Both the position numbers and the translations under genes were made by a program. A stretch of DNA of 64,000 nucleotides from Microbacterium marinum (GTDB lineage Bacteria > Actinomycetota > Actinomycetes > Actinomycetales > Microbacteriaceae), in NCBI RefSeq assembly GCF_014204835.1, contig NZ_JACHMD010000001.1:1240001-1304000 (forward strand), in the 5' to 3' direction. Shown in pieces: positions 1 through 64,000 of this stretch. The number at the start of each line of letters is the position of its first letter. The stretch's first letter is position 1. Below the pieces are notes generated by a model. It saw only the letters and a program-made list of their open reading frames with translations. It had not been told where the DNA came from and ran no database searches.

Positions 1-1
1 C

Positions 2-265
2 ACCGGCGTCCGCTGGTCCAACGGCGAGACCTTCGACTCGACGTGGGACGGGGGCGCGCCCATCGCGTACCCGACGACCAACTACGTCGCCGGCTTCCAG
101 AAGGCGCTCGAGGGGCAGAAGGTCGGTTCCCAGGTGCTCGTCGTCATCCCGCCCGCCGAGGGCTACGGCGAAGGCACCATCAACGAAGAGGACCTCAAGG
201 GCGAGACCATCGTCTTCGTGGTCGACATCCTCGGGGGACAGGCGGCCGCAACCGGCACCGAGTGA
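2..265 (+). CDS. FKBP-type peptidyl-prolyl cis-trans isomerase, C-terminal part
   Basis: The 5' end is cut by the window edge; 87 codons and a stop remain. The visible protein has the FKBP fold signature: an NGETFDSTW segment, a PIAY segment, GFQKALEGQKVGSQVLVVIPP and a GYGEG loop, ending in a FVVDILG strand. The family catalyses prolyl cis-trans isomerisation in protein folding. In actinobacteria such proteins are often lipoproteins or small cytosolic FKBPs; without the N terminus I cannot say which this is. The next gene, dxr, begins 47 bp downstream with its own promoter-like hexamer. Confidence 0.9.
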   Translation, partial: TGVRWSNGETFDSTWDGGAPIAYPTTNYVAGFQKALEGQKVGSQVLVVIPPAEGYGEGTINEEDLKGETIVFVVDILGGQAAATGTE

Positions 266-298
266 GGCGCCGGGCCGTTCATGACGCGCGCCCGCGGA

Positions 299-304
299 TA
301 GGCT
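299..304 (+). promoter_or_regulatory. -10 hexamer of dxr, leaderless type
   Basis: TAGGCT lies 7 nt upstream of the dxr ATG. No Shine-Dalgarno sequence is present, so transcription probably starts at or next to the start codon. Confidence 0.6.
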
Positions 305-311
305 GAACGGC

Positions 312-1394
312 ATGCGGCGCGTCGTCATCCTCGGGTCCACAGGTTCGATCGGCACCCAGGCGCTGGATGTGATCGCGGCCAACCGCGATCGCTTCCAGGT
401 CGTCGGGCTCGCCGCTGGCCGGGATCGCGAGGGCATGGCCGCGCAGGCCCGCACCTTCGGCGTCACCGACACCGCCCTCGGAGCGGAAGAGGCGGAGCAG
501 CTGGTCCGCGCGGTCGACGCCGACGTGGTCGTCAACGGCATCACCGGGTCCGTGGGCCTCGGGCCGACGCTGGCGGCACTCGAGTGCGGACGAACCCTCG
601 CCCTCGCCAACAAGGAGTCCCTCATCGTCGGTGGCGAGCTCGTCACCGCCCTCGCCGCCCCGGGGCAGATCGTGCCCGTCGACTCCGAGCACTCCGCACT
701 CGCTCAGGCCCTGCGTGCCGGATCGCCCGACGAGGTGCGGCGGCTCGTGCTCACGGCATCCGGTGGCCCCTTCCGCGGACGTAGCCGAGACGAACTCGCC
801 GAGGTGACCCCTGCAGAGGCGCTCGCGCATCCGACATGGGACATGGGGCGCGTGGTGACGACGAACTCCGCCACGCTCGTCAACAAGGGACTCGAGGTCA
901 TCGAGGCGCACCTCCTCTTCGACGTGCCGTACGACCGGATCGACGTGACCGTCCACCCGCAGTCGATCGTGCACTCGATGGTCGAGTTCGTGGACGGCTC
1001 CACCATCGCCCAGGCCTCGCCGCCCGACATGCGGCTGCCCATCTCGCTCGCGCTGGACTGGCCCCATCGTGTCGCCGGCGTCGGCGCGCCGCTGGACTGG
1101 ACAACGGCATCGAGCTGGACGTTCGAACCGTTGGATGCCGCGGCATTCCCGAGCGTCGACCTCGCCAAACGCGTCGGCGGCGCGGGGAGCACTTACCCCG
1201 CGGTCTTCAACGCCGCCAACGAGCAGGCGGTGGACGCCTTCCACGAGGGGCGGCTGGGCTTCCTCGGGATCGTGGAGACGATCGCGCGCGTGGTGGACGC
1301 GCACGACGCCCCGGCGGACCTCACTCGCGAAGCGCTCGCCGACGCCGAGCGCTGGGCGCGCGCTGAAGCGGACCGGCTCATCGCGGCCCACTGA
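312..1394 (+). CDS. dxr: 1-deoxy-D-xylulose 5-phosphate reductoisomerase
   Basis: Catalyses the NADPH-dependent conversion of DXP to 2-C-methyl-D-erythritol 4-phosphate, the committed step of the MEP isoprenoid pathway. It is 360 aa, slightly shorter than E. coli Dxr. The N terminus has the dinucleotide-binding motif ILGSTGSIG (residues 6-14). [12 protein letters not shown] and the metal-binding VPVDSEHSA follow near residues 96-125. The segment [14 protein letters not shown] belongs to the catalytic core. The ATG at 312 follows a -10-like hexamer directly. The gene heads the dxr-rseP-ispG neighbourhood common in actinobacteria, here interrupted by oppositely oriented genes. Its stop codon lies in a hairpin shared with the convergent Mur ligase. 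Confidence 0.97.
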
Positions 1395-1411
1395 GACGCG
1401 GTCGTCTCAGT
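1390..1411. terminator. Hairpin overlapping both convergent stop codons
   Basis: ACTGAGAC (1390-1397) and GTCTCAGT (1404-1411) form a perfect 8-bp stem with a 6-nt loop. It covers the stop codons of dxr and of the convergent Mur ligase. There is no clear T-run, so termination is an inference from the symmetric position. Confidence 0.45.
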
Positions 1412-2987
1412 CCGGCATCGGCCAGCCGCCCGCGCGCAGCGCCGAGCGAGCCGCGGCCTCGGCGTCGAACGGCGTCCGCACCCCGGCGATCTCTCGATAG
1501 TGCTGGTGGCCCGGCCCCGCCCACAGGATGGCATCCTGCTCACCGGCGAGAGTCACCGCGAACGCGATCGCGTCTTCGGGGGGAGTCACCTGATGGATGA
1601 CGGCGTGAGGGTCGGCATCCAGCGCGCCGGCGACCAACGCTGCCCGGATGGCGGCGGGGTCCTCCGAGCGGGGGTGCTGGTCGGTGAACACGACGATGTC
1701 GCTGCCGAGGGCGGCCGCGCGTCCCATGTCGGCGCGCTTGGTGGTGTCGCGGTCACCGTTCGCGCCGCACACCATGATCACCGAGCCCGGCGTGACCCGC
1801 CGCACGGCGGAGAGGGTCTTCTCGAAGGCGTCGGGGGAGTGTCCGAAGTCCAAATACAGCGCCGGGCCGCGCGCGCCCGACAGGCGCTGGATCCGGCCGG
1901 GGAGGTGCGCGTCGATCCGTGCCCCGCCGATGAGGTCGGAGATGCGCCTCCACTCGAAGCCCGCCTCCAGCAGCATCACGATCGCGAGGGCGGCATTGGA
2001 CGCCATGTGCGGACCGATGACGGGGACCGTCGTGGTGAGTGCTCCGGCGGGCCCCGTGAGGGTGAAGGTGACGCCGTCGGGCGTCTCGCCCACGAGGTCG
2101 ACGCGCCAGTCGGCCGGCACGTCGGGATCGGTGGCGATCTCGGGGGTCAGGATCGTGACGACGGGGATCTCCGATCGGGATGCCACCTCGACACCCTCAG
2201 GCTGATCGACGACGACGACCGCGCGACGGGAGCGCCCCTCGCGGAACAGCTGGAGCTTCGCCTCGAGGTAGGTCGCCATGTCGCCGTAGTCGTCGAGATG
2301 ATCGTGCGAGAGATTCGTGAACCCGGCGACGTCGAATCGGATGCCGTCCACGCGGTGGCGGGTGAGTGCTTGCGCGCTCACCTCGAGCAGGATGGCACCC
2401 ACCTCCCGCTCCGTCATGAGAGCCAGCAGAGCGTGGACCTCAGAGGCTTCCGGTGTGGTCAACCGGGAGGGGACGACCTGCCCGGCGATGTGGCGCTCGG
2501 CGGTCGAGGAGAGTCCGGTGACGACGCCGAGGCCGTGGAGGATCCCCTGCATGAGGTGGGTCACGCTCGTCTTGCCGTTGGTCCCGGTGACCGCGAGGAT
2601 CGGGGGGAGATCCCCGTCGGCACCGGTGCCGTACACCCAGGCCGAGATCGCGCCGAGGCGGGCGCGCGGGTCGTCCACGACGAGGACCGGAACACCCGCG
2701 CCTGAGAGCGCCGCGGCACCCACGGCGTCGGTCAGGACCGCGACCGCACCCTTCGAGATGGCGACGTCGGCGACCTCGGCGCCGTGCCGGTTAGCCCCCT
2801 GCACCGCCACGAACAGCTCTCCCTCGCGGAGGTCGCCGGTCGCGAGGGTGACCCCGCGCACCTCGATCCCGCTCAGATCGGAGGTCGTCGCGGCATCGAA
2901 GACATCGGCCAGCTCGGCGAGCGAGCGGCGCGGCGGTTCCGACGGCCGGAGCACGGGCGGGAGAGGGGCGGACGCTGCTTGTGGCAT
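1407..2987 (-). CDS. MurE-like UDP-MurNAc-dipeptide amino acid ligase
   Basis: A Mur ligase of 526 aa that adds the third residue to UDP-MurNAc-L-Ala-D-Glu using ATP, in cytoplasmic peptidoglycan precursor synthesis. Visible motifs in order: the ATP loop TGTNGKTS, TTPEA, LEVSAQAL (usually EVSSHAL), NLSHDHLDDYG with the lysine that is normally carbamylated in YLEAK, HLPGRIQ, DFGHSPDAFEK and GDRDTTKR. At residues 437-440 the amino-acid selectivity motif reads QHPR followed by SEDP, where diaminopimelate-specific MurE has DNPR. This suggests a different third residue, consistent with B-type walls of Microbacterium relatives (Lys, Orn or homoserine). It stands alone here, away from any dcw cluster. 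A GGGAGG ribosome site precedes the ATG. Confidence 0.9.
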   Translation of the reverse strand: MPQAASAPLPPVLRPSEPPRRSLAELADVFDAATTSDLSGIEVRGVTLATGDLREGELFVAVQGANRHGAEVADVAISKGAVAVLTDAVGAAALSGAGVPVLVVDDPRARLGAISAWVYGTGADGDLPPILAVTGTNGKTSVTHLMQGILHGLGVVTGLSSTAERHIAGQVVPSRLTTPEASEVHALLALMTEREVGAILLEVSAQALTRHRVDGIRFDVAGFTNLSHDHLDDYGDMATYLEAKLQLFREGRSRRAVVVVDQPEGVEVASRSEIPVVTILTPEIATDPDVPADWRVDLVGETPDGVTFTLTGPAGALTTTVPVIGPHMASNAALAIVMLLEAGFEWRRISDLIGGARIDAHLPGRIQRLSGARGPALYLDFGHSPDAFEKTLSAVRRVTPGSVIMVCGANGDRDTTKRADMGRAAALGSDIVVFTDQHPRSEDPAAIRAALVAGALDADPHAVIHQVTPPEDAIAFAVTLAGEQDAILWAGPGHQHYREIAGVRTPFDAEAAARSALRAGGWPMPD

Positions 2988-3032
2988 GGTCCTCCCATCA
3001 TCTCACCCGCCTCCGGCGCAGCCGGAAGCGGG

Positions 3033-3707
3033 TCAGGCGCGGCGGCGGCGGATGAGCGCGGCCGCGAGCGCGGCCACGCTCACGACGAGGGCGCCACCGG
3101 CCAGCCAGGTCGCGACGGGGGCGGAGTCGTCGGACGCGGCGGACGCCGAGTCCGCGGCATCCGTGTGCTCACCGTGTTCGTCGGCGGGTGCATCCGAGGC
3201 TGCGGCGACGGCGACGGTCGGGGCGGGGGACTCGAGCTGCTCGGGGTCCTCGCCGTCTTCGGCGACCTCGACCCACGCCGTCTCGCCGGTCTCGCACGTC
3301 TGGGTGACGGGGAAGGCGATCTCGGTGCCGCCCGTCTCCGACCCGAAGAGGGCGTCGAGTTCGATCGAGGCGGCAAGACCGTCCTCGACGGGGGTCACCG
3401 CCGTGTAGGTGATCTGGGTGGCGAGTCCGTCGTCACCGATCTCGCGGCTGATGGTCCATGCACCGTCGACAACGGGCGTCGCGTTGTCGACACCCTCCGG
3501 GACGTCGACGATGAGCGCGGTCGTGGGCGAGCCGTCGCAGCCGTGGCTGAAGCTGAACTCGACGCGGCTGGTGGCGCCGGCGGCGGCGCCGTCGGCATGG
3601 GCGTGGACGTGAGCGGAGGCGGCCATCGGCACGGCGAGGGCGAGGGCGCCTCCGAGGGCGATTCCGGTGAGCGCGAGCGCCGAACGGCGCGAGGAACGAA
3701 GGGTCAT
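3033..3707 (-). CDS. YcnI-type DUF1775 protein, putative copper binding
   Basis: A secreted, C-terminally anchored protein of 224 aa. I start it at the ATG at 3705-3707, which opens a basic n-region and hydrophobic signal sequence ending AASA before HVHAH. In characterised YcnI proteins the mature N-terminal His forms a copper site, and the same geometry is plausible here. A DUF1775-like beta domain spans about residues 30-150 with two cysteines. A Pro/Ala/Glu/Ser-rich linker follows, then a C-terminal membrane helix and an RRRR tail. The gene sits 71 bp downstream of a membrane protein in the same direction, the usual arrangement for copper-handling pairs. Function is inferred from the family. 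Confidence 0.8.
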   Translation of the reverse strand: MTLRSSRRSALALTGIALGGALALAVPMAASAHVHAHADGAAAGATSRVEFSFSHGCDGSPTTALIVDVPEGVDNATPVVDGAWTISREIGDDGLATQITYTAVTPVEDGLAASIELDALFGSETGGTEIAFPVTQTCETGETAWVEVAEDGEDPEQLESPAPTVAVAAASDAPADEHGEHTDAADSASAASDDSAPVATWLAGGALVVSVAALAAALIRRRRA

Positions 3708-3778
3708 TGCAGGTCTCTCTGAGCGTGCGGCGGATGCCGCGGATGAGGGTGAGCGTGTGTCGCGCCGGGCGACGGGGC

Positions 3779-4351
3779 TCAGCTCGGAGGGCCGCGGCGT
3801 GAGAGGCCGGTGAGGAAGACGGGCGACGAGTGGGGCGCTGCGTAGGCGGTGACCGTCGCCGGCACGGACGACGGGGCGGGCAGGGGCACCGGGACCGTGG
3901 GGAGGATCGCACGGACACCGGCGGCGATCACCGCGAGGAGGCGCTCGCCGTGGCGCACAGCCGCGGTGGTGACGATCGCGGCGAGGATGTGACCGACCAC
4001 CATCGACGGGTGGACCGTCGCTGTCCCGGTCACGGCGCTGAGCTCGACGATCCCGTGCGGGTGATGACCGAGACCCTCCGGCGATCCGGTGCCGACCGTG
4101 GCGAACGCCGTGTGCAGGAGCACCTGGGCCACGGCGACGACGGCGGCGGTGCGGGCTGTCGACGCGCGTCGACTCACGAGCGTGAGCGCGAGGGGCCAGG
4201 CGAGGATGACCACGGCGAGCATGAGCCACGCCGGGGGAGCGGCGCCGCCCGCGAGGGTGTGTGAGGCGCCCGCGATCATCACAGCCGTGGCCGATGCTGC
4301 GCCTGCCCGGATCGTGCGGATGCGACGATCGGCGTTCTGACGGGCGGGCAC
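3779..4351 (-). CDS. Multi-pass membrane protein next to ycnI-like gene
   Basis: Not recognised as a named family. About 190 aa from a GTG at 4351; an in-frame ATG at 4411 would add 20 residues (MNAPPPPPAGRGR) but would leave only 24 bp before the divergent rseP. Four hydrophobic segments are visible: AGAASATAVMIAGASH, WLMLAVVILAWPLALTLV, AAVVAVAQVLLHTAFATV and VVGHILAAIVTTAAV. A His-rich loop GLGHHPHG sits between helices 3 and 4. The histidines and the adjacent YcnI-like gene suggest a role in metal handling at the membrane. This is inference, and the start is uncertain. Confidence 0.6.
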   Translation of the reverse strand: MPARQNADRRIRTIRAGAASATAVMIAGASHTLAGGAAPPAWLMLAVVILAWPLALTLVSRRASTARTAAVVAVAQVLLHTAFATVGTGSPEGLGHHPHGIVELSAVTGTATVHPSMVVGHILAAIVTTAAVRHGERLLAVIAAGVRAILPTVPVPLPAPSSVPATVTAYAAPHSSPVFLTGLSRRGPPS

Positions 4352-4423
4352 CCTCCGAGCGTACCGGGATCGCCGCCCCCGCCCGGCGGGGGGAGGTGGC
4401 GGCGCATTCATAGCGGGCCGGAG

Positions 4424-4429
4424 TAGCGT
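4424..4429 (+). promoter_or_regulatory. -10 hexamer of rseP, leaderless type
   Basis: TAGCGT lies 6 nt before the GTG start of rseP. There is no ribosome-binding site, so a leaderless transcript is likely. Confidence 0.5.
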
Positions 4430-4435
4430 CGCCTC

Positions 4436-5737
4436 GTGACCGTTCTCGCATTCGTCATCGGTGTCGTCGTCCTCGTGCTGGGGCTCGCCGTCTCGATCGC
4501 CCTCCACGAGATCGGGCATCTTCTTCCGGCGAAGGCCTTCGGGGTTCGCGTCGGCCAGTACATGATCGGCTTCGGGCCCACGCTGTGGTCGCGCCGCTTC
4601 GGCGAGACCGAGTACGGCGTGAAGGCTCTGCCGCTCGGCGGGTACATCTCGATGGCGGGCATGTATCCGCCCTCGTCGACGGACGACGCCGTGCCGTCGC
4701 GTCGAGGGCGGATGTTCGCCACGATGATCCAAGACGCACGCGCGGTCAACGACGAGACGCTCGCCGGCGACGGCGCGGGACGTGCGTTCTATCAGCTTCC
4801 CGTCCTCAAGCGTGTCGTCATCATGCTGGGCGGACCGGCGATGAACTTCTTCCTCGCCCTGGTGCTCTTCGCGATCATGTTCTCCGGTATCGGGGTGCAG
4901 ACGGCGACCACGACGGTCGCCGCCGTGAACGAATGCGTCCTGCCCGCCGGCACGGAGCAGACCGAGTGTGCTCCGGGCGATCCCGCATCACCGGCTGCCG
5001 CCGGCGGCATCCTGCCGGGGGATGTCATCGTCTCGGTCGACGGCGCCGACGTCGCGACGTTCGCCGAGGCATCGGCGATCATCCAGGAATCCCCGGAGGA
5101 GCCGGTGACCATCGTGGTCGACCGGGATGGCGCGCGAGAGTCTCTGCAGGTCACTCCCGTGCTGGCCGAGCGCGAGGTGCAGGGCGCCGACGGTGAGGTG
5201 CGGACCGCCGAGGTCGGCTTCGTCGGCATGACGGCGAGCGTCGAGTACGTTCCGCAGCCGATCTGGCAGGGTCCCCAGGCCGCCATCGAGCAGGCGGGAC
5301 AGGTCGTCGGCATCATGTGGCAGCTGCCGGTGCGCGTGTACGAGACGGCGGTCGACACCTTCACCGGTGCCGGGCGCGACCCGAACGGTCCGCTCTCCGT
5401 CGTCGGCGCGGGTCGGCTGGCGGGCGAGGTGGCGGCGACGGATCAGCCGATCGTCAACCGCGTCTCGGGCATTCTCGCGCTGCTGGGATCGCTCAACATC
5501 GCACTGTTCATCTTCAACCTGATCCCCCTCCTCCCGCTCGATGGCGGGCACGTCGTCGTGGCGCTGTGGGACGGGGTGAAGCGGCTGTGGGCTCGCCTCA
5601 CCCGGCGGGGAGACCCGCGTCCGGTCGATGCGACCAAGCTGGTCCCGGTGACGTACGTCGTGGTGATCGGACTGATCCTGATGGGCGGCACGCTGATCCT
5701 CGCCGACATCGTCAACCCGGTGCAGCTGTTCGGCTGA
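4436..5737 (+). CDS. rseP: Site-2 intramembrane zinc metalloprotease RseP/Rip1
   Basis: An M50 family protease of 433 aa that cleaves transmembrane substrates such as anti-sigma factors within the membrane. The zinc motif is LHEIGHLL in the first helix (about residues 21-28). A GQYMIGFGPTLWS segment and the KALPLGGYISM loop follow. A PDZ domain spans roughly 180-270 (GGILPGDVIVSVDG). The third zinc ligand is in NLIPLLPLDGGH near residues 360-375. The gene starts at GTG 4436. It belongs to the dxr-rseP-ispG neighbourhood, and its order between the MEP genes matches other actinobacteria. Confidence 0.95.
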   Translation: MTVLAFVIGVVVLVLGLAVSIALHEIGHLLPAKAFGVRVGQYMIGFGPTLWSRRFGETEYGVKALPLGGYISMAGMYPPSSTDDAVPSRRGRMFATMIQDARAVNDETLAGDGAGRAFYQLPVLKRVVIMLGGPAMNFFLALVLFAIMFSGIGVQTATTTVAAVNECVLPAGTEQTECAPGDPASPAAAGGILPGDVIVSVDGADVATFAEASAIIQESPEEPVTIVVDRDGARESLQVTPVLAEREVQGADGEVRTAEVGFVGMTASVEYVPQPIWQGPQAAIEQAGQVVGIMWQLPVRVYETAVDTFTGAGRDPNGPLSVVGAGRLAGEVAATDQPIVNRVSGILALLGSLNIALFIFNLIPLLPLDGGHVVVALWDGVKRLWARLTRRGDPRPVDATKLVPVTYVVVIGLILMGGTLILADIVNPVQLFG

Positions 5738-5758
5738 GCGGGCGGATGCCGCGCCGGC

Positions 5759-7669
5759 TCAGGCGTGCGTCGGCGTCAGCGCGTGCGTGACGAGGCGCTC
5801 CAGCGTGATGAGTCCGTCGCCGGACAGGATCGACTCGAGGTGGCCCTGGATCGACGCATAGCGCGGCCCGCGGAGGGCGTAGACATCGCCGGTGGACAGG
5901 TCGGCCGCGACCTCCGTCTCACCCAGGTGCTGTGTCCCGGGCGCGACGCGGGCGGTGAAGGTGTTGTAGAACCCGATCGAGGCGGGGCTGCCGAAGACGT
6001 CGACCGTCTTCTGCAGGCCCTGGTGCGGACTCGTCAGGGGCGCGAGATCGATGCCGAGTCGATCGGCGAGCACCTGATGGCTGAGGCACACGGCGAGCAG
6101 GGGCGAGCCGGCGGCCAGGCGGGAGCCGACGATCTCGCGCATCCGCCGGATGCGCTCGCTGGTGTCGTCGCGGGGGTCGCCCGGGCCGGGTCCGGCCACG
6201 ACGAGCGCTGCGGCGGCGATCCGTTCCGGGTCCGCCTCGCGCCAGGGGAGGATCGACACCGCGAAGCCGAGGTGGCGCAGCTGGTGGGCGAGCATCGTGG
6301 TGAAGCGATCTTCGGCATCCACGACGACGGCGTCGCGACCGGCGAAGGGACCCCCACCGGGCGCGGCCTGAGGGTCGAGCCAGAAAGGCGCGAGTCGTGC
6401 GTTGCGTGAGGCGAGCAGCTCGGCGATTCCGGGATCGTCCGCGAGCGGCCGGGGTGCGCCCGCGGGGGCGTCCTCGTCCACCGGGGCGACGGCCCGGTCG
6501 ATCGCGCCGATCGCGCCGAGGACGCCGGCCGCTTTGCCGTGCGTCTCGCCGACCTCGCCGTATGGGTCGGAGTGGCGGACGAGGGTGGCACCGACGGGGA
6601 CGCGCAGGCGACCGTCCACGAGGTAGGCGGTGCGGATGAGGATCGGGGCATCGAGGTCGTGACCTCCGTCGCCGCGCGGTGTGAAGAGTGCGGCGACGCC
6701 CGAGTAGTAGCCGCGCGGAGAGCGCTCGTGACGCGTGATGACCGTGCAGGCGTTCTGCATGGGGGAGCCGGTGACCGTGGGGGCGAACATGGTCTCGCGC
6801 AGGATGTCGCGCGGATCCATCGTGCTTGTGCCCCGGAGCATGTACTCGGTGTGGGTGAGCCGGGACATCTCCTTCAGGTGCGGCCCGGTGATCCGTCCAC
6901 CGTCGCTGCACACGGCCGACATCATCTTCAGCTCCTCGTCGACGACCATGAAGAGCTCTTCGGTCTCCTTGGTCGAGGCGAGGAAGTCGGCGAGCGTCTC
7001 TCGGGCGGGGCCCCCGGCGGGATGCCGGAAGGTGCCCGAGATCGGATTCATGGTCACGGTGCTGACGCCGGACTCGCCTGCCTGCGCACTGACGTGCGCT
7101 TCCGGGCTCGCGCCGACGGCGAGGTGGCCGGGCGTGGAGACGAGGAAAGTCCAGTACGCCCCGCGTTCGTGTTCGAGCAGGGCCCGGAACCAGGTGAGTC
7201 CCGCGATCACCGGGTCGGTGTCGACCGCGGCCGTGTAGTCGCGCCGGATGACGAAGTTGGCGCCTTCGCCCCGGCCGATCTCCTCGGCGATGACCCGCCG
7301 GACGATGTCGGCGTAATCCTCATCCGCGATGTCGAAGCCTGCGTCCCGCAGGGGAACCGGCGCGCCGGGCAGCTGCGACAGGGCATCGGCGAGGCCGAGC
7401 GTGTCGCGACCCGAGACGACGAGGCACCGGAGCGGTGCGCCGTCGTCGTGGCACTCGAATCCGCGCTCGACCACCTGGCGGAACGGGACGAGGGCGAGCA
7501 CCTCGCGCGGGGTGCCCGCGGCATCCGTCAGGGGGATGTCGGCGAGAAGCTCGACGTCGACGACATCGCCGGTCAGGACCTCGACGGTGGAGCCGTCGCG
7601 GGCGAGGAGGGCGAACGGCGCGCCGGAGGCGGCGAGTTCGGCGAGGTCGACGAGGGCGGTGCCGGACAT
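5759..7669 (-). CDS. Fused anthranilate synthase (TrpE-TrpG type)
   Basis: A 636-aa fusion of the chorismate-using synthase domain (about residues 1-430) and a class I glutamine amidotransferase (about 450-636). The synthase part has NPISGTFRHPAG and DEELKMMSAVCSDGG near the active site. The amidotransferase has the nucleophile in AVCLSHQ and the His/Glu pair in QGHLES, while GFYNTF replaces the common YHSL, as in PhzE-like fusions. The likely product is anthranilate. An ADIC-forming PhzE role is possible from sequence alone, but the tryptophan attenuator upstream favours tryptophan synthesis. I use the ATG at 7667-7669; an in-frame ATG 27 codons upstream lies inside the attenuator hairpin and is unlikely. 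No other trp gene is nearby. Confidence 0.9.
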   Translation of the reverse strand: MSGTALVDLAELAASGAPFALLARDGSTVEVLTGDVVDVELLADIPLTDAAGTPREVLALVPFRQVVERGFECHDDGAPLRCLVVSGRDTLGLADALSQLPGAPVPLRDAGFDIADEDYADIVRRVIAEEIGRGEGANFVIRRDYTAAVDTDPVIAGLTWFRALLEHERGAYWTFLVSTPGHLAVGASPEAHVSAQAGESGVSTVTMNPISGTFRHPAGGPARETLADFLASTKETEELFMVVDEELKMMSAVCSDGGRITGPHLKEMSRLTHTEYMLRGTSTMDPRDILRETMFAPTVTGSPMQNACTVITRHERSPRGYYSGVAALFTPRGDGGHDLDAPILIRTAYLVDGRLRVPVGATLVRHSDPYGEVGETHGKAAGVLGAIGAIDRAVAPVDEDAPAGAPRPLADDPGIAELLASRNARLAPFWLDPQAAPGGGPFAGRDAVVVDAEDRFTTMLAHQLRHLGFAVSILPWREADPERIAAAALVVAGPGPGDPRDDTSERIRRMREIVGSRLAAGSPLLAVCLSHQVLADRLGIDLAPLTSPHQGLQKTVDVFGSPASIGFYNTFTARVAPGTQHLGETEVAADLSTGDVYALRGPRYASIQGHLESILSGDGLITLERLVTHALTPTHA

Positions 7670-7706
7670 CGGGGTTCTTTCGTTCGGGGCGGTCGCCGTC
7701 TCAACG

Positions 7707-7738
7707 AAAAGACCGCCGGGCTGGAGGCTCAGGCGGTC
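7707..7738 (-). terminator. Attenuator terminator of the anthranilate synthase leader
   Basis: On the minus strand GACCGCC and GGCGGTC (7732-7738 and 7711-7717) form a stem followed by TTTT (7710-7707), an intrinsic terminator 38 nt before the start codon. The 5' arm can instead pair with AGGCGG just after the leader-peptide stop codon. This gives the two exclusive structures needed for attenuation. Confidence 0.85.
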
Positions 7739-7762
7739 GTCGGGATGCACGCAGCGTCCGCC

Positions 7763-7798
7763 TCAGGCGGAGCGCCACCAGGAACGGTTCGCGAACAT
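7763..7798 (-). CDS. trpL: trp leader peptide with tandem Trp codons
   Basis: An 11-codon ORF reading MFANRSWWRSA then TGA. The two adjacent Trp codons are at 7775-7780. The stop codon sits in the loop of a hairpin formed by TCCGCC and GGCGGA (7757-7771). Ribosome stalling at the Trp codons when charged Trp-tRNA is scarce would free the AGGCGG strand to pair with CCGCCT of the downstream terminator, letting polymerase read into the fused anthranilate synthase. The ATG follows a TAGGTT hexamer by 6 nt with no ribosome-binding site, so the leader peptide itself is probably translated from a leaderless mRNA. Actinobacterial TrpL peptides often begin MFA, as here. Confidence 0.87.
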   Translation of the reverse strand: MFANRSWWRSA

Positions 7799-7804
7799 GG
7801 GGCG

Positions 7805-7810
7805 AACCTA
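7805..7810 (-). promoter_or_regulatory. -10 hexamer of trpL and anthranilate synthase
   Basis: TAGGTT on the minus strand lies 6 nt upstream of the leader-peptide ATG. It is back-to-back with the ispG promoter. Confidence 0.6.
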
Positions 7811-7888
7811 CCACAGCGACCGCGTCCGCCCGGCGATGGGTGGCTGGCTCGACGCCGGGTGTTCAGCCCGACTCCAGCCCGCGCGGCC

Positions 7889-7894
7889 TAGGCT
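7889..7894 (+). promoter_or_regulatory. -10 hexamer of ispG, leaderless type
   Basis: TAGGCT lies 6 nt upstream of the ispG GTG. Confidence 0.6.
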
Positions 7895-7900
7895 GGAGTC

Positions 7901-9052
7901 GTGCCAGCTGTGAACATCGGGATGCCCCGCGTGCCGGAGGTCCTCGCCCCCCGTCGTAAGAGCCGTCAGATCAAGGTCGGCAAGGTGCTCGTCGGCGGCG
8001 ATGCCCCGGTCACCGTGCAGTCCATGACGACGACGCCGACGACGAACATCAACGCGACGCTGCAGCAGATCGCCGAGCTCACCGCGTCCGGTTGCGAGAT
8101 CGTCCGCGTGGCGGTGCCGCACCAGGCGGATGCCGACGTGCTGCACATCATCGCGGCCAAGAGCCAGATCCCGGTCATCGCCGACATCCACTTCCAGCCC
8201 CGCTACATCTACAGTGCCATCGACGCGGGATGCGGCGCGGTGCGTGTGAACCCCGGCAACATCCGTGAGTTCGACGGCAATGTCGGCCAGATCGCCGCGG
8301 CTGCGAAGGCGGCCGGCGTCTCGCTGCGTATCGGTGTGAACGCCGGTTCGCTCGATAAGCGTCTGCTCGAGAAGCACGGCAAGGCGACCGCCGAAGCCCT
8401 CGTAGAGAGCGCGGTGTGGGAAGCGTCGCTGTTCGAAGAGCACGACTTCCACGACTTCAAGATCTCGGTGAAGCACAACGACCCGGTCGTCATGGTGAAG
8501 GCCTACCGCATGCTCGCCGAGCGGGGCGACTGGCCGCTGCACCTCGGCGTGACCGAGGCCGGCCCGGCGTTCCAGGGTACGATCAAGTCCGCGACCGCGT
8601 TCGGCATCCTGCTCTCCGAGGGTATCGGCGACACGATCCGCGTCTCCCTGTCGGCGCCGCCGGCCGAGGAGGTCAAGGTCGGGCATCAGATCCTGCAGTC
8701 GCTGAACCTCCGCGAGCGCAAGCTCGAGATCGTCTCGTGCCCCTCGTGCGGCCGCGCGCAGGTCGACGTCTACACGCTGGCCGACAACGTGACCGAGGGC
8801 CTCAAGGACATGACGGTGCCGCTCCGCGTGGCTGTCATGGGCTGCGTCGTGAACGGGCCGGGCGAGGCGCGTGAGGCCGACCTCGGCGTCGCCTCCGGTA
8901 ACGGCAAGGGCCAGATTTTCGTCAAGGGCGAGGTCATCAAGACCGTTCCCGAGGCTGACATCGTCGCCACGCTCATCGAGGAGGCGAACCGCATCGCGGA
9001 CGAGATGGGACCCGATGCGCCCATCGGAACGGCGCAGGTCGTCACGTCCTGA
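7901..9052 (+). CDS. ispG: 4-hydroxy-3-methylbut-2-en-1-yl diphosphate synthase
   Basis: The MEP-pathway iron-sulfur enzyme that converts methylerythritol cyclodiphosphate to HMBPP. It is 383 aa, the usual length of the short bacterial form. The N-terminal TIM barrel includes [11 protein letters not shown] and [11 protein letters not shown]. The C-terminal 4Fe-4S cluster ligands are in CPSCGR and in [11 protein letters not shown]. The GTG start at 7901 follows a -10-like hexamer by 6 nt. Together with dxr, 6.5 kb upstream, it supplies isoprenoid precursors; no other MEP gene is visible here. Confidence 0.97.
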
Positions 9053-9058
9053 TCGGCC

Positions 9059-9178
9059 TCACTGCAGGCAGAACTCGTTGCCCTCAGGGTCGCGCTCCTG
9101 CTCCAGGAGCGGATTCCCCTCCTCATCGCGAGGGGCGGTGACGTCGAAGTGCGAATTCCGACGCGTGGCGAGGCACAT
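9059..9178 (-). pseudogene. Remnant of a VOC/glyoxalase-like protein
   Basis: The minus strand encodes about 40 residues ending ERDPEGNEFCLQ and a stop. DPEGNEFC is the C-terminal signature of many actinobacterial VOC (glyoxalase-like) proteins, where it supplies a metal-ligand region. The rest of the roughly 120-residue domain is missing: upstream codons do not continue the family pattern, and the adjacent sequence is the 5' flank of a lipoprotein gene. I read this as a decayed 3' fragment. Chance resemblance of a short peptide cannot be excluded. Confidence 0.45.
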
Positions 9179-9257
9179 TCCTGCTGGGGCATGAGCGTGA
9201 TCGGATCGTTGCGGAGGTCGGTGCGCCGATCCTGGACGGAGCTGAGAGCATCGACCT

Positions 9258-10331
9258 ATGCGCCTCCGTGTCGGCATCCTCATCGCGTTCGTCTCTGCTC
9301 TCGTCCTCGTCGGGTGCGCGGCGTCGCCGACATTGCCTCAGACGGTCGGCACGGCCGCGCCGACGCCCGAGATGTCGTCGTCAGCCACGCCCACTCCTTC
9401 GGAGCCACCGACCGTCACGGTGCCCACCAGGTTCTTCGACGGTGACTGCGCGGCCGTTCTGACGGGGGCCGAGCTCGACGACCTCCTCGGTGAAGGATGG
9501 ACGACATTCGACGACTACCTCGCGGCAGTGGACGGGATCGCGCTCCCGGACCCGCTACCCGAGGGCACGCTCGGTGGGTTGACATGCCGGTGGGTGGCGA
9601 ATGAGGTCTCCTCCTCGGAGGTGCACAACCTCAGCCTTCTGTTGCTCCCGGTCGATCAGGTGCCCGCCGAGTTCCTCGACACCTTCGACGCGAAGCGATG
9701 CGATCCGAGTTACGACACCAGCATCTGTCGGCTGTCGCGATCGGTCGACGGCGTCTGGATCATGGCATCCCCCCCGTATTACGGCGAGGGATCGATGGGA
9801 GAGCCTTCCGAAGCGTTTCTGGACCGCACGATTGCCGCCGCCGCGGCCGGTGTCGCGTCGCGTGGCGGAGCCCCCGTGCCTGCCACCCGCACGGCGCAAT
9901 GGTGGACGCTGCCATCCTGCGAGGAGTTCGCGTCTCACATGCGCTTCGACGAGTTGACAGAGGGCGGCTTCGAATCGGGCTACTGGGAAGGTTCCGAGCA
10001 AGCGGAGCAATCGCTGATGGCCGCTGCCGACGTCTCGAAGGACTGCCCGTACTACTCGTCGAGTGACCGGCTCGCGCCTGACGAGGAGCACCGCATCTTC
10101 TCCGTCTCCGTCTATCCGGGCGGCCACTGGATGTGGGACGTGATTCTCGACGGAGGAGTCGACGTCGAACTGACAGGCGCACGGGCCGCCGTCGCGGTGT
10201 CGTACGACGAGCATCTCGTCAACGTCTACGCAACGGACGGCGTCAACGTGGTCGTGGCGGGCGGTGCGGAAGGGGTCGAGTTCGCGGCCGACGTCGCCGA
10301 GCGGGCGCTGGCAGCACTCGCATCGGGCTGA
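9258..10331 (+). CDS. Secreted lipoprotein with duplicated domain, unknown function
   Basis: A 357-aa protein with a signal peptide ending in the lipobox LVLVGC (Cys about residue 20), then a Ser/Thr/Pro linker. Two similar half-domains follow. The first has GDCAAVL and GGLTCRW; the second has PSCEEF and SKDCPYY. Each half thus carries two cysteines that could pair outside the membrane. The same plan appears in the lipoprotein at 13740-14747, so the two look like distant paralogues. No catalytic motif is recognised. Its role at the cell surface is unknown. Confidence 0.75.
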   Translation: MRLRVGILIAFVSALVLVGCAASPTLPQTVGTAAPTPEMSSSATPTPSEPPTVTVPTRFFDGDCAAVLTGAELDDLLGEGWTTFDDYLAAVDGIALPDPLPEGTLGGLTCRWVANEVSSSEVHNLSLLLLPVDQVPAEFLDTFDAKRCDPSYDTSICRLSRSVDGVWIMASPPYYGEGSMGEPSEAFLDRTIAAAAAGVASRGGAPVPATRTAQWWTLPSCEEFASHMRFDELTEGGFESGYWEGSEQAEQSLMAAADVSKDCPYYSSSDRLAPDEEHRIFSVSVYPGGHWMWDVILDGGVDVELTGARAAVAVSYDEHLVNVYATDGVNVVVAGGAEGVEFAADVAERALAALASG

Positions 10332-10366
10332 GGGGATGCCGGTGCGCGGCATCCCACTCACCCCGA

Positions 10367-11386
10367 TCAGCTCCAGAGGGAGTGGTAGGCGTTGATCGCC
10401 GGTTGTCCTCCCAGGTGCGCGTAGAGGACGGTGGAGTCCTTCGGGATGTCGCCGGTCTTCACGAGGTCGATGAGCCCGGCGAGGGACTTGCCTTCGTACA
10501 CGGGGTCGGTGATCATCGCCTCCAGCTGCGCGCCGAGGGCCATCGCGTCCATGGTCGATTCGACAGGGATGCCGTAGAGGTCGCCCGCCCAGCCTTCGAG
10601 CACCTGGATCTCGTCGTCGCGGAGGTCGCGCCCGAGCTCGATGAGCTCTGCGGTGTTCCGAGCGATGCGCGCGACCTGGTCGCGGGTCTTGCGCAGCGTC
10701 GCGGAGGCGTCGATGCCGATGACGCGGCGCTTCACACCGGTCAGGTCTTCGAGTGCGGCGAACCCGGCGATCATGCCGGCGTGCGTGGATCCGGTCACCG
10801 TGCACACCACGATCGTGTCGAAGAAGACGCCGAGCTGTTTCTCCTGCTCGGCCACTTCGAAGGCCCAGTTGGCGAAGCCGAGTCCGCCCAGGCGGTGCTC
10901 CGAGGCTCCCGCGGGGATCGCATACGGGGTGCCGCCGGCATCTTCCACCTCTTGAAGCGCCTGCTTCCAGGAGTCGCGGATCCCGATGTCGAATCCCGCG
11001 TCGTCGAGGCGGGAGTCGGCGCCCATCATCCGGGAGAGGAGGATGTTCCCGACCTTGTCGTTGACCGGCTCGTCCCAGGGAACCCACTTCTCCTGCACCA
11101 GCCGAACCTTCAGCCCGAGGTGCGCCGCGACGGCGGCGACCTGGCGGGTGTGGTTCGACTGGTAGCCGCCGATCGAGACGAGGGTGTCGGCGCCGCTGGC
11201 GAGCACGTCGGGGACGATGTACTCGAGCTTGCGGGTCTTGTTGCCGCCGAAGGCGAGACCGCTGGAGACGTCCTCCCGCTTCGCCCACACCTGCGCGCCG
11301 CCGAGGTGCTGCGTCAGTCGCTTGAGGTGCTGCAGCGGGCTCGGCCCGAAGGTCAGCGGGTGGCGAGGGAACTGGTCGAGGATCAT
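10367..11386 (-). CDS. acdS: 1-aminocyclopropane-1-carboxylate deaminase
   Basis: A PLP enzyme of 339 aa that splits ACC, the ethylene precursor, into 2-oxobutyrate and ammonia; in plant-associated bacteria this lowers plant ethylene. The PLP lysine lies in [10 protein letters not shown] (about residue 50), followed by the substrate-binding [21 protein letters not shown] binds the phosphate, and PVESTMDA and [13 protein letters not shown] complete the pocket. Similarity along the whole length to Pseudomonas AcdS favours ACC deaminase over D-cysteine desulfhydrase, which changes the pocket Glu and Leu; activity is still an inference. The start overlaps the regulator stop by 4 nt (ATGA), so the two are translationally coupled. 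Confidence 0.9.
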
Positions 11387-12048
11387 GCGGTCTCCTGTGT
11401 CGGGTTCGGGTCGGTGGGCAGGTCGAGCCAGATGCGTTCGGCCACGGATGCCGCGGCGTGCACGTCCCGCTCTTCGCACAGGCGGATGAGGTCGGCATGC
11501 CGCGAGGCCGAGAGGGCGGCGTCGTGCGAGGCGAACCGAAGCCGTTCCGCGCGCTCCAGGACGGGGCTGTAGAGGGCGAGCACGGTGCGGACGGCGACGT
11601 TGCCCGCGCGCTCGACCGTGACGGCGTGGAAGGCGTGATCCGCGGCCGCAGCGGCATCCGTGTCACCGGCCTCGTGTGCCGCGATAAAGGCATCGTTCGC
11701 CTGTCGCATCCGGCCCAGGTCCTCATCGGTGAGGAGGGGGATCGCCTCACTCACCGCGAGGCGGTGCATGGCGGCGACGACGGCCCGCGCGTCGCTCAGC
11801 TCGGCGCCGTCGACCGGCGCGACCACGGTGGAGCGCCCGGGCAGAGTCTGAACGAGCCCGGAACGAGCCAGATCGAGCAGGGCTTCGCGCACGGGCGTCC
11901 GTGACACGCCCAGCCACGTCGCCAGCTCGCCATCGCGGAGCTGCTCACCCGGGGCGAGCGTCCCGTCGACGATCGCGTCGCGCAGCCGGTGGCGCACCTC
12001 GTCGCGGAGCAACGGGCGGGGCGGCAGGGGAGACGACGGAACCGGCAT
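11383..12048 (-). CDS. GntR family (FCD) regulator of ACC deaminase
   Basis: A 221-aa regulator. Residues about 10-75 form the winged helix ([30 protein letters not shown]). Residues 80-215 are an FCD ligand domain with the metal-type His positions in AMHRLAV, DHAFHAV and ASRHADL. It probably senses ACC or a related amino acid and controls acdS, with which it overlaps by 4 nt. The ATG at 12048 is embedded in a 14-bp perfect palindrome and has no Shine-Dalgarno sequence, so the mRNA is probably leaderless and autoregulated. Confidence 0.9.
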
Positions 12049-12061
12049 GCAATATATTGCA
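12048..12061. promoter_or_regulatory. Palindromic operator candidate TGCAATATATTGCA
   Basis: A perfect 14-bp palindrome, wholly AT in its 8-bp centre within very GC-rich DNA, overlapping the gntR start codon. Such short symmetric sites match GntR/FCD operators in size. Occupancy would block transcription of gntR-acdS. Confidence 0.7.
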
Positions 12062-12093
12062 CACGAGAGGGGACATCCCCGCAACCTCGTCCG

Positions 12094-13533
12094 TCACACG
12101 TGGGAGACGAACTCCGTCGAGCCGGCACGGATGTCGGCTCGCACGAGCCGAACGCGAACGGTCGTCCCGGGCTCACCGGCCACGTCCGGCACACGCACCT
12201 CTACCGGTGGCTCGGTCAGCGCGACCTCAGCGTCTTCCTCGCGACGGCGCAGGACGACGGCATCGAAGACCTGCCCCGCTCGCCCGTGGAGGAGGGCGGC
12301 GGCCACACGGTCCACTGTGCCCCCGTCGAGCCGTGCCGCGATCTGAGAGGAACGGCCCATGATCGAGGGCAGCTCGTCGAGAGAGGACCTCACGTCAGCG
12401 GGTACCTCGCGCCCGTTCGCGAGAGCCTCGCAGATCAGGAGCGCCCATCGATCGACGAGCCGGCGCAGAGGCGCGGTCACGTGCGCGTACGGCGCAGCGA
12501 TGGCCGACTGCATCGTGGCCTCGGGCACCTCTCCGTCGAAGACGGCGTAGCCTGCACCGCGAAACAGACCGGCGGCGTGCTCGCGGACGACCCGCCCGAG
12601 CGGCGTCCGCGGCAGGTCGCGAAGATAATCGCCGTATGCCACCCCGGTCGCCCAGGGGAGCCCGAAACCGACGGTCTGCGCGCGGAACGCGGCGATGTCC
12701 TCGGCGGAGGCGGGAGGCATCGTCCGGAGGATCCCGACCCGTCCCGAGACCATCAGCTCGGCCGCGGCCATCCCGGTCAGGAGGGAGACCTGTGCATTGG
12801 CGTCCTCAAGGAGTACGCCCTCATCGACCTCGAGTGCATATCCCTCGTCCGTGGCCACGACGCGGGTCTCGGGCAGGTTCAGACTCGCACCGCCCCGCTC
12901 GCTCTCCCGCCGCGAGCGCTCCTCGCCGAACCAGACGAGGTGACGCAGGGTGTCGGGTGCGGTGCCCGCATCGACCGCCCGCTGCGCCTCGACATAAGAC
13001 CACTGCGCGCGGGATCGGATGACGGCGCGAGTGAGCGTCGTCTCGGTCGGTCGGGCGGCGGCATCCATCACGAAGCGCCAGACGAACGCGCGGCGATCAC
13101 GATCCGGCAGGAGTGAGGCGGCGTCCTCGCTGAGCACGGTGGGGTGCAAAGGGATGCGGCCGTCGGGCGCGTAAAGCGTCTGGCCACGCCGGCGGGCTTC
13201 GGCGTCGACGGCGCCGCCGAACGCTACGTACGCCGGCACATCGGCGATCGCGTAGTGGAGCACGGCGCCGCCGTCGTCGGCGCGGTCGATGTGCATCGCC
13301 TGGTCGAGGTCGGTGGACCCCTCCGGATCGATCGTCAGGAACGGGATGCCGCGGAGATCGGCGAGGCCTGCGGCAGTCGGGTCAGTGGCCACGCCGACCG
13401 CGGCGCTCGCCGCCTCCGCCTCCACCTCCGGCAGGAATGCGCTCGGCAGGCCGAGCTCGTCGCGAAGCGCCGCAAGCGAGGCGCGGAGTTCGGTCTGGGC
13501 GGGGGAGACGAGTCGAGCACGACGTCGGGGCAC
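12094..13533 (-). CDS. RNB-domain exoribonuclease (RNase II/R family)
   Basis: A 479-aa protein built almost entirely of the RNB catalytic domain. The active-site aspartates are in TIDPEGSTDLDQAM (about residues 68-81), the acidic signature of RNase II/R enzymes that degrade RNA 3' to 5'. APYAHVTAPLRRLVDRW is the conserved RNA-anchoring segment near residue 355. N-terminal cold-shock domains and the C-terminal basic tail of RNase R are missing; a short beta-rich end (PVEVRVPDVAGEPG) may be a reduced S1-like fold. This short form is typical of actinobacteria. The GTG start at 13533 follows a -10 hexamer by 6 nt. Confidence 0.9.
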   Translation of the reverse strand: MPRRRARLVSPAQTELRASLAALRDELGLPSAFLPEVEAEAASAAVGVATDPTAAGLADLRGIPFLTIDPEGSTDLDQAMHIDRADDGGAVLHYAIADVPAYVAFGGAVDAEARRRGQTLYAPDGRIPLHPTVLSEDAASLLPDRDRRAFVWRFVMDAAARPTETTLTRAVIRSRAQWSYVEAQRAVDAGTAPDTLRHLVWFGEERSRRESERGGASLNLPETRVVATDEGYALEVDEGVLLEDANAQVSLLTGMAAAELMVSGRVGILRTMPPASAEDIAAFRAQTVGFGLPWATGVAYGDYLRDLPRTPLGRVVREHAAGLFRGAGYAVFDGEVPEATMQSAIAAPYAHVTAPLRRLVDRWALLICEALANGREVPADVRSSLDELPSIMGRSSQIAARLDGGTVDRVAAALLHGRAGQVFDAVVLRRREEDAEVALTEPPVEVRVPDVAGEPGTTVRVRLVRADIRAGSTEFVSHV

Positions 13534-13539
13534 GCCGCC

Positions 13540-13545
13540 AGTGTA
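13540..13545 (-). promoter_or_regulatory. -10 hexamer of the RNB nuclease gene
   Basis: TACACT on the minus strand, 6 nt upstream of the GTG start; leaderless pattern. Confidence 0.5.
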
Positions 13546-13727
13546 AGCCGGGTGATCAGCCCTTCAGCGACCTCATGATCGGGGCGGGAGTGCCGGTATG
13601 GAGTACGGGCGGGGTTCGGTTCGCTCTCCCGCGGACGCCCTCACGGGGGATGGGCGGACCGCGACGGGTGCGCGGACTCCCGTGTCGAGCCGCGGCGCGG
13701 GTCTCCTCGCGTGCGAGAGTCAACCGC

Positions 13728-13733
13728 TAGGGT
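13728..13733 (+). promoter_or_regulatory. -10 hexamer of the 13.7-kb lipoprotein gene
   Basis: TAGGGT, 6 nt upstream of the GTG at 13740; leaderless pattern, which favours this start over the internal ATG 16 codons later. Confidence 0.5.
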
Positions 13734-13739
13734 CGTCTC

Positions 13740-14747
13740 GTGCGGCAACGGGGGAACGACACGTGCCTGAGGTTCATCCTGCCGAGCATGGCTACCGTGC
13801 TCACGGCGATACTCCTCGCCGGATGCGGGGGTCCGACGGAGGCCAGTCCGTCGCCCACCCCGACGTCATCGCCCACGCCATCCGTCGGACAGACGCCTTC
13901 GCCGGAGGCGCCGGATGTCGCTCAGGGGATCGCGTCCACGTGCGATGAGCTGCTTGCGAACCCATCGCTGAGCGCGGTGACCGGCTCAGCCGTCGCGACG
14001 GAACCGGAAACGCTGTGGTCGACGGCGGCAGAGGTAGCGGGCGGGCTCCTGTGCGGGTTCGAGACCGACGAACTCTCGGGAACGATCGTCGCACTTCCTG
14101 CTGATCGGGCGGAATCGCTGGCCGTGACGGAAGCCGAGTGTGCGCCGTTCTACGACGCCGTCGAGTGCATCGGAACCGGATCCTCGGACGAGTTCACGGT
14201 GGCCGTGTCGTTCCTCACGGTGACGCAGACGCAGGCGGAGGTGGACACCGTCGCGCGACTTCGCGATGCCGCTGTCGACGCTGTCCGCGTTGCCGCCCGG
14301 ACGCCGCTGGCCGAGCCGCCGGCCGTGCCCCCGTCCTGCAACGACCTCGCCGACCTCATCGACCCATCCGCGGTGTTGCGAGCCGACGAGATATTCCCGG
14401 TACCGATCATGGAGGGCGACTTCCCCTTCGATCGGCGGGTCGTCGAGGGAACGGACCTCGTGCGGGCCTGTGACTGGTCCGAGCTCACCGACTTCCGGGA
14501 GCTGCAGGTCGTCATCGTGCCAGGTGGCGCGGACAGATGGGACAAAGTGACCGACCGGTTCGGCGGCACCGTCTCGCCGATCGACGGCGCCGATGCCACC
14601 GAGAGCCAGGGCGACCACGGGCTCAGGATCCTCGTGCGCGGGAGCGAAGACCTCCTGCTGGTCGAAGGCCGTTTCGGCGAGCCGGGGGACGCCGAAAGCA
14701 TGGACGACATCCGCACGGTGGCGCGGCAGCTCCTCGCGCTCAGCTGA
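13740..14747 (+). CDS. Secreted lipoprotein, paralogue of the 9.3-kb lipoprotein
   Basis: A 335-aa protein. The signal peptide ends in the lipobox ILLAGC, followed by a Pro/Ser/Thr linker. Two half-domains follow: one with STCDELL and GGLLCGF, the other with PSCNDLADLI and VRACDWSE. This Cys-spacing plan is shared with the lipoprotein at 9258-10331. No enzymatic motif is seen. The GTG start is chosen because a TAGGGT hexamer lies 6 nt upstream. Its 3' end overlaps the convergent pcp gene by 8 bp. Function unknown. Confidence 0.75.
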   Translation: MRQRGNDTCLRFILPSMATVLTAILLAGCGGPTEASPSPTPTSSPTPSVGQTPSPEAPDVAQGIASTCDELLANPSLSAVTGSAVATEPETLWSTAAEVAGGLLCGFETDELSGTIVALPADRAESLAVTEAECAPFYDAVECIGTGSSDEFTVAVSFLTVTQTQAEVDTVARLRDAAVDAVRVAARTPLAEPPAVPPSCNDLADLIDPSAVLRADEIFPVPIMEGDFPFDRRVVEGTDLVRACDWSELTDFRELQVVIVPGGADRWDKVTDRFGGTVSPIDGADATESQGDHGLRILVRGSEDLLLVEGRFGEPGDAESMDDIRTVARQLLALS

Positions 14748-15375
14748 TCTCGCCGCCGGCCGCGCTGATGTCGCCGGGGACATCGAGCGACACGCGCACG
14801 GCGATCTCGAGGGCGCCGGCGATCCGCTCGATCGGGAGGGAGGGGGCGCCGACCGGGGCGGCGCCGTCGGCCCAGGGCACGTGGATGAACCCCGCTCGCA
14901 CGGTCGACTGCGCGCTGGCGTGCAGTGCGGCGTACATCGTGGCGTTGCACACGAAGGTTCCCGCCGTGTGCGAGACGGTCGAAGGGATGCCGCTCGTCGC
15001 CAAGGCGGTGCTGATCGCCTTCACGGGGAGAGTGGCGAAGTAGGCGGCGGGGCCGCCGGCGATCACCGGAGCGTCCTGCGGCCGATGCCCTGCGTTATCG
15101 GGGATACGGGCGTCGGCGAGGTTGATCGCGACGCGCTCCGGGGTGACGGCGTCGCGTCCGCCGGCCAGCCCCGTCGCGATCACGACGTCGGGGCGATGCG
15201 CGGCGAGGAGTTCGGCCAGACGCGCGGTCGTTGCCTCGAAGGCAACGGGCAGCACCTCCACGACGAGGCGTTCCGGTCCCTTCCACCGGCCCTCGACGAG
15301 GCGGACCGCGTCTCCCGAGGGGTTGGCGGCATCGCCCGCGAAGGGCTCGAATCCGGTCAGGAGCACAGTACGCAT
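14740..15375 (-). CDS. pcp: Pyroglutamyl-peptidase I
   Basis: A 211-aa cytosolic cysteine peptidase that removes N-terminal pyroglutamate. The start has the family signature VLLTGFEPF. Catalytic residues are visible: Glu in [17 protein letters not shown], Cys in [14 protein letters not shown] and His in FIHVPW. I use the ATG at 15373-15375 rather than the GTG one codon upstream, because TAGCCT lies exactly 6 nt before it. Its promoter is back-to-back with that of proS. Confidence 0.95.
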
Positions 15376-15381
15376 CACTCC

Positions 15382-15387
15382 AGGCTA
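15382..15387 (-). promoter_or_regulatory. -10 hexamer of pcp
   Basis: TAGCCT on the minus strand, 6 nt upstream of the pcp ATG; leaderless pattern. Confidence 0.55.
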
Positions 15388-15423
15388 GGCGGGCCGCCGC
15401 CACGAGCGTCGAGCGTGCGCGCC

Positions 15424-15429
15424 TAGACT
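15424..15429 (+). promoter_or_regulatory. -10 hexamer of proS
   Basis: TAGACT, 8 nt upstream of the proS GTG; leaderless pattern, divergent from pcp. Confidence 0.5.
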
Positions 15430-15437
15430 TGTGCCTC

Positions 15438-17234
15438 GTGGTCACCCGTCTCTCGACATACTTCCTCCGCACGCTCCGCGAAGACCCGGCCGACGCCGAG
15501 GTCACCAGCCACCGCCTGCTGGTGCGCGCCGGCTACATCCGCCGCGCCGCCCCGGGCATCTTCACCTGGCTGCCGCTCGGTCTTCGGGTGAAGGCCAAGC
15601 TGGAGCAGATCATCCGCGACGAGATGGCCGCTGCGGGCGCGTTTGAGGTGCACTTCCCGGCCCTGCTGCCGCGCGACCCGTACGAGGAGTCGGGGCGGTG
15701 GACGTCGTACGGCGACGGGATCTTCCGCCTGCAGGACCGGAAGGGTGCCGACTACCTGCTGGCGCCCACGCACGAGGAGATGTTCACCCTCCTCGTGAAG
15801 GACCTGTACTCCTCCTACAAGGACCTACCGCTGTCGATCTATCAGATCCAGGACAAGTACCGCGACGAGGCTCGGCCCCGCGCCGGACTCCTGCGCGGTC
15901 GTGAGTTCACCATGAAGGACGCCTACTCGTTCGACTACACCGACGAGGGCCAGGACGCGTCGTACCAGTCGCAGCGCGACGCGTACGAGCGGATTTTCCA
16001 GCGCCTGAACATGGAATACGTCATCGTCGCCGCCGACAACGGCCTGATGGGCGGCGCCCGCAGCGAGGAGTTCCTCCACCCCATCGCCGTCGGCGAAGAC
16101 ACCTTCGTCCGATCCTCCGGTGGATACGCGGCGAACGTCGAGGCGTTCGTGACCCTCCCACCCGCGGCGCTCGAGATCCCCGCCGGCGCGCCCGTCGTCT
16201 TCGATTCGCCGGGCACACCCACGATCGAGACGCTCGTTGCCCACAGCAACGCGCACCTGGATGCACCGGCATCCGGAATCGCCGGACCTGCCACGGACGG
16301 TGCCGTGCAGTGGACGGCGGCGCACACGCTCAAGAACGTCGTGCTCGCCCTCACGCACCTCGACGGTCAGCGCGAGCTCGTGGTCGTGGGTCTGCCCGGC
16401 GACCGCGACGTCGACGACAAGCGCGTCGAAGTGGCGTTCGCCCCGGCCGCGGTCGAGCCCGCCACCGAGGCGGACTTCGCGAAGCACCCCGGCCTGGTCA
16501 AGGGGTACATCGGACCCTGGTCGGCACGCGGGGCGGTGCTCGGCGAGGAGTCGCACACCGGCATCCGCTTCCTCGTCGATCCCCGCGTCGTCGCCGGCAC
16601 GGCGTGGATCACGGGCGCGAATGAGCACGAGAAGCACGTCCACTCGCTCGTCTACGGTCGCGACTTCGGCGCCGACGGCGTGATCGACGTCGCGACGGTG
16701 CGCGCCGGGGACCCCGCTCCGGACGGATCGGGCCCGGTCGAGCTCGCCCGCGGCATGGAGATCGGGCACGTCTTCCAGCTGGGCCGCTTCTTCGCTGAGA
16801 AGCTCGGGCTGAAGGTGCTCGATGAGAACGGCAAGCTCGTCACCGTGACCATGGGCTCCTACGGCATCGGCGTCACGCGCATCCTCGCGATCCTCGCGGA
16901 GCTCAACAACGACGAGAAGGGGCTGATCTGGCCGGCATCGATCGCGCCCTTCGATGTCCACGTCGTGGCGACCGGCCGGGACGCTGTCGCGTTCGAGGTC
17001 GCCGAGAAGCTCGTCGCCGAGCTCGAGGCCGCAGGCAAGGACGTGCTGTTCGACGACCGTCCCAAGGTCTCGCCCGGTGTGAAATTCGGCGACGCCGAGC
17101 TCATCGGCGTGCCGCAGATCGTGATCGTCGGGCGCGGCGCCGCCGAGGGCCAGGTCGAACTCTGGGATCGGCGCACGGGCGACCGGCAGAACGTGACGGT
17201 CGACGAGGCCGTCGCGGCGCTCGCCGCACGCTGA
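15438..17234 (+). CDS. proS: Prolyl-tRNA synthetase (bacterial type with editing insert)
   Basis: A class II synthetase of 598 aa that charges tRNA-Pro. Class II motifs are visible: [19 protein letters not shown] (motif 1 region), [25 protein letters not shown] (motif 2) and [12 protein letters not shown] (motif 3). Between motifs 2 and 3 lies the INS editing domain that hydrolyses Ala-tRNA-Pro (about residues 220-400, with TLKNVVLAL and [10 protein letters not shown]). The anticodon-binding domain follows ([13 protein letters not shown]). I start at GTG 15438, where [16 protein letters not shown] matches the family N terminus; longer in-frame extension would run through the pcp promoter. Confidence 0.96.
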
Positions 17235-17304
17235 CTCCCGCATCGCCTCCTCCGCGAGGCCGGGAGTTCACCCGGCGGATGCCGCTTCGTGACAGCCTGG
17301 AGTC

Positions 17305-18384
17305 ATGTCGACGAGCTCCACGAACCCGGTAGGCGGCGACGTCACCGACCACATCCGTGCCGTCATCGAGGAAGCCGGTGTCGCGGCGAACGCCGACCTC
17401 GTCGCGCGAATCCTCGCTACGGGTGTCGGTCTGGGGTTGGATGCCACAGATCGCCTCGACCTGAAGATCGCCTCGGCGGCCCTCACCGAGATGCGTTCGG
17501 CGTTCCGTCTGTTCGCACCGTACGCCGACGTTCCCAAGGTGACGATCTTCGGATCGGCGCGCACTCGAGCCGATGACCCGCTCTACCGAGCGGCGGCCGC
17601 GGTCGCCGCTGCTCTCGCGGAGCAGGGATGGATGGTGGTCACCGGGGCGGGACCAGGGATCATGCAAGCGGCCGCGGAGGGCGCAGGCCCCAAGCGCTCC
17701 CTGGGTGTGTCGATCCGTCTGCCGTTCGAGGAGAAGCCGAACGCGGTGATCGCCGAAGCCGATCGAGTCGTCGCGATGAAGTACTTCTTCACCCGCAAGC
17801 TCATGCTCGTGAAGGAGTCGCGCGGATTCGTCTGCGTCCCCGGCGGCTTCGGCACCCTGGACGAATTGTTCGAGCTCCTCACGTTGCAGCAGACGGGCAA
17901 GGCCGAGCCGACCCCGATCGTCCTCCTCGATGCGCCGGGAGGCTCGTTCTGGCAGGGCCTCCAGCGGTTCGCCGCGGAGGAGCTCATCCCCACCGGGGTG
18001 ATCTCGCCGGACGACCTCGACCGCGTGCTCGTGACGGATTCGGTCGACGCTGCGGCATCCGAGATCACCGGATTCTGGCGCAACTACGACTCGCTCCGCT
18101 GGTTCGGGTCCCGGCTGGTCCTGCGCCTGTGCGCCGAGCCCAGCGACGACGAAGTGGCCGCGCTGAACGATCGATTCAGCACCCTCCTGACCGGCGGACG
18201 CATCGAGCGGGCGGCCGTCACCGAACAGGAGCGGCGCGACGACGACCGAGTGGATCAGCCTCGCCTGACCATGGAGTTCGACCGGCACCGGGTGGGCGAG
18301 CTGCACCAGCTGATCCGTGCCGTGAACACGTTCGCGTCGGCGCCTGCGGCCTCTCCTCCCGAGGAGCCGCGCGCCGTACGCTGA
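17305..18384 (+). CDS. LOG-family Rossmann-fold protein
   Basis: A 359-aa TIGR00730/LOG-type protein. The core has GAGPGIMQAAAEGA and the signature PGGFGTLDELFELL, the nucleotide- and phosphoribose-binding motifs of the so-called lysine decarboxylase fold. LOG enzymes hydrolyse nucleoside 5'-monophosphates, releasing cytokinin-like bases. This one is longer than the roughly 190-aa cytokinin enzymes: it has about 70 extra residues in front and about 90 behind, so its substrate is uncertain. The ATG at 17305 lies 71 bp after proS. It is probably a separate cytosolic nucleotide hydrolase. Confidence 0.85.
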   Translation: MSTSSTNPVGGDVTDHIRAVIEEAGVAANADLVARILATGVGLGLDATDRLDLKIASAALTEMRSAFRLFAPYADVPKVTIFGSARTRADDPLYRAAAAVAAALAEQGWMVVTGAGPGIMQAAAEGAGPKRSLGVSIRLPFEEKPNAVIAEADRVVAMKYFFTRKLMLVKESRGFVCVPGGFGTLDELFELLTLQQTGKAEPTPIVLLDAPGGSFWQGLQRFAAEELIPTGVISPDDLDRVLVTDSVDAAASEITGFWRNYDSLRWFGSRLVLRLCAEPSDDEVAALNDRFSTLLTGGRIERAAVTEQERRDDDRVDQPRLTMEFDRHRVGELHQLIRAVNTFASAPAASPPEEPRAVR

Positions 18385-18393
18385 GCGCATGCG

Positions 18394-19194
18394 TCAGAGC
18401 TTCGCGTACCGGACGCGGAAGAAGCTGAAGACCGTGTAGGACAGCAGTCCGAGCCCCACCAGGAAGACGAGCAGGGGACCGAGCGTCTGCTCGAGCAGCG
18501 CGTGCACCGCGGCATCCATTCCGCCTGCTGCCCGCGCCTCCTGACGGAAGGCTGCGACGAGCAGGAGGATGCCGACGATCCCGATCGCCACACCCTTGCC
18601 GATGTAGCCGATCACGGCGACCACGTTCAGGGTCACGCCGCGCCCGCCGTCCGGGATCCGCACGACCTTGTCGTACGAGCGCCGCACTCCGATCGAGGCG
18701 AAGGCGATCCCCGCGATCGCGATGCCGAGCCCGGCGGCGCCGAGGACGAACACGCCTCCGGGCGTCGCGAGAAGTCCTTCGCTGGCCTCACGCGCACTGC
18801 GGTCGCCGTCGAGACGCGCGCCGAGAGCCACGGTCACAGCGATGCCCGACAAGACGACGTAGACGAGGGACTGGGCGCTGGGGGAGACCCGGCGCCCCCA
18901 GGCGCGCAGGTCGCGGCCGCGCACCAGCACCGCCTGCGCCGCGTGCCACAGCGCGAGCGCGCCGAGCAGTCCTGCCAGCAGCCACACACCCGCCAAGCCC
19001 AGGGGGACGGTGCTGAGTGCGTCGAACGCGCCCGCCTGATCTGGCTCGCCGCTTCCGCCCAGGGAGATCGCGATGATGATCGCACCCAGAACGCCGTGCA
19101 CCACGCCGTTGGCGGCATACCCGCCCCGAGCCAGACCGCGCATGACCGGCGAGCGTTCGGCGGCCCTCGCGGCGTCCCTGGCGGCATCGGTCAT
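18394..19194 (-). CDS. DUF1206 membrane protein
   Basis: A 266-aa integral membrane protein with six hydrophobic segments arranged as three repeats of two. Each repeat opens with a GxxGY/R-type turn (LARGGYAANGVVHGVLG, AQSLVYVVLSGIAV, NVVAVIGYIGKGVAIGIVG), the hallmark of DUF1206. The family's function is unknown. It is divergent from nusA with a 50-bp gap to the first possible nusA start, and it occupies the place where rimP lies in many other bacteria. Confidence 0.85.
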   Translation of the reverse strand: MTDAARDAARAAERSPVMRGLARGGYAANGVVHGVLGAIIIAISLGGSGEPDQAGAFDALSTVPLGLAGVWLLAGLLGALALWHAAQAVLVRGRDLRAWGRRVSPSAQSLVYVVLSGIAVTVALGARLDGDRSAREASEGLLATPGGVFVLGAAGLGIAIAGIAFASIGVRRSYDKVVRIPDGGRGVTLNVVAVIGYIGKGVAIGIVGILLLVAAFRQEARAAGGMDAAVHALLEQTLGPLLVFLVGLGLLSYTVFSFFRVRYAKL

Positions 19195-19231
19195 CCGACG
19201 ATCTTCTCAGGTCTCAGGCCGGGTCATCGGG

Positions 19232-19237
19232 TAACGT
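19232..19237 (+). promoter_or_regulatory. -10 hexamer of the nusA operon
   Basis: TAACGT lies 7 nt before an ATG at 19245 that is in frame with nusA. The leaderless spacing would allow a NusA form with 23 extra residues, or simply mark the operon start site with a 68-nt leader. Confidence 0.45.
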
Positions 19238-19313
19238 TGATGGGATGCCGCGAGGCTCGTCGAATCGGCGGGCACGCGGCCATGCGGACATCAAACTGAA
19301 GAGGGAGGCTCCT

Positions 19314-20303
19314 ATGGACATCGACCTGGGACTGCTGCGGACTGTCGAGCGCGAGCGGGAGATTCCGTTCGACGAACTGATCCGGATCATCGAGCAGGCC
19401 ATCCTCACCGCATACGCGAAGCACACCTCACTCGACGGCGAACTGCCCGACGGCGCCCGCGCCCACCTCGACCGCAAGACCGGTCACGTCGCCGTGTTCG
19501 TGCCGCTGCGCGACGAGGAAGGCGCGGTCATCGGCGAGGAGGAGTCGACACCCGACGACTTCGGTCGGATCGCGGCTTTCGCCGCCAAGCAGGTCATCAG
19601 CCAGCGCCTCCGCGACATCGCCGACGACGCGGTGCTCGGAGAGTTCAAGGGCAAGGAAGGCGACATCGTTGCCGGCGTCATCCAGCAGGGACCCAACCCC
19701 CGCATGGTCCACGTCGACCTCGGCACGGTCGAGGCGATCCTCCCGCCCGAGGAGCAGGTGCCGGGCGAGGACTACGCGCACGGTTCGCGAGTGCGCGTCT
19801 ACGTCACCTCGGTGTCCAAGGGTCTCAAGGGGCCCCAGATCACCGTGTCGCGCACGCACCCGGGTCTCGTCCGCAAGCTGTTCGCGCTCGAGGTGCCCGA
19901 GATCGCGGCCGGTCTCGTCGAGATCGTGTCGCTGGCGCGCGAAGCGGGTCACCGCACCAAGATCGCCGTGAAGGCCAACGACCCCTCCATCAACGCGAAG
20001 GGTGCGTGCATCGGCGAGCTCGGCCGCCGCGTGCGCGCCGTCACCGAGGAGCTCGGCGGGGAGAAGATCGACATCGTCGACTACGACGAGACCCTCGCGA
20101 CCTTCGTCGCGAACGCACTGTCGCCCGCGAAGGTGACCTCGAGCTTCGTCCTCGACCAGGCCAGCAAGGCCGTGCGCGCCCTTGTCCCCGACTACCAGCT
20201 GTCGCTCGCGATCGGCAAAGAGGGTCAGAACGCGCGGCTGGCGGCGAAATTGACCGGTGCGAAGATCGACATCCAGCCCGACAGCATTCTCGACGAGTCC
20301 TGA
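19314..20303 (+). CDS. nusA: Transcription termination/antitermination factor NusA
   Basis: A 329-aa RNA polymerase-binding factor for pausing, termination and antitermination. The order is an N-terminal RNAP-binding domain, an S1 domain (about 110-185, GDIVAGVIQQGPNPR) and two KH domains (about 190-329; AIGKEGQNARLAAKLTG in KH2). The acidic C-terminal repeats of E. coli NusA are absent, as in actinobacteria. I start at the ATG after GGGAGG (19303-19308), giving the family N terminus MDIDLGLLRTVERE. An in-frame ATG at 19245 with leaderless promoter spacing is an alternative. It heads nusA-ylxR-infB-rbfA. Confidence 0.95.
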   Translation: MDIDLGLLRTVEREREIPFDELIRIIEQAILTAYAKHTSLDGELPDGARAHLDRKTGHVAVFVPLRDEEGAVIGEEESTPDDFGRIAAFAAKQVISQRLRDIADDAVLGEFKGKEGDIVAGVIQQGPNPRMVHVDLGTVEAILPPEEQVPGEDYAHGSRVRVYVTSVSKGLKGPQITVSRTHPGLVRKLFALEVPEIAAGLVEIVSLAREAGHRTKIAVKANDPSINAKGACIGELGRRVRAVTEELGGEKIDIVDYDETLATFVANALSPAKVTSSFVLDQASKAVRALVPDYQLSLAIGKEGQNARLAAKLTGAKIDIQPDSILDES

Positions 20304-20312
20304 CGCGGTAGG

Positions 20313-20555
20313 ATGGAACCTGTTCGAACGTGCGTGGGATGCCGCGCGCGTGCCCCCCGGTCCTCGATGCTCCGCGTCGTCGCCCGGGACGGCGTCCTCG
20401 TCCCCGACGAGAAAGCCGTCCTGCCGGGGAGGGGCGCGTGGGTGCATGACACGGACAGCTGTCTGACCGCCGCTCTGCGGAGGCGGGCGTTCGGACGAGC
20501 ACTACGGGTGTCGAGCCCGCTGGAGACGGCGGACATCGATGCGCGGACCGACTGA
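20313..20555 (+). CDS. ylxR: YlxR/RnpM family RNA-binding protein
   Basis: An 80-aa DUF448 protein with the conserved start RTCVGCR, then PGRGAWVH and a C-terminal ALRRRAFGRAL helix. Members bind RNA; the B. subtilis protein modulates RNase P. It lies 9 bp after nusA and before infB, the standard position. The gene ends 112 bp before infB; I see no further gene in that gap. Confidence 0.93.
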   Translation: MEPVRTCVGCRARAPRSSMLRVVARDGVLVPDEKAVLPGRGAWVHDTDSCLTAALRRRAFGRALRVSSPLETADIDARTD

Positions 20556-20667
20556 CCACCCAGCGCAAAGGCTGAACGGCAATGGACACAAAGTGAACGG
20601 CTCGAAATGAGACCCGTCCGCCAGTGATGGTCCGCCCTGTCCGGGGCGGGCCCCAGACAGGAGAATT

Positions 20668-23415
20668 GTGGCAAAACCACGCGTACACGAGATCGCTTCC
20701 GAGCTCGGCGTCGACAGTAAAGTCGCCCTCGCAAAGCTGAAGGAGCTCGGCGAATTCGTCAAGAGCCCCTCATCCACCATCGAGCCCCCCGTGGCTCGCA
20801 AGCTCCGCGCCGCCCTCGAGGCGGAAGGCGTGAAGGCTCCGGCCGCCGCGCCCGCGAAGCCCGCGGCATCCGGCCCCCGTCCGGGAGCCCCGAAGCCGGC
20901 AGCTCCGGCACCGGCTGCCCCGGCACCCGCTGCCCCCACGCCGGCGGCTGCCGCTCCGGCCGCGTCCGAAGCTCCGGCAGCGCCGGCGGCCCCGGCAGCA
21001 GAGACCGCGACTCCGTCGGCGGCCCCCAAGCCCGGCGGTGCGCCCACCCCCGGCAAGCCGGCATCCCCGCAGGCTCCCCGTCCCGGTGGGGCAGGCGGCG
21101 CACCGCGCCCCGGTAACAACCCGTTCGCCAGCTCGCAGGGCATGGGTCAGCGACCCGCCGGCCCGCGTCCCGGCAACAACCCCTTCGCCTCGGCGCAGGG
21201 CATGGGTCAGCGACCCACTCCCGGCAACATCCCGCGCCCGCAGGCGCCGCGTCCCGGCGCTCCGCGTCCGGGTGCTCCGCGTCCCGGTGGCGCCGGTCGT
21301 CCCGGTGGCGGCGGTCGTCCCGGCGCGCCCTTCCAGCAGCGTCCCGGCGGCCCCGGCCGTCCCGGTGGCGGCGGCTTCGGTGCCGCACGTCCCGGCGGCG
21401 CTCCCGGCGGCGGTTTCGCCGGTCGTCCCGGTGGCGGCGGTGGCCGCGGCCGTGGTCCCGGCGGTGGCACCGCGGGTGCCTTCGGTAAGGGAGGCGGCAA
21501 GTCCAAGCAGCGTAAGTCGCGTCGGGCGAAGCGGCAGGAATTCGAGATGCGGTCGGCGCCCGTCGTCGGCGGCGTCAACGTCTCGAAGGGCAACGGCGAG
21601 ATCATCCGCCTGCGTCGCGGCGCGTCGATCTCGGACTTCGCCGACAAGCTCGAGGCGCTGCGCGGCTACAACGTGCAGCCCGGAACCCTGGTGACGATCC
21701 TCTTCAACCTCGGCGAGATGGCCACGGCCACCGAGTCCCTGGATGAGGCGACGTTCGAGATCCTCGGTGAAGAGCTCGGCTACAAGATCCAGATGGTGTC
21801 GCCCGAGGACGAGGACAAAGAGCTCCTCGAGGGCTTCGGTCTCGACCTCGAGGCCGAGCTGGAGGCGGAAAGCGAGGACGACCTCGAGATCCGTCCTCCC
21901 GTGGTCACCGTCATGGGTCACGTCGACCACGGTAAGACGCGCCTTCTCGACGCGATCCGCCAGACCAATGTGGTCGCCGGTGAGGCGGGTGGCATCACCC
22001 AGCACATCGGTGCCTACCAGGTGTGGACCGAGCACGAGGGCATCGAGCGCGCGATCACCTTCATCGACACCCCGGGTCACGAGGCGTTCACCGCCATGCG
22101 TGCTCGCGGTGCGCAGGTGACCGACCTCGCCATCCTCGTGGTCGCGGCCGACGACGGCATCATGCCGCAGACGGTCGAGGCGTTGAACCACGCTCAGGCC
22201 GCGAACGTGCCCATCGTGGTGGCGGTCAACAAGGTCGACAAGCCCGACGCCAACCCCGGCAAGGTGCGCCAGCAGCTCACCGAGTACGGTCTGGTCGCCG
22301 AGGAGTACGGCGGCGACGTCATGTTCGTCGACGTCTCGGCCCGCCAGGGCACGAACATCCAGGAACTGCTGGATGCCGTCCTCCTCACCGCCGACGCGGG
22401 TCTGGACCTCACGGCCAACCCGAACAAGGCGGCGCGCGGTGTCGCCATCGAGGCGAAGCTCGACAAGGGTCGCGGTTCGGTCGCCACGGTACTGATCCAG
22501 TCCGGAACCCTCCGGGTCGGCGACGCGATCGTCGCGGGAACGGCCTACGGCCGCGTCCGCGCCATGATCGACGAGAACGGCGACGCGGTCGACGAGGCTT
22601 ACCCGTCGCGTCCGGTCCAGGTGCAGGGGCTCAACTCCGTGCCCCGCGCCGGTGACGTGTTCATCGTCACCGAGGAAGACCGCATGGCGCGTCAGATCGC
22701 TGAGAAGCGTGAAGCCGTCGAGCGCAACGCCCAGCTGGCCAAGGCCCGCAAGCGCATCTCGCTCGAGGACTTCACCCGCGCTCTCGAAGAGGGCAAGGTC
22801 GAGTCGCTCAACCTCATCATCAAGGGTGACGTCTCGGGTGCCGTCGAGGCGCTCGAGGAATCGCTCCTCAAGATCGAGGTCGACGACAGCGTGCAGCTGC
22901 GGATCATCCACCGCGGCGTCGGTGCGATCACCGAGTCGGATATCAACCTGGCGACGATCGACAACGCGATCGTCATCGGCTTCAACGTCCGCCCCGACAC
23001 GAAGGCGCGCGAGCGCGCCGCTCGCGAGGGCGTGGACGTCCGGTTCTACTCGGTCATCTACAACGCGATCGATGACGTGGAGCAGTCGCTCACGGGCATG
23101 CTCAAGCCGGAGTACGAAGAGGTCCAGTCGGGCGTCGCGGAGATCCGCGAGGTCTTCCGGTCCTCGAAGTTCGGCAACATCGCCGGTGTCATCGTCCGCT
23201 CGGGCACGATCACGCGCAACGCCAAGGCGCGCGTCATCCGTGACGGCGTCGTGCTCGCCGACGGCCTGGCCATCGAGTCGCTGCGCCGCTTCAAGGACGA
23301 CGTCACCGAGGTGCGTACGGACTTCGAAGCCGGTATCGGCCTCGGCAAGTACAACGACATCCAGGTCGGCGACGAGATCGAGACGACCGAGATGGTGGAG
23401 AAGCCGCGCGGCTGA
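20668..23415 (+). CDS. infB: Translation initiation factor IF-2
   Basis: A 915-aa GTPase that brings fMet-tRNA to the 30S subunit. The N-terminal helical domain ([14 protein letters not shown]) is followed by a long Ala/Pro then Gly/Arg/Pro-rich disordered region (about residues 55-290), with the near-repeat NNPFASxQGMGQRP occurring twice. The G domain has [12 protein letters not shown] (about 416), DTPGHEAF and NKVDKP. Domains II-IV follow, ending [13 protein letters not shown]. Start GTG 20668 has AGGAGAAT upstream. It is the third gene of the nusA block. A 22-bp inverted repeat follows before rbfA. Confidence 0.97.
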
Positions 23416-23434
23416 TCCGTTCGTCTGTTGCTAC

Positions 23435-23497
23435 GGCGATGGATGCCTCGCGCGAAACAGGGCCCCTACCCCGACTTCGCGCGAAGCATCCATCGCC
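23435..23497. repeat. 22-bp inverted repeat between infB and rbfA
   Basis: Arms at 23435-23456 and 23476-23497 match at 21 of 22 positions around a 19-nt C-rich loop. The arms read GGCGATGGATGC...CGCGCGAA. Transcribed, this would be one of the most stable hairpins in the window. No T-run follows on the plus strand, so it is not a standard intrinsic terminator. It may be an RNA processing or stability element, or a REP/MITE-like repeat. Confidence 0.85.
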
Positions 23498-23551
23498 TCC
23501 GCAATTCCTCCGTCCGCCGATCGCGGGCAGAGGTGGGAAGAGGAGAAGGAC

Positions 23552-23986
23552 ATGGCTGGAGAACGACAGGCACGGCTCGCGGATCGCATCCGCGTGCTCA
23601 TCGCGGAGCGTCTCGAGAAGGGGCTGCGCGACCCGCGGCTCGGTTTCGTCACGATCACCGACGTCCGTGTGACGGGCGACCTCCAGCACGCGTCGGTGTT
23701 CTACACCGTCTACGGCGACGACCAGGCGCGCAGCGACAGCTCCGCGGCACTGGCGGCGGCCACCGGCATGCTGCGCCGCGAGGTCGGCCGCCAGCTCGGC
23801 ATCCGTCTCACCCCGTCGCTGGAGTTCATCCTCGACGGTCTCCCCGAGAACGCCGGGCACATCGAAGACCTCCTGCGCGAAGCGCGCGAGCGCGATGCGG
23901 CCGTCGCGGGGATCGCGGCATCCGGCACGTACGCGGGCGAGTCCGACCCGTACGTGAAGCCGCGCGAAGACGACGACGAGGACTGA
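23552..23986 (+). CDS. rbfA: 30S ribosome-binding factor A
   Basis: A 144-aa ribosome maturation factor for the 16S 5' helix. It has the KH-like fold with RQARLADRIRVLIAERL, DPRLGFVTITDVRVTGD and a LTPSLEFILD strand. A short acidic, flexible tail ends REDDDED. The ATG at 23552 has AGGAGAAGGA upstream. It follows infB across the inverted repeat. Confidence 0.95.
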   Translation: MAGERQARLADRIRVLIAERLEKGLRDPRLGFVTITDVRVTGDLQHASVFYTVYGDDQARSDSSAALAAATGMLRREVGRQLGIRLTPSLEFILDGLPENAGHIEDLLREARERDAAVAGIAASGTYAGESDPYVKPREDDDED

Positions 23987-23991
23987 CCGCC

Positions 23992-24861
23992 TCAGCGCGG
24001 AAGGTGGAGCGCCCCGCCGGTGGCTTCCACGAGACCGTCGGTGATGAGCGAATCGATCGCGCGCGTGCGCTGCAGCGGATCGGGCCACTCGGCGATGACC
24101 TCCTCCGCCGCGGCGGAATGGTCCGGCGCGGCGCGGAGCACTTTCAGCACGGCGCCGCGCGCCTGCCGGTCGCTGCCCTCGTACCGGGCCTGTCTGCGCC
24201 GGGCATCACCCGTGTCGGGGTAGCCGGCAGCACGCCACGCGCAGACGGCCGCGAGCGGGCACGCCTCGCAGCGCGGGGAGCGCGCGGTGCACACGACCGC
24301 GCCGAGTTCCATCGCGGCCGCGTTGACGACGGCGGCATCCGTGTCGTCCGCCGGGAGGACTCTCGTCATCGCCGCCAGATCAGCTGTGGCGGGCTGCCCC
24401 GGCTGCGAACGCCCGTCGACGGCGCGGGCGAGCACCCGGCGCGTGTTCGTGTCGACGACCGGATGCCGGTCTCCGTAGGCGAACACGGCGACGGCACGCG
24501 CGGTGTAGTCGCCGATGCCGGTCAGAGCAAGCAGCGCGTCGACGTCGCGCGGCACGACACCATCGTGACGGTCGCGGATCTCCGTCGCGGCCCGGTGCAG
24601 CCAGAGGGCCCGGCGCGGGTAGCCGAGATTCGCCCACAGCCGTACCGCGTCTGCGGGAGGGGATGCCGCGAGAGCGGCGGGCGTCGGCCATCGCTGGAGC
24701 CACTCGGTCAGGCGCGGGATCACCCGGGCCACGGGCGTCTGCTGCAGCATGAACTCGCTCACGAGGATGCCCCATGCACCGAAACCCTCGGCCCGCCACG
24801 GGAGGTCGCGCGCATTGTCCCGGTACCACGCGATAAGCGGCGGAGCGAGGTCGGCGGACAT
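23992..24861 (-). CDS. mutY: A/G-specific adenine DNA glycosylase
   Basis: A 289-aa base-excision repair enzyme that removes A opposite 8-oxoG. The catalytic Glu is in SEFMLQQTPVARV. The helix-hairpin-helix is LTGIGDYTARAV and the catalytic Asp is in PVVDTNTRRVLAR. The 4Fe-4S cluster is C-x6-C-x2-C-x5-C in CTARSPRCEACPLAAVC (about residues 190-206). The MutT-like C-terminal domain of E. coli MutY is lacking, as in other short actinobacterial forms. I use ATG 24861, since TACGCT lies 6 nt upstream; a GTG one codon earlier is less likely. Confidence 0.93.
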   Translation of the reverse strand: MSADLAPPLIAWYRDNARDLPWRAEGFGAWGILVSEFMLQQTPVARVIPRLTEWLQRWPTPAALAASPPADAVRLWANLGYPRRALWLHRAATEIRDRHDGVVPRDVDALLALTGIGDYTARAVAVFAYGDRHPVVDTNTRRVLARAVDGRSQPGQPATADLAAMTRVLPADDTDAAVVNAAAMELGAVVCTARSPRCEACPLAAVCAWRAAGYPDTGDARRRQARYEGSDRQARGAVLKVLRAAPDHSAAAEEVIAEWPDPLQRTRAIDSLITDGLVEATGGALHLPR

Positions 24862-24867
24862 CACTCA

Positions 24868-24873
24868 AGCGTA
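24868..24873 (-). promoter_or_regulatory. -10 hexamer of mutY
   Basis: TACGCT on the minus strand, 6 nt before the mutY ATG; leaderless pattern. Confidence 0.5.
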
Positions 24874-24948
24874 CGTTCCGCGCGTGGTCGCATCGATTTC
24901 GCGTCCGACGGGGATGCCGCGGACTCTGGCCGGTCAGGTCCGCCGAAC

Positions 24949-24954
24949 TAGGCT
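24949..24954 (+). promoter_or_regulatory. -10 hexamer of truB operon
   Basis: TAGGCT, 7 nt before the truB ATG; leaderless pattern. truB therefore has its own promoter, separate from infB-rbfA. Confidence 0.55.
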
Positions 24955-24961
24955 GGAAGTC

Positions 24962-25855
24962 ATGCACCAGCCCCCGAGCCCGAGCGGGATCCTGCTCGTC
25001 GACAAGCCCGGCGCGGTGACCAGTCACGACGTGGTCGCGCGTGCGCGCCGCGCGCTGAACACCCGCAAGATCGGTCACGCCGGAACCCTCGACCCGATGG
25101 CGACGGGCCTCCTCATCCTCGGCGTCGGGCCCGCCACCCGCCTGCTGACCTACATCGTCGGGCTCGGCAAGACGTACGAGGCCACCATTCGGCTCGGGGT
25201 GTCCACCGACTCCGACGACGCCGACGGGCAGGAGACGGGACGAACGGATGCCGCGGCCGTCAGCGATGCGTCCATCACCGCCGCGATCGCCGACCTGACC
25301 GGGGAGATCTCACAGGTGCCCAGCACGGTCTCGGCGATCAAGGTCGGCGGTCGACGGGCCTACGATCTCGCACGTGCGGGGGAGCAGGTGGAGTTGAAGG
25401 CGCGTGCCGTGACGGTCTCGCGCTTCGACGTGCTCGCGACCCGCCGGGAGGGGGATGCCATCGACCTCGACGTGATCGTCGACTGCTCGAGCGGCACGTA
25501 CATCCGTGCGCTGGCCCGCGACCTCGGCGCTGCGCTCGGGGTGGGCGGGCATCTCACCGCCCTCCGGCGCACCCGTATCGGCGACTTCGACGTCGCGGAC
25601 GCCGTGACCGAGATCACGCCCGAGGCGACGCTGCTCGGCGCGGCGGACACCGCGCGTCGTGTGCTCGGCGCCTTCTCGGTCACGGCGGACGAGGCGCGCG
25701 ATCTGCGACACGGCAAGCGGCTGCACGGCGCGGCATCCCGCCTCCAAGGCGAGAACCCGGCGGCGATCGATCCCGACGGGGTGCTCGTGGGCATCGTCGG
25801 CCGGCGCGGAGACGACGTGAAGAGCTTCATGAACATGCCGGAGGCTCAGGGATGA
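24962..25855 (+). CDS. truB: tRNA pseudouridine(55) synthase
   Basis: A 297-aa enzyme that makes pseudouridine 55 in the T arm of tRNAs. The N terminus GILLVDKPGAVTSHDVV and the catalytic segment GHAGTLDPMATGLL (Asp about residue 47) are family signatures; SSGTYIRALARDLG follows. The ATG at 24962 follows a TAGGCT hexamer by 7 nt. The stop overlaps the next gene's start (ATGA at 25852-25855), so it opens an operon with two membrane proteins and ribF. Confidence 0.95.
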   Translation: MHQPPSPSGILLVDKPGAVTSHDVVARARRALNTRKIGHAGTLDPMATGLLILGVGPATRLLTYIVGLGKTYEATIRLGVSTDSDDADGQETGRTDAAAVSDASITAAIADLTGEISQVPSTVSAIKVGGRRAYDLARAGEQVELKARAVTVSRFDVLATRREGDAIDLDVIVDCSSGTYIRALARDLGAALGVGGHLTALRRTRIGDFDVADAVTEITPEATLLGAADTARRVLGAFSVTADEARDLRHGKRLHGAASRLQGENPAAIDPDGVLVGIVGRRGDDVKSFMNMPEAQG

Positions 25856-26220
25856 TCCTGTGGTTCACCATCGTCCAGATCGCCGCGGCGTGCGCCGCCG
25901 GTCTACTGTGCACGGTGCTCGGGCTCGCCGGGCGGCGGCCCAGCGATCTCAGCGTCGGGACGCAGGCCGTCATCCTCCTCCTCCTCATCGCGCAGGTCGT
26001 GATGGCGATCGTCGCTCCGCTGGCAGGCAACCCGCCTACGGGCGATCTGCTCGAGTACTGGGTGTATCTCGTCTCCGCCGTCCTGATCCCGCCGGCCGCG
26101 GTGCTGTGGGCGCTCATCGAGCGCGGGCGGTGGAGCACGGTCGTCATGGGCGTGGCGTCGTTCGCGATCGCGGTCATGGTGTGGCGCATGCACGTCATCT
26201 GGACGATCCAGGTGGCGTGA
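25852..26220 (+). CDS. Small membrane protein in truB-ribF operon
   Basis: A 122-aa protein with four hydrophobic segments (VQIAAACAAGLLCTVLGL, AVILLLLIAQVVMAIV, VYLVSAVLIPPAAVLWALI and VVMGVASFAIAVMVW). It overlaps truB by 4 nt (ATGA). No family function is known to me. Tight coupling to truB and to another membrane protein suggests joint expression, not necessarily joint function. Confidence 0.8.
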   Translation: MILWFTIVQIAAACAAGLLCTVLGLAGRRPSDLSVGTQAVILLLLIAQVVMAIVAPLAGNPPTGDLLEYWVYLVSAVLIPPAAVLWALIERGRWSTVVMGVASFAIAVMVWRMHVIWTIQVA

Positions 26221-26244
26221 GCGCGAACGTAGGATTGAGGTGCC

Positions 26245-26700
26245 ATGCCTGACACCGCCTCGATCACCGCGCCGACGGCGCCTCCCTCTCGCCGAATGAC
26301 CGGGATCGGCCGCGTCCTCGTCGTCGTGTACGCCATCATGGCCATCGGTGCGACGGGACGCTCGTTCGTGCAGATCGTCCGCGAGTTCGACGAGGCCCCG
26401 CTGGCCTACTCGCTGTCCGCGCTCGCGGCGGTCGTCTACATCCTCGCGACCCTGGCGCTCATCTTCAGCGCCTCCGACGCGTGGTACCGGGTCGCGTGGG
26501 TCGCGATCGTCTTCGAGCTGATCGGCGTGCTCGTGGTGGGCACGCTCTCGCTCGTCTTGCCGGCGTGGTTCGATCACCCGACGGTGTGGTCGGGCTACGG
26601 CATCGGATACGTCCTGATCCCGCTCGTGCTGCCGTTCCTCGGCATCTGGTGGCTGCAGACCCACCGGACGGCGCGGGTCGCGGAGGGCACTGCGGCATGA
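26245..26700 (+). CDS. Four-helix membrane protein upstream of ribF
   Basis: A 151-aa protein with four hydrophobic helices (GRVLVVVYAIMAIGATGRSF, LSALAAVVYILATLALIF, VAWVAIVFELIGVLVVG and YVLIPLVLPFLGIWWLQ). Helix loops carry few charges. Its stop overlaps the ribF start by 4 nt (ATGA at 26697-26700). A TAGGAT hexamer lies 9 nt before the ATG, so it may also be transcribed independently. Function unknown. Confidence 0.8.
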   Translation: MPDTASITAPTAPPSRRMTGIGRVLVVVYAIMAIGATGRSFVQIVREFDEAPLAYSLSALAAVVYILATLALIFSASDAWYRVAWVAIVFELIGVLVVGTLSLVLPAWFDHPTVWSGYGIGYVLIPLVLPFLGIWWLQTHRTARVAEGTAA

Positions 26701-27662
26701 AGGTCTTCTTCGACCCGACCGAGATCCCCGCGGGGTTCGGTCCGAGCGTCGTCGCGATCGGGAAGTTCGACGGCGTCCACTCCGGCCACCGTGCGGTCAT
26801 CGATCGTGCGCGCGTGACGGCGACAGATGCCGCGGCGCGGGTCGTCGCGGTCACCTTCGACCGCAACCCGCTCAGCATCCTCCGACCCGACCGCTGCCCC
26901 GAGGCGCTGGTGAGCGTCGACCAGAAGATCGCACTCCTCGCCGATGCCGGTGTCGACGCGACGCTCGTGCTCCGCTTCGATGAGGCGCTCGCCGCCCTGT
27001 CTCCGCGGGAGTTCGTCGAGCACGTCCTGGTCGACGCACTCGGCGCGGTCTGCGTGATGGTGGGGGACGACTTCCGCTTCGGCCGCGGCGGTGCGGGGAC
27101 GCCCGCGGTGCTCGGCGACCTCGGCGCCGACTTGGGCTTCACCGTCGACGTAGTCTCGGACGTCCAGGGCGGCGGCCGCCGGGTGTCATCGACCTGGGTG
27201 CGCGAACTCCTCGCCGCCGGGCAGGTGGAGGACGCGGCTCGGCTGCTCGGCCGCCCGCACGCCGTGCGCGGTGAGATCGTCCACGGACTCAAGCGCGGTC
27301 GCGAACTGGGGTATCCGACGGCGAACCTGTCGTCCGAGCTCGAGGGGTTCGTCCCCGCCGACGGCGTCTACGCGGGCTGGCTGATCGACGAGGGGAAGGA
27401 TGCCGGCGCGCTGAGCGCGGCGACGCGCTATCCGGCGGCCATCTCGATCGGAACCAACCCCACCTTCGACGACGTGCCGGAGCGTCAGATCGAGGCGTAC
27501 GTGCTCGACGAGACCGATCTCGATCTCTACGACCACACCGTGCAGGTGCAGATCACGCACCGGATCCGCGGCATGGTGAAGTTCGAGGGCATCGACGTGC
27601 TCATCGAGACGATGCGCGGTGATGTCGCCGCCGTGCGGGCCGCGCTGCTGCCGGGCCGCTGA
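26697..27662 (+). CDS. ribF: Bifunctional riboflavin kinase/FAD synthetase
   Basis: A 321-aa enzyme that makes FMN and then FAD. The N-terminal nucleotidyltransferase has AIGKFDGVHSGHRAVI (about residues 17-32) and MVGDDFRFG. The C-terminal riboflavin kinase has RGELGYPTAN-type residues (KRGRELGYPTANLS, about 201-214), NPTFDD and an IEAYVLD strand. It is coupled to the preceding membrane protein by a 4-nt overlap. The last 82 bp before deoC hold no feature I can name. Confidence 0.95.
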   Translation: MKVFFDPTEIPAGFGPSVVAIGKFDGVHSGHRAVIDRARVTATDAAARVVAVTFDRNPLSILRPDRCPEALVSVDQKIALLADAGVDATLVLRFDEALAALSPREFVEHVLVDALGAVCVMVGDDFRFGRGGAGTPAVLGDLGADLGFTVDVVSDVQGGGRRVSSTWVRELLAAGQVEDAARLLGRPHAVRGEIVHGLKRGRELGYPTANLSSELEGFVPADGVYAGWLIDEGKDAGALSAATRYPAAISIGTNPTFDDVPERQIEAYVLDETDLDLYDHTVQVQITHRIRGMVKFEGIDVLIETMRGDVAAVRAALLPGR

Positions 27663-27744
27663 CGGGCAGTCGACGGGCGGCCCGCTGACCGCGGGGACGC
27701 ACCAGTGACCTGCGACCCGGAGTCGCCGGTTCAGGCGGGCAGGT

Positions 27745-28455
27745 TCAGTACGAGCCGCTGTCGACGGCGCCGGTGCTCTCCTCGCCGGCGTCGACCCGGC
27801 GCGCCTCTCCGAGGATGACCGCGCTGCCGCTCGTGCCCAGACGCGTCGCGCCGGCCTCGAGCATCGCGAGCGCGTCGGCGTAGCTGCGGACGCCGCCCGA
27901 AGCCTTGACCTGTACGCCCTCGCCGACGGTGGCGCGCATCAGGCTCACGTGGGGGATCGTCGCGCCGCCCCCGGCGAAGCCCGTCGAGGTCTTGACGAAA
28001 TCGGCGCCGCCCTGCTCGGTGAGTCGGCTGCCGCGTTCGATCTGCTCGTCGTCGAGCAACGCGGTCTCGAGGATGACCTTGACGATGTGGCCGGATGCCG
28101 CCTCGACCACGGCGCGGATGTCGTCTGCGACGACGTCGTCGAAGCCCGAACGGAGGGCGCCGATGTTGACGACCATGTCGACCTCTGCGGCGCCGTCGGC
28201 GAGGGCCTGGCGGGTCTCCGCGACCTTCGCGGCGGTCGACGTGGTGCCGTGCGGGAAGCCGATGACGGTGCCGACGGCCACGCCGGTGCCCGCGAGGCGC
28301 GAGACGGCGTACGCGATGTCGCTCGGGCGGACGCAGACGCTGAAGACGCCCCATTCGGCGGCGATGTCGAGCTCGGCGTCGACGTCGGCGCGCGTGAGCT
28401 CCGGCTTCAGGATCGCGTGGTCGATGGTGGCGGCGAGTTCGCGTTCGGTGGGCAT
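27745..28455 (-). CDS. deoC: Deoxyribose-phosphate aldolase
   Basis: A 236-aa class I aldolase that splits 2-deoxyribose 5-phosphate into acetaldehyde and glyceraldehyde 3-phosphate in deoxynucleoside breakdown. The Schiff-base lysine is in DFVKTSTGF and the second active-site lysine in VKASGGVRSY; DHAILKPE and EVDMVVNIGAL are conserved strands. The ATG at 28455 follows a TACCCT hexamer by 6 nt. It stands alone with no other deo genes nearby. Confidence 0.95.
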   Translation of the reverse strand: MPTERELAATIDHAILKPELTRADVDAELDIAAEWGVFSVCVRPSDIAYAVSRLAGTGVAVGTVIGFPHGTTSTAAKVAETRQALADGAAEVDMVVNIGALRSGFDDVVADDIRAVVEAASGHIVKVILETALLDDEQIERGSRLTEQGGADFVKTSTGFAGGGATIPHVSLMRATVGEGVQVKASGGVRSYADALAMLEAGATRLGTSGSAVILGEARRVDAGEESTGAVDSGSY

Positions 28456-28461
28456 GACTCC

Positions 28462-28467
28462 AGGGTA
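28462..28467 (-). promoter_or_regulatory. -10 hexamer of deoC
   Basis: TACCCT on the minus strand, 6 nt upstream of the deoC ATG; leaderless pattern. Confidence 0.5.
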
Positions 28468-28522
28468 CGCGTCCGAGGCCCCCTCCTTCCGGCAGGCGAC
28501 GGTGCGGACCGCGGGAACGCGC

Positions 28523-28528
28523 TAGAAT
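28523..28528 (+). promoter_or_regulatory. -10 hexamer and long leader of the SNF2 helicase
   Basis: TAGAAT at 28523 is a good -10 candidate. It would give a leader of about 155 nt before the ATG at 28691. The leader ends with a perfect CACCGGT/ACCGGTG hairpin around a 4-nt loop, shortly before the AGGAGGA ribosome site. This contrasts with the many leaderless genes around it. Confidence 0.4.
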
Positions 28529-28690
28529 GGCCGCAAGGGTCCGTCCCGTCGCCGCTGCTCGCAGAAGCGAGTGCCCGCAGCCGAGACGACCCGGGTACAT
28601 CCCCTCGCCGCGGCGTATCGCCGTGGTCCATCCGCCCGCCGCGCGCGGCCGGGCCCACCGGTTCCGACCGGTGTCACGCTCAGGAGGAGC

Positions 28691-30847
28691 ATGCCGACCA
28701 CGGCATCCACCGCCCAGAAGACGTCGTCACGGCGTCGCAAGGGCTCTTCGTCGCGCCGCGACGACGACGCACCACTGATCCCGATCCTCGCCCGCAAGGT
28801 GCGCGAGGTCGAGGCCAAGTCCCAGCGCGGAAAGCTCGGCCCCACCAACCGGGTGAAGTTCCAGGTCATCGCCTTCCTCGTTCGCGAGGAGCGCGCGCGG
28901 GTCAAGGCCGACGGCGAGATCGCCGACGGCGCCCGTGCCGAGCTGCTGAAGCGTCTCGACGGGGTCGCGACGATCCTCGCCAAGACGGCCGCCCGGGACA
29001 CCTCGCTCATCCAGCTGCTCGAGGTGGATCAGGCGACGTCGCCCGTGGCCCGCCGCATGCGCCGGGACTGGCTGCTCGAGTCGGGCGCCGAACTGCCCGA
29101 GGACGAACTGATCATCACCGACGTGAAGCCGGTGCAGGCGCCCGTCGTGCCCGCCGCTCTCGCCGAGCGTCAGGTCGTCCCGCCCCAGATCGACGCCCGC
29201 CGCGAGTCGAACCCGTTCCTCGCGCCCGACGTCGCGCTCCGCGCACCGGCGTCCTCGCCTCGTCGCCGCTTGGATGGCTGGGAGCTCATGGGCCCTCTGT
29301 ACAAGGCGTTCGAGACGGGTGCCGGCGGGGGAGCCGCCTCCATGGACCTCCCGGAGGTCCCCGAGTTCGACCGCCTGTCGCCCAAGGGACTGGAGGTCAT
29401 GCCCCACCAGTCCCGGTTCCTCGAAGCGGTCCGCACCGGTCACCGCAGTTTCCTCCTCGCCGACGAGCCGGGCCTCGGCAAGACCGCGCAGTCGGTGCTC
29501 GCGGCATCCGTCGCCGATGCGTACCCGCTGCTGGTCGTCGTCCCCAACGTCGTGAAGATGAACTGGGCCCGTGAGGTCGAGCGCTGGACGCCGCAGCGGC
29601 GTGCGACGGTCATCCACGGCGACGGCGAGGCGATGGACGCATTCGCCGACGTCTTCATCGTCAACTACGAGGTGCTCGACCGGCACCTGTCGTGGCTCAG
29701 CTCGATCGGCCTGAAGGGCATGGTCGTCGACGAGGCGCACTTCATCAAGAACCTCACCTCGCAGCGCTCCCAGAACGTGCTCGCCCTCGCCTCGCGCATC
29801 CGCGAGCAGGTCCGCGACCCGCTCCTGCTCGCCCTCACGGGCACGCCGCTCATCAACGACGTCGAGGACTTCGACGCGATCTGGCGATTCCTGGGATGGA
29901 CCAACGGCGAGAAGCCCGGTCCCGAGCTGATGGAGAAGCTGGATACCACGGGCCTGACGCCCGCCGACAAGGCCTTCTATCCGGCCGCGCGCGACGCGGT
30001 GATCTCGATGGGCATCGTCCGGCGCAAGAAGAAGGACGTCGCCGCCGACCTGCCCGACAAGCTCATCGCCGACCTCCCCGTCGAGCTGGACGACGAATTC
30101 GGTCGCTCCATTCGCGCCGCCGAGCGCGAGCTGGGCGAGCGACTGGCGGCGAAGTACCGCCGCATCATCGAGGCGCGCGGCGACCGCGTCGTTCCCGGCG
30201 AAGCCGACGACGACATCGTCCGGCTCGTCGCGCACGGTGAGCTCGAGGAGTCCAAGGCCGCAGGCTCCGGCTCCGAGAACGTCTTCACGATGGTGCGACG
30301 CATCGGTCAGGCCAAGGCGCAGCTCGCCGCGGACTACGCCGTGCAGCTGCAGCGTTCGGTCGGCAAGGTCGTGTTCTTCGCGAAGCACATCGACGTGATG
30401 GATGCCGCGGAGGCGCATTTCGCTTCCGCTGGGCTCCGCACCGTCTCGATCCGAGGCGACCAGTCCACGCCGGCGCGCCAGGAGGCCATCGACGCCTTCA
30501 ACGGCGATCCGGAGGTCGCGATCGCGGTCTGCTCGCTCACGGCGGCCGGCGTCGGGCTGAACATGCAGGCGGCATCCAACGTCGTCCTCGCCGAGCTCAG
30601 CTGGACCGCCGCGGAGCAGACGCAGGCGATCGACCGCGTGCACCGCATCGGTCAGGAAGAGCCCGTCACCGCGTGGCGGATCATCGCGGCACACACGATC
30701 GACACGAAGATCGCCGAGCTCATCGACAGCAAGCAGGGGCTCGCGCAGCGGGCGCTGGACGGCGACGCCGTCGATCCGACGTCGAGCGACTCGGTGCAGC
30801 TGTCGGCGCTCATGCACCTGCTCCGCCAGGCGCTCGGCGCCGCCTGA
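28691..30847 (+). CDS. SNF2-type DEAD/DEAH helicase
   Basis: A 718-aa superfamily 2 ATPase. After a basic Ser-rich N terminus (about 1-25) and an alpha-helical region (25-200) comes the helicase core. Motif I is LADEPGLGKTAQ (about 257), motif II is VVDEAHFIKN, motif III is LALTGTPL, motif V is CSLTAAGVGLNMQ and motif VI is QAIDRVHRIGQ. The core resembles the SMARCAL1/HepA-like annealing-helicase branch. A role in remodelling DNA or RNA polymerase complexes is inferred. I choose ATG 28691 behind AGGAGGA over an upstream in-frame start because upstream codons look non-coding. Confidence 0.88.
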   Translation: MPTTASTAQKTSSRRRKGSSSRRDDDAPLIPILARKVREVEAKSQRGKLGPTNRVKFQVIAFLVREERARVKADGEIADGARAELLKRLDGVATILAKTAARDTSLIQLLEVDQATSPVARRMRRDWLLESGAELPEDELIITDVKPVQAPVVPAALAERQVVPPQIDARRESNPFLAPDVALRAPASSPRRRLDGWELMGPLYKAFETGAGGGAASMDLPEVPEFDRLSPKGLEVMPHQSRFLEAVRTGHRSFLLADEPGLGKTAQSVLAASVADAYPLLVVVPNVVKMNWAREVERWTPQRRATVIHGDGEAMDAFADVFIVNYEVLDRHLSWLSSIGLKGMVVDEAHFIKNLTSQRSQNVLALASRIREQVRDPLLLALTGTPLINDVEDFDAIWRFLGWTNGEKPGPELMEKLDTTGLTPADKAFYPAARDAVISMGIVRRKKKDVAADLPDKLIADLPVELDDEFGRSIRAAERELGERLAAKYRRIIEARGDRVVPGEADDDIVRLVAHGELEESKAAGSGSENVFTMVRRIGQAKAQLAADYAVQLQRSVGKVVFFAKHIDVMDAAEAHFASAGLRTVSIRGDQSTPARQEAIDAFNGDPEVAIAVCSLTAAGVGLNMQAASNVVLAELSWTAAEQTQAIDRVHRIGQEEPVTAWRIIAAHTIDTKIAELIDSKQGLAQRALDGDAVDPTSSDSVQLSALMHLLRQALGAA

Positions 30848-30958
30848 GGCGCGGCATCCGCCCCGGCCGCGTCGGCTGGCAGGCTGCCTGATCCGGCGAT
30901 AGTGTCGGAGCAGGCAGCGTCGCCGTCAGCACCATCCCGAAATCACGAAGGATCTCTC

Positions 30959-31987
30959 ATGAAGATCGGCATCCTCACGAGCGGCGGCGACTGCCCGGGC
31001 CTGAACGCGGTCATCCGCGGCGTCGTCCTCAAGGGCACGACGACGTACGACATCGAGTTCGTCGGCATCCGCGACGGCTGGCGAGGCGTCGTGGACGGCG
31101 ACTTCTTCCCGCTCACCCGCCACGAGGTCAAGGGTCTCTCCAAGGTGGGCGGCACGATCCTCGGCACGAGCCGGACCAACCCGTACGAGGGCCCGCGCGG
31201 CGGCGCCGAGAACATCTCCAAGACGATGTACGGCCACCGCCTGGACGGCATCATCGCGATTGGCGGTGAGGGCACGCTGGCCGCGGCCGACCGTCTGCAC
31301 AAGGACGGCATCAACGTCCTCGGTGTGCCGAAGACGATCGACAACGACCTGCACGCGACCGACTACTCGTTCGGCTTCGACACCGCGGTGAACATCGCGA
31401 GCGAGGCGATGGACCGCCTCCGCACCACGGGCGACTCGCACCAGCGCTGCATGGTGGCCGAGGTCATGGGGCGCCACGTGGGCTGGATCGCGCTGCACTC
31501 CGGGATCGCCGCCGGCGCCCACGTCATCTGCATCCCCGAGGTGCCGATGTCGATCGACGAGGTCGCCGAGCAGGTCACCAAGGCCCACGACCGCGGGCGC
31601 GCGCCCCTCGTCGTCGTCTCGGAGGGCTTCAAGCTCACCGGCATGGATGAGGCGTTCAGCGACAAGGGCCTCGACGCGTTCAACCGCCCGCGCCTGGGCG
31701 GCATCAGCGAGATCCTCGCCCCCGAGATCGAGCGGATCACAGGCATCGAGACGCGTGCCACCGTCCTCGGCCACATTCAGCGCGGCGGTTCGCCGTCGGG
31801 CTTCGACCGCGTCCTCGCCACCCGGCTGGGCCTTCACGCGGCCGACGCCGTCGTCGACGGCGCGTGGGGTCAGATGGTCGCCATGAAGGGCACCGACATC
31901 GTGCGGGTGCCGTTCGCGGAGGCGCTCGGCGAGCTGAACACCGTTCCGCTGTACCGGTACGAAGAAGCCGCCGCGCTCTTTGGCTGA
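30959..31987 (+). CDS. pfkA: 6-phosphofructokinase
   Basis: A 342-aa glycolytic enzyme that phosphorylates fructose 6-phosphate at C1. TSGGDCPGLNAVIRG binds the phosphoryl donor; the donor-deciding motif reads GGEGT and the catalytic motif PKTIDNDL. Gly in the first and Lys in the second match ATP-using actinobacterial (Streptomyces type) enzymes; pyrophosphate-using members carry Asp in the first position. MGRHVGWIA and HIQRGGSPSGFDR complete the site. The ATG at 30959 follows GAAGGA. The next gene starts inside its last codons. Confidence 0.95.
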   Translation: MKIGILTSGGDCPGLNAVIRGVVLKGTTTYDIEFVGIRDGWRGVVDGDFFPLTRHEVKGLSKVGGTILGTSRTNPYEGPRGGAENISKTMYGHRLDGIIAIGGEGTLAAADRLHKDGINVLGVPKTIDNDLHATDYSFGFDTAVNIASEAMDRLRTTGDSHQRCMVAEVMGRHVGWIALHSGIAAGAHVICIPEVPMSIDEVAEQVTKAHDRGRAPLVVVSEGFKLTGMDEAFSDKGLDAFNRPRLGGISEILAPEIERITGIETRATVLGHIQRGGSPSGFDRVLATRLGLHAADAVVDGAWGQMVAMKGTDIVRVPFAEALGELNTVPLYRYEEAAALFG

Positions 31988-32933
31988 GACGCAGGCCCCG
32001 CCGGCACCCTCGCTCTGGCTCGCGCTGGCGGGATCGGTCTTCGTCGGTGTCCTCACCGCCGTGCAAGCACGCATCAACGGGCAGCTGGGCGTGCGTCTGG
32101 ACCATCCGATGGCGGCCGCCGTCATCTCCTTCGGCAGCGGTCTGCTCCTCGTCACCGCGGTGGCGCTGCTCGTGCCGTCGGGTCGGCGCGGTTTCGCCGC
32201 ACTGGGTCGAGGGCTGCGCGAGCGGACGATTCCCTGGTGGATGCTGATCGGTGGCGCCGCCGGAGCTCTCACCGTCGCGACGCAGAGTCTCACGGTGGGC
32301 ATCGTGGGGGTGTCGCTGTTCACGGTGGGACTCGTCGCCGGTCAGACCGTCGGCGGCCTCGCGATCGACAGGATCGGCTACGGCCCCGGCGGCGTGGTCC
32401 CGGTCACGGTTCCTCGCCTCGTGGGGGGTGCGCTGGCGCTCGTCGCCGTCGCCGTCATGCTGCTGGCCGGCGAAGGCGTGGCGGACGTTCCGGTGTGGAT
32501 CCTCGCGCTCCCGCTCATCGTGGGCGTCGGTCTCTCCTGGCAGCAGGCCACCAACGGCCGGCTCCGCCAGCGCGTCGGCAGCCCGCTCACCGCGACGTTC
32601 GTCAACTTCCTGGTGGGCTCGACGCTCCTCGTCGTCGGCGCACTCGTCGTCACGATCCTCACCGGCCCGCCGCGCCCGCTCCCCGCGGAACCGTGGCTCT
32701 ATCTCGGCGGGGCGCTCGGGGTGGTCTACATCGTGATGTCGGCCGCGCTGGTGGCCCACACCGGGGTGCTGCTGTTCGGCCTCGGTGCCGTGTCGGGGCA
32801 ACTCGTGGCATCCCTCGTCTTGGATGCCGCGTGGCCTGCACCGGCGAGCCCCGGCCTCGCCGTCGAAATCGTCACGGTCGCGATCGCGCTGTGCTCGGTC
32901 TTCGTGGCGGGGTTCTGGCGGACTCGCCGGTGA
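31980..32933 (+). CDS. DMT-superfamily membrane transporter (DUF606/YdcZ type)
   Basis: A 317-aa protein with about ten hydrophobic helices in two homologous halves of five. Each half begins with a VFVGVLTAVQARINGQLG / LIVGVGLSWQQATNGRLRQ segment, characteristic of the duplicated DUF606 (YdcZ) family of drug/metabolite transporters. The substrate is unknown. The TTG start at 31980 overlaps the last 8 nt of pfkA, implying translational coupling. Confidence 0.85.
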   Translation: MAETQAPPAPSLWLALAGSVFVGVLTAVQARINGQLGVRLDHPMAAAVISFGSGLLLVTAVALLVPSGRRGFAALGRGLRERTIPWWMLIGGAAGALTVATQSLTVGIVGVSLFTVGLVAGQTVGGLAIDRIGYGPGGVVPVTVPRLVGGALALVAVAVMLLAGEGVADVPVWILALPLIVGVGLSWQQATNGRLRQRVGSPLTATFVNFLVGSTLLVVGALVVTILTGPPRPLPAEPWLYLGGALGVVYIVMSAALVAHTGVLLFGLGAVSGQLVASLVLDAAWPAPASPGLAVEIVTVAIALCSVFVAGFWRTRR

Positions 32934-32936
32934 CCC

Positions 32937-33341
32937 TCAGGCGCCTTCGGGCGTGAACGACAGCGACAGCGAGTTCATGCAGTACCGGTCGCCCGTGGGG
33001 GTGCCGAAACCGTCGGGGAACACGTGCCCCAGGTGCGAGCCGCAGTTGGCGCAGCGCACCTCGGTGCGCACCATGCCGTGGCTGTTGTCCTCGATCAGCT
33101 CGACCGCCTCGGGACGCACCGACTCGTAGAAGCTCGGCCACCCGCAGTGCGAGTCGAACTTCGTGCCGCTCTGGAACAGTTCCGCGCCGCAGGCGGCGCA
33201 GGCGTACAGGCCCGCTCGGCTCTCGTCGAGCAGCTCGCCCGTCCAGGCGCGCTCCGTCCCCGCCTGACGCAGCACGGCGTACTGGTCGGGTGAGAGTTCC
33301 TCACGCCACTGCTCGTCGGTCTTCTTCACGCGATAGCTCAT
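32937..33341 (-). CDS. msrB: Peptide-methionine (R)-S-oxide reductase
   Basis: A 134-aa repair enzyme that reduces methionine-R-sulfoxide in proteins. Two zinc CxxC motifs are present (CAACG and CANCG). GTKFDSHCGWPSF precedes the active site, and the catalytic Cys is in RYCMNS near the C terminus. The other Cys in the SHCGW segment may serve in resolving. It is convergent with the transporter gene, which ends 3 bp away. Confidence 0.96.
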   Translation of the reverse strand: MSYRVKKTDEQWREELSPDQYAVLRQAGTERAWTGELLDESRAGLYACAACGAELFQSGTKFDSHCGWPSFYESVRPEAVELIEDNSHGMVRTEVRCANCGSHLGHVFPDGFGTPTGDRYCMNSLSLSFTPEGA

Positions 33342-33463
33342 GTCTGATTCCTTCCGCTCGTTCTATTCAACCCGACGGCGGGTCGCGGTGTTCCGTCCAC
33401 GGCGATGTCGACACCCGGGCCGCGCTGCCGTCCGCACGGCCGGCCCGGAGTTACCGTGAGGAG

Positions 33464-33703
33464 GTGCCCCTCTCCGACCGCGACCGTGCGCTCCTCGACT
33501 TCGAGGGAGCCTGGAACGGACACTCCGGAGCGAAGGAGGAAGCGGTGCGGGCCGAGCTCGCCCTGACCCCCGCGCGGTACTACCAGCTTCTCGGTCGGAT
33601 CGTGGAGACCGCCGACGCGGTCGCTTACGACCCCGTCCTGGTGCACCGTCTGCGGCGTCTGCACGGCGGTCAGGGCGCGGCTTCGCTCGCCCCGCTCAGG
33701 TAG
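33464..33703 (+). CDS. DUF3263 helix-turn-helix protein
   Basis: A 79-aa actinobacteria-specific protein. LLDFEGAW and ALTPARYYQLLGRIV fit the DUF3263 family, which resembles a sigma/HTH recognition segment, so DNA binding is plausible but untested. The GTG start at 33464 has GAGGA just upstream. It lies 29 bp before the LytR_C gene, a common actinobacterial pairing. Confidence 0.85.
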   Translation: MPLSDRDRALLDFEGAWNGHSGAKEEAVRAELALTPARYYQLLGRIVETADAVAYDPVLVHRLRRLHGGQGAASLAPLR

Positions 33704-33720
33704 TGCCTGCGGCATCCCGG

Positions 33721-33726
33721 TAGAAT
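33721..33726 (+). promoter_or_regulatory. -10 hexamer of the LytR_C gene
   Basis: TAGAAT, 6 nt before the GTG at 33733; leaderless pattern. Confidence 0.55.
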
Positions 33727-33732
33727 CCCGGA

Positions 33733-34377
33733 GTGCCATCCCCGTCTTCCGAGATCGACTCGTCCGCTCCGCGGGATGCCGCCGACACCCCGGCCGCTCT
33801 CGCACCCTCGCGCGGGTCGTTCCCTGCCGATCGTTTCGACGATCTGCCGGATGAGCCCGGTCGGCGAGGCGCGCACCGCGCGGAGAATCCGCGGCTGCGT
33901 CTGGGCGGCGTGCTCCTGTGGTCGGCTGTCGCGACCATCGCGATCATCCTGGTGGGGATCTTCGGCACGATGCTGGCGACCGGCCGCCTGAGCTTCGCGC
34001 CGGCCGCTGAGCAGACCCAGGCGGCCGGTCCCGTCGCGCCCGAGGTCGACACGTCCTACCCGGTGATGGTGCTGAACGCCACCGACCAGGCCGGTCTGGG
34101 CGCGCAGATCCGCGAGACGATCGTCGCGGCCGGGTGGGCCGAGGAAGACGTCCAGGACAACAACGCCAGCTCCACCGATTTCTCGACCACCACCGTGTAC
34201 TACCAGGGGGCGGCGGACGAGGCTGCCGCGCGGGGCCTCGCCGACGTGATCGGGGGAGCCGAGGTGTCGCTCGACGACACGTATCAGGTGGTCAGCGACC
34301 CCAGCACGCCCGGCGTCGACGGCGAATCCGGCGCGCAGCTGGTGGTCGTCGTCGGACTGGACATGCGCACCGAGTGA
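33733..34377 (+). CDS. LytR C-terminal domain membrane protein
   Basis: A 214-aa single-pass protein. An N-terminal Pro/Ser/Asp-rich cytosolic part (1-55) is followed by one membrane helix (VLLWSAVATIAIILVGIFGT) and an extracytoplasmic LytR_C domain (about 105-210). That domain has VMVLNATDQAGLGAQI and ends VVVVGLDM. The catalytic LCP domain is absent. The family is thought to act in cell envelope assembly alongside LCP ligases. Start GTG 33733 follows TAGAAT. Confidence 0.88.
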   Translation: MPSPSSEIDSSAPRDAADTPAALAPSRGSFPADRFDDLPDEPGRRGAHRAENPRLRLGGVLLWSAVATIAIILVGIFGTMLATGRLSFAPAAEQTQAAGPVAPEVDTSYPVMVLNATDQAGLGAQIRETIVAAGWAEEDVQDNNASSTDFSTTTVYYQGAADEAAARGLADVIGGAEVSLDDTYQVVSDPSTPGVDGESGAQLVVVVGLDMRTE

Positions 34378-34383
34378 CGCACG

Positions 34384-34404
34384 GCCGCGGCTCGGAGCCG
34401 CGGC
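34384..34404. terminator. GC-rich hairpin after the LytR_C gene
   Basis: GCCGCGGCT and AGCCGCGGC form a perfect 9-bp stem with a 3-nt loop, starting 6 bp past the stop codon. There is no T-run, so terminator function is likely but not certain. Confidence 0.5.
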
Positions 34405-34502
34405 ATCCCTCCTGCGGCCAGGCCGTGTTTCCGTGTCGTAAACACTTCGATGCGTGCCGGTCAACAAACCCCGGATCGGTGATCGGAGCTCGTGCGGCGT
34501 GG

Positions 34503-34508
34503 CTAATC
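34503..34508 (+). promoter_or_regulatory. Probable -10 of cspA
   Basis: A TAATCT-like hexamer lies about 30 nt before the cspA ATG. A GTGTTT/AAACAC inverted repeat (34425-34445) lies farther upstream and could bind a regulator. Confidence 0.35.
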
Positions 34509-34539
34509 TGGCGACGTCCCACCGCTTCAGGAGATTCGC

Positions 34540-34743
34540 ATGACACAGGGAACCGTCAAGTGGTTCAACGCCGAGAAGGGCTTCGGCTTCATCACCCAGG
34601 TCGATGGTCAGGACGTGTTCGTCCACTACTCCAGCATCGAGATGTCCGGCTTCCGGGTGCTCGAAGAGGGCCAGACCGTCGAGTTCACCGTGGGTACCGG
34701 GCAGAAGGGCCCGCAGGCCGAGTCGGTTCGCGTCGTCGCCTGA
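34540..34743 (+). CDS. cspA: Cold-shock protein CspA
   Basis: A 67-aa single OB-fold that binds single-stranded RNA and DNA. RNP1 is KGFGFI (residues 13-18) and RNP2 is VFVHY. It has canonical length with no tail. AGGAG precedes the ATG, and a leader of about 30 nt is implied. A second, longer cold-shock protein is encoded at 45678. Confidence 0.97.
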
Positions 34744-34753
34744 CCTCGGCGCG

Positions 34754-34759
34754 TATCCT
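34754..34759 (+). promoter_or_regulatory. -10 hexamer of the DUF3048 gene
   Basis: TATCCT, 6 nt before the GTG at 34766; leaderless pattern that fixes the start. Confidence 0.55.
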
Positions 34760-34765
34760 TCCCGA

Positions 34766-35830
34766 GTGACCCGAATCACCGCCACCTCCCGCGCCTCCCG
34801 CCTCCGCGGTCGGCGCATCGTCGTGCCGATGCTGCTGACGGTGGCGCTCCTGGCCGCATGCTCACCGCAGGCCGAGCCGACGCCGAGTGCGACGCCGTCC
34901 GAAACGCCACGCGCGACGTCGACGTTCACGCCCGCCCCGTCTCCGCCGCCCACCACCGCCGCAGCGCCGTTGCGCGGCACGGAGATGCCGATCGGCGAGG
35001 CGTCGCGACCCGCGCTGTCGGCGAAGATCGACAACCAGATCGATGCGCGGCCACAGTGGGGCCTCGACCGCACCGACATCGTCTTCGAAGAGCTGGTCGA
35101 GGGCGGACTCACACGTTACGTCGCGGTGTGGCACTCCGAGGTGCCGGCGAAGATCGGACCGGTGCGCAGCATCCGTCCGATGGATCCGGATATCGCGGGC
35201 CCCCTCGGCGGGATCATCGCGTACTCCGGAGGGCAAGAGCGCTTCGTCTCGATGATGAAGAAGACCGAGCTTCACAACGCCGTCCACGGCGGCAAAGACG
35301 ACCGGTTCATGTACCGGACCGACGCGCGACAGGCTCCGCACAACGTGATCCTGCGCGCCGACGCCATCGTCGACCACTACGACGCTCTCGACGCGCCCGC
35401 GGCCCAGTTCCGCTACTCGCCCTCCGGGTGGGCGCCCCTGTTCGGACGGGCGTCGAAGGGAGTCGACGTCCGGTTCTCGCCGGCGTCGGAGCGCAACTGG
35501 CGATGGAACGGCGAAAAGAAGGCCTACCTCCGCTCGCAGGCCGGCAAGCCCGACCGGGTGGCCGGGGCAGGGCGCATCTCGGCGAAGAACGTCGTCGTGC
35601 TGGAGGTCGACATCGACTGGCGTTACGGCGACATCCCGAAGACCGTCATGGTCGGCAAGGGGCGCGGCTGGGTCTCGACGGGAGGGTCGGCGATGGGCGT
35701 CACCTGGTCGAAGAAGAGCCGTGACTCCCGCATCGTCCTGCGCAACGACGCCGGCACCGAAGTGCGTCTCGCGCCCGGCAACACCTGGGTCGAACTCGTC
35801 CCGAAGGCAGGCTCGGTCACGGTCCTCTGA
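34766..35830 (+). CDS. DUF3048 lipoprotein (YerB-like)
   Basis: A 354-aa secreted protein. The signal peptide ends in the lipobox LLAAC (about residue 32), followed by a Pro/Thr/Ser linker to about residue 70. The DUF3048 domain begins RPALSAKIDNQIDARPQWG and includes DIVFEELVEGGLTR and PVRSIRP. The C-terminal part (about 240-354) has strands such as VTWSKKSRDSRI. B. subtilis YerB is the nearest named relative; the function is unknown but extracytoplasmic. The start is set by a leaderless-type TATCCT. Confidence 0.88.
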   Translation: MTRITATSRASRLRGRRIVVPMLLTVALLAACSPQAEPTPSATPSETPRATSTFTPAPSPPPTTAAAPLRGTEMPIGEASRPALSAKIDNQIDARPQWGLDRTDIVFEELVEGGLTRYVAVWHSEVPAKIGPVRSIRPMDPDIAGPLGGIIAYSGGQERFVSMMKKTELHNAVHGGKDDRFMYRTDARQAPHNVILRADAIVDHYDALDAPAAQFRYSPSGWAPLFGRASKGVDVRFSPASERNWRWNGEKKAYLRSQAGKPDRVAGAGRISAKNVVVLEVDIDWRYGDIPKTVMVGKGRGWVSTGGSAMGVTWSKKSRDSRIVLRNDAGTEVRLAPGNTWVELVPKAGSVTVL

Positions 35831-35850
35831 CCGGATGCCGCGTGACCGGG

Positions 35851-35935
35851 CGCGTCTGTGACGCGCCGCTCCCGGCGGCCTACCGTCACCCCGCCGCCGG
35901 GGCCGACGCGTCTGTGACGCGCCGCTCCCGGCGGC
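35851..35935. repeat. Two 29-nt direct repeats upstream of groEL
   Basis: A 29-nt unit occurs identically at 35851-35879 and 35907-35935, a 56-bp period. Each copy contains GCGTC-TGT-GACGC, a 5-bp inverted repeat, followed by a C/G-rich stretch. The pair lies between the DUF3048 gene and the CIRCE element. It may be tandem terminators or binding sites for a second heat-shock regulator. Confidence 0.8.
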
Positions 35936-35967
35936 TTGCACTCCCCATGGTCGAGTGCCAGAATGAT

Positions 35968-37649
<1,682 letters not shown>

Positions 37650-37665
37650 TCCCGTCCTGATCGAC

Positions 37666-37701
37666 ACGAACGGCCCCTCCCGCGCGGGAGGGGCCGTTCG
37701 T
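37666..37701. terminator. Perfect 18-bp hairpin between groEL and the WXG100 gene
   Basis: ACGAACGGCCCCTCCCGC (37666-37683) is followed at once by its exact reverse complement (37684-37701). It sits between convergent genes and probably terminates both. Symmetry means it works from either side. Confidence 0.8.
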
Positions 37702-37714
37702 GGTTTCGGGCAGG

Positions 37715-38002
37715 TCAGCGGAACAGGCCCGCGGCCGACAGTTCGGTCTGGGCGTACTGCTGGCCGGCGACGCCGAGGGCGGTGCTGATGTCGGCGAGGG
37801 CGGCGTCGAGTTCGCGCTGAGCGCCACGCCAGCGTTCGACGACGGACTGGAAGGCGACGGAGGCCGAGCCCGTCCACGATCCCTGGAGCTGGGTGAGCTG
37901 GCCGAGCATGGCGGCCGTCTCGCTCTGGAGGCGGTCACCGGTGGCCCGGATCGTGGAGGTGGCGGTGAGGACGGCGTCGCTGTCGACGGTGAACACGGTC
38001 AT
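37715..38002 (-). CDS. WXG100-family type VII secretion protein
   Basis: A 95-aa helical-hairpin protein with the turn motif W-T-G in LQGSWTGSASVAF (about residues 41-53). The size fits ESX/T7SS substrates of the EsxA/EsxB type. It is a lone copy: no partner WXG100, EccC ATPase or other secretion gene is visible. An AAGGATC-like ribosome site precedes the ATG at 38002; a longer in-frame ORF upstream is not needed. Confidence 0.88.
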   Translation of the reverse strand: MTVFTVDSDAVLTATSTIRATGDRLQSETAAMLGQLTQLQGSWTGSASVAFQSVVERWRGAQRELDAALADISTALGVAGQQYAQTELSAAGLFR

Positions 38003-38132
38003 GAGGATCCTTTCGGCAGGTGGTGGCACCACGCTATGGAGCGCTCGGGGGCCGCGACGCATGACGCGTGCCGAGGTGGACCGAGATGCGAGGGCCGACC
38101 CTGGGGAGGAGGAGGCGGCCGCCTGCGCTGGA

Positions 38133-39866
38133 TCAGTCCTCGGAGGGCCGCGGCGTCCGCGGCAGCGGCTGCGTCGCCAGGTCGAGGTACGGGCCGGCGA
38201 ACGCCCGGTCGACGGCCAACGGGAACGACACCGTGAAGGTCGCGCCCCCGCCGGGGGTGTCGGTCACCTCGATCGACCCCTGCAGGGCGCTGACGACGGA
38301 TGCCACGATGGACAGCCCCAGTCCCGACCCGCCCGTCTCCCGGGTGCGGGAGGAGTCGGCGCGCCAGAAGCGCTGGAAGATCTTGCCGCGGATCTGCTCG
38401 GGGACGCCCTCGCCGTGATCGGAGACCGCGATCCACCCCCGCTCGTTCGTCACGTCGACGCCGACCGAGAGCTCGATCGGAGACCCTTCGGGGGTGTAGC
38501 GCCGAGCGTTGCCGAGCAGGTTCGCGACCACCTGACGCACGCGGTTCTCGTCCGCGAGGACGACGGGCACGGGCTCGGGCGGAAGCTGGAGCGGGATCGG
38601 CTCGGTGAAGAGGGGAGGAGCGGTGTCCGACGGCTTGTCGGTAGGTTTGGGACGGCGTCGCAGGAGCGATCGCGTCGCGCCGGCTATGCCCGTTCCCCGT
38701 CGGCGTGGTGTCGGATCGTCGGCGCTGATCGTCGCGATCTGGATGGCGGCGGTCGGCGACTGGCCGGCGAAGGTCACGGCGCGGTCGGGTGCGGCGGCGC
38801 GGGCATCGAGTGCCGCGTCCCGGGCGATCGGCCGGAGGTCGACCGCGGAGACCGCGATGTCGCGCTGCTCATCGAGTCGCGCGAGTGCGAGCAGGTCCTC
38901 GACGAGGGCGCCCATCCGGATCGCCTCTTTCTCGATGCGCTCCATGGCCTGCGCGGTCTGCTCGTGTCCGTCGATCGCGCCCATGCGGTACAGCTCGGCG
39001 TAGCCGCGGACCGTGACGAGCGGGGTGCGGAGCTCGTGACTCGCGTCGCCGATGAACCGGCGCATCTGCTGCACCGTGGCATCCCGCTGTCCGAGGGCGT
39101 TGTCGATCCGGTCGAGCATCACATTGATGGCGGTCTTCAGCCTGCCCACCTCGGTGCCCGGACTGATGTCGCCCATGCGCTGGCTGAAGTCGCCCTTCGC
39201 GATGGTCATGGCGGTGTCCTCGACCTGCCCCAGACCTCGGAAGGCGAGGGTCACCAGGCCGCGGGTGAGAACGGCACTGCAGAGGATCACGAACAGGGCG
39301 AGGACCGTGTAGATGCCGATGTAGTTGGTGACCGTGCGGTTCACCTCGTTCAGCGGCAGCGCGATCATCTGCGAGTAGTACTCGCGCGCGCCGGGGATCT
39401 CGAGCACGTCGACGCTGACCCGGAACTTCGCCGAGCCGTCGGCCGACCCGAGATCGAACGGCGCGGTGCCGTAGATGTAGGTGCGATCGATGGTGAAGGT
39501 CTCGGGGAAGTCGGGCGCGGGCATCGCGTCGTCGCCGCCGGCGACGGCGACCAGGTCGCCGTCGGCCTCGTACACCGCCACGAGGAAGTCGGTCGGCGCA
39601 GCCGACGCGGGCGTGAACGACGCTTCACCTCCCGACACCTCGACGTCGAACAGCGAGCTGGCGAGGTCGGTGGTGACGGTCTGCGTGAGCGACTGGTCCA
39701 CGGCGCCGAGCTGCGCGTTCCGGAGGAAGATCATCGTCCCGACGCCGGCACCGATCAGTCCGAAGGCGAGCACGCTCACCGTGACGCCCGTGACCTTCGC
39801 GCGCAGGCTGATGCCGCGCCACCATCGGGTGACGCGATCGTGCGGTTCCGCCGTCGCCGTCTTCAG
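38133..39866 (-). CDS. Membrane sensor histidine kinase
   Basis: A 577-aa kinase when started at the CTG at 39864-39866. In order: a basic N terminus (DRVTRWWRGISLRAKV), TM1, a sensor region of about 130 aa, TM2 (GIYTVLALFVILCSAVL), HAMP, HisKA with the phospho-His in GDASHELRTP (about residue 278), and HATPase with the N box NLLGNARRYTP. A Pro/Arg-rich stretch of about 70 residues separates HisKA and the N box. The first GTG in frame (39779) would cut the N-terminal basic stretch and start inside TM1. GGGAG lies 7 nt before the CTG, so a rare CTG start is likely. It forms an operon with the response regulator. Confidence 0.85.
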   Translation of the reverse strand: MKTATAEPHDRVTRWWRGISLRAKVTGVTVSVLAFGLIGAGVGTMIFLRNAQLGAVDQSLTQTVTTDLASSLFDVEVSGGEASFTPASAAPTDFLVAVYEADGDLVAVAGGDDAMPAPDFPETFTIDRTYIYGTAPFDLGSADGSAKFRVSVDVLEIPGAREYYSQMIALPLNEVNRTVTNYIGIYTVLALFVILCSAVLTRGLVTLAFRGLGQVEDTAMTIAKGDFSQRMGDISPGTEVGRLKTAINVMLDRIDNALGQRDATVQQMRRFIGDASHELRTPLVTVRGYAELYRMGAIDGHEQTAQAMERIEKEAIRMGALVEDLLALARLDEQRDIAVSAVDLRPIARDAALDARAAAPDRAVTFAGQSPTAAIQIATISADDPTPRRRGTGIAGATRSLLRRRPKPTDKPSDTAPPLFTEPIPLQLPPEPVPVVLADENRVRQVVANLLGNARRYTPEGSPIELSVGVDVTNERGWIAVSDHGEGVPEQIRGKIFQRFWRADSSRTRETGGSGLGLSIVASVVSALQGSIEVTDTPGGGATFTVSFPLAVDRAFAGPYLDLATQPLPRTPRPSED

Positions 39867-39879
39867 GGGGACGCTCCCG

Positions 39880-40572
39880 TCAGGAGGTGCGGTCGGCCTT
39901 CAGCATGTATCCGAAGCCGCGCTTGGTCTGGATGAGCGGCTCGGAGGAGTGCGGGTCGATCTTGCGGCGCAGGTAGGAGATGTAGCTCTCCACGATGCCG
40001 GCATCCCCGTTGAAGTCGTACTCCCAGACGTGGTCGAGGATCTGCGCCTTGCTGAGGACCCGGTTGGGGTTGAGCATCAGGTAGCGCAGGAGCTTGAACT
40101 CCGTCGGGGACAGGTCGATCGAGGTGTCGCCGATCTGCACGTCGTGGGTGTCCTGGTCCATCGTGAGCTCGCCCGCCTTGATGACCGACTCCTCGTCGGC
40201 CTGCATCGTGCGGCGCAGGATGGCCTGGATGCGGGCGACGATCTCGTCGAGGCTGAACGGCTTCGTGACGTAGTCGTCGCCGCCGGCGTTGAGACCCTCG
40301 ATCTTGTCCTCGGTTTCGTCCTTCGCGGTGAGGAAAAGGATCGGCGCGGTGTACCCCGCGCCGCGGAGGCGCTTGGTGACGCTGAACCCGTTCATGTCGG
40401 GGAGCATCACGTCGAGGATGATCAGGTCGGGCTCCTCCTCGAGGACCGCCGAGATGGTCTGGGCGCCGTTCGCGACGGCGCGGACCTGGTAACCGGCGAA
40501 CCGGAGGCTGGTGACCAGCAGGTCCCGGATGTTCGGCTCGTCGTCCACGACGAGGATGCGCGCTGCAGTCAT
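39880..40572 (-). CDS. OmpR/PhoB-family response regulator
   Basis: A 230-aa regulator. The receiver domain has DDE near the start, the phospho-acceptor Asp in LIILDVMLPDMNGF (about residue 54) and TKPF for the conserved Lys. The winged-helix domain (about 130-225) includes LSPTEFKLLRYLM and the C-terminal RGFGYML. It lies 13 bp upstream of the kinase gene in the same direction and is its likely partner. It resembles MprA/TcrA-type actinobacterial regulators; the target genes are not known. Confidence 0.95.
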   Translation of the reverse strand: MTAARILVVDDEPNIRDLLVTSLRFAGYQVRAVANGAQTISAVLEEEPDLIILDVMLPDMNGFSVTKRLRGAGYTAPILFLTAKDETEDKIEGLNAGGDDYVTKPFSLDEIVARIQAILRRTMQADEESVIKAGELTMDQDTHDVQIGDTSIDLSPTEFKLLRYLMLNPNRVLSKAQILDHVWEYDFNGDAGIVESYISYLRRKIDPHSSEPLIQTKRGFGYMLKADRTS

Positions 40573-40672
40573 AGCCTCATCCTGGCACCGGAATCCATCG
40601 GTTTGCTGGACATTCCGCGGCGTGATCGGTTCGGGGTACGATCGCGACCCCTGGGTAGGACAGGATGGAGGG

Positions 40673-41863
40673 GTGACCTACGCGCCGCCGCCCGCACCCC
40701 GCCCGCTGCCCGCCGACGCCACCGGCCCCGGCCTGGCCTTCCACCGGCTGGTGTTCGCACGGCAGCGTCGAGGCTGGTGGACCCCGCTCGTCACCGGTGT
40801 CTTCGGGGTCGTGCTCTTCCTCATCCTCACGACGCTCATCGGCGTGGTGATGGCGATCGTGTCGTTCGCGTCCGACCCGAACGGCGATCCGTACGTGATC
40901 ATCGATCAGCTCACGTCGTTCGACATGCGCAACCCCACCATGCTCGCCCTCATCCTCGGCTCGATCATCGTGATGTGGCCCTGCTACCTGCTCGCCTCGT
41001 TCGTCGTGAACGGCAAGCGCGTCGGCCTCATGTCGTCGGTGGCCGGACGGCTCCGGTGGCGATGGATGCTGCTGTGTGCGGCGGCCGCCATCGCCGTCTA
41101 CCTCGTGATCACGGCCCTCACCTACCTGTTGCCGGCCGAGGAATCGTCGGGGGCGAACCTCGTCGCCCCGGAGGACAACCCCGCCTTCGTCGGGACCCTG
41201 CTCGTCATCCTGCTCCTGGTGCCGTTCCAGGCGGCGGCAGAGGAGTACGTCTTCCGCGGATACCTCATGCAGAGCGTGGGTCGGTGGCTGAAGCACCCCG
41301 CGTGGGCGATCCTGCTTCCCGTGCCGCTGTTCGTGATCGGCCACCTCTACGACTGGATCGGTCAGGCAAGCGTGGCCGTCTTCGCCATCGCCGCGGGCTG
41401 GCTCACGTGGCGCACGGGCGGACTGGAGGCGGCGATCTCGCTGCACGTGGTCAACAACATCGTCGCCTTCGGGTTCTCGGCGTTCGGGCTGAGCGACGCT
41501 AATGCGACCGAGACGAGCATCATGAGTCTCGTCTCGTCGATCGTGATGATCGGGGTCTACAGCGCCGTGGTCGAGCTCCTGTGGCGACGTGGTGACGGGC
41601 GCCGAACCCTTCGCCTGACGCCCGCACCCGAGCCCGTGTACGCGCCGCCGGTGTACGCGGGGTACGGGGGTCCGGTGCCCGGGTACGGGCAGCCGCCGGT
41701 GTACGGCCAGCCGCCGGTCTACGGGCAGCCGCCCGTGAACTCTGCGCCGCCGGTGCCGAGCGCGCCCGCGCAAGCCGGTACGCCCGCACCTCGGTGGGGT
41801 GAATACGCTCCCGGGCAGGAGCCGACCGCCGACCCCGCCGGTCCCGACGAACGGCGGGACTGA
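40673..41863 (+). CDS. CPBP-family intramembrane protease
   Basis: A 396-aa membrane glutamic protease (Rce1-like). The catalytic Glu pair and Arg are in AAEEYVFRGYL (about residue 196). FVIGHLYDW (His) and LHVVNNIVAF complete the metal-free active site motif set. Around eight helices are seen. The last 70 residues form a Pro/Tyr/Gly-rich tail with three near-copies of GQPPVY, a low-complexity cytosolic extension. The GTG start at 40673 follows GGAGGGG. The natural substrate is unknown. Confidence 0.87.
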   Translation: MTYAPPPAPRPLPADATGPGLAFHRLVFARQRRGWWTPLVTGVFGVVLFLILTTLIGVVMAIVSFASDPNGDPYVIIDQLTSFDMRNPTMLALILGSIIVMWPCYLLASFVVNGKRVGLMSSVAGRLRWRWMLLCAAAAIAVYLVITALTYLLPAEESSGANLVAPEDNPAFVGTLLVILLLVPFQAAAEEYVFRGYLMQSVGRWLKHPAWAILLPVPLFVIGHLYDWIGQASVAVFAIAAGWLTWRTGGLEAAISLHVVNNIVAFGFSAFGLSDANATETSIMSLVSSIVMIGVYSAVVELLWRRGDGRRTLRLTPAPEPVYAPPVYAGYGGPVPGYGQPPVYGQPPVYGQPPVNSAPPVPSAPAQAGTPAPRWGEYAPGQEPTADPAGPDERRD

Positions 41864-41869
41864 GCGGGC

Positions 41870-43513
41870 TCAGGCGGCGGTCAGCCGGTCGGCGTCGAGG
41901 ATCGTGTAGCTGTAGCCCTGCTCGGCGAGGAACCGCTGGCGGTTCTGCGCGAAATCCTGGTCGACGGTGTCGCGGGCGATGAGCGTGTAGAAGCTCGCCT
42001 TGTGCCCGTTGGACTTGGGGCGAAGCAGTCGTCCGAGGCGCTGCGCCTCCTCCTGCCGCGATCCGAACGAGCCCGACACCTGAATCGCGACGGACGCGTC
42101 CGGCAGGTCGATCGAGAAGTTGGCGACCTTCGACACGACGAGCACCGGAATGCGGGCGTGCCGGAACGCGTCGAACAACTCCTCGCGCTCGTCAACGGGC
42201 GTCGACCCGGTGATCTTCGGCGCGCCGAGCGCGTCGGAGAGCACGTCGATCTGGTCGAGGTATTGCCCGATGACGAGGATCTGCTCGCCCTCGTGCTTCG
42301 CCACGAGGTCGCGGACGACGTCGATCTTCGCGTGCGCGGTCGCCGCGAGCCGGTACCGCTCGTCGTCGGCGGATGCTGCGTATTCGAGGCGGTCCGACGC
42401 GGGCAGGTCGATGCGCACCTCGTAGCAGACGGCGGGCGAGATGAAGCCCTGCGCCTCGATCTCCTTCCACGGTGCGTCGAAGCGCTTGGGGCCGATGAGG
42501 CTGAAGACGTCTCCCTCGCGGCCGTCCTCACGCACCAGCGTGGCGGTGAGACCGAGACGGCGACGCGCCTGCAGATCGGCGGTCAGCTTGAAGACCGGCG
42601 CTGGCAGGAGGTGCACCTCGTCGTAGACGATGAGGCCCCAATCGAGCGCGTCGAGCAGCGCGAGGTGGGCGTACTCGCCCTTCCGCTTCGCCGTGAGGAT
42701 CTGGTAGGTCGCGATCGTGACCGGCTTTACCTCCTTCGACTGCCCGGAGTACTCGCCGATCTCCTCGGGGGTGAGCGACGTGCGCTTGAGCAGCTCGTCG
42801 CGCCACTGCCGCGCGCTCACCGTGTTCGTCACGAGGATGAGGGTCGTCGTCTTCGTGTCCGCCATCGCAGCCGCGCCGACGAGGGTCTTGCCCGCGCCGC
42901 AGGGGAGCACCACGACGCCCGAGCCGCCCTCGCTGAAGATGTCGACGGCTTTGCGCTGGTAGGGGCGGAGGCTCCAGCCGTCTTCGTGAAGCTCGATCTC
43001 GTGAGGCGTGCCCGGGGTGAAGCCGGCGTGGTCCTCCGCGGGCCAGCCGATCTTCAGGAGTTCCTGCTTGATCTGCCCGCGCGCCCACGCGTCGATCACG
43101 TAGGTGCCCTGAGACGGGTGCGCGATGAGCAGCGGCTGGATACGACGATTGCGCGCGATCTCGGCGAGCACGGCGGCATCCGTCGATCGGAGGATGAGCG
43201 TGCCCTCGTCGTCGCGCTCGATCACCAGCCGGCCGTATCGGCCGACGGTCTCGCGGATGTCGATCGACACCGAGGGAGGCACGGGGAACTTCGCCCACGT
43301 CTCGAGTGTGGCAAGCATGTCCTCGGCGTCATGCCCCGCTGCTCGGGCGTTCCACAGGCCCAGCCGGGTGATCCGGTAGGTGTGGATGTGCTCGGGGGCG
43401 CGCTCCAGCTCGGCGAAGATCGCGAGCTCATGGCGCGCGTTCTCCGCGTCGGGGTGCGCTACTTCGAGGAGCACCGTGCGGTCGCTCTGGACGATGAGGG
43501 GGCCGTCAGCCAT
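41870..43513 (-). CDS. XPB/Ercc3-like DNA repair helicase
   Basis: A 547-aa superfamily 2 helicase related to archaeal and eukaryotic XPB. A damage-recognition-like N-terminal domain (1-160) precedes the core: Walker A in VVLPCGAGKTLVG (201-213), Walker B DEVH (about 298), TATLVRED and the C-terminal helicase half with QEEAQRLGRLLRP. Bacterial XPB homologues occur in actinobacteria and are linked to excision repair. It lies downstream of the helicase-associated gene in the same direction. The ATG at 43513 is 8 nt from TAAAAT. Confidence 0.92.
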   Translation of the reverse strand: MADGPLIVQSDRTVLLEVAHPDAENARHELAIFAELERAPEHIHTYRITRLGLWNARAAGHDAEDMLATLETWAKFPVPPSVSIDIRETVGRYGRLVIERDDEGTLILRSTDAAVLAEIARNRRIQPLLIAHPSQGTYVIDAWARGQIKQELLKIGWPAEDHAGFTPGTPHEIELHEDGWSLRPYQRKAVDIFSEGGSGVVVLPCGAGKTLVGAAAMADTKTTTLILVTNTVSARQWRDELLKRTSLTPEEIGEYSGQSKEVKPVTIATYQILTAKRKGEYAHLALLDALDWGLIVYDEVHLLPAPVFKLTADLQARRRLGLTATLVREDGREGDVFSLIGPKRFDAPWKEIEAQGFISPAVCYEVRIDLPASDRLEYAASADDERYRLAATAHAKIDVVRDLVAKHEGEQILVIGQYLDQIDVLSDALGAPKITGSTPVDEREELFDAFRHARIPVLVVSKVANFSIDLPDASVAIQVSGSFGSRQEEAQRLGRLLRPKSNGHKASFYTLIARDTVDQDFAQNRQRFLAEQGYSYTILDADRLTAA

Positions 43514-43521
43514 AACGGGTC

Positions 43522-43527
43522 ATTTTA
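43522..43527 (-). promoter_or_regulatory. -10 hexamer of the XPB gene
   Basis: TAAAAT on the minus strand, 8 nt upstream of the XPB ATG; leaderless pattern and separate promoter from the upstream partner. Confidence 0.5.
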
Positions 43528-43589
43528 GTCGGCTCGCATGAACCCCGGCGCCGGATGCCGCGACGCAGGTGCCGCGACGGTCGGCGCGG

Positions 43590-45296
43590 TCAGGCGGGAC
43601 GAACGCTGACGATGCTCGAGAGCGGCAGGGTGCGCTCCACGTCGGCCGCCCGGTCGCGACCACGCAGACGCCCGCCGCCGAGGCCTGCGGCCTCGACCGT
43701 CACCTCCCGGTCCGACCCGTCCGGCATCCGCACGACGATGACCACGATGGCGCGGGTGCGGACCGCCTGCTCGAGCTCGCGCTCCAGCCACGCGGCATCC
43801 GCATCGTCGGACAGGGTCGCGCGCAGACGTTCCACGAGCGGGCGGTACCTGTCCGACGCGGCGTGCGGGGCGGCGGCCTCCTCCCCGACGTGGTGGCGGT
43901 CGAGAGCCCGCGGTGATCCGTCGGCGTCCACCGCCAGGACCGGATAGCGGGCGTCGGAGAGCATCCAGAACGTCGTGTCGGCGCCACTCCGACTGAGCAG
44001 GTGTGTTCCATCGAAGAGCAGGCCGAGCGGCCGAAGCGCCTGGTCGACGGCGAGAGCCTCGAGCAGCTCAGGGTCGCCGGTGATCCGGGTGTGGCCGGAT
44101 CGATCTGGCCCGACGCGCAGGAGACCGTGCCGGGCCGCCGAGCGTTCGATCTCGTAGGCGAGCGGCTGGGGCACTCCTGTCAACGACAAGCCGGTGAGGA
44201 ATTCGGTAAGGGATGCCGCCGTCTCACCGGCCGCGAAGGCGGCGCCGATCGTGTCGGCGGTGAAGCGGTACGTCGACGCCTGCGCGCGCGATTCGCGCCG
44301 CGCCATCGTGCGAAGGCGCAGGTCGAGATGCGGCTCGAGGGGCCCGGGCGCGATCGCGGTGAGGTCGTTCTGAAGGTAGACGCGGTCGACCTCGTGGGGG
44401 AGGAGCGCCTGCAGCGCCTGAGTGTCGGCCTCGCCGCCGTCCGCGAGAGCGGCGGCCCATCCGGGCGGCGTGCCATCGGGGCGGAGGATCGCCCACTGGC
44501 CCCACAGCGATGCGAGGCTCGCCACCCGCTCGGGCCACGCAGGGTCGAACGGATACGCCCCGCTCCACTCCTGGGGAGACCGCCACCCGCCGTCGGCGCT
44601 CCGGAGGGCTGCCGGCAGCGCGACGCGCAGACGCCCCGCGACGCGCCGCCACCGCTCGACGGTGCGGACGCGGAGCCACTCGAAACCCTCGGCGGTCACG
44701 AGCCACGTTCGTTCGCCTCCCACGAGCAGTCCCGCCGCGTCCGCGATGGCGACGAGGCGATCGGCGTCCTCGCCCGTCGCGACAGCGCCGCCGTCGACCA
44801 GTCGGCGGCGGTCGGTGGCGCTCAGGGCGCCGGTGCCGATGCGTGCGAGCGGTGTCCGTGCGGCGCTGTGGAGGACGTCGGCGAGGGATGCCGCTGCCTC
44901 GAAGGCGCGCTCCGCGCTTGCGGCATCCGTCTCGGATGAGCCGGTGAAGATCGACGCGCGCGGGACGGGCTCGGCGGATCTGAACGCGTCGGCGACGGCA
45001 CCGAAGAGTCGCCCATCGGTGTCGACGAGCGCGCGGGAAGAGAGGGTGGACCGAGAGGACTCTGACACGAGAGAGTCGGACGTGATCGCGGTGCGGATCG
45101 CGTGCGCCTCGACGTCGGTCAACGTCGCGATCGCTCGAGTCAGGTGGGCCGGGTCGAGGAGCGCCTCGGCGGCGTCGAAGTAGTCGGCCCAGGTGGCCGC
45201 CGGCGGAATCTGCCGGGCGTCGAGGAGCGCGGCGAGGGCGTCGGCGTCGAGCGTCGCGAGGTGATTCGCGAGCGATCGTGCATCCGAGGCGGTCAC
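43590..45296 (-). CDS. Helicase-associated (XPB/Ssl2-like N-terminal) protein
   Basis: A 568-aa protein with no Walker motif. Its actinobacterial relatives carry the helicase C3 domain (about residues 350-480 here) and lie beside xpb, as in this window. The N-terminal part is Ala/Leu/Arg-rich and helical; a DDADAAWLERELEQ region lies near the C terminus. It probably binds nucleic acid or XPB, not as a motor. The GTG start at 45296 lies 1 bp after the stop of the small membrane protein gene, so the two are co-translated. Confidence 0.8.
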   Translation of the reverse strand: MTASDARSLANHLATLDADALAALLDARQIPPAATWADYFDAAEALLDPAHLTRAIATLTDVEAHAIRTAITSDSLVSESSRSTLSSRALVDTDGRLFGAVADAFRSAEPVPRASIFTGSSETDAASAERAFEAAASLADVLHSAARTPLARIGTGALSATDRRRLVDGGAVATGEDADRLVAIADAAGLLVGGERTWLVTAEGFEWLRVRTVERWRRVAGRLRVALPAALRSADGGWRSPQEWSGAYPFDPAWPERVASLASLWGQWAILRPDGTPPGWAAALADGGEADTQALQALLPHEVDRVYLQNDLTAIAPGPLEPHLDLRLRTMARRESRAQASTYRFTADTIGAAFAAGETAASLTEFLTGLSLTGVPQPLAYEIERSAARHGLLRVGPDRSGHTRITGDPELLEALAVDQALRPLGLLFDGTHLLSRSGADTTFWMLSDARYPVLAVDADGSPRALDRHHVGEEAAAPHAASDRYRPLVERLRATLSDDADAAWLERELEQAVRTRAIVVIVVRMPDGSDREVTVEAAGLGGGRLRGRDRAADVERTLPLSSIVSVRPA

Positions 45297-45297
45297 G

Positions 45298-45573
45298 TCA
45301 CCGGCCCTTGTTCGCCCGTGCCCTTCTGACGAAGGTCGCGATCAGCAGGGCGATCAGCAGAGCGAAGGCGATGGGCGGCGCGATGTAGACGATGAGGGAG
45401 ACCACCGGCCACGCGCCTGTACCGAAGTCGGCCTGCCGCATGCCGGTCGAGGTCCCGATGATGATCGCGAAGAAGCAGACGATCGAGAGCACCAGCAGAC
45501 CCAGTGACATGAAGGCGAGGATCCGGTCGATCCGGCGGACGGGAAGGTCACCGGGCGAGGGAGATGTGCTCAT
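45298..45573 (-). CDS. Small two-helix membrane protein
   Basis: A 91-aa protein with helices FMSLGLLVLSIVCFFAIII and VVSLIVYIAPPIAFALLIALLI and a basic end (RRARANKGR). No named family recognised. The ATG at 45573 follows TACTCT by 6 nt. It opens the operon with the helicase-associated gene. Confidence 0.75.
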   Translation of the reverse strand: MSTSPSPGDLPVRRIDRILAFMSLGLLVLSIVCFFAIIIGTSTGMRQADFGTGAWPVVSLIVYIAPPIAFALLIALLIATFVRRARANKGR

Positions 45574-45579
45574 CCGATC

Positions 45580-45585
45580 AGAGTA
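45580..45585 (-). promoter_or_regulatory. -10 hexamer of the small membrane protein operon
   Basis: TACTCT on the minus strand, 6 nt before the ATG at 45573; leaderless pattern. Confidence 0.5.
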
Positions 45586-45604
45586 GCGGCTCGCCCGGGT
45601 GCCG

Positions 45605-45610
45605 TAGGCT
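45605..45610 (+). promoter_or_regulatory. Probable -10 of the cold-shock/DUF3027 operon
   Basis: TAGGCT lies 67 nt before the ATG at 45678. This would give a leader of about 60 nt, which contains a GCCCGCACGCGGGC hairpin. It is unlike the leaderless genes nearby. Confidence 0.4.
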
Positions 45611-45677
45611 GGAGGCCGGGCTGAGACGGTCCGATTTTTCCATGCCCGCACGCGGGCTCGAACTGTGAGGTTGCGAC

Positions 45678-46061
45678 ATGCCCACCGGCAAGGTCAGGTT
45701 CTACGACGAGGCGAAAGGCTTCGGCTTCATCACCACCGATGACGGCCAGGATGTCTTCCTGCACGCGACGGCGCTTCCCGCCGGAACCGAGACGATGAAG
45801 CCCGGAACGCGCCTTGAGTTCGGCGTCGCCGACGGACGTCGCGGACTGCAGGCTCTCGCGGTCCGGGTGCTCGACGCGCCCGTCAGCCTCAGCAAGCGCA
45901 ACCGCCCGAAGGCTGATGACATGGCCGTCATCGTCGAGGACGTCGTGAAGCTGCTCGACGGGATCGGCGGCGACCTGCGTCACGGCCGGTACCCGAGTGC
46001 GTCGCACGGCAAGAAGGTCGCGGCGATCCTGCGCAAGGTAGCCGATGACCTCGACGCCTGA
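45678..46061 (+). CDS. Cold-shock domain protein with C-terminal extension
   Basis: A 127-aa protein. Residues 1-65 are a cold-shock domain with RNP1 KGFGFI and RNP2 VFLHA. The remaining 60 residues are a charged helical extension (MAVIVEDVVKLLDGIGGDL and KVAAILRKVADDL) absent from CspA. Such two-part proteins precede DUF3027 genes in actinobacteria. The stop lies 16 bp past the next gene's start. Confidence 0.9.
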   Translation: MPTGKVRFYDEAKGFGFITTDDGQDVFLHATALPAGTETMKPGTRLEFGVADGRRGLQALAVRVLDAPVSLSKRNRPKADDMAVIVEDVVKLLDGIGGDLRHGRYPSASHGKKVAAILRKVADDLDA

Positions 46062-46962
46062 CTCGGACGCGCCCGTCGAGGCGGCATCGGACGGTCCCGA
46101 CGCGGCCGTGGTCGATGAAGCCGCCCCGCAGGTCGATGCCGTGGTCGCGGACCGAGACGAGGACGTGATCGCGGACGCCGAGGCGGCTGAGGCCTCCGCG
46201 GCGGACGCGGGCGACGGCGACGGACTGCTCGAGATCGCTGAGGAGTCGGCGGAAGCCGACGGTGAGGGTGCAGCGGACGCCGAGGACGCAGCTGCCGTCG
46301 ATGCCGTGGAATCGGCGGCCGACTCCGGCGAGGCGGCTGCGGTCGCTCCGTCGGAACCGGGCGAGCCGGATCCGCGTCTGTTCGAGGCGCACGATCTGGC
46401 CCGTTCGGCGCTCGCCGAGGTGACCCCTGCGTCCACCATCGGTGCAGCCGCGGGTTATGCGGTGGAGAACGACGGTGTCGTCTCGCTGCGCTTCGCCAAC
46501 CTGCTCCCCGGGTACCCCGGGTGGTTCTGGACTGTCAGCGTCGCCGTCGTCGACGGTGCGGAGCCGACCGTCCTCGAGGTGGAGCTGCTGCCGGGCGACG
46601 GCGCGCTGCTCGCGCCGGAGTGGCTGCCGTGGGCCGAGCGGCTCGCGGAGTACCAGGCGGCTCAGGCCGCCGCGGCCGACGACGAGTCGGACGACGCGGA
46701 CGGTGACGACGAAGACGACGAGGATTCCGACGACGACCTCGACGAGGACGTCGACGATGTGGATGCCGCGGACTTCGACACGGACGGATCCCCGATCCTG
46801 CACGCCGGCGACGTCGACGGTGTCGACATCGACGAGCTCGACGACGACGCGGACGACGATGACTCGGAGGACGACTCCGACGACGAGGACTCGGAAGAGG
46901 ACGACTCGGGCGACGAGGACGACTCGGACGACGAGGACGCGGAAGAACTCCGCGAGTACTGA
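46045..46962 (+). CDS. DUF3027 protein with acidic flanks
   Basis: A 305-aa protein. About 110 Ala/Asp/Glu-rich residues precede the conserved DUF3027 core (about 120-210), which has HDLARSALAEV, LRFANLLPGYPGWFWTVSVAV and PEWLPWAERLAEY. The last 90 residues are almost only Asp, Glu and Ser. The gene overlaps the cold-shock gene by 17 bp in another frame, a tight coupling. The pairing hints at an RNA-related role; the function is unknown. Confidence 0.87.
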   Translation: MTSTPDSDAPVEAASDGPDAAVVDEAAPQVDAVVADRDEDVIADAEAAEASAADAGDGDGLLEIAEESAEADGEGAADAEDAAAVDAVESAADSGEAAAVAPSEPGEPDPRLFEAHDLARSALAEVTPASTIGAAAGYAVENDGVVSLRFANLLPGYPGWFWTVSVAVVDGAEPTVLEVELLPGDGALLAPEWLPWAERLAEYQAAQAAAADDESDDADGDDEDDEDSDDDLDEDVDDVDAADFDTDGSPILHAGDVDGVDIDELDDDADDDDSEDDSDDEDSEEDDSGDEDDSDDEDAEELREY

Positions 46963-46997
46963 GCCCGGAGGCATCCGCGAGACGCACAGATCACCGC

Positions 46998-47040
46998 GAG
47001 GGCCACAGGATTCCGAGGGGATCGTGTGGCCCTCACGTTT
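46998..47040 (+). terminator. Intrinsic terminator after the DUF3027 gene
   Basis: GAGGGCCACA (46998-47007) and TGTGGCCCTC (47025-47034) form a 10-bp stem around a 17-nt loop, followed by ACGTTTT. Confidence 0.87.
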
Positions 47041-47087
47041 TCTGTGGCTCTCGGGCGGCGGGCGGATGCCGCGGCGCGGCGCGCGGG

Positions 47088-48218
<1,131 letters not shown>

Positions 48219-48296
48219 TGGGGAGGCCTACCTCCCGCCCGGTCGCGTGACGCCCCGCGACGCGGCTCGCGCGGACTCGCGCGGCGGCGGAGCGGA

Positions 48297-48302
48297 TAGG
48301 CT
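48297..48302 (+). promoter_or_regulatory. -10 hexamer of the DtxR/IdeR gene
   Basis: TAGGCT, about 34 nt before the start; implies a leader of about 28 nt. Confidence 0.45.
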
Positions 48303-48336
48303 GGGAGGCGACTGTCCGCCGGCGAGAAGGCATGTG

Positions 48337-49041
48337 ATGACCGACCTCATCGACACCACCGAGATGTATCTGCGCACCATCCTCGAGCTCGAGGAGGAGG
48401 GCATCACGCCCCTGCGCGCGCGCATCTCCGAGCGTCTCGGCCACTCCGGTCCGACGGTGTCGCAGACGATCGGCCGCATGGAGCGCGACGGCCTCGTGAT
48501 CGTCTCCGAGGTGCGCAAGCTGGAGCTCACGGATGCCGGTCGGCAGAAGGCTGTCGACGTCATGCGCAAGCACCGTCTTGCGGAGCGCCTGCTCAGCGAC
48601 GTGATCGGTCTGGATTGGGCCTACGTCCACGACGAGGCCTGCCGGTGGGAGCACGTGATGAGCGAGCTCGTGGAGCGTCGTCTCATCGAGCTGCTCGACC
48701 ACCCGACCGAGTCGCCGTACGGCAACCCGATCCCGGGCCTCGACCAGCTCGGCGACGTGCCGGCCAACACCTTCGACAACGGGGTGGTGGGTCTCGTGCG
48801 CCGCCTGAACGAGTCGGACGGGCCCATCACGGGCAGCGTGCGTCGCCTGGCGGAGCCGGTTCAGGTCGACCCGGAGCTGCTGACGCAGCTGCGCGACGCC
48901 GGTGTGATGCCCGGGGCGAGCGGTGCGTTCCGCTTCAGCGAGGGCTACGTCCTAGTGGAGATGGACGGCTCATCGGAGGCGCTGGAGCTGCCCGTCGAGG
49001 TGGCTTCGCACATCTTCATCGTCGACGCCCGCGCCGCCTGA
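48337..49041 (+). CDS. IdeR/DtxR-type iron-dependent regulator
   Basis: A 234-aa iron-sensing repressor. The N-terminal winged helix contains HSGPTVSQTIGRMERDGLV. Iron sites match DtxR: Met10 in MYLRTI, H-x3-E in KHRLAERL, H-x3-C-x2-EH in HDEACRWEH. The C-terminal SH3-like domain (about 150-230) includes FSEGYVLVEM. All metal ligands of the N-terminal sites are present, so Fe(II) binding is likely. I start at ATG 48337; a GTG one codon earlier is possible. Confidence 0.92.
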   Translation: MTDLIDTTEMYLRTILELEEEGITPLRARISERLGHSGPTVSQTIGRMERDGLVIVSEVRKLELTDAGRQKAVDVMRKHRLAERLLSDVIGLDWAYVHDEACRWEHVMSELVERRLIELLDHPTESPYGNPIPGLDQLGDVPANTFDNGVVGLVRRLNESDGPITGSVRRLAEPVQVDPELLTQLRDAGVMPGASGAFRFSEGYVLVEMDGSSEALELPVEVASHIFIVDARAA

Positions 49042-49205
49042 CTCGCGCGATCGCCCGTGCCGGCGGACCTGAACGTCCGCCGGGCATCGCCCGGGAGGCC
49101 GCGCCACCATGTGGATGAAGCGTGACTTATTCGTTACCTTCCGGTAGCCTCGGAAAGTCCAACGGCGAGAAGCCCGCCACGGACCGCTTCGCGAGTTGCC
49201 TCTCC

Positions 49206-49287
49206 GGCTCGTCATTCGCGCAGTGACACCCGTACATCTGTGCCCGACACTGAGTGCCGACGAGCCAGCATCCACCCCCCTGGATGC
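49206..49287 (+). promoter_or_regulatory. Structured leader of the M23 peptidase gene
   Basis: Paired segments: GGCTCGTC (49206-49213) with GACGAGCC (49259-49266), and inside it CAGTG (49221-49225) with CACTG (49248-49252). A second hairpin, GCATCCA with TGGATGC (49268-49287), has a loop of six C and lies 9 nt before the GGAGGA ribosome site. Such arrangement could regulate translation of the wall hydrolase. I do not see the c-di-AMP riboswitch consensus. Confidence 0.5.
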
Positions 49288-49306
49288 AGAGGCGCCGGAG
49301 GATAGC

Positions 49307-50194
49307 TTGGCTGAAGAGTTCCACCCGTCGACTGAAGTTTCTGAGGCGTCGACGTCCCCCCGTAAAGGCCGTCTCTTGCGCCGCACCGCCGCCAAGGCGC
49401 CTGCGACCCGTTCGAGCGCGAGCCGTCCCCACCCCGTCCGCAGCTTCGTGACCCTTGCCGCCGTCGCAGGCATGGTCGCGACGGTGGCGATCCCCGCCTT
49501 CGTGGCAGCCGACCGCGGCGACGTCGCCGAGGCGCGCACGCTGCAGCAGGTCTCCGCCGACGACGCCCAGTCGCTCGTCGTGGCGTCGGAGGCTACCCCC
49601 GAGGCTCTCGAGCGCGGAGGCTACTCGGCCACCACGCCCGAGGAGATCCAGGCGAAGAAGGACAAGGAAGCCGCCGAAGCCGCCGCCAAGGCAGCCCTCG
49701 CCGCGCGCCTCGCGGCAGCCGCGAGCGCGACCAGCTCGAGCTCGAGTTCCAGCTCCAGCTCCAGCTCGAGCTTCTCCAGTGCCGTGCCGCTCGTCGCTCC
49801 GGGCTCGGGGCTCGTGCGTCGCCCGCTGGCCCGCTTCGACAACTTCGGCACCCCCTACGCCGGCCACAAGGGCACCGACTACATGGACGGACGCGGCGAA
49901 GGCATCTACGCCGTCGCCGACGGCACGGTTGTCGCTTCGTCGGAGTCGGGACCGGGCTGGGGTGTGTACGTGAAGATCGCGCACAACATCAACGGCACGA
50001 ACGTCACCTCGCTCTACGCCCACATGGATTGGGGCACTCGCCGCGTCCAGGTCGGGCAGACGGTCTCGGCCGGTCAGCTCATCGGTCAGGTCGGCGACAC
50101 CGGTCGCGCCAACGGCACCCACCTGCACCTGGAGATCCGCGTGAACAACGGATACACCAACGCGGAGTCGTGGCTGCAGGCCAACGCCGGCTGA
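49307..50194 (+). CDS. Secreted M23 family peptidoglycan peptidase
   Basis: A 295-aa wall hydrolase. After a polar basic N terminus comes one membrane helix (FVTLAAVAGMVATVAIPAFVA, about 48-68). A charged helix of Ala/Lys/Glu and a poly-Ser tract of 12 or more residues lead to the LytM/M23 domain (about 180-295). Zinc and catalytic motifs are HKGTDYMDGRG, YAHMDWG and THLHLEI. I choose the TTG at 49307, which has GGAGGA 4 nt upstream; an upstream TTG at 49196 would overlap the structured leader. Confidence 0.87.
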   Translation: MAEEFHPSTEVSEASTSPRKGRLLRRTAAKAPATRSSASRPHPVRSFVTLAAVAGMVATVAIPAFVAADRGDVAEARTLQQVSADDAQSLVVASEATPEALERGGYSATTPEEIQAKKDKEAAEAAAKAALAARLAAAASATSSSSSSSSSSSSSFSSAVPLVAPGSGLVRRPLARFDNFGTPYAGHKGTDYMDGRGEGIYAVADGTVVASSESGPGWGVYVKIAHNINGTNVTSLYAHMDWGTRRVQVGQTVSAGQLIGQVGDTGRANGTHLHLEIRVNNGYTNAESWLQANAG

Positions 50195-50249
50195 CGACAC
50201 GCGAAGAACCGTTCTCCTGCTGTTCGCCCCGCGGCATCCCTGGGTGTAA

Positions 50250-50255
50250 TAGCCT
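50250..50255 (+). promoter_or_regulatory. -10 candidate of the small RNA
   Basis: TAGCCT (50250-50255), overlapping TGTAAT (50245-50250). Start of transcription is expected near 50262. Confidence 0.45.
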
Positions 50256-50261
50256 GACCCC

Positions 50262-50416
50262 GACGCTCGTTCGAGCCGAGGGGAAGCCGATGGACATTCA
50301 ACCCCGCATTCGCAACCGGAATGCGCTAGGTCGTTATGTGCTTCGGCATCGTGTGCACGATTGCCGCGACTTCGGTCGTGCGATTGAAGGCGCTGTCTTT
50401 TGACAGCGCCTTTTTT
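50262..50416 (+). ncRNA. Candidate structured small RNA or attenuated leader
   Basis: A GC-poor stretch of about 155 nt between the M23 peptidase and the HNH gene, packed with hairpins: GCTCG/CGAGC (50265-50276), CGCATTC/GAATGCG (50305-50325), CGGCATCGTG with CACGATTGCCG (50344-50366), CGCGAC/GTCGTG closed by a TTCG tetraloop (50365-50380), and an intrinsic terminator (50387-50416). It contains a 37-codon ORF (50290-50403), but its third codon positions are about half A/T, unlike real genes here, and its stop lies in the terminator loop. A free small RNA, or an attenuator for the HNH gene 86 nt downstream, is favoured. It matches no RNA family I recognise. Confidence 0.6.
50387..50416 (+). 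terminator. Strong intrinsic terminator
   Basis: AAGGCGCTGTC and GACAGCGCCTT enclose a TTTT loop and run into TTTTTT (50411-50416). It is the best-formed terminator in the window. The remaining 85 bp to the HNH gene show no other feature. Confidence 0.93.
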
Positions 50417-50501
50417 CGTGCCCGCACCTCCTCTGTTCGCTCTCGCGTCGGATAACCGGACAACCGCTGAAGCCGTCACGGCCGTTCGAGAGGAAACCCC
50501 T

Positions 50502-50999
50502 ATGCGCACCCTGGTGCTGAATGCCGGATACGAACCCTTGGCCGTCGTGTCGTTCAAGCGAGCGCTCGTGCTCGTGATGACCGACAAGGCGACCGTCATC
50601 GAACGGGTGGAGGGGGATCCGGTCTGGGCTGCGCACGACGTGTTCGATCGACCCGCCGTCATCCTGCTCACCCGCTACGTGCGCGTCCCGAACGGGCGCC
50701 GCGTGCCGGTGACCCGGCGCGGTGTGCTGCGGCGCGACGGGCACCGTTGCGCGTACTGCGGGAAGAGCGCGTCGACGATCGACCACGTGCTGCCGCGCTC
50801 CCGGGGTGGAGCGGATTCATGGGAGAACCTCGTTGCGGCATGTCTGCGCTGCAACAACATGAAGGGCGACCGGACGCCGCAGGAGATGCGGTGGGAGCTG
50901 CGGTGGCTGCCGATGCCACCCAGCGGCGCGCAATGGCGGGTGCGCGGCACCGAGCGCACCGAGCCGGCATGGGAGCCGTACCTGGCGCTCGCCGCCTAG
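50502..50999 (+). CDS. HNH endonuclease domain protein
   Basis: A 165-aa protein. The HNH nuclease fold (about residues 70-125) shows CAYCG and CLRCNNMKGDR zinc-type cysteine pairs with TIDHVLPRSRGG, the catalytic His segment. The N-terminal half (LVLNAGYEPLAVVSFKRAL) is conserved in actinobacterial relatives. These are chromosomal HNH proteins of unknown role, not clearly phage or restriction. The ATG has GAGGAAA upstream. It overlaps the convergent MFS gene by 4 nt. Confidence 0.9.
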   Translation: MRTLVLNAGYEPLAVVSFKRALVLVMTDKATVIERVEGDPVWAAHDVFDRPAVILLTRYVRVPNGRRVPVTRRGVLRRDGHRCAYCGKSASTIDHVLPRSRGGADSWENLVAACLRCNNMKGDRTPQEMRWELRWLPMPPSGAQWRVRGTERTEPAWEPYLALAA

Positions 51000-52228
51000 C
51001 CGCGGGACCGCTCCTCGTCTCCGTGCGCGGTGCCGCTCGCCGCGGTGCGGCGTGGGCGCAAGGTGAACGCGAGCAGCACGACGATGGCGCCGGCGATCGG
51101 GTAGACGATCAGCGCGGTGCGAAGGTCGGTCTGCTCGGCGAGCAGGCCGACGGCGGGCGGCGCGAAGAGGAAGCCGAGGCGCATGAGCCAGGCGAGGAAT
51201 GTGAGTCCCGACCCTGCGCGCAGACCCGGCATCTCGTCGGCGGCGTGCATCGCGGCGGGCACGATGGTCGCTGACCCGAAGCCGGCCGCGGCGAGCCCGA
51301 TGATCGTGCCGGGGACGGTCGGGAAGGCGAGCGCGAGCCCGAGGCCGAGGGCGATCAGGATGCCGCCGGCACGAGCGACGGCGACGGCGCCGAAGCGGTC
51401 GGTGAAGCGGTCGCCGAGCATCCGCCCGACGAACTGCGCGCCGATGAGCGCGATGTAGCCCGTCGCGGCGATCGCGCCGATCGCACCGAGGGAGTCGGAG
51501 AGGTACAGCGTCGACCAGGAGCTGCCGAGGTCCTCGACCATCGCGCCCGCGATCGCGATGACGACCAGCGCCGCGAGCAGCGCGATGGTGCGGATGCCGG
51601 GCCGCACGGCGGGGACGACGGGGGCTGCCCCGGCGGTGTCGTCGAGCGACTGCTCGCCGGTGCGCGGCAGGCAGAAGCGCCACGCGGTGAGGGCGGATGC
51701 CGAGAACACCGCCCCCGCGATCGCGAGGTGCACGGGCACCGGAACGCTCAGGGCGATGGCGCCGGCGGCCATCGCGCCGCCGAGGACGGCGCCGACGGAC
51801 CAGATCGCGTGCAGGGAGTTGATGATCGAGCGGCCGAATCGGCGCTGCACCTCGAGGCCGTGGGTGTTCTGTCCGACGTCGACGATGGCGTCGAGTGCGC
51901 CGCCGAGGAACATCGGGACGGCGAACAGGATTGCGGTGGGCGCGAAGCCCGCGCACAGCAGGGCGATCGCGATGAGGACAGTGCCGACGGCGGCGACGGG
52001 TGCGGAGCCGAACCGGCGCATGAGGGGCGCGGCGAGCAGGCCCAGGAGGAAGGAGCCGAGCGGCCAGGCGGCCAGGAGCAGCCCGTAGACGGCGGTGTCG
52101 ACGCCGAGCGTCTCTTTGATCTCGGGCAGGCGCGGCACGATGTTCGCGAAGAGGGCGCCGTTCGTGAGGAACAGGGCGGAGACCGCGATGCGGGCGCGGC
52201 GGACCTCGAGAGGGATTGCGGAGGGCAT
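50996..52228 (-). CDS. MFS transporter
   Basis: A 410-aa transporter with 12 predicted helices in two halves of six. Family loops include GSFLLGLLAAPLMRRFG between helices 2 and 3 and GRMLGDRFTDRFGAVAVAR in the second half. The substrate is unknown. It lacks adjacent regulator or biosynthesis genes. ATG start at 52228. Confidence 0.87.
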   Translation of the reverse strand: MPSAIPLEVRRARIAVSALFLTNGALFANIVPRLPEIKETLGVDTAVYGLLLAAWPLGSFLLGLLAAPLMRRFGSAPVAAVGTVLIAIALLCAGFAPTAILFAVPMFLGGALDAIVDVGQNTHGLEVQRRFGRSIINSLHAIWSVGAVLGGAMAAGAIALSVPVPVHLAIAGAVFSASALTAWRFCLPRTGEQSLDDTAGAAPVVPAVRPGIRTIALLAALVVIAIAGAMVEDLGSSWSTLYLSDSLGAIGAIAATGYIALIGAQFVGRMLGDRFTDRFGAVAVARAGGILIALGLGLALAFPTVPGTIIGLAAAGFGSATIVPAAMHAADEMPGLRAGSGLTFLAWLMRLGFLFAPPAVGLLAEQTDLRTALIVYPIAGAIVVLLAFTLRPRRTAASGTAHGDEERSRG

Positions 52229-52334
52229 CCGTCCATCCTGCCGCGCGGGGCCTCCTGCGGTCGTGATCCGGTGCCGATCGTTCGCGGCGATGTCGGAACC
52301 CGTGCGTATCTTCGAACTCGACCGCTTGAGTCAC

Positions 52335-52350
52335 TCGAACAAAGCTTCTA
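52335..52350. promoter_or_regulatory. Imperfect SOS-box-like site before imuA'
   Basis: TCGAAC-AAAG-CTTCTA partly matches the actinobacterial LexA box TCGAAC-N4-GTTCGA, but only 4 of 6 positions agree between its arms. The location, 10 bp before the cassette, makes it the best LexA site candidate. Confidence 0.35.
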
Positions 52351-52360
52351 CCATGTCGAG

Positions 52361-53059
52361 GTGAGATCCATCGTGCGCGACACTGCGACTGCACAAGAAG
52401 TGCAGCGTCTGCGTGCGCAGATGGCGCAGATTCAAGGGCGCAAGCTCGATGCGCCGCCCCTTCCCACCCATCCTGCCCTGGCTGAGCTGCTTCCGGGCGG
52501 GGGGCTGCGCCCGGGCTCGTCGTACGCGATCGGCGGCTCGATGTCGCTGCTGTTCGGTCTGCTGGCGCAACCGTCGCAGACGGGCAGCTGGTGTGGGGTG
52601 GTGGGGATGCCGGGGTTCGGCGCCGAGGCGGCCGAGAAGGCGGGCGTCGACCTCTCCCATCTCGTGCTGATCCCCGAGCCGGGTCCGCGCTGGCTCGCGG
52701 TGACGGCGACGATCGCCGATGTGCTGCCGGTGGTGGCGGTGCGGCCGCCGTCGCGGGCGAAGGATGCCGAGGTCTCGCGGCTCGCGGCACGGATGCGCGA
52801 GCGTGGGGTGGTGCTGCTGGTGCAGGGTCCGTGGCCGCAGACCGAGGCGATGATCGACGTGACGGATGCCCGGTGGTCGGGTCTCGGCGACGGGTACGGC
52901 GTGCTGTCAGACCGCGAGCTGACCGTCACGGTGACGAGCCGGCGCTTTCCGGTGCCGCGGTCGTCGCGGATGCTGTTGCCCGCTCCCGACGGCGCGCTCG
53001 CGGTGCGTGAGCAGCCGATGGCTCCGGTCGTGGAGCTGCCGATGCGGGCGGTGAGCTGA
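52361..53059 (+). CDS. ImuA'-like protein of the mutagenesis cassette
   Basis: A 232-aa RecA-related protein without intact ATP motifs. ALAELLPGGGLRPGSSYAIGG resembles the RecA/ImuA N-terminal core and EPGPRWLAVTATIADVLPVVAV a following strand. It is first in a three-gene damage-tolerance operon with imuB and dnaE2. The GTG at 52361 is the best start; the upstream ATG at 52353 is out of frame and closes after three codons. Confidence 0.82.
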   Translation: MRSIVRDTATAQEVQRLRAQMAQIQGRKLDAPPLPTHPALAELLPGGGLRPGSSYAIGGSMSLLFGLLAQPSQTGSWCGVVGMPGFGAEAAEKAGVDLSHLVLIPEPGPRWLAVTATIADVLPVVAVRPPSRAKDAEVSRLAARMRERGVVLLVQGPWPQTEAMIDVTDARWSGLGDGYGVLSDRELTVTVTSRRFPVPRSSRMLLPAPDGALAVREQPMAPVVELPMRAVS

Positions 53060-53108
53060 TGCGTCGAATGGATGCCGCGCGCGCAGCGCGTCGCGAAGAG
53101 GCGAGCTG

Positions 53109-54692
53109 ATGGATCCCGCGCTCGTCGACACCGGCACCGAGCCGGTCCGCAGCCTCGTCGTGTGGGTGCCGGACTGGCCGGTCGTCGCGCTCGCCCGCGA
53201 GGGGCTCGCCGAGGCCGAGCAGCCGATCGCCGTCTTCGCGAAGGGGATGGTCGCCGCGACCTCCCCGGCCGCGCGCGCCGACGGCGTGCGACGGGGAATG
53301 CGGCGACGCGACGCGCAGGCGCGATGCCCGCAGCTGCAGGTGGTCGACGCCGACGAGTCGCGCGACCACCGCACGTTCGCACCGCTCATCGCCCGGCTCG
53401 AGGAGATCGCCCCCGGTGTGCAGCTGCGCGAGCCGGGACTGTGCGCGCTGCGGGTGAAGGGACCCGCCCGGTTCTACGGCGGTGAGGCGGGCGCGGCGAC
53501 GGCGCTCACCGGTGCGCTCGCCGAGCTCGGTCTGCTCGATGTGCGTGCGGGGGTGGGCGATGGCCCGTTCACGGCGGAGCAGGCCGCCCGCACCACCGGT
53601 CCGGATGCTCCGCTGCGGATCGTGCCGCCGGGAGCGGCGGCCGCGTTCCTGTCGCCCCTGCCGGTGACGGCGCTCGAAGACGAGGCGGTCGCGAGCCTGT
53701 TCGCACGCCTCGGCATCCACACCCTCGGTCAGCTCGCTGCACTGCCGCCTGCGCGGCTCGTCGAACGCCTCGGTCCCCGCGGGGCGCGATTGCATGCGCT
53801 CGCGTCGGGGCTCGACTCGCAGCCGGTGCAGCCGCGCACGCCACCGCCCGAGCTCGAGCGCGAGGTGAGCTTCGAGCCGCCGCTCGAGATCGCCGATCAG
53901 GTGGCGTTCGGCATCCGTCTCGCGGCGGAGCAGTTCATCTCGGGGCTCGGTGCGGTCGACCTCGTCTGCACCGAACTCCGAGTCGCGCTGACGGGCGACC
54001 GTGGCGACCACAGCGAGCGGGTGTGGCTGCACCCCGGAGCATTCGATGCGGCCGCCGTCGTCGACCGGGTGCGCTGGCAGCTCGCCGAGCGTGGGCTCAA
54101 GAGTGCCGTTGGAAAGGTGCGGATCGCACCCGAGAAGGTGGACGCGGCATCCCATCACGTGAAGGGGCTGTTCGGCTCGGGTCCCGAGGAACGCGTGCAC
54201 TCGGCGCTCTCGCGCGTACAGGCGATGCTCGGACACACGGGCGTCGTCACCCCGCAGGTCGGTGGCGGCCGGTGGCTCGCCGAGCGGCAGGTGCTCGTGC
54301 CGTGGGGCGACCGCGCGGTCATCGCCGAGCGGGCACGGCCGTGGCCGGGGAGTCTGCCGGACCCGCTGCCGGCGACCGTGTTCCCCGAACCGGTCCCGGT
54401 CGCCGTGATCGACCGCGACGACGACATGGTCGCGGTCGACGGGCGCGGCGAGCTGACGGCCGAGCCGGTCGCGCTGATCCTCCCAGGAGCGCCGGACGCG
54501 TCGGGGGCGCGCCGCCCGCGGCATCCGCGTCGTCTGGAATCGTGGGCGGGTCCGTGGCCCGTCATGGAGCGGGGGTGGGATGCCGCGCGCGCGCGCCGCG
54601 CGCACCGGTTCCAGGTCGTCGACGAGGCGCAGACGGCCTGGCTGCTGGTATGCGAGGAGGGCGTCTGGCACGCCGAGGGACGGTACGACTGA
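53109..54692 (+). CDS. imuB: ImuB, inactive Y-family polymerase
   Basis: A 527-aa protein of the Y-polymerase fold. The catalytic acidic motif of true Y polymerases is replaced by LVVWVPDWPVVAL, so it is not expected to synthesise DNA. Palm, fingers and little-finger regions (VRRGMRRRDAQARCPQL, GLCALRVKG, LGPRGARLHALASG) are recognisable, with a C-terminal tail that recruits the clamp in characterised ImuB. It acts as an adaptor for DnaE2. It shares one base (TGATG) with dnaE2. Confidence 0.9.
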   Translation: MDPALVDTGTEPVRSLVVWVPDWPVVALAREGLAEAEQPIAVFAKGMVAATSPAARADGVRRGMRRRDAQARCPQLQVVDADESRDHRTFAPLIARLEEIAPGVQLREPGLCALRVKGPARFYGGEAGAATALTGALAELGLLDVRAGVGDGPFTAEQAARTTGPDAPLRIVPPGAAAAFLSPLPVTALEDEAVASLFARLGIHTLGQLAALPPARLVERLGPRGARLHALASGLDSQPVQPRTPPPELEREVSFEPPLEIADQVAFGIRLAAEQFISGLGAVDLVCTELRVALTGDRGDHSERVWLHPGAFDAAAVVDRVRWQLAERGLKSAVGKVRIAPEKVDAASHHVKGLFGSGPEERVHSALSRVQAMLGHTGVVTPQVGGGRWLAERQVLVPWGDRAVIAERARPWPGSLPDPLPATVFPEPVPVAVIDRDDDMVAVDGRGELTAEPVALILPGAPDASGARRPRHPRRLESWAGPWPVMERGWDAARARRAHRFQVVDEAQTAWLLVCEEGVWHAEGRYD

Positions 54693-57600
54693 TGGGGTGG
54701 GGCAACAACCCGTCGGTCTCGTGGTCGGAGATGGAGCGGATCCTCAGCGACCGGCGCCGGCCCGAGGGAGCGCCGTCGGGTGCGGACGGCGGTGACAGTC
54801 CGGCCTGGTCGCACAAGCGCGGAAAGTACCGTGCGCCCGAGATCGAGCGTCCGACCGAGACCGTGCCGTACGCCGAACTGCACGCGCACTCGTCGTTCTC
54901 GTTCCTCGACGGCGCCTCGTCGCCGGAGGAGCTCGTCGAGGAGGCGGAACGGCTGGGCCTGCACGCCCTCGCGGTGACCGACCACGATGGGTTCTACGGC
55001 ATCGTCCGCTTCGCCGAGGCGGCGGAGCACCTGCAGCTGCAGACCGTCTTCGGTGCCGAGCTGTCGCTCGGTCTGCCCGGTCCGCAGAACGGTGAGCCAG
55101 ACCCGCACGGCAGCCATCTGCTGGTGCTCGCCCGGGGTGAAGAGGGCTACCACCGGCTTGCCGCCGCGATCACGCACGCGCAGCTGTCGGGGGGCGAGAA
55201 GGGGCGCCCGGTCTATGATCTCCACGATCTGGCGGACCGCGCTGGAGGTCACTGGCAGATCTTGACGGGATGCCGCAAGGGCGCCGTCCGGCGGACGCTC
55301 GCCGAGGACGGGCCGGCTGCCGCGGCCTACGAGCTCGACCGGCTCGTCGACCTGTTCGGGCCCGAGCGGGTCGATGTCGAGCTCATCGATCAGGGCGCGC
55401 CGACCGACTCGCGTGACAACGACGTGCTGGCCGCGCTCGCCGCGGAGCGCGGGCTGCCGATCGTCGCGACGAACAACGTGCACTACGCCGTGCCCGAGAA
55501 AGTGCACCTCGCGGCGGCGGTCGCGGCGGTGCGGGCCAACCGCGGCCTCGACGAGCTCGACGGGTGGCTGCCCTCGCACGCGAGCGCGCATCTGCGCTCG
55601 GGCGCCGAGATGGCGCGGCGGTTCCGGCGGTATCCGGGGGCGGTGGAGCGCACGGTCGAGCTCGCCGACGAGCTCGCGTTCCCGCTGCGCCGCGCGAAGC
55701 CCGCGCTGCCGAAGATGCAGGTGCCCGAGGGGCACACGCCGATGACGTGGCTGCGTCACCTCGTGTGGGAGGCGGTGCCCCGCAAATACCCGGATGCCAC
55801 CGACGCGAACCGTGCGCGCATCGAGAAGGAGCTCGGCGTCATCGAGCAGAAGGACTTCCCCGGGTACTTCCTCATCGTGCACGGCATCGTGCAGGAGGCG
55901 CGGCGCCGCGGCATCCTGTGCCAGGGGCGGGGGTCGGCTGCGAACAGTGCCGTCTGCTATCTGCTCGATATCACGGCGATCGACTCGATCTTCTACAATC
56001 TGCCGTTCGAGCGGTTCCTGTCAGCGCTGCGCGACGAGGAGCCCGACATCGACGTCGACTTCGACTCGGACCGGCGCGAGGAGATCATCCAGTGGGTCTA
56101 CGAGACGTACGGGCGTGAGCGGGCGGCGCAGGTCGCGAACGTCATCCAGTACCGGCCGAAGAACGCGGTCCGCGACATGGCGAAGGCGCTCGGGCACTCG
56201 CCGGGGCAGCAGGATGCCTGGTCTAAGCAGGTTGAGCGCTGGGGTGCGGTGCTCGACACCCCGCCCGACCATGACATCCCCGAGCGGGTGGTCGCGTACG
56301 CGGGGGAGCTGCTGAAGGCGCCTCGGCATCTCGGCATCCATTCGGGAGGGATGGTGCTCACCGATCGGCCGGTGGGGGAGGTGGTGCCGATCGAGCATGC
56401 GCGCATGAAGAACCGCACCGTCATCCAGTGGGACAAGGACGATGCCGCGTGGATGGGGCTCGTGAAGTTCGACCTGCTGGGGCTCGGGATGCTCGCCGCG
56501 CTCCAGTACTGCTTCGACATGATCGCGGCGGCGACGGGGGAGCAGTGGTCGCTCGACACCATGCCGAAGGAGGAGGCGGCGGTCTACGACATGCTGTGCC
56601 GCGCCGATTCGATCGGCGTGTTCCAGGTCGAGTCCCGCGCGCAGATGGGCCTGTTGCCCCGCCTGCAGCCGCGGAAGTTCTACGACCTCGTCGTCGAGAT
56701 CGCGCTCATCCGTCCGGGGCCGATCCAGGGCGGCGCGGTGCACCCGTTCGTGCGGCGCAAGCTCGGCGACGAGCCGATCACCTACGCGCACCCGAAGCTC
56801 AAGCCGGTGCTGGAGCGGACGCTCGGCATCCCAGTGTTCCAGGAGCAGCTCATGCAGATGGGCATGGCGATCGGTGACCTCTCGGGGGAGGATGCCGACC
56901 TGCTGCGCCGTGCGATGGGATCGAAGCGCGGGATCGAGCGGATCGACTCGCTGAAGAAGAAGCTGTACGAGGGGATGGCGCGCAACGGCCTGACCGGCAA
57001 GGCTGCCGACGACATCTACGTGAAGATCCAGGCGTTCGCGAACTTCGGTTTCGCCGAGAGCCACTCACTGTCGTTCGGTCTGCTCGTCTACGCGTCGTCG
57101 TGGCTGAAGCTGCACTATCCGGCGGCGTTCCTCGCGGCGCTGCTGCGCGCGCAGCCGATGGGCTTCTACTCGCCCGCGACCCTGACCGCCGACGCCCGCC
57201 GGCACGGGGTGGAGGTGCGTCGCCCCGACCTGCTCGCGTCGGGGGTGGACGCGGGGCTCGAGCCGGTGTCGGAGTCCGCTGCGGAGCTTCGCCGCCCGCC
57301 GACGGGCCGGGACGCCTGCGCCGATCGTCTTCAGCCACCCGTGCCGGAGTTCGACCGGTCGCTGCCGGATGAGTCGGCCGCCCACCGGCGCGACGGGGAG
57401 TTCGCCGTGCGGCTGGGGCTCGCGTCGGTGACGGGCATCGGGGTACCGCTGGCGACGAAAATCGTGGCGGAGCGTGACGCGTCCGGTCCGTATCGAGACC
57501 TGCGCGACCTCGTACGTCGGACCGGTGCGACGGCGGCGCAGCTGGAGGCCCTCGCCACGGCCGGAGCCTTCGAGGGCCTCGGCATCAGCCGGCGCGAGGG

Positions 57601-58105
57601 CATCTGGCTGGCCGGGGATGCCGCGCAGGACCGGCAGGAGTTCCTCGAAGGGTCGCTGGTGTCGGTGCAGCCGCCGCTGTTCCCCGACCAGTCCAGCTAC
57701 GACGTCCTCGCCGCCGATCTGTGGGCGACCGGTCTGTCGTCGGATGACCATCCGCTCACGCACTACCGGTCGCAGCTCCATGCACGCGGGGTGATCACCT
57801 CCCGCGGCATGCGCGTGCATGAGGTGGGTCGGCGCATCGAGGTCGCGGGCCTGGTCACGCACCGGCAGCGGCCGGCGACGGCATCCGGCATCACGTTCCT
57901 GAACCTCGAGGACGAGCACGGTGTGATGAACGTCATCTGCTCGGTCGGGGTGTGGAACAGGTATCGGCGCATCCTGCGCGACAGTCCTGCCCTCATCGCA
58001 CGCGGCATGCTCGAGCGCTCGCCGGAAGGGGTCACCAACCTCGTCGCCGACGCGTTCGACGACCTGCGCGTCGGGGTGCAGCACCGCTCGCGCGATTTCC
58101 GGTGA
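54692..58105 (+). CDS. dnaE2: Error-prone DNA polymerase DnaE2
   Basis: A 1137-aa C-family polymerase for damage-induced translesion synthesis. The N-terminal PHP domain begins AELHAHSSFSFLDG. The palm acidic motif is PDIDVDFDSDRREEI. NFGFAESHSLSFG and an OB domain near the C terminus (IEVAGLVTHRQRP) match the family. The start ATG 54692 overlaps the imuB stop, giving coupled translation. The cassette imuA'-imuB-dnaE2 is the known mycobacterial mutasome set. Confidence 0.95.
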   Translation: MGWGNNPSVSWSEMERILSDRRRPEGAPSGADGGDSPAWSHKRGKYRAPEIERPTETVPYAELHAHSSFSFLDGASSPEELVEEAERLGLHALAVTDHDGFYGIVRFAEAAEHLQLQTVFGAELSLGLPGPQNGEPDPHGSHLLVLARGEEGYHRLAAAITHAQLSGGEKGRPVYDLHDLADRAGGHWQILTGCRKGAVRRTLAEDGPAAAAYELDRLVDLFGPERVDVELIDQGAPTDSRDNDVLAALAAERGLPIVATNNVHYAVPEKVHLAAAVAAVRANRGLDELDGWLPSHASAHLRSGAEMARRFRRYPGAVERTVELADELAFPLRRAKPALPKMQVPEGHTPMTWLRHLVWEAVPRKYPDATDANRARIEKELGVIEQKDFPGYFLIVHGIVQEARRRGILCQGRGSAANSAVCYLLDITAIDSIFYNLPFERFLSALRDEEPDIDVDFDSDRREEIIQWVYETYGRERAAQVANVIQYRPKNAVRDMAKALGHSPGQQDAWSKQVERWGAVLDTPPDHDIPERVVAYAGELLKAPRHLGIHSGGMVLTDRPVGEVVPIEHARMKNRTVIQWDKDDAAWMGLVKFDLLGLGMLAALQYCFDMIAAATGEQWSLDTMPKEEAAVYDMLCRADSIGVFQVESRAQMGLLPRLQPRKFYDLVVEIALIRPGPIQGGAVHPFVRRKLGDEPITYAHPKLKPVLERTLGIPVFQEQLMQMGMAIGDLSGEDADLLRRAMGSKRGIERIDSLKKKLYEGMARNGLTGKAADDIYVKIQAFANFGFAESHSLSFGLLVYASSWLKLHYPAAFLAALLRAQPMGFYSPATLTADARRHGVEVRRPDLLASGVDAGLEPVSESAAELRRPPTGRDACADRLQPPVPEFDRSLPDESAAHRRDGEFAVRLGLASVTGIGVPLATKIVAERDASGPYRDLRDLVRRTGATAAQLEALATAGAFEGLGISRREGIWLAGDAAQDRQEFLEGSLVSVQPPLFPDQSSYDVLAADLWATGLSSDDHPLTHYRSQLHARGVITSRGMRVHEVGRRIEVAGLVTHRQRPATASGITFLNLEDEHGVMNVICSVGVWNRYRRILRDSPALIARGMLERSPEGVTNLVADAFDDLRVGVQHRSRDFR

Positions 58106-58210
58106 GCGGACCCGACACGATAGCCGTGCGATCTGCGGTGCGCCAGCCCACGCGCGAGGTGCGACCCGCTCCGTACCGTGGGCCCTCACGGGACGCAGAG
58201 GAGCACGCGC

Positions 58211-58453
58211 ATGGGTGAGATCGAACGTCGACGTTGGACCACGGGGAACATCACGGTGCTGGCGCTCAGTGTCGTCTTCATCATCGTCGCGATCGCTTTC
58301 GCCATTCTCGGAACGCTGTCGCTCTCGATCGAGAATCCGAATGCGGTGCTGGGAGTGGGCATGCTCATCGGCGCCGCGATCGTCGGCATCGCCGGGATCG
58401 CGGGCATCGTCTACACGATCCGCAACCTGGTGCACCCGCGGCCGCAGTCATAG
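58211..58453 (+). CDS. Small two-helix membrane protein
   Basis: An 80-aa protein with helices NITVLALSVVFIIVAIAFAI and GVGMLIGAAIVGIAGIAGIV. No family name is known to me. The ATG at 58211 has GAGGAG upstream, and the gene lies 105 bp after dnaE2 in the same direction. It ends 3 bp from the convergent secreted-protein gene. Confidence 0.7.
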   Translation: MGEIERRRWTTGNITVLALSVVFIIVAIAFAILGTLSLSIENPNAVLGVGMLIGAAIVGIAGIAGIVYTIRNLVHPRPQS

Positions 58454-58456
58454 CGG

Positions 58457-59170
58457 TCACTCGACGATGCGCTGGTCCGTGTTCGAGTAGGTGATGGAGT
58501 CGGCGACCGTGCCGACCAGGCCGAACGTGACGCGCAGCAGCTTCGGCTCGATGCCGTCCTCGGGCGGGGGCGTGTCGGCGCCGAGCGTGAGCGCCTTGCC
58601 GTTCTGGGTCGTCGCGGTCAGCGAGTTCAGATAGACCTGCACGTCGCCGTCGAGGTCCATCGTGTCTGCCGTGGTGACCAGTGCCGGGTGGCTCTGGCCG
58701 GGGGTGACGGTGAGGGAGAAGCCGGTGATCGTGATGTGGTCGGCCGAGATCTTCAGCGCCTCGGTTTCCGATCCGTCTGCGAGCGGAACGGTGACGAGGC
58801 TGATGCCCTTCAGCCCTCGGATCGACAGGGAGTCCGACCCGAGCTGTGCGGGGGGCTGCGTGAAGACCGGCGCCTCGTCATCGGCGACCGGCTCGGCCGG
58901 GGTCGGCGTCGGGCTTGGCGTCTCGGGATCATCCGGCCGCGGAGCCGCCGACTCTCCGGGGAGGGGGAGGTCGGGAACGATGCCGCCGGACTCCGACGGG
59001 CTCGGTGCCGACGTCGGCGTCGGGGAGGGCTCCTCATCGCAGTCCCAGATGCCCGGGATCGGCAGACAGAACGCGGCAGCGACCGGGGCGGCGGCGGCCC
59101 CTGACAGAGCGGATGCCGCGACCATGCCGGCGGCGAGCACGATCGCCGCGCGCGTGCCGCGACGCGTCAC
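58457..59170 (-). CDS. Secreted protein of the DUF6230/DUF6114 module
   Basis: A 237-aa exported protein. The signal peptide runs through VLAAGMVAASALSGAAAAPVAAAF. A short Cys pair (CLPIPGIWDC) is followed by a Pro/Ser/Thr-rich linker to about residue 110. The rest is beta-rich (LSIRGLKGISLVTVPLADG, HITITGFSLTVTPG), similar in style to the DUF6230 protein two genes upstream. GTG start 59170 overlaps the stop of the DUF6114 gene by 4 nt (GTGA), so it is coupled. Confidence 0.75.
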   Translation of the reverse strand: MTRRGTRAAIVLAAGMVAASALSGAAAAPVAAAFCLPIPGIWDCDEEPSPTPTSAPSPSESGGIVPDLPLPGESAAPRPDDPETPSPTPTPAEPVADDEAPVFTQPPAQLGSDSLSIRGLKGISLVTVPLADGSETEALKISADHITITGFSLTVTPGQSHPALVTTADTMDLDGDVQVYLNSLTATTQNGKALTLGADTPPPEDGIEPKLLRVTFGLVGTVADSITYSNTDQRIVE

Positions 59171-59655
59171 GGTGCGACCTCGGCGGTGTCGGCGGTCGCC
59201 TCCTCCGTGGTGTCGCGCGACGCGGCATCCGTGCGCTTCGGTGCCCACGAGACGACGAGCACACCGCCGACCGCGCTGAGCAGCATTCCGATGAGGAACC
59301 CGCCGAGGTTGACACCGATCAGCGAGTACACGGCGACGGCGAGGGCGAGCACCCCGTAGAAGATGCGGTGGGCGGGCATGGCGATGGCGAGGATGCCGAG
59401 AAGGACGAGCGCGAACGGGATGATCGTGGCCTGCAGGCCCTCGATGCCCATCTGGATGTGGAGGTTGCCGAGGTCGAGCTGGCTCGACCCGAACATCTCG
59501 AGTCCACCGAGAGCGACGAGGATGCCTCCGGCGAACGGTCGAGCGCGGCGCCACGCGCGGAAGCGGCCGGTCGTCGCACGCCGCCGCTCGACGTGTCGCG
59601 CCTCGGTCTGTCGTCCGCGGGTGCGCTCGGTCACGACGGTGCTCGTCAGAAGCAC
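59167..59655 (-). CDS. DUF6114 membrane protein
   Basis: A 162-aa protein with four hydrophobic segments (FAGGILVALGGLEMF, TIIPFALVLLGILAIAM, FYGVLALAVAVYSLIGV and FLIGMLLSAVGGVLVVS). The basic N terminus and Ala/Asp-rich C terminus match DUF6114. In actinobacteria these sit between DUF6230 genes as here. The start at 59655 (GTG) overlaps the DUF6230 stop; an in-frame GTG at 59634 is another possibility. Confidence 0.82.
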   Translation of the reverse strand: MLLTSTVVTERTRGRQTEARHVERRRATTGRFRAWRRARPFAGGILVALGGLEMFGSSQLDLGNLHIQMGIEGLQATIIPFALVLLGILAIAMPAHRIFYGVLALAVAVYSLIGVNLGGFLIGMLLSAVGGVLVVSWAPKRTDAASRDTTEEATADTAEVAP

Positions 59656-60239
59656 GTCTCGCCGTCCGTCAGCTCCAGCTTCATGCCGGTGAGCGTGAAG
59701 ACGGAGGCCTGGGTCGACCAGGCGGTCTGCTGCAGGCCGTCGATGGTGATGCCGTCGGCATCCTGCGCGAAATCGCCCGCCGAGCCCTTCGCCTCGGTGT
59801 TCACGGTCGAGGCGTCGACGCCGATGCGGATGTTGGTGAACGACGAATCGCCCTTGAGCCCCGTCATGCCGATCTGCAGGTCGCTCGCCGAGGCGGGGTT
59901 CTTTCCGCCGCCGGCGGTGATGAGCACGCCGACCTTGCCGAGCGGGGTGTCGGTGACGACCGACTGGCAGAGGTCGGAAAGCGTCGCCTGCTTGATGTTC
60001 GCGATCGCGACGGCGTGCTCACCGCCTTCGGTGTCTTTCGTGACGCCGGCGTACTGCGAGAATCCGGTTCCGTCGAGCTTGCTCGCGCTGATCTGGAACT
60101 GGCTGCCCGAGACGGCGAACGAGACGGGCACGGCGCCTTGGGCGACGCCGCCCAGGAGCAGAGCGGATGCCGCGGCGACGGGGACGGCGGCGAGGGTGGC
60201 GCGCCCGAGGCGCGAACGGGTGAGGGTGCGGAACTTCAT
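59646..60239 (-). CDS. DUF6230 surface protein
   Basis: A 197-aa secreted protein. The signal peptide (FRTLTRSRLGRATLAAVPVA, then AASALLLGGVAQGA) precedes a beta-rich domain with FAVSGSQFQISASKL and LQQTAWSTQASVFTLTG. Cysteines occur at SDLCQSV and in the last codons (GETCF). DUF6230 members in streptomycetes lie in the same order with DUF6114 and are of unknown function. GGAGGAT precedes the ATG at 60239. Its promoter faces that of the TetR gene. Confidence 0.82.
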   Translation of the reverse strand: MKFRTLTRSRLGRATLAAVPVAAASALLLGGVAQGAVPVSFAVSGSQFQISASKLDGTGFSQYAGVTKDTEGGEHAVAIANIKQATLSDLCQSVVTDTPLGKVGVLITAGGGKNPASASDLQIGMTGLKGDSSFTNIRIGVDASTVNTEAKGSAGDFAQDADGITIDGLQQTAWSTQASVFTLTGMKLELTDGETCF

Positions 60240-60298
60240 CGATCCTCCGGGTGAGACGGACGGCGGCGGTGCCGTACGGGGGACCACGTTAGACCTCA

Positions 60299-60313
60299 TT
60301 GACAGACAGTCAA
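60299..60313. promoter_or_regulatory. TetR operator candidate
   Basis: TTGAC-AGACA-GTCAA is a perfect inverted repeat between the DUF6230 and TetR genes, overlapping a -35-like TTGACA. It could regulate both. Confidence 0.5.
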
Positions 60314-60371
60314 CAGCGCGCCGGGCAGTGTGAGAGGACTCTCATGCCGAGCCGGACGCGCGGCCGAGACG

Positions 60372-60377
60372 TAGGCT
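60372..60377 (+). promoter_or_regulatory. -10 hexamer of the TetR gene
   Basis: TAGGCT, 6 nt before the GTG at 60384; leaderless pattern. Confidence 0.6.
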
Positions 60378-60383
60378 CGACGC

Positions 60384-60980
60384 GTGGACACCGACCGGCG
60401 CCGGCGCCTCACCCCCGACGAGCGGCGCTCTCAGCTGCTCGCGCTGGGGGTGGCGTTCCTCGCAGATCGGCCGCTCGACGACCTGACGATCGAGGAGCTT
60501 TCCGCGCGTGCTGGTGTGTCCCGCGGGCTGGTCTTCCACTACTTCGGATCGAAGCAGGGACTGCACCGCGCGGTCGTGACGACGGCCGCGGAGAGCATGC
60601 TCGCGGCATCCGCCCCTCGGGCAGAGCTCGACCCGCTGGACCGGCTGCACGACACGCTCGCGCGCATCGTCACGTTCGTCCGCGACTATCGCGGCACCTT
60701 CTTCTCTCTGGTGCGCGGGGTGGCCAGCGGTGATCCCGTGGTGCGCCGGGTGGTCGACGAGTCGCGTGACGCGCACGCCGAGCGGGTGATCGCCGCGTTC
60801 CTGGATCTCGGTGCGGCCGACACCCCGATGCTGCGGGTCGCGTTGCGATCGTGGGTGTCGTTCGTCGAAGAGGTGCTGATCGAGACCACCGAAGACGACA
60901 CTGCGGATGCCGACGAGGTCACTCGCTTTCTCGCGCGGAGCGCGCAGGGGGTCGTGGCCGCGCTGGCCGAGCCCGCCTGA
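60384..60980 (+). CDS. TetR-family regulator
   Basis: A 198-aa regulator. The N-terminal HTH is typical (LTIEELSARAGVSRGLVFHYFGSKQGLHRAVV, shown across about residues 34-66 in two runs). The ligand domain is helical with no known metal or thiol motif. Divergent from the DUF6230 operon, and with a 15-bp palindrome between, it is the likely local repressor. The GTG follows TAGGCT by 6 nt. Confidence 0.9.
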   Translation: MDTDRRRRLTPDERRSQLLALGVAFLADRPLDDLTIEELSARAGVSRGLVFHYFGSKQGLHRAVVTTAAESMLAASAPRAELDPLDRLHDTLARIVTFVRDYRGTFFSLVRGVASGDPVVRRVVDESRDAHAERVIAAFLDLGAADTPMLRVALRSWVSFVEEVLIETTEDDTADADEVTRFLARSAQGVVAALAEPA

Positions 60981-60987
60981 ACGCACG

Positions 60988-61018
60988 AGTGCCCCGAACC
61001 GAATCGGCTCGGGGCACT
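60988..61018. terminator. Hairpin between tetR and the HesB-like gene
   Basis: AGTGCCCCGA and TCGGGGCACT form a 10-bp stem, loop 11 nt, between convergent genes. Confidence 0.75.
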
Positions 61019-61034
61019 TCAATACGTGGGCGGA

Positions 61035-61316
61035 TCAGACCGCCTGTGCGAGGGCGAACCCCACGGATCCGTCCTCGGCGACGCGAGCGTCGAGGACGCG
61101 GTCGTCGAGTGCGACGTTCGCCGCCTCATCGACGAAGACTCGGGCGCCGTCGCTTTCGACGACGGTGTCGCCGGCCTCGGGGGCCTGGGCGAGGGACAGC
61201 GCGTACCCGCTGTCAGGGGCGGTGGCCTCACTGATGCGCAGTCCGCCGGTGGTGGTCGGGATCTGCGACGCGAGGTTCTTGACGGCACTGCTGGCGTTCT
61301 CGGTGAGTGTGAGCAT
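61035..61316 (-). CDS. HesB/IscA-like protein without cysteines
   Basis: A 93-aa protein with the A-type carrier start LTLTENASSAVKNL and the strand pattern GGLRISEA...GYALSLAQ...VFVDEAANVALDD of the HesB fold. None of the three cluster-binding cysteines of A-type iron-sulfur carriers remains; the protein contains no Cys. It is therefore unlikely to carry an iron-sulfur cluster. GGAAGGAG precedes the ATG at 61316. Confidence 0.82.
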   Translation of the reverse strand: MLTLTENASSAVKNLASQIPTTTGGLRISEATAPDSGYALSLAQAPEAGDTVVESDGARVFVDEAANVALDDRVLDARVAEDGSVGFALAQAV

Positions 61317-61503
61317 GGCGCTCTCCTTCCGTGGATTGCATGAGTCGGCCACGATGCCGAGAATCCCGGCGACCTGCAACCGCTGACACACCCTGGGTCG
61401 GCACTCACACGGTTTACGGAGGTTCGCGCCAGTCGCGCGGGATCATCCGCGCGGCGTACCCGGATCATCATGTGGACCGATTCGCTCATCGGCCGCACTC
61501 GGT

Positions 61504-61515
61504 TGACTCGAGTCA
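61504..61515. promoter_or_regulatory. 12-bp palindrome at the start of a lipoprotein gene
   Basis: TGACTCGAGTCA is perfectly symmetric and touches the ATG of the next gene. It is an operator candidate. Confidence 0.35.
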
Positions 61516-61973
61516 TGTCGAATACGCCTGTCTCTTCCCGCCGCATGACCGCGCTCGCCGCGGCGGGCTTGCTCGCCCCTGCCCTGATTCTCACGCTCGC
61601 CGCGTGCGCGAACCCGCTCGATGTCGCCGCCAAAGTCCACACCGAGGAGTTCGCCGACCGCGCCGCCGCCGAGGACGGCTGGGTTGGGGTGACGATGCCG
61701 GCGTGGATCCCAGAAGACGCCGAGCGGATTCGCAATGTCGCAACGACGAACGAGACGAACGCCGTCATCGCCGTCGACGGAGGCGGGCAGCCGCAGGGCT
61801 GCGAGGAGGCAGAGCGCCGCGGGCTGCCCTTCGACAGCCGGTTCGGGAGCCTCGGCGAGAAGCTGCCGACGACGGTCCTGGCATGCGGGCCTTACGAGCT
61901 GGTAGAGACCGGGGGCGGCTGGCTCGGCTGGTTCAGCGCCACGGAAGAGGGGCAGACACCCGGCGATCTCTGA
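61515..61973 (+). CDS. Short secreted lipoprotein, unknown function
   Basis: A 152-aa protein. The signal peptide ends in the lipobox ILTLAAC (about residue 32). The mature part has a WVGVTMPAWIPEDAERI segment and two cysteines (QGCEEAE and LACGPYE) that could form a disulfide. I use ATG 61515; the longer ORF from 61470 lacks support. Function unknown. Confidence 0.7.
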   Translation: MSNTPVSSRRMTALAAAGLLAPALILTLAACANPLDVAAKVHTEEFADRAAAEDGWVGVTMPAWIPEDAERIRNVATTNETNAVIAVDGGGQPQGCEEAERRGLPFDSRFGSLGEKLPTTVLACGPYELVETGGGWLGWFSATEEGQTPGDL

Positions 61974-61993
61974 CCCGCGCGGCGCTGTCCGGT

Positions 61994-61999
61994 TACGGT
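61994..61999 (+). promoter_or_regulatory. -10 hexamer of the propeller-protein gene
   Basis: TACGGT, 5 nt before the ATG at 62005; leaderless pattern. Confidence 0.45.
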
Positions 62000-62004
62000 G
62001 GAGC

Positions 62005-62901
62005 ATGGCCTCCGACATCTTCCCCGCCCGCGGTTTCGCCCTCGAGGGCCAACACTGTCGCGTGCACGTCATCGACGTGACCACCAGCGCCGACCGCATC
62101 GTGTTCGAGACCGATGAGATTCTGCTCGAGGCGCCGAACTGGGCTCCGGAGGGGCTGCTGCTGAACGGCGGCGGGCTGCTGTGGGCGTTGGACCCGGACG
62201 CCGCAGATCCGGCGCTCGCCGAGGTTCCGTTCCCGACCGTTCCGACCTTGAACAACGATCACGTTCTGGTGCCGGGGAGCAATGACATCCTGCTGTCGGC
62301 GAACGACGGTCAGATCTACCGGGCGCCGCGGGGTGGGGGCGAAGCGATACGTCTCACCGACCCGGCAGGCCCTTTCATGCACTTCCTGCACGGGGTCGAC
62401 CCGGATGCGACACTCATCGCGTACACGGCGCTGGCTTTCGTAGACGGGGCGGCGCAGCACGGCGGCATCCGTATCGCGAACATCGACGGTTCGATGGATC
62501 GTCCGATCACGCCGGGGCAGGTGGCCGACGGCAGCGAATGGTCGCCCGACGGGCAGTGGATCTACCTGAACACGGAGCACTTCTCCGAGGCGCCCGGGCA
62601 CGCCCAGATCGCGCGCATGCGCGTCGACGGCACCGAACTCGACCAGCTGACGTTCGATGAGCGGGTGAACTGGTTCCCGCACTTCGCGCCGCACGGCGAG
62701 ACGGCCGTGTACCTCAGCTACCCGCCGGGGACCGAGGGGCATCCGGCCGACCTCGAGGTGGAGCTGCGCCTGGTGCGGGGCGGCCAGTGGCGGCATCCCG
62801 AGACCGTCGCCACCCTGCCGGGCGGGCAGGGCACGATCAACGTGAACAGCTGGGCGCCCGACGGGTCGCGATTCGCCTACGTTGACTACCCGGTCGGCTG
62901 A
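62005..62901 (+). CDS. TolB-like beta-propeller protein
   Basis: A 298-aa cytosolic protein without signal peptide. It is built of PD40/WD40-like beta-propeller repeats, with blade ends NWAPEGLLLN, EWSPDGQWIYLN, HFAPHGETAVYLS and SWAPDGSRFAYVD. It resembles the TolB C-terminal propeller in style, but with no N-terminal domain. It may bind a ligand or partner protein. It is convergent with the SGNH hydrolase gene. Confidence 0.85.
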   Translation: MASDIFPARGFALEGQHCRVHVIDVTTSADRIVFETDEILLEAPNWAPEGLLLNGGGLLWALDPDAADPALAEVPFPTVPTLNNDHVLVPGSNDILLSANDGQIYRAPRGGGEAIRLTDPAGPFMHFLHGVDPDATLIAYTALAFVDGAAQHGGIRIANIDGSMDRPITPGQVADGSEWSPDGQWIYLNTEHFSEAPGHAQIARMRVDGTELDQLTFDERVNWFPHFAPHGETAVYLSYPPGTEGHPADLEVELRLVRGGQWRHPETVATLPGGQGTINVNSWAPDGSRFAYVDYPVG

Positions 62902-62916
62902 GGTCGCGCCTGCGCC

Positions 62917-64000
62917 TCAAGCGACTCCCAACACCTGACGCGCGAAGCGCTCGCCGATGAGGCGGTGCGCCTCGGGACTCGGGTGGAGCCGGTCGGGGAG
63001 CGGGTGAACCGCGGCATCCGCTTCGCCATACAGGCCGAGCCCGTCGACGAGGTGCAGATTCGGGTCGTCGCGGTGCGCGTATACGTCGGCAAGGGCGTTG
63101 CGGATGACCTCGAGGGTGAGGCGTCCGCCGGCGGTGTCGCCGGGCGTCCCCGCAGCACCGAAGAGCAGGGTTCCGCTAGCGAACGACTCGGGTTCGATGA
63201 TGCCGGGGCCGGGAGTGTTCCCGTGGATGCCGCACCAGATCGGCGTGATGAGGTGCAGGGGCGTATCGGGGTGGCCGTCGCGGATCGTGTCGAGGAAGCC
63301 GTGGACCGCGGGGACGAACGCGCGCAGCCGCATGGCGTCTGCGTTCACGACGTTGATGCCGAGCGCGACGCTGATGACGTCGGCGGGGGTGTCGCGGATG
63401 ACGCGCGCCATGAACGGGTCGATCTGGGCGCTGCCGCCGACGCCGAGGTTGCGCAGGTCGAGTCCGGCGCGGCGGGCAGCGAGCGAGACCCAGGTGGCGC
63501 TCGGCTGCGTCGCGTTGGAGCCCTGGCTGATCGAGCTGCCGTGGTGCACCCAGCGCGGGCGCTCGGTGGCGTCTGGGGAGGCGGGCGCGTCGGCGCGCAG
63601 CGCGATGAGCTCGATCATCTCGTTGTGCGGCAGCCAGAGCTCGACGAGCTTGTCGCGCGGGTCGAGCCCGTCGACGGTGATGCGCTGCGCGGGTCCGTCG
63701 ACGAGCTGACGGATGCCGGTGGCCGGGTCGGTGTCGAGGGTGTCGCCGCCCTCGAGCTCGACGCTGTCGTGCAGGGCACCGTCGATGCGGACGTCGACGG
63801 GTCCGCGCGGGCGGGAGAGGCCGCGGAGGGTGGCGCGCGTCGAGTGCAGGTCGAGTTCGAGGCGGGATGCTGCGGTTCGTAGGGCGATGCGTGCGCCGGC
63901 GGGCTGCGCCTCAACGCCGAGCAGCTGCGGGTCGGGGAACTGGGTGCGGACCCACGCCGGGAGGCGGTGCGGACGCAAGCCGCGACTCGTGGGTTCGAGC
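62917..64000 (-). CDS. SGNH/GDSL hydrolase, 5' end cut by window
   Basis: At least 361 codons of an esterase-type hydrolase. An N-terminal beta-rich domain (about the first 130 residues) precedes the SGNH core. Block I is HHGSSISQGS with the nucleophile Ser, block II is VGGSA, block III is GINVVN and block V is DRLHPSPEAH with the catalytic Asp and His. A TTG at 63978 could start it, but the reading frame stays open to the window edge and upstream residues (TSRG) look coding, so the true start is probably outside. The substrate is unknown. Confidence 0.85.
   Translation of the reverse strand, partial: LEPTSRGLRPHRLPAWVRTQFPDPQLLGVEAQPAGARIALRTAASRLELDLHSTRATLRGLSRPRGPVDVRIDGALHDSVELEGGDTLDTDPATGIRQLVDGPAQRITVDGLDPRDKLVELWLPHNEMIELIALRADAPASPDATERPRWVHHGSSISQGSNATQPSATWVSLAARRAGLDLRNLGVGGSAQIDPFMARVIRDTPADVISVALGINVVNADAMRLRAFVPAVHGFLDTIRDGHPDTPLHLITPIWCGIHGNTPGPGIIEPESFASGTLLFGAAGTPGDTAGGRLTLEVIRNALADVYAHRDDPNLHLVDGLGLYGEADAAVHPLPDRLHPSPEAHRLIGERFARQVLGVA

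Follow-up and report, generated by a model that had tools for sequence, protein, structure and literature searches.

The window analyzed in this study, the whole stretch of 64,000 nt, lies in an actinobacterial genome of 3.12 Mb. On its + strand, a DtxR-like gene precedes an M23 peptidase gene ending at position 50194, which is followed by the element described here and then by the gene for an HNH nuclease, the closest named protein to which was from M. dauci (Microbacterium; 94% identity). The features assigned to the element and to the HNH gene are listed in Table 1. Just past the M23 stop codon, the heptamer GACACGC (50196-50202) was retained in most of 30 genus loci; some of these, L009 and L020, contain a long inverted repeat in which it makes up the 3' arm, and no partner arm was seen in the window.

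Table 1. Features of the leader and the HNH gene in the window (positions counted from the first letter of the window; uORF, leader ORF)
Feature	Position	Strand	Evidence
-10 element TAGCCT (TANNNT) of the leader promoter	50250..50255	+	52/52 relatives; aligned in 30 genus loci
Shine-Dalgarno-like purine run GAGGGGA of the uORF	50278..50284	+	purine run ahead of the uORF start in alignments
5' strand GCCG, possible helix with 50344-50347, beside the uORF start codon	50286..50289	+	permutation test, suggestive
uORF, 37 codons and stop TGA (50401-50403)	50290..50403	+	frame conservation, stop placement
Hairpin 1, within the uORF, with a 7-nt loop	50305..50325	+	covariation, loop motif
3' strand CGGC, possible start-codon helix	50344..50347	+	same permutation test as 50286..50289
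UUCG-capped hairpin directly 5' of the terminator	50365..50380	+	position kept, stems vary
Intrinsic terminator stem-loop	50388..50411	+	covariation, folding z
U-tract of the terminator	50411..50416	+	sequence
Hairpin 2, 5' of the HNH Shine-Dalgarno, with loop AAGCCGT (AGCC[AG] core)	50464..50481	+	covariation
Shine-Dalgarno GAGAGGA of the HNH gene	50488..50494	+	alignment
HNH nuclease gene, 165 aa, N-terminal PLMP-like fold, C-terminal HNH	50502..50999	+	

The initial annotation described the region as a structured RNA of no assigned class, and both parts of this description were borne out. Rfam covariance models gave no match at gathering score over the window and none at E<=5 for 50190-50520; a known riboswitch class was ruled out on this basis, and a tRNA search also gave no match. 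HEARO is one of the Rfam families, and the test would cover omega-RNA/HEARO as well. The segment 50252-50416 folded at -76.9 kcal/mol versus -56.4 +/- 4.2 kcal/mol in shuffles (z -4.85; 0 of 200 shuffles as good), and the excess came chiefly from the terminator (-19.7 kcal/mol, z -6.98, 0 of 200 shuffles as good), which had been called strong, and from hairpin 1 (z -2.74, 3 of 200 shuffles as good). A simple consensus terminator scan of 49000-51100 did not list this terminator. The UUCG-capped hairpin was also present; the 5'-most hairpin (50259-50282) folded no better than shuffles (z -0.09). A hairpin of varying sequence occupied a place similar to that of the UUCG-capped hairpin in most of 32 near relatives, reaching P<=0.05 against shuffles, sequence by sequence, in only 6 of the 32. 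The window's copy of hairpin 2 alone also folded no better than shuffles (z -0.22). Because the 5'-most hairpin and the window's hairpin 2 are unremarkable alone, the case depends on comparison.

We read 100 family loci upstream of HNH, one of which was a repeat of the window. In 90 of the 100, the top-scoring hairpin with a T-tract was located 64-122 nt upstream of the HNH start. From the 99 distinct loci, 13 that failed automatic detection (leaving 86), 16 in which inspection by eye showed hairpin 1 to be wrong or missing (leaving 70), and 18 near-duplicates were dropped, and the resulting 52 aligned, dereplicated Microbacteriaceae loci were thus preselected for hairpin 1 and the terminator before covariation was counted. 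Taken together, hairpin 1 and the terminator were paired in 92.5% of cells, a percentage biased upward because the loci were chosen for these hairpins. The two-sided changes are less biased. They occurred in 14 of the 18 pairs (6/7 in hairpin 1; 8/11 in the terminator, with 97.7% of its cells paired) and amounted to 71 cells versus 20.1 in shuffles that carried no control for relatedness (0 of 500 as high). The covariation score of 0.306 fell to at most 0.146 when the partners were slid. The check for covariation in orthologous loci that the initial annotation had called for therefore came out in favor of a conserved structure. The hairpin 1 loop followed the consensus N[AC]ACC[AG]N, with the motif in 47 of the 52 loci; the window's own loop, GCAACCG, deviates. 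The GCCG/CGGC helix beside the uORF start codon had an exact complement in 21 of the 52 loci versus 13.4 after permutation (2 of 5000 as high), which, with relatedness uncontrolled, is suggestive only.

The same loci were informative on the reading frame. As initially described, the 37-codon ORF lies in a GC-poor island (56% GC versus 70% in the window) and ends inside the terminator, with its stop codon in the loop and 3' arm. The initial annotation favored RNA function over the ORF, and here the comparison pointed the other way. The uORF frame was open over its first 66 nt in 52 of 52 loci; the other frames were stopped in 23 and 13. After hairpin 1, substitutions were conservative in the uORF frame alone, with a mean BLOSUM score of +0.24 versus -0.32 and -0.50 in the other frames. 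Within hairpin 1, another frame outscored that of the uORF in substitutions, as is expected where RNA pairing dominates. In some relatives, the uORF carries insertions (3 and 15 nt) that preserve the frame. The core peptide reads roughly I-x-T-x-D/N-A-(L/R)-G/A-x-F/Y-x-I/L-R-H. Beyond nt 66, no frame was constrained in the 52 loci; conservation of the frame as protein, named at the outset as evidence against the RNA reading, thus held over roughly the first 21 codons but not beyond. The first stop codon after nt 66 fell at -4 to -2 from the terminator GGC (the base) in 20 of 52 loci and at +11 to +13 (the loop) in another 20. In total, the in-frame stop codon lay at one of these two places in 40/52 loci, versus 4 (1+3) and 7 (5+2) in the other frames; 9/52 uORFs extended past +20. 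Because its stop codons are placed on the terminator, the ORF appears to be selected for its end point. We examined codon usage in the core within the genus, and the measures were mixed between frames (geometric mean 0.33 in frame versus 0.52 and 0.32; rare-codon share 6.5% versus 1.0% and 3.5%); a general rare-codon stretch was not upheld. On these comparative grounds, the ORF between the promoter and terminator appears to be under selection for translation.

The hexamer that had been proposed as the element's own -10 element was also retained by its relatives. All 52 loci had the pattern TANNNT at 22-62 nt upstream of the uORF (15.4 expected from shuffles), but only 2 of 52 had it between the U-tract and 7 nt before HNH (15.1 expected), and it was absent from the last 55 nt scanned before HNH (0/52; 11.0 expected). 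Leader DNA was matched, at least in part, in 125 of 149 genus genomes, and the 30 loci found through leader DNA alone all had HNH downstream. Across the family, HNH was matched in 226 of 249 genomes and 76 of 85 genera (for 9 genomes the match scored no better than E 2e-7 to 3e-4 and probably represents a different HNH protein); the leader model matched 206 of the 249 genomes at E<=1, weak matches included. Among 20 listed genomes of the 23 in the family that gave no HNH match, 15 had no leader match and 5 had only weak ones of E 0.002-0.19, the best at 0.0022. The gene upstream in 59 loci varied (M23 in 33, DtxR in 7, and in 19 a gene that we take to be NlpC/P60-like), while the leader tracked HNH. 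Because of this tracking, the placement of the -10 element, and the changing upstream neighbor, a cis-acting leader is much likelier than a free RNA. We conclude that 50250-50416 most likely serves the HNH gene as its conserved 5' leader, rather than being a free small RNA. Such a leader family stands before HNH in most Microbacteriaceae genomes searched and has no Rfam counterpart; its parts run in the order promoter, coding hairpin, terminator, second hairpin, and nuclease.

An intrinsic terminator before the regulated gene is expected of a uORF-coupled attenuator and was found. The antiterminator that sequesters the terminator 5' arm in classical trp/his/ilv attenuators was not found in 70 loci: the best upstream partner of this arm formed a mean duplex of -12.2 kcal/mol versus -13.7 kcal/mol in mononucleotide shuffles, that is, weaker on average than the shuffles. 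The usual antiterminator scheme is therefore unsupported, and masking of the terminator is favored over an alternative hairpin. Because the stop codon lies on the terminator, masking by a ribosome is the simplest scheme. We propose, with a probability of approximately 0.65, that the leader controls HNH through translation-coupled premature termination of transcription. The transcript would start approximately 7 nt past 50255, and a ribosome would load onto the uORF. If no ribosome followed close behind RNA polymerase, the terminator (50388-50416) would form and a transcript of approximately 155 nt would be released; a ribosome reaching the stop codon on the terminator would cover its 5' arm, and the polymerase would then read through into HNH. 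Slow codons and hairpin 1 may pace the ribosome relative to the polymerase. We infer the direction of this switch (translation permits read-through), its signal, and the existence of the transcript; the conservation, covariation, frame, stop placement, absence of any further conserved -10 element, and linkage to HNH are observed. The arrangement suggests a chromosomal IshB-like nuclease that is off by default and released by translation.

This scheme resembles that of pyrBI and ampC, in which a translating ribosome masks the terminator; there too, a leader ORF ends on the terminator and an alternative antiterminator hairpin is not needed. The leader described here differs in its gene and sequence, in an extra conserved hairpin within the ORF, and in a second one before the gene start. 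The ilvB1 attenuator of M. tuberculosis likewise has an actinobacterial uORF with regulatory codons and a Rho-independent terminator before the gene; it is described as relying on mutually exclusive terminator and antiterminator structures and on amino-acid supply (PMC13236596), whereas the search here gave no antiterminator and the gene concerned encodes a nuclease. The same source cites a uORF attenuator of whiB7/wblC, which, judged by its title, shares uORF-controlled transcription in Actinobacteria but concerns an unrelated gene. Literature searches, which covered subscription papers only to a small extent, returned no leader or attenuator of this HNH gene.

Sampling was extended beyond the family; families are numbered here, and f1 is that of the window. 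HNH was matched in 139 of 198 genomes of the order at E<=0.001, some of the matches being other HNH proteins, and we read 56 loci (L111-L166) from other families of this order. In f15, His-rich uORFs cross the terminator and end 16 nt inside HNH (12/12). Including these, uORFs running through the terminator and overlapping the HNH start were found at 12 f15, 6 f7, and 3 f16 loci; among the ORFs examined, 6/6 from f7 and 3/8 from f16 have a stop codon that overlaps the start codon of HNH. The leader peptides at L115-L118, L121, L122, L125, L148, and L158-L161 are His-rich, several HHHxVHHHH-like, and overlap the HNH start by 16 nt; the leader ORFs at L135-L137, L162, and L163 (f7) contain AUA, the rarest Ile codon, three or four times in frame. 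The uORF-terminator pair was not seen in the loci read from f2, f5, f6, and f9, and those from f8 and f19 were ambiguous. A search across the class yielded 39 upstream regions that could be used, two of which were repeats from the same order, and none of the remaining 37 loci from other orders showed the pair by eye.

One rival reading, supported by the codon content of these uORFs, is a classical codon-sensing attenuator, in which a ribosome stalled at AUA or His codons would refold the RNA and scarce charged tRNA would switch HNH on. In-frame ATA was enriched both in the 52 f1 uORFs (36 versus 3 and 2 in the other frames) and in f7, f15, and f16 (31 versus 5 and 1, in 26 uORFs chosen from the 56 loci for a clear start and Shine-Dalgarno sequence), whereas only 7 of 16275 codons in the genes of the window are ATA; His runs such as HHHxVHHHH occur in f15. 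Stop codons on the terminator, as found here, differ from the arrangement in classical attenuators, and this reading lacks an antiterminator for the terminator 5' arm. Moreover, the window's own uORF has no AUA, the codons concerned vary from family to family, and the need to pair with the start codon may have imposed AUA in f1. M. tuberculosis ilvB1 does work with such a uORF (PMC13236596). We consider codon sensing unlikely at this locus.

Two further readings concern a free small RNA and a small protein. Between the free small RNA and the terminator-based switch that the initial annotation left side by side, the switch for HNH is the better reading. A trans-acting RNA that merely preceded HNH and ended at its own terminator would account for the promoter-like -10 element and the strong terminator; however, it would leave the translated-looking frame with its stop on the terminator aside, as well as an HNH gene with no other conserved -10 element, and in the 20 listed genomes that gave no HNH match, leader matches never went below E 0.002. 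It was rejected on the last ground (leader absent or weak, E>=0.002) and is very improbable. A gene for a functional small protein, with RNA structure being secondary, fits the core peptide conserved in frame (about IxTxDARxxFxxRH), but after codon 22 no frame shows a coding signal while the terminator-placed end is kept, and the peptides of other families appear unrelated; we regard this reading as the least probable. Termination coupled to translation of the uORF remains the reading that we prefer.

Hairpin 2 showed two-sided changes in 11 of 11 pairs, with a covariation of 0.362 versus 0.122 (0 of 500 shuffles as high). Its cells were paired in 79.7% of cases overall (inner helix 91.2%, outer helix 66.7%), and its loop was AGCC[AG] in 47 of 52 loci; the hairpin 1 loop motif [AC]ACC[AG], also found in 47/52 but not in the window, is related to it. 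By a fixed rule, 84 of 108 f1 loci have hairpin 2, where 3.0 would be expected. Elsewhere in the order, it was found in f6 (5/8), f16 (4/9, where L119 and L120 are near-identical), f9 (2/3, one match with a 4-bp stem only), and f17 (1/1), and once each in f7 (1/7) and f8 (1/8). In other orders of the class, it was found in f26 (1/1), f37 (2/2), f44 (2/2), and the single f47 genome (L207, L223); the single f49 genome (L193, L226) lacked it. Across families, the loop was the same and the stems differed. The fixed rule found none in f15 (0/12), f36 (0/14), f22 (0/3), f29 (0/3), f35 (0/2), and f31 (0/2), and hairpin 2 was rejected as a universal feature. The f6 loci L112-L114, L123, and L133, where the uORF and terminator were unseen, retain an AGCCG-loop hairpin before HNH with stems such as GAGGGC/GCCCTC.

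A hairpin-2 model applied to 100 genomes gave 59 matches below E 0.002, one per genome, with weaker ones following. By eye, 57 of the 59 lay at the HNH start or beside a leader match, and the idea that hairpin 2 regulates other genes was thereby left unsupported; the HNH coordinate was lacking for the other two (G158, G240). A second, weaker match (E 0.002) occurred at G214:C22:11917-11984, on a contig other than that of the HNH locus.

The HNH protein had only HNH-type matches in Pfam and no RuvC, and D94, H95, N109, C83, C86, C114, and C117 were invariant in 65 aligned sequences. Its N-terminal part had no match by sequence search, and its fold resembled that of the PLMP domain of IscB/IsrB. 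In 2021, Altae-Tran is said to have described IshB as PLMP plus HNH without RuvC; judged from its sequence, the protein combines an HNH domain bearing catalytic residues with the lack of RuvC, as IshB does. It also shares the size and, as fold comparison suggests, the domain order of IshB; the gene differs in being chromosomal in most Microbacteriaceae genomes searched and in having a regulatory leader. IshB-like proteins have been named as possible HNH donors (PMC12477157). In IsrB, the PLMP domain contacts a terminal hairpin that holds the Shine-Dalgarno sequence of the gene (PMC9581776, PMC9640706). In these systems, as here, a structured RNA lies immediately 5' of the gene for a nuclease whose N-terminus is PLMP-like; the present locus differs in having no RuvC and no Rfam match and in a leader that encodes a uORF, with no guide or pseudoknot shown. 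By analogy, the IshB-like protein might bind its own AGCCR hairpin and the [AC]ACC[AG] hairpin of the leader through PLMP and so shut down its own translation and that of the uORF, a tentative idea that we consider rather doubtful. If it is true, such self-binding could be the origin of omega-RNA recognition in IsrB and IscB and hence Cas9, and if the PLMP-like domain reads hairpin 2, the origin of omega-RNA binding turns into a question for the bench. A few kb downstream of HNH lie two long ORFs (53109-58105), which we take to resemble ImuB and DnaE2 (mutasome).
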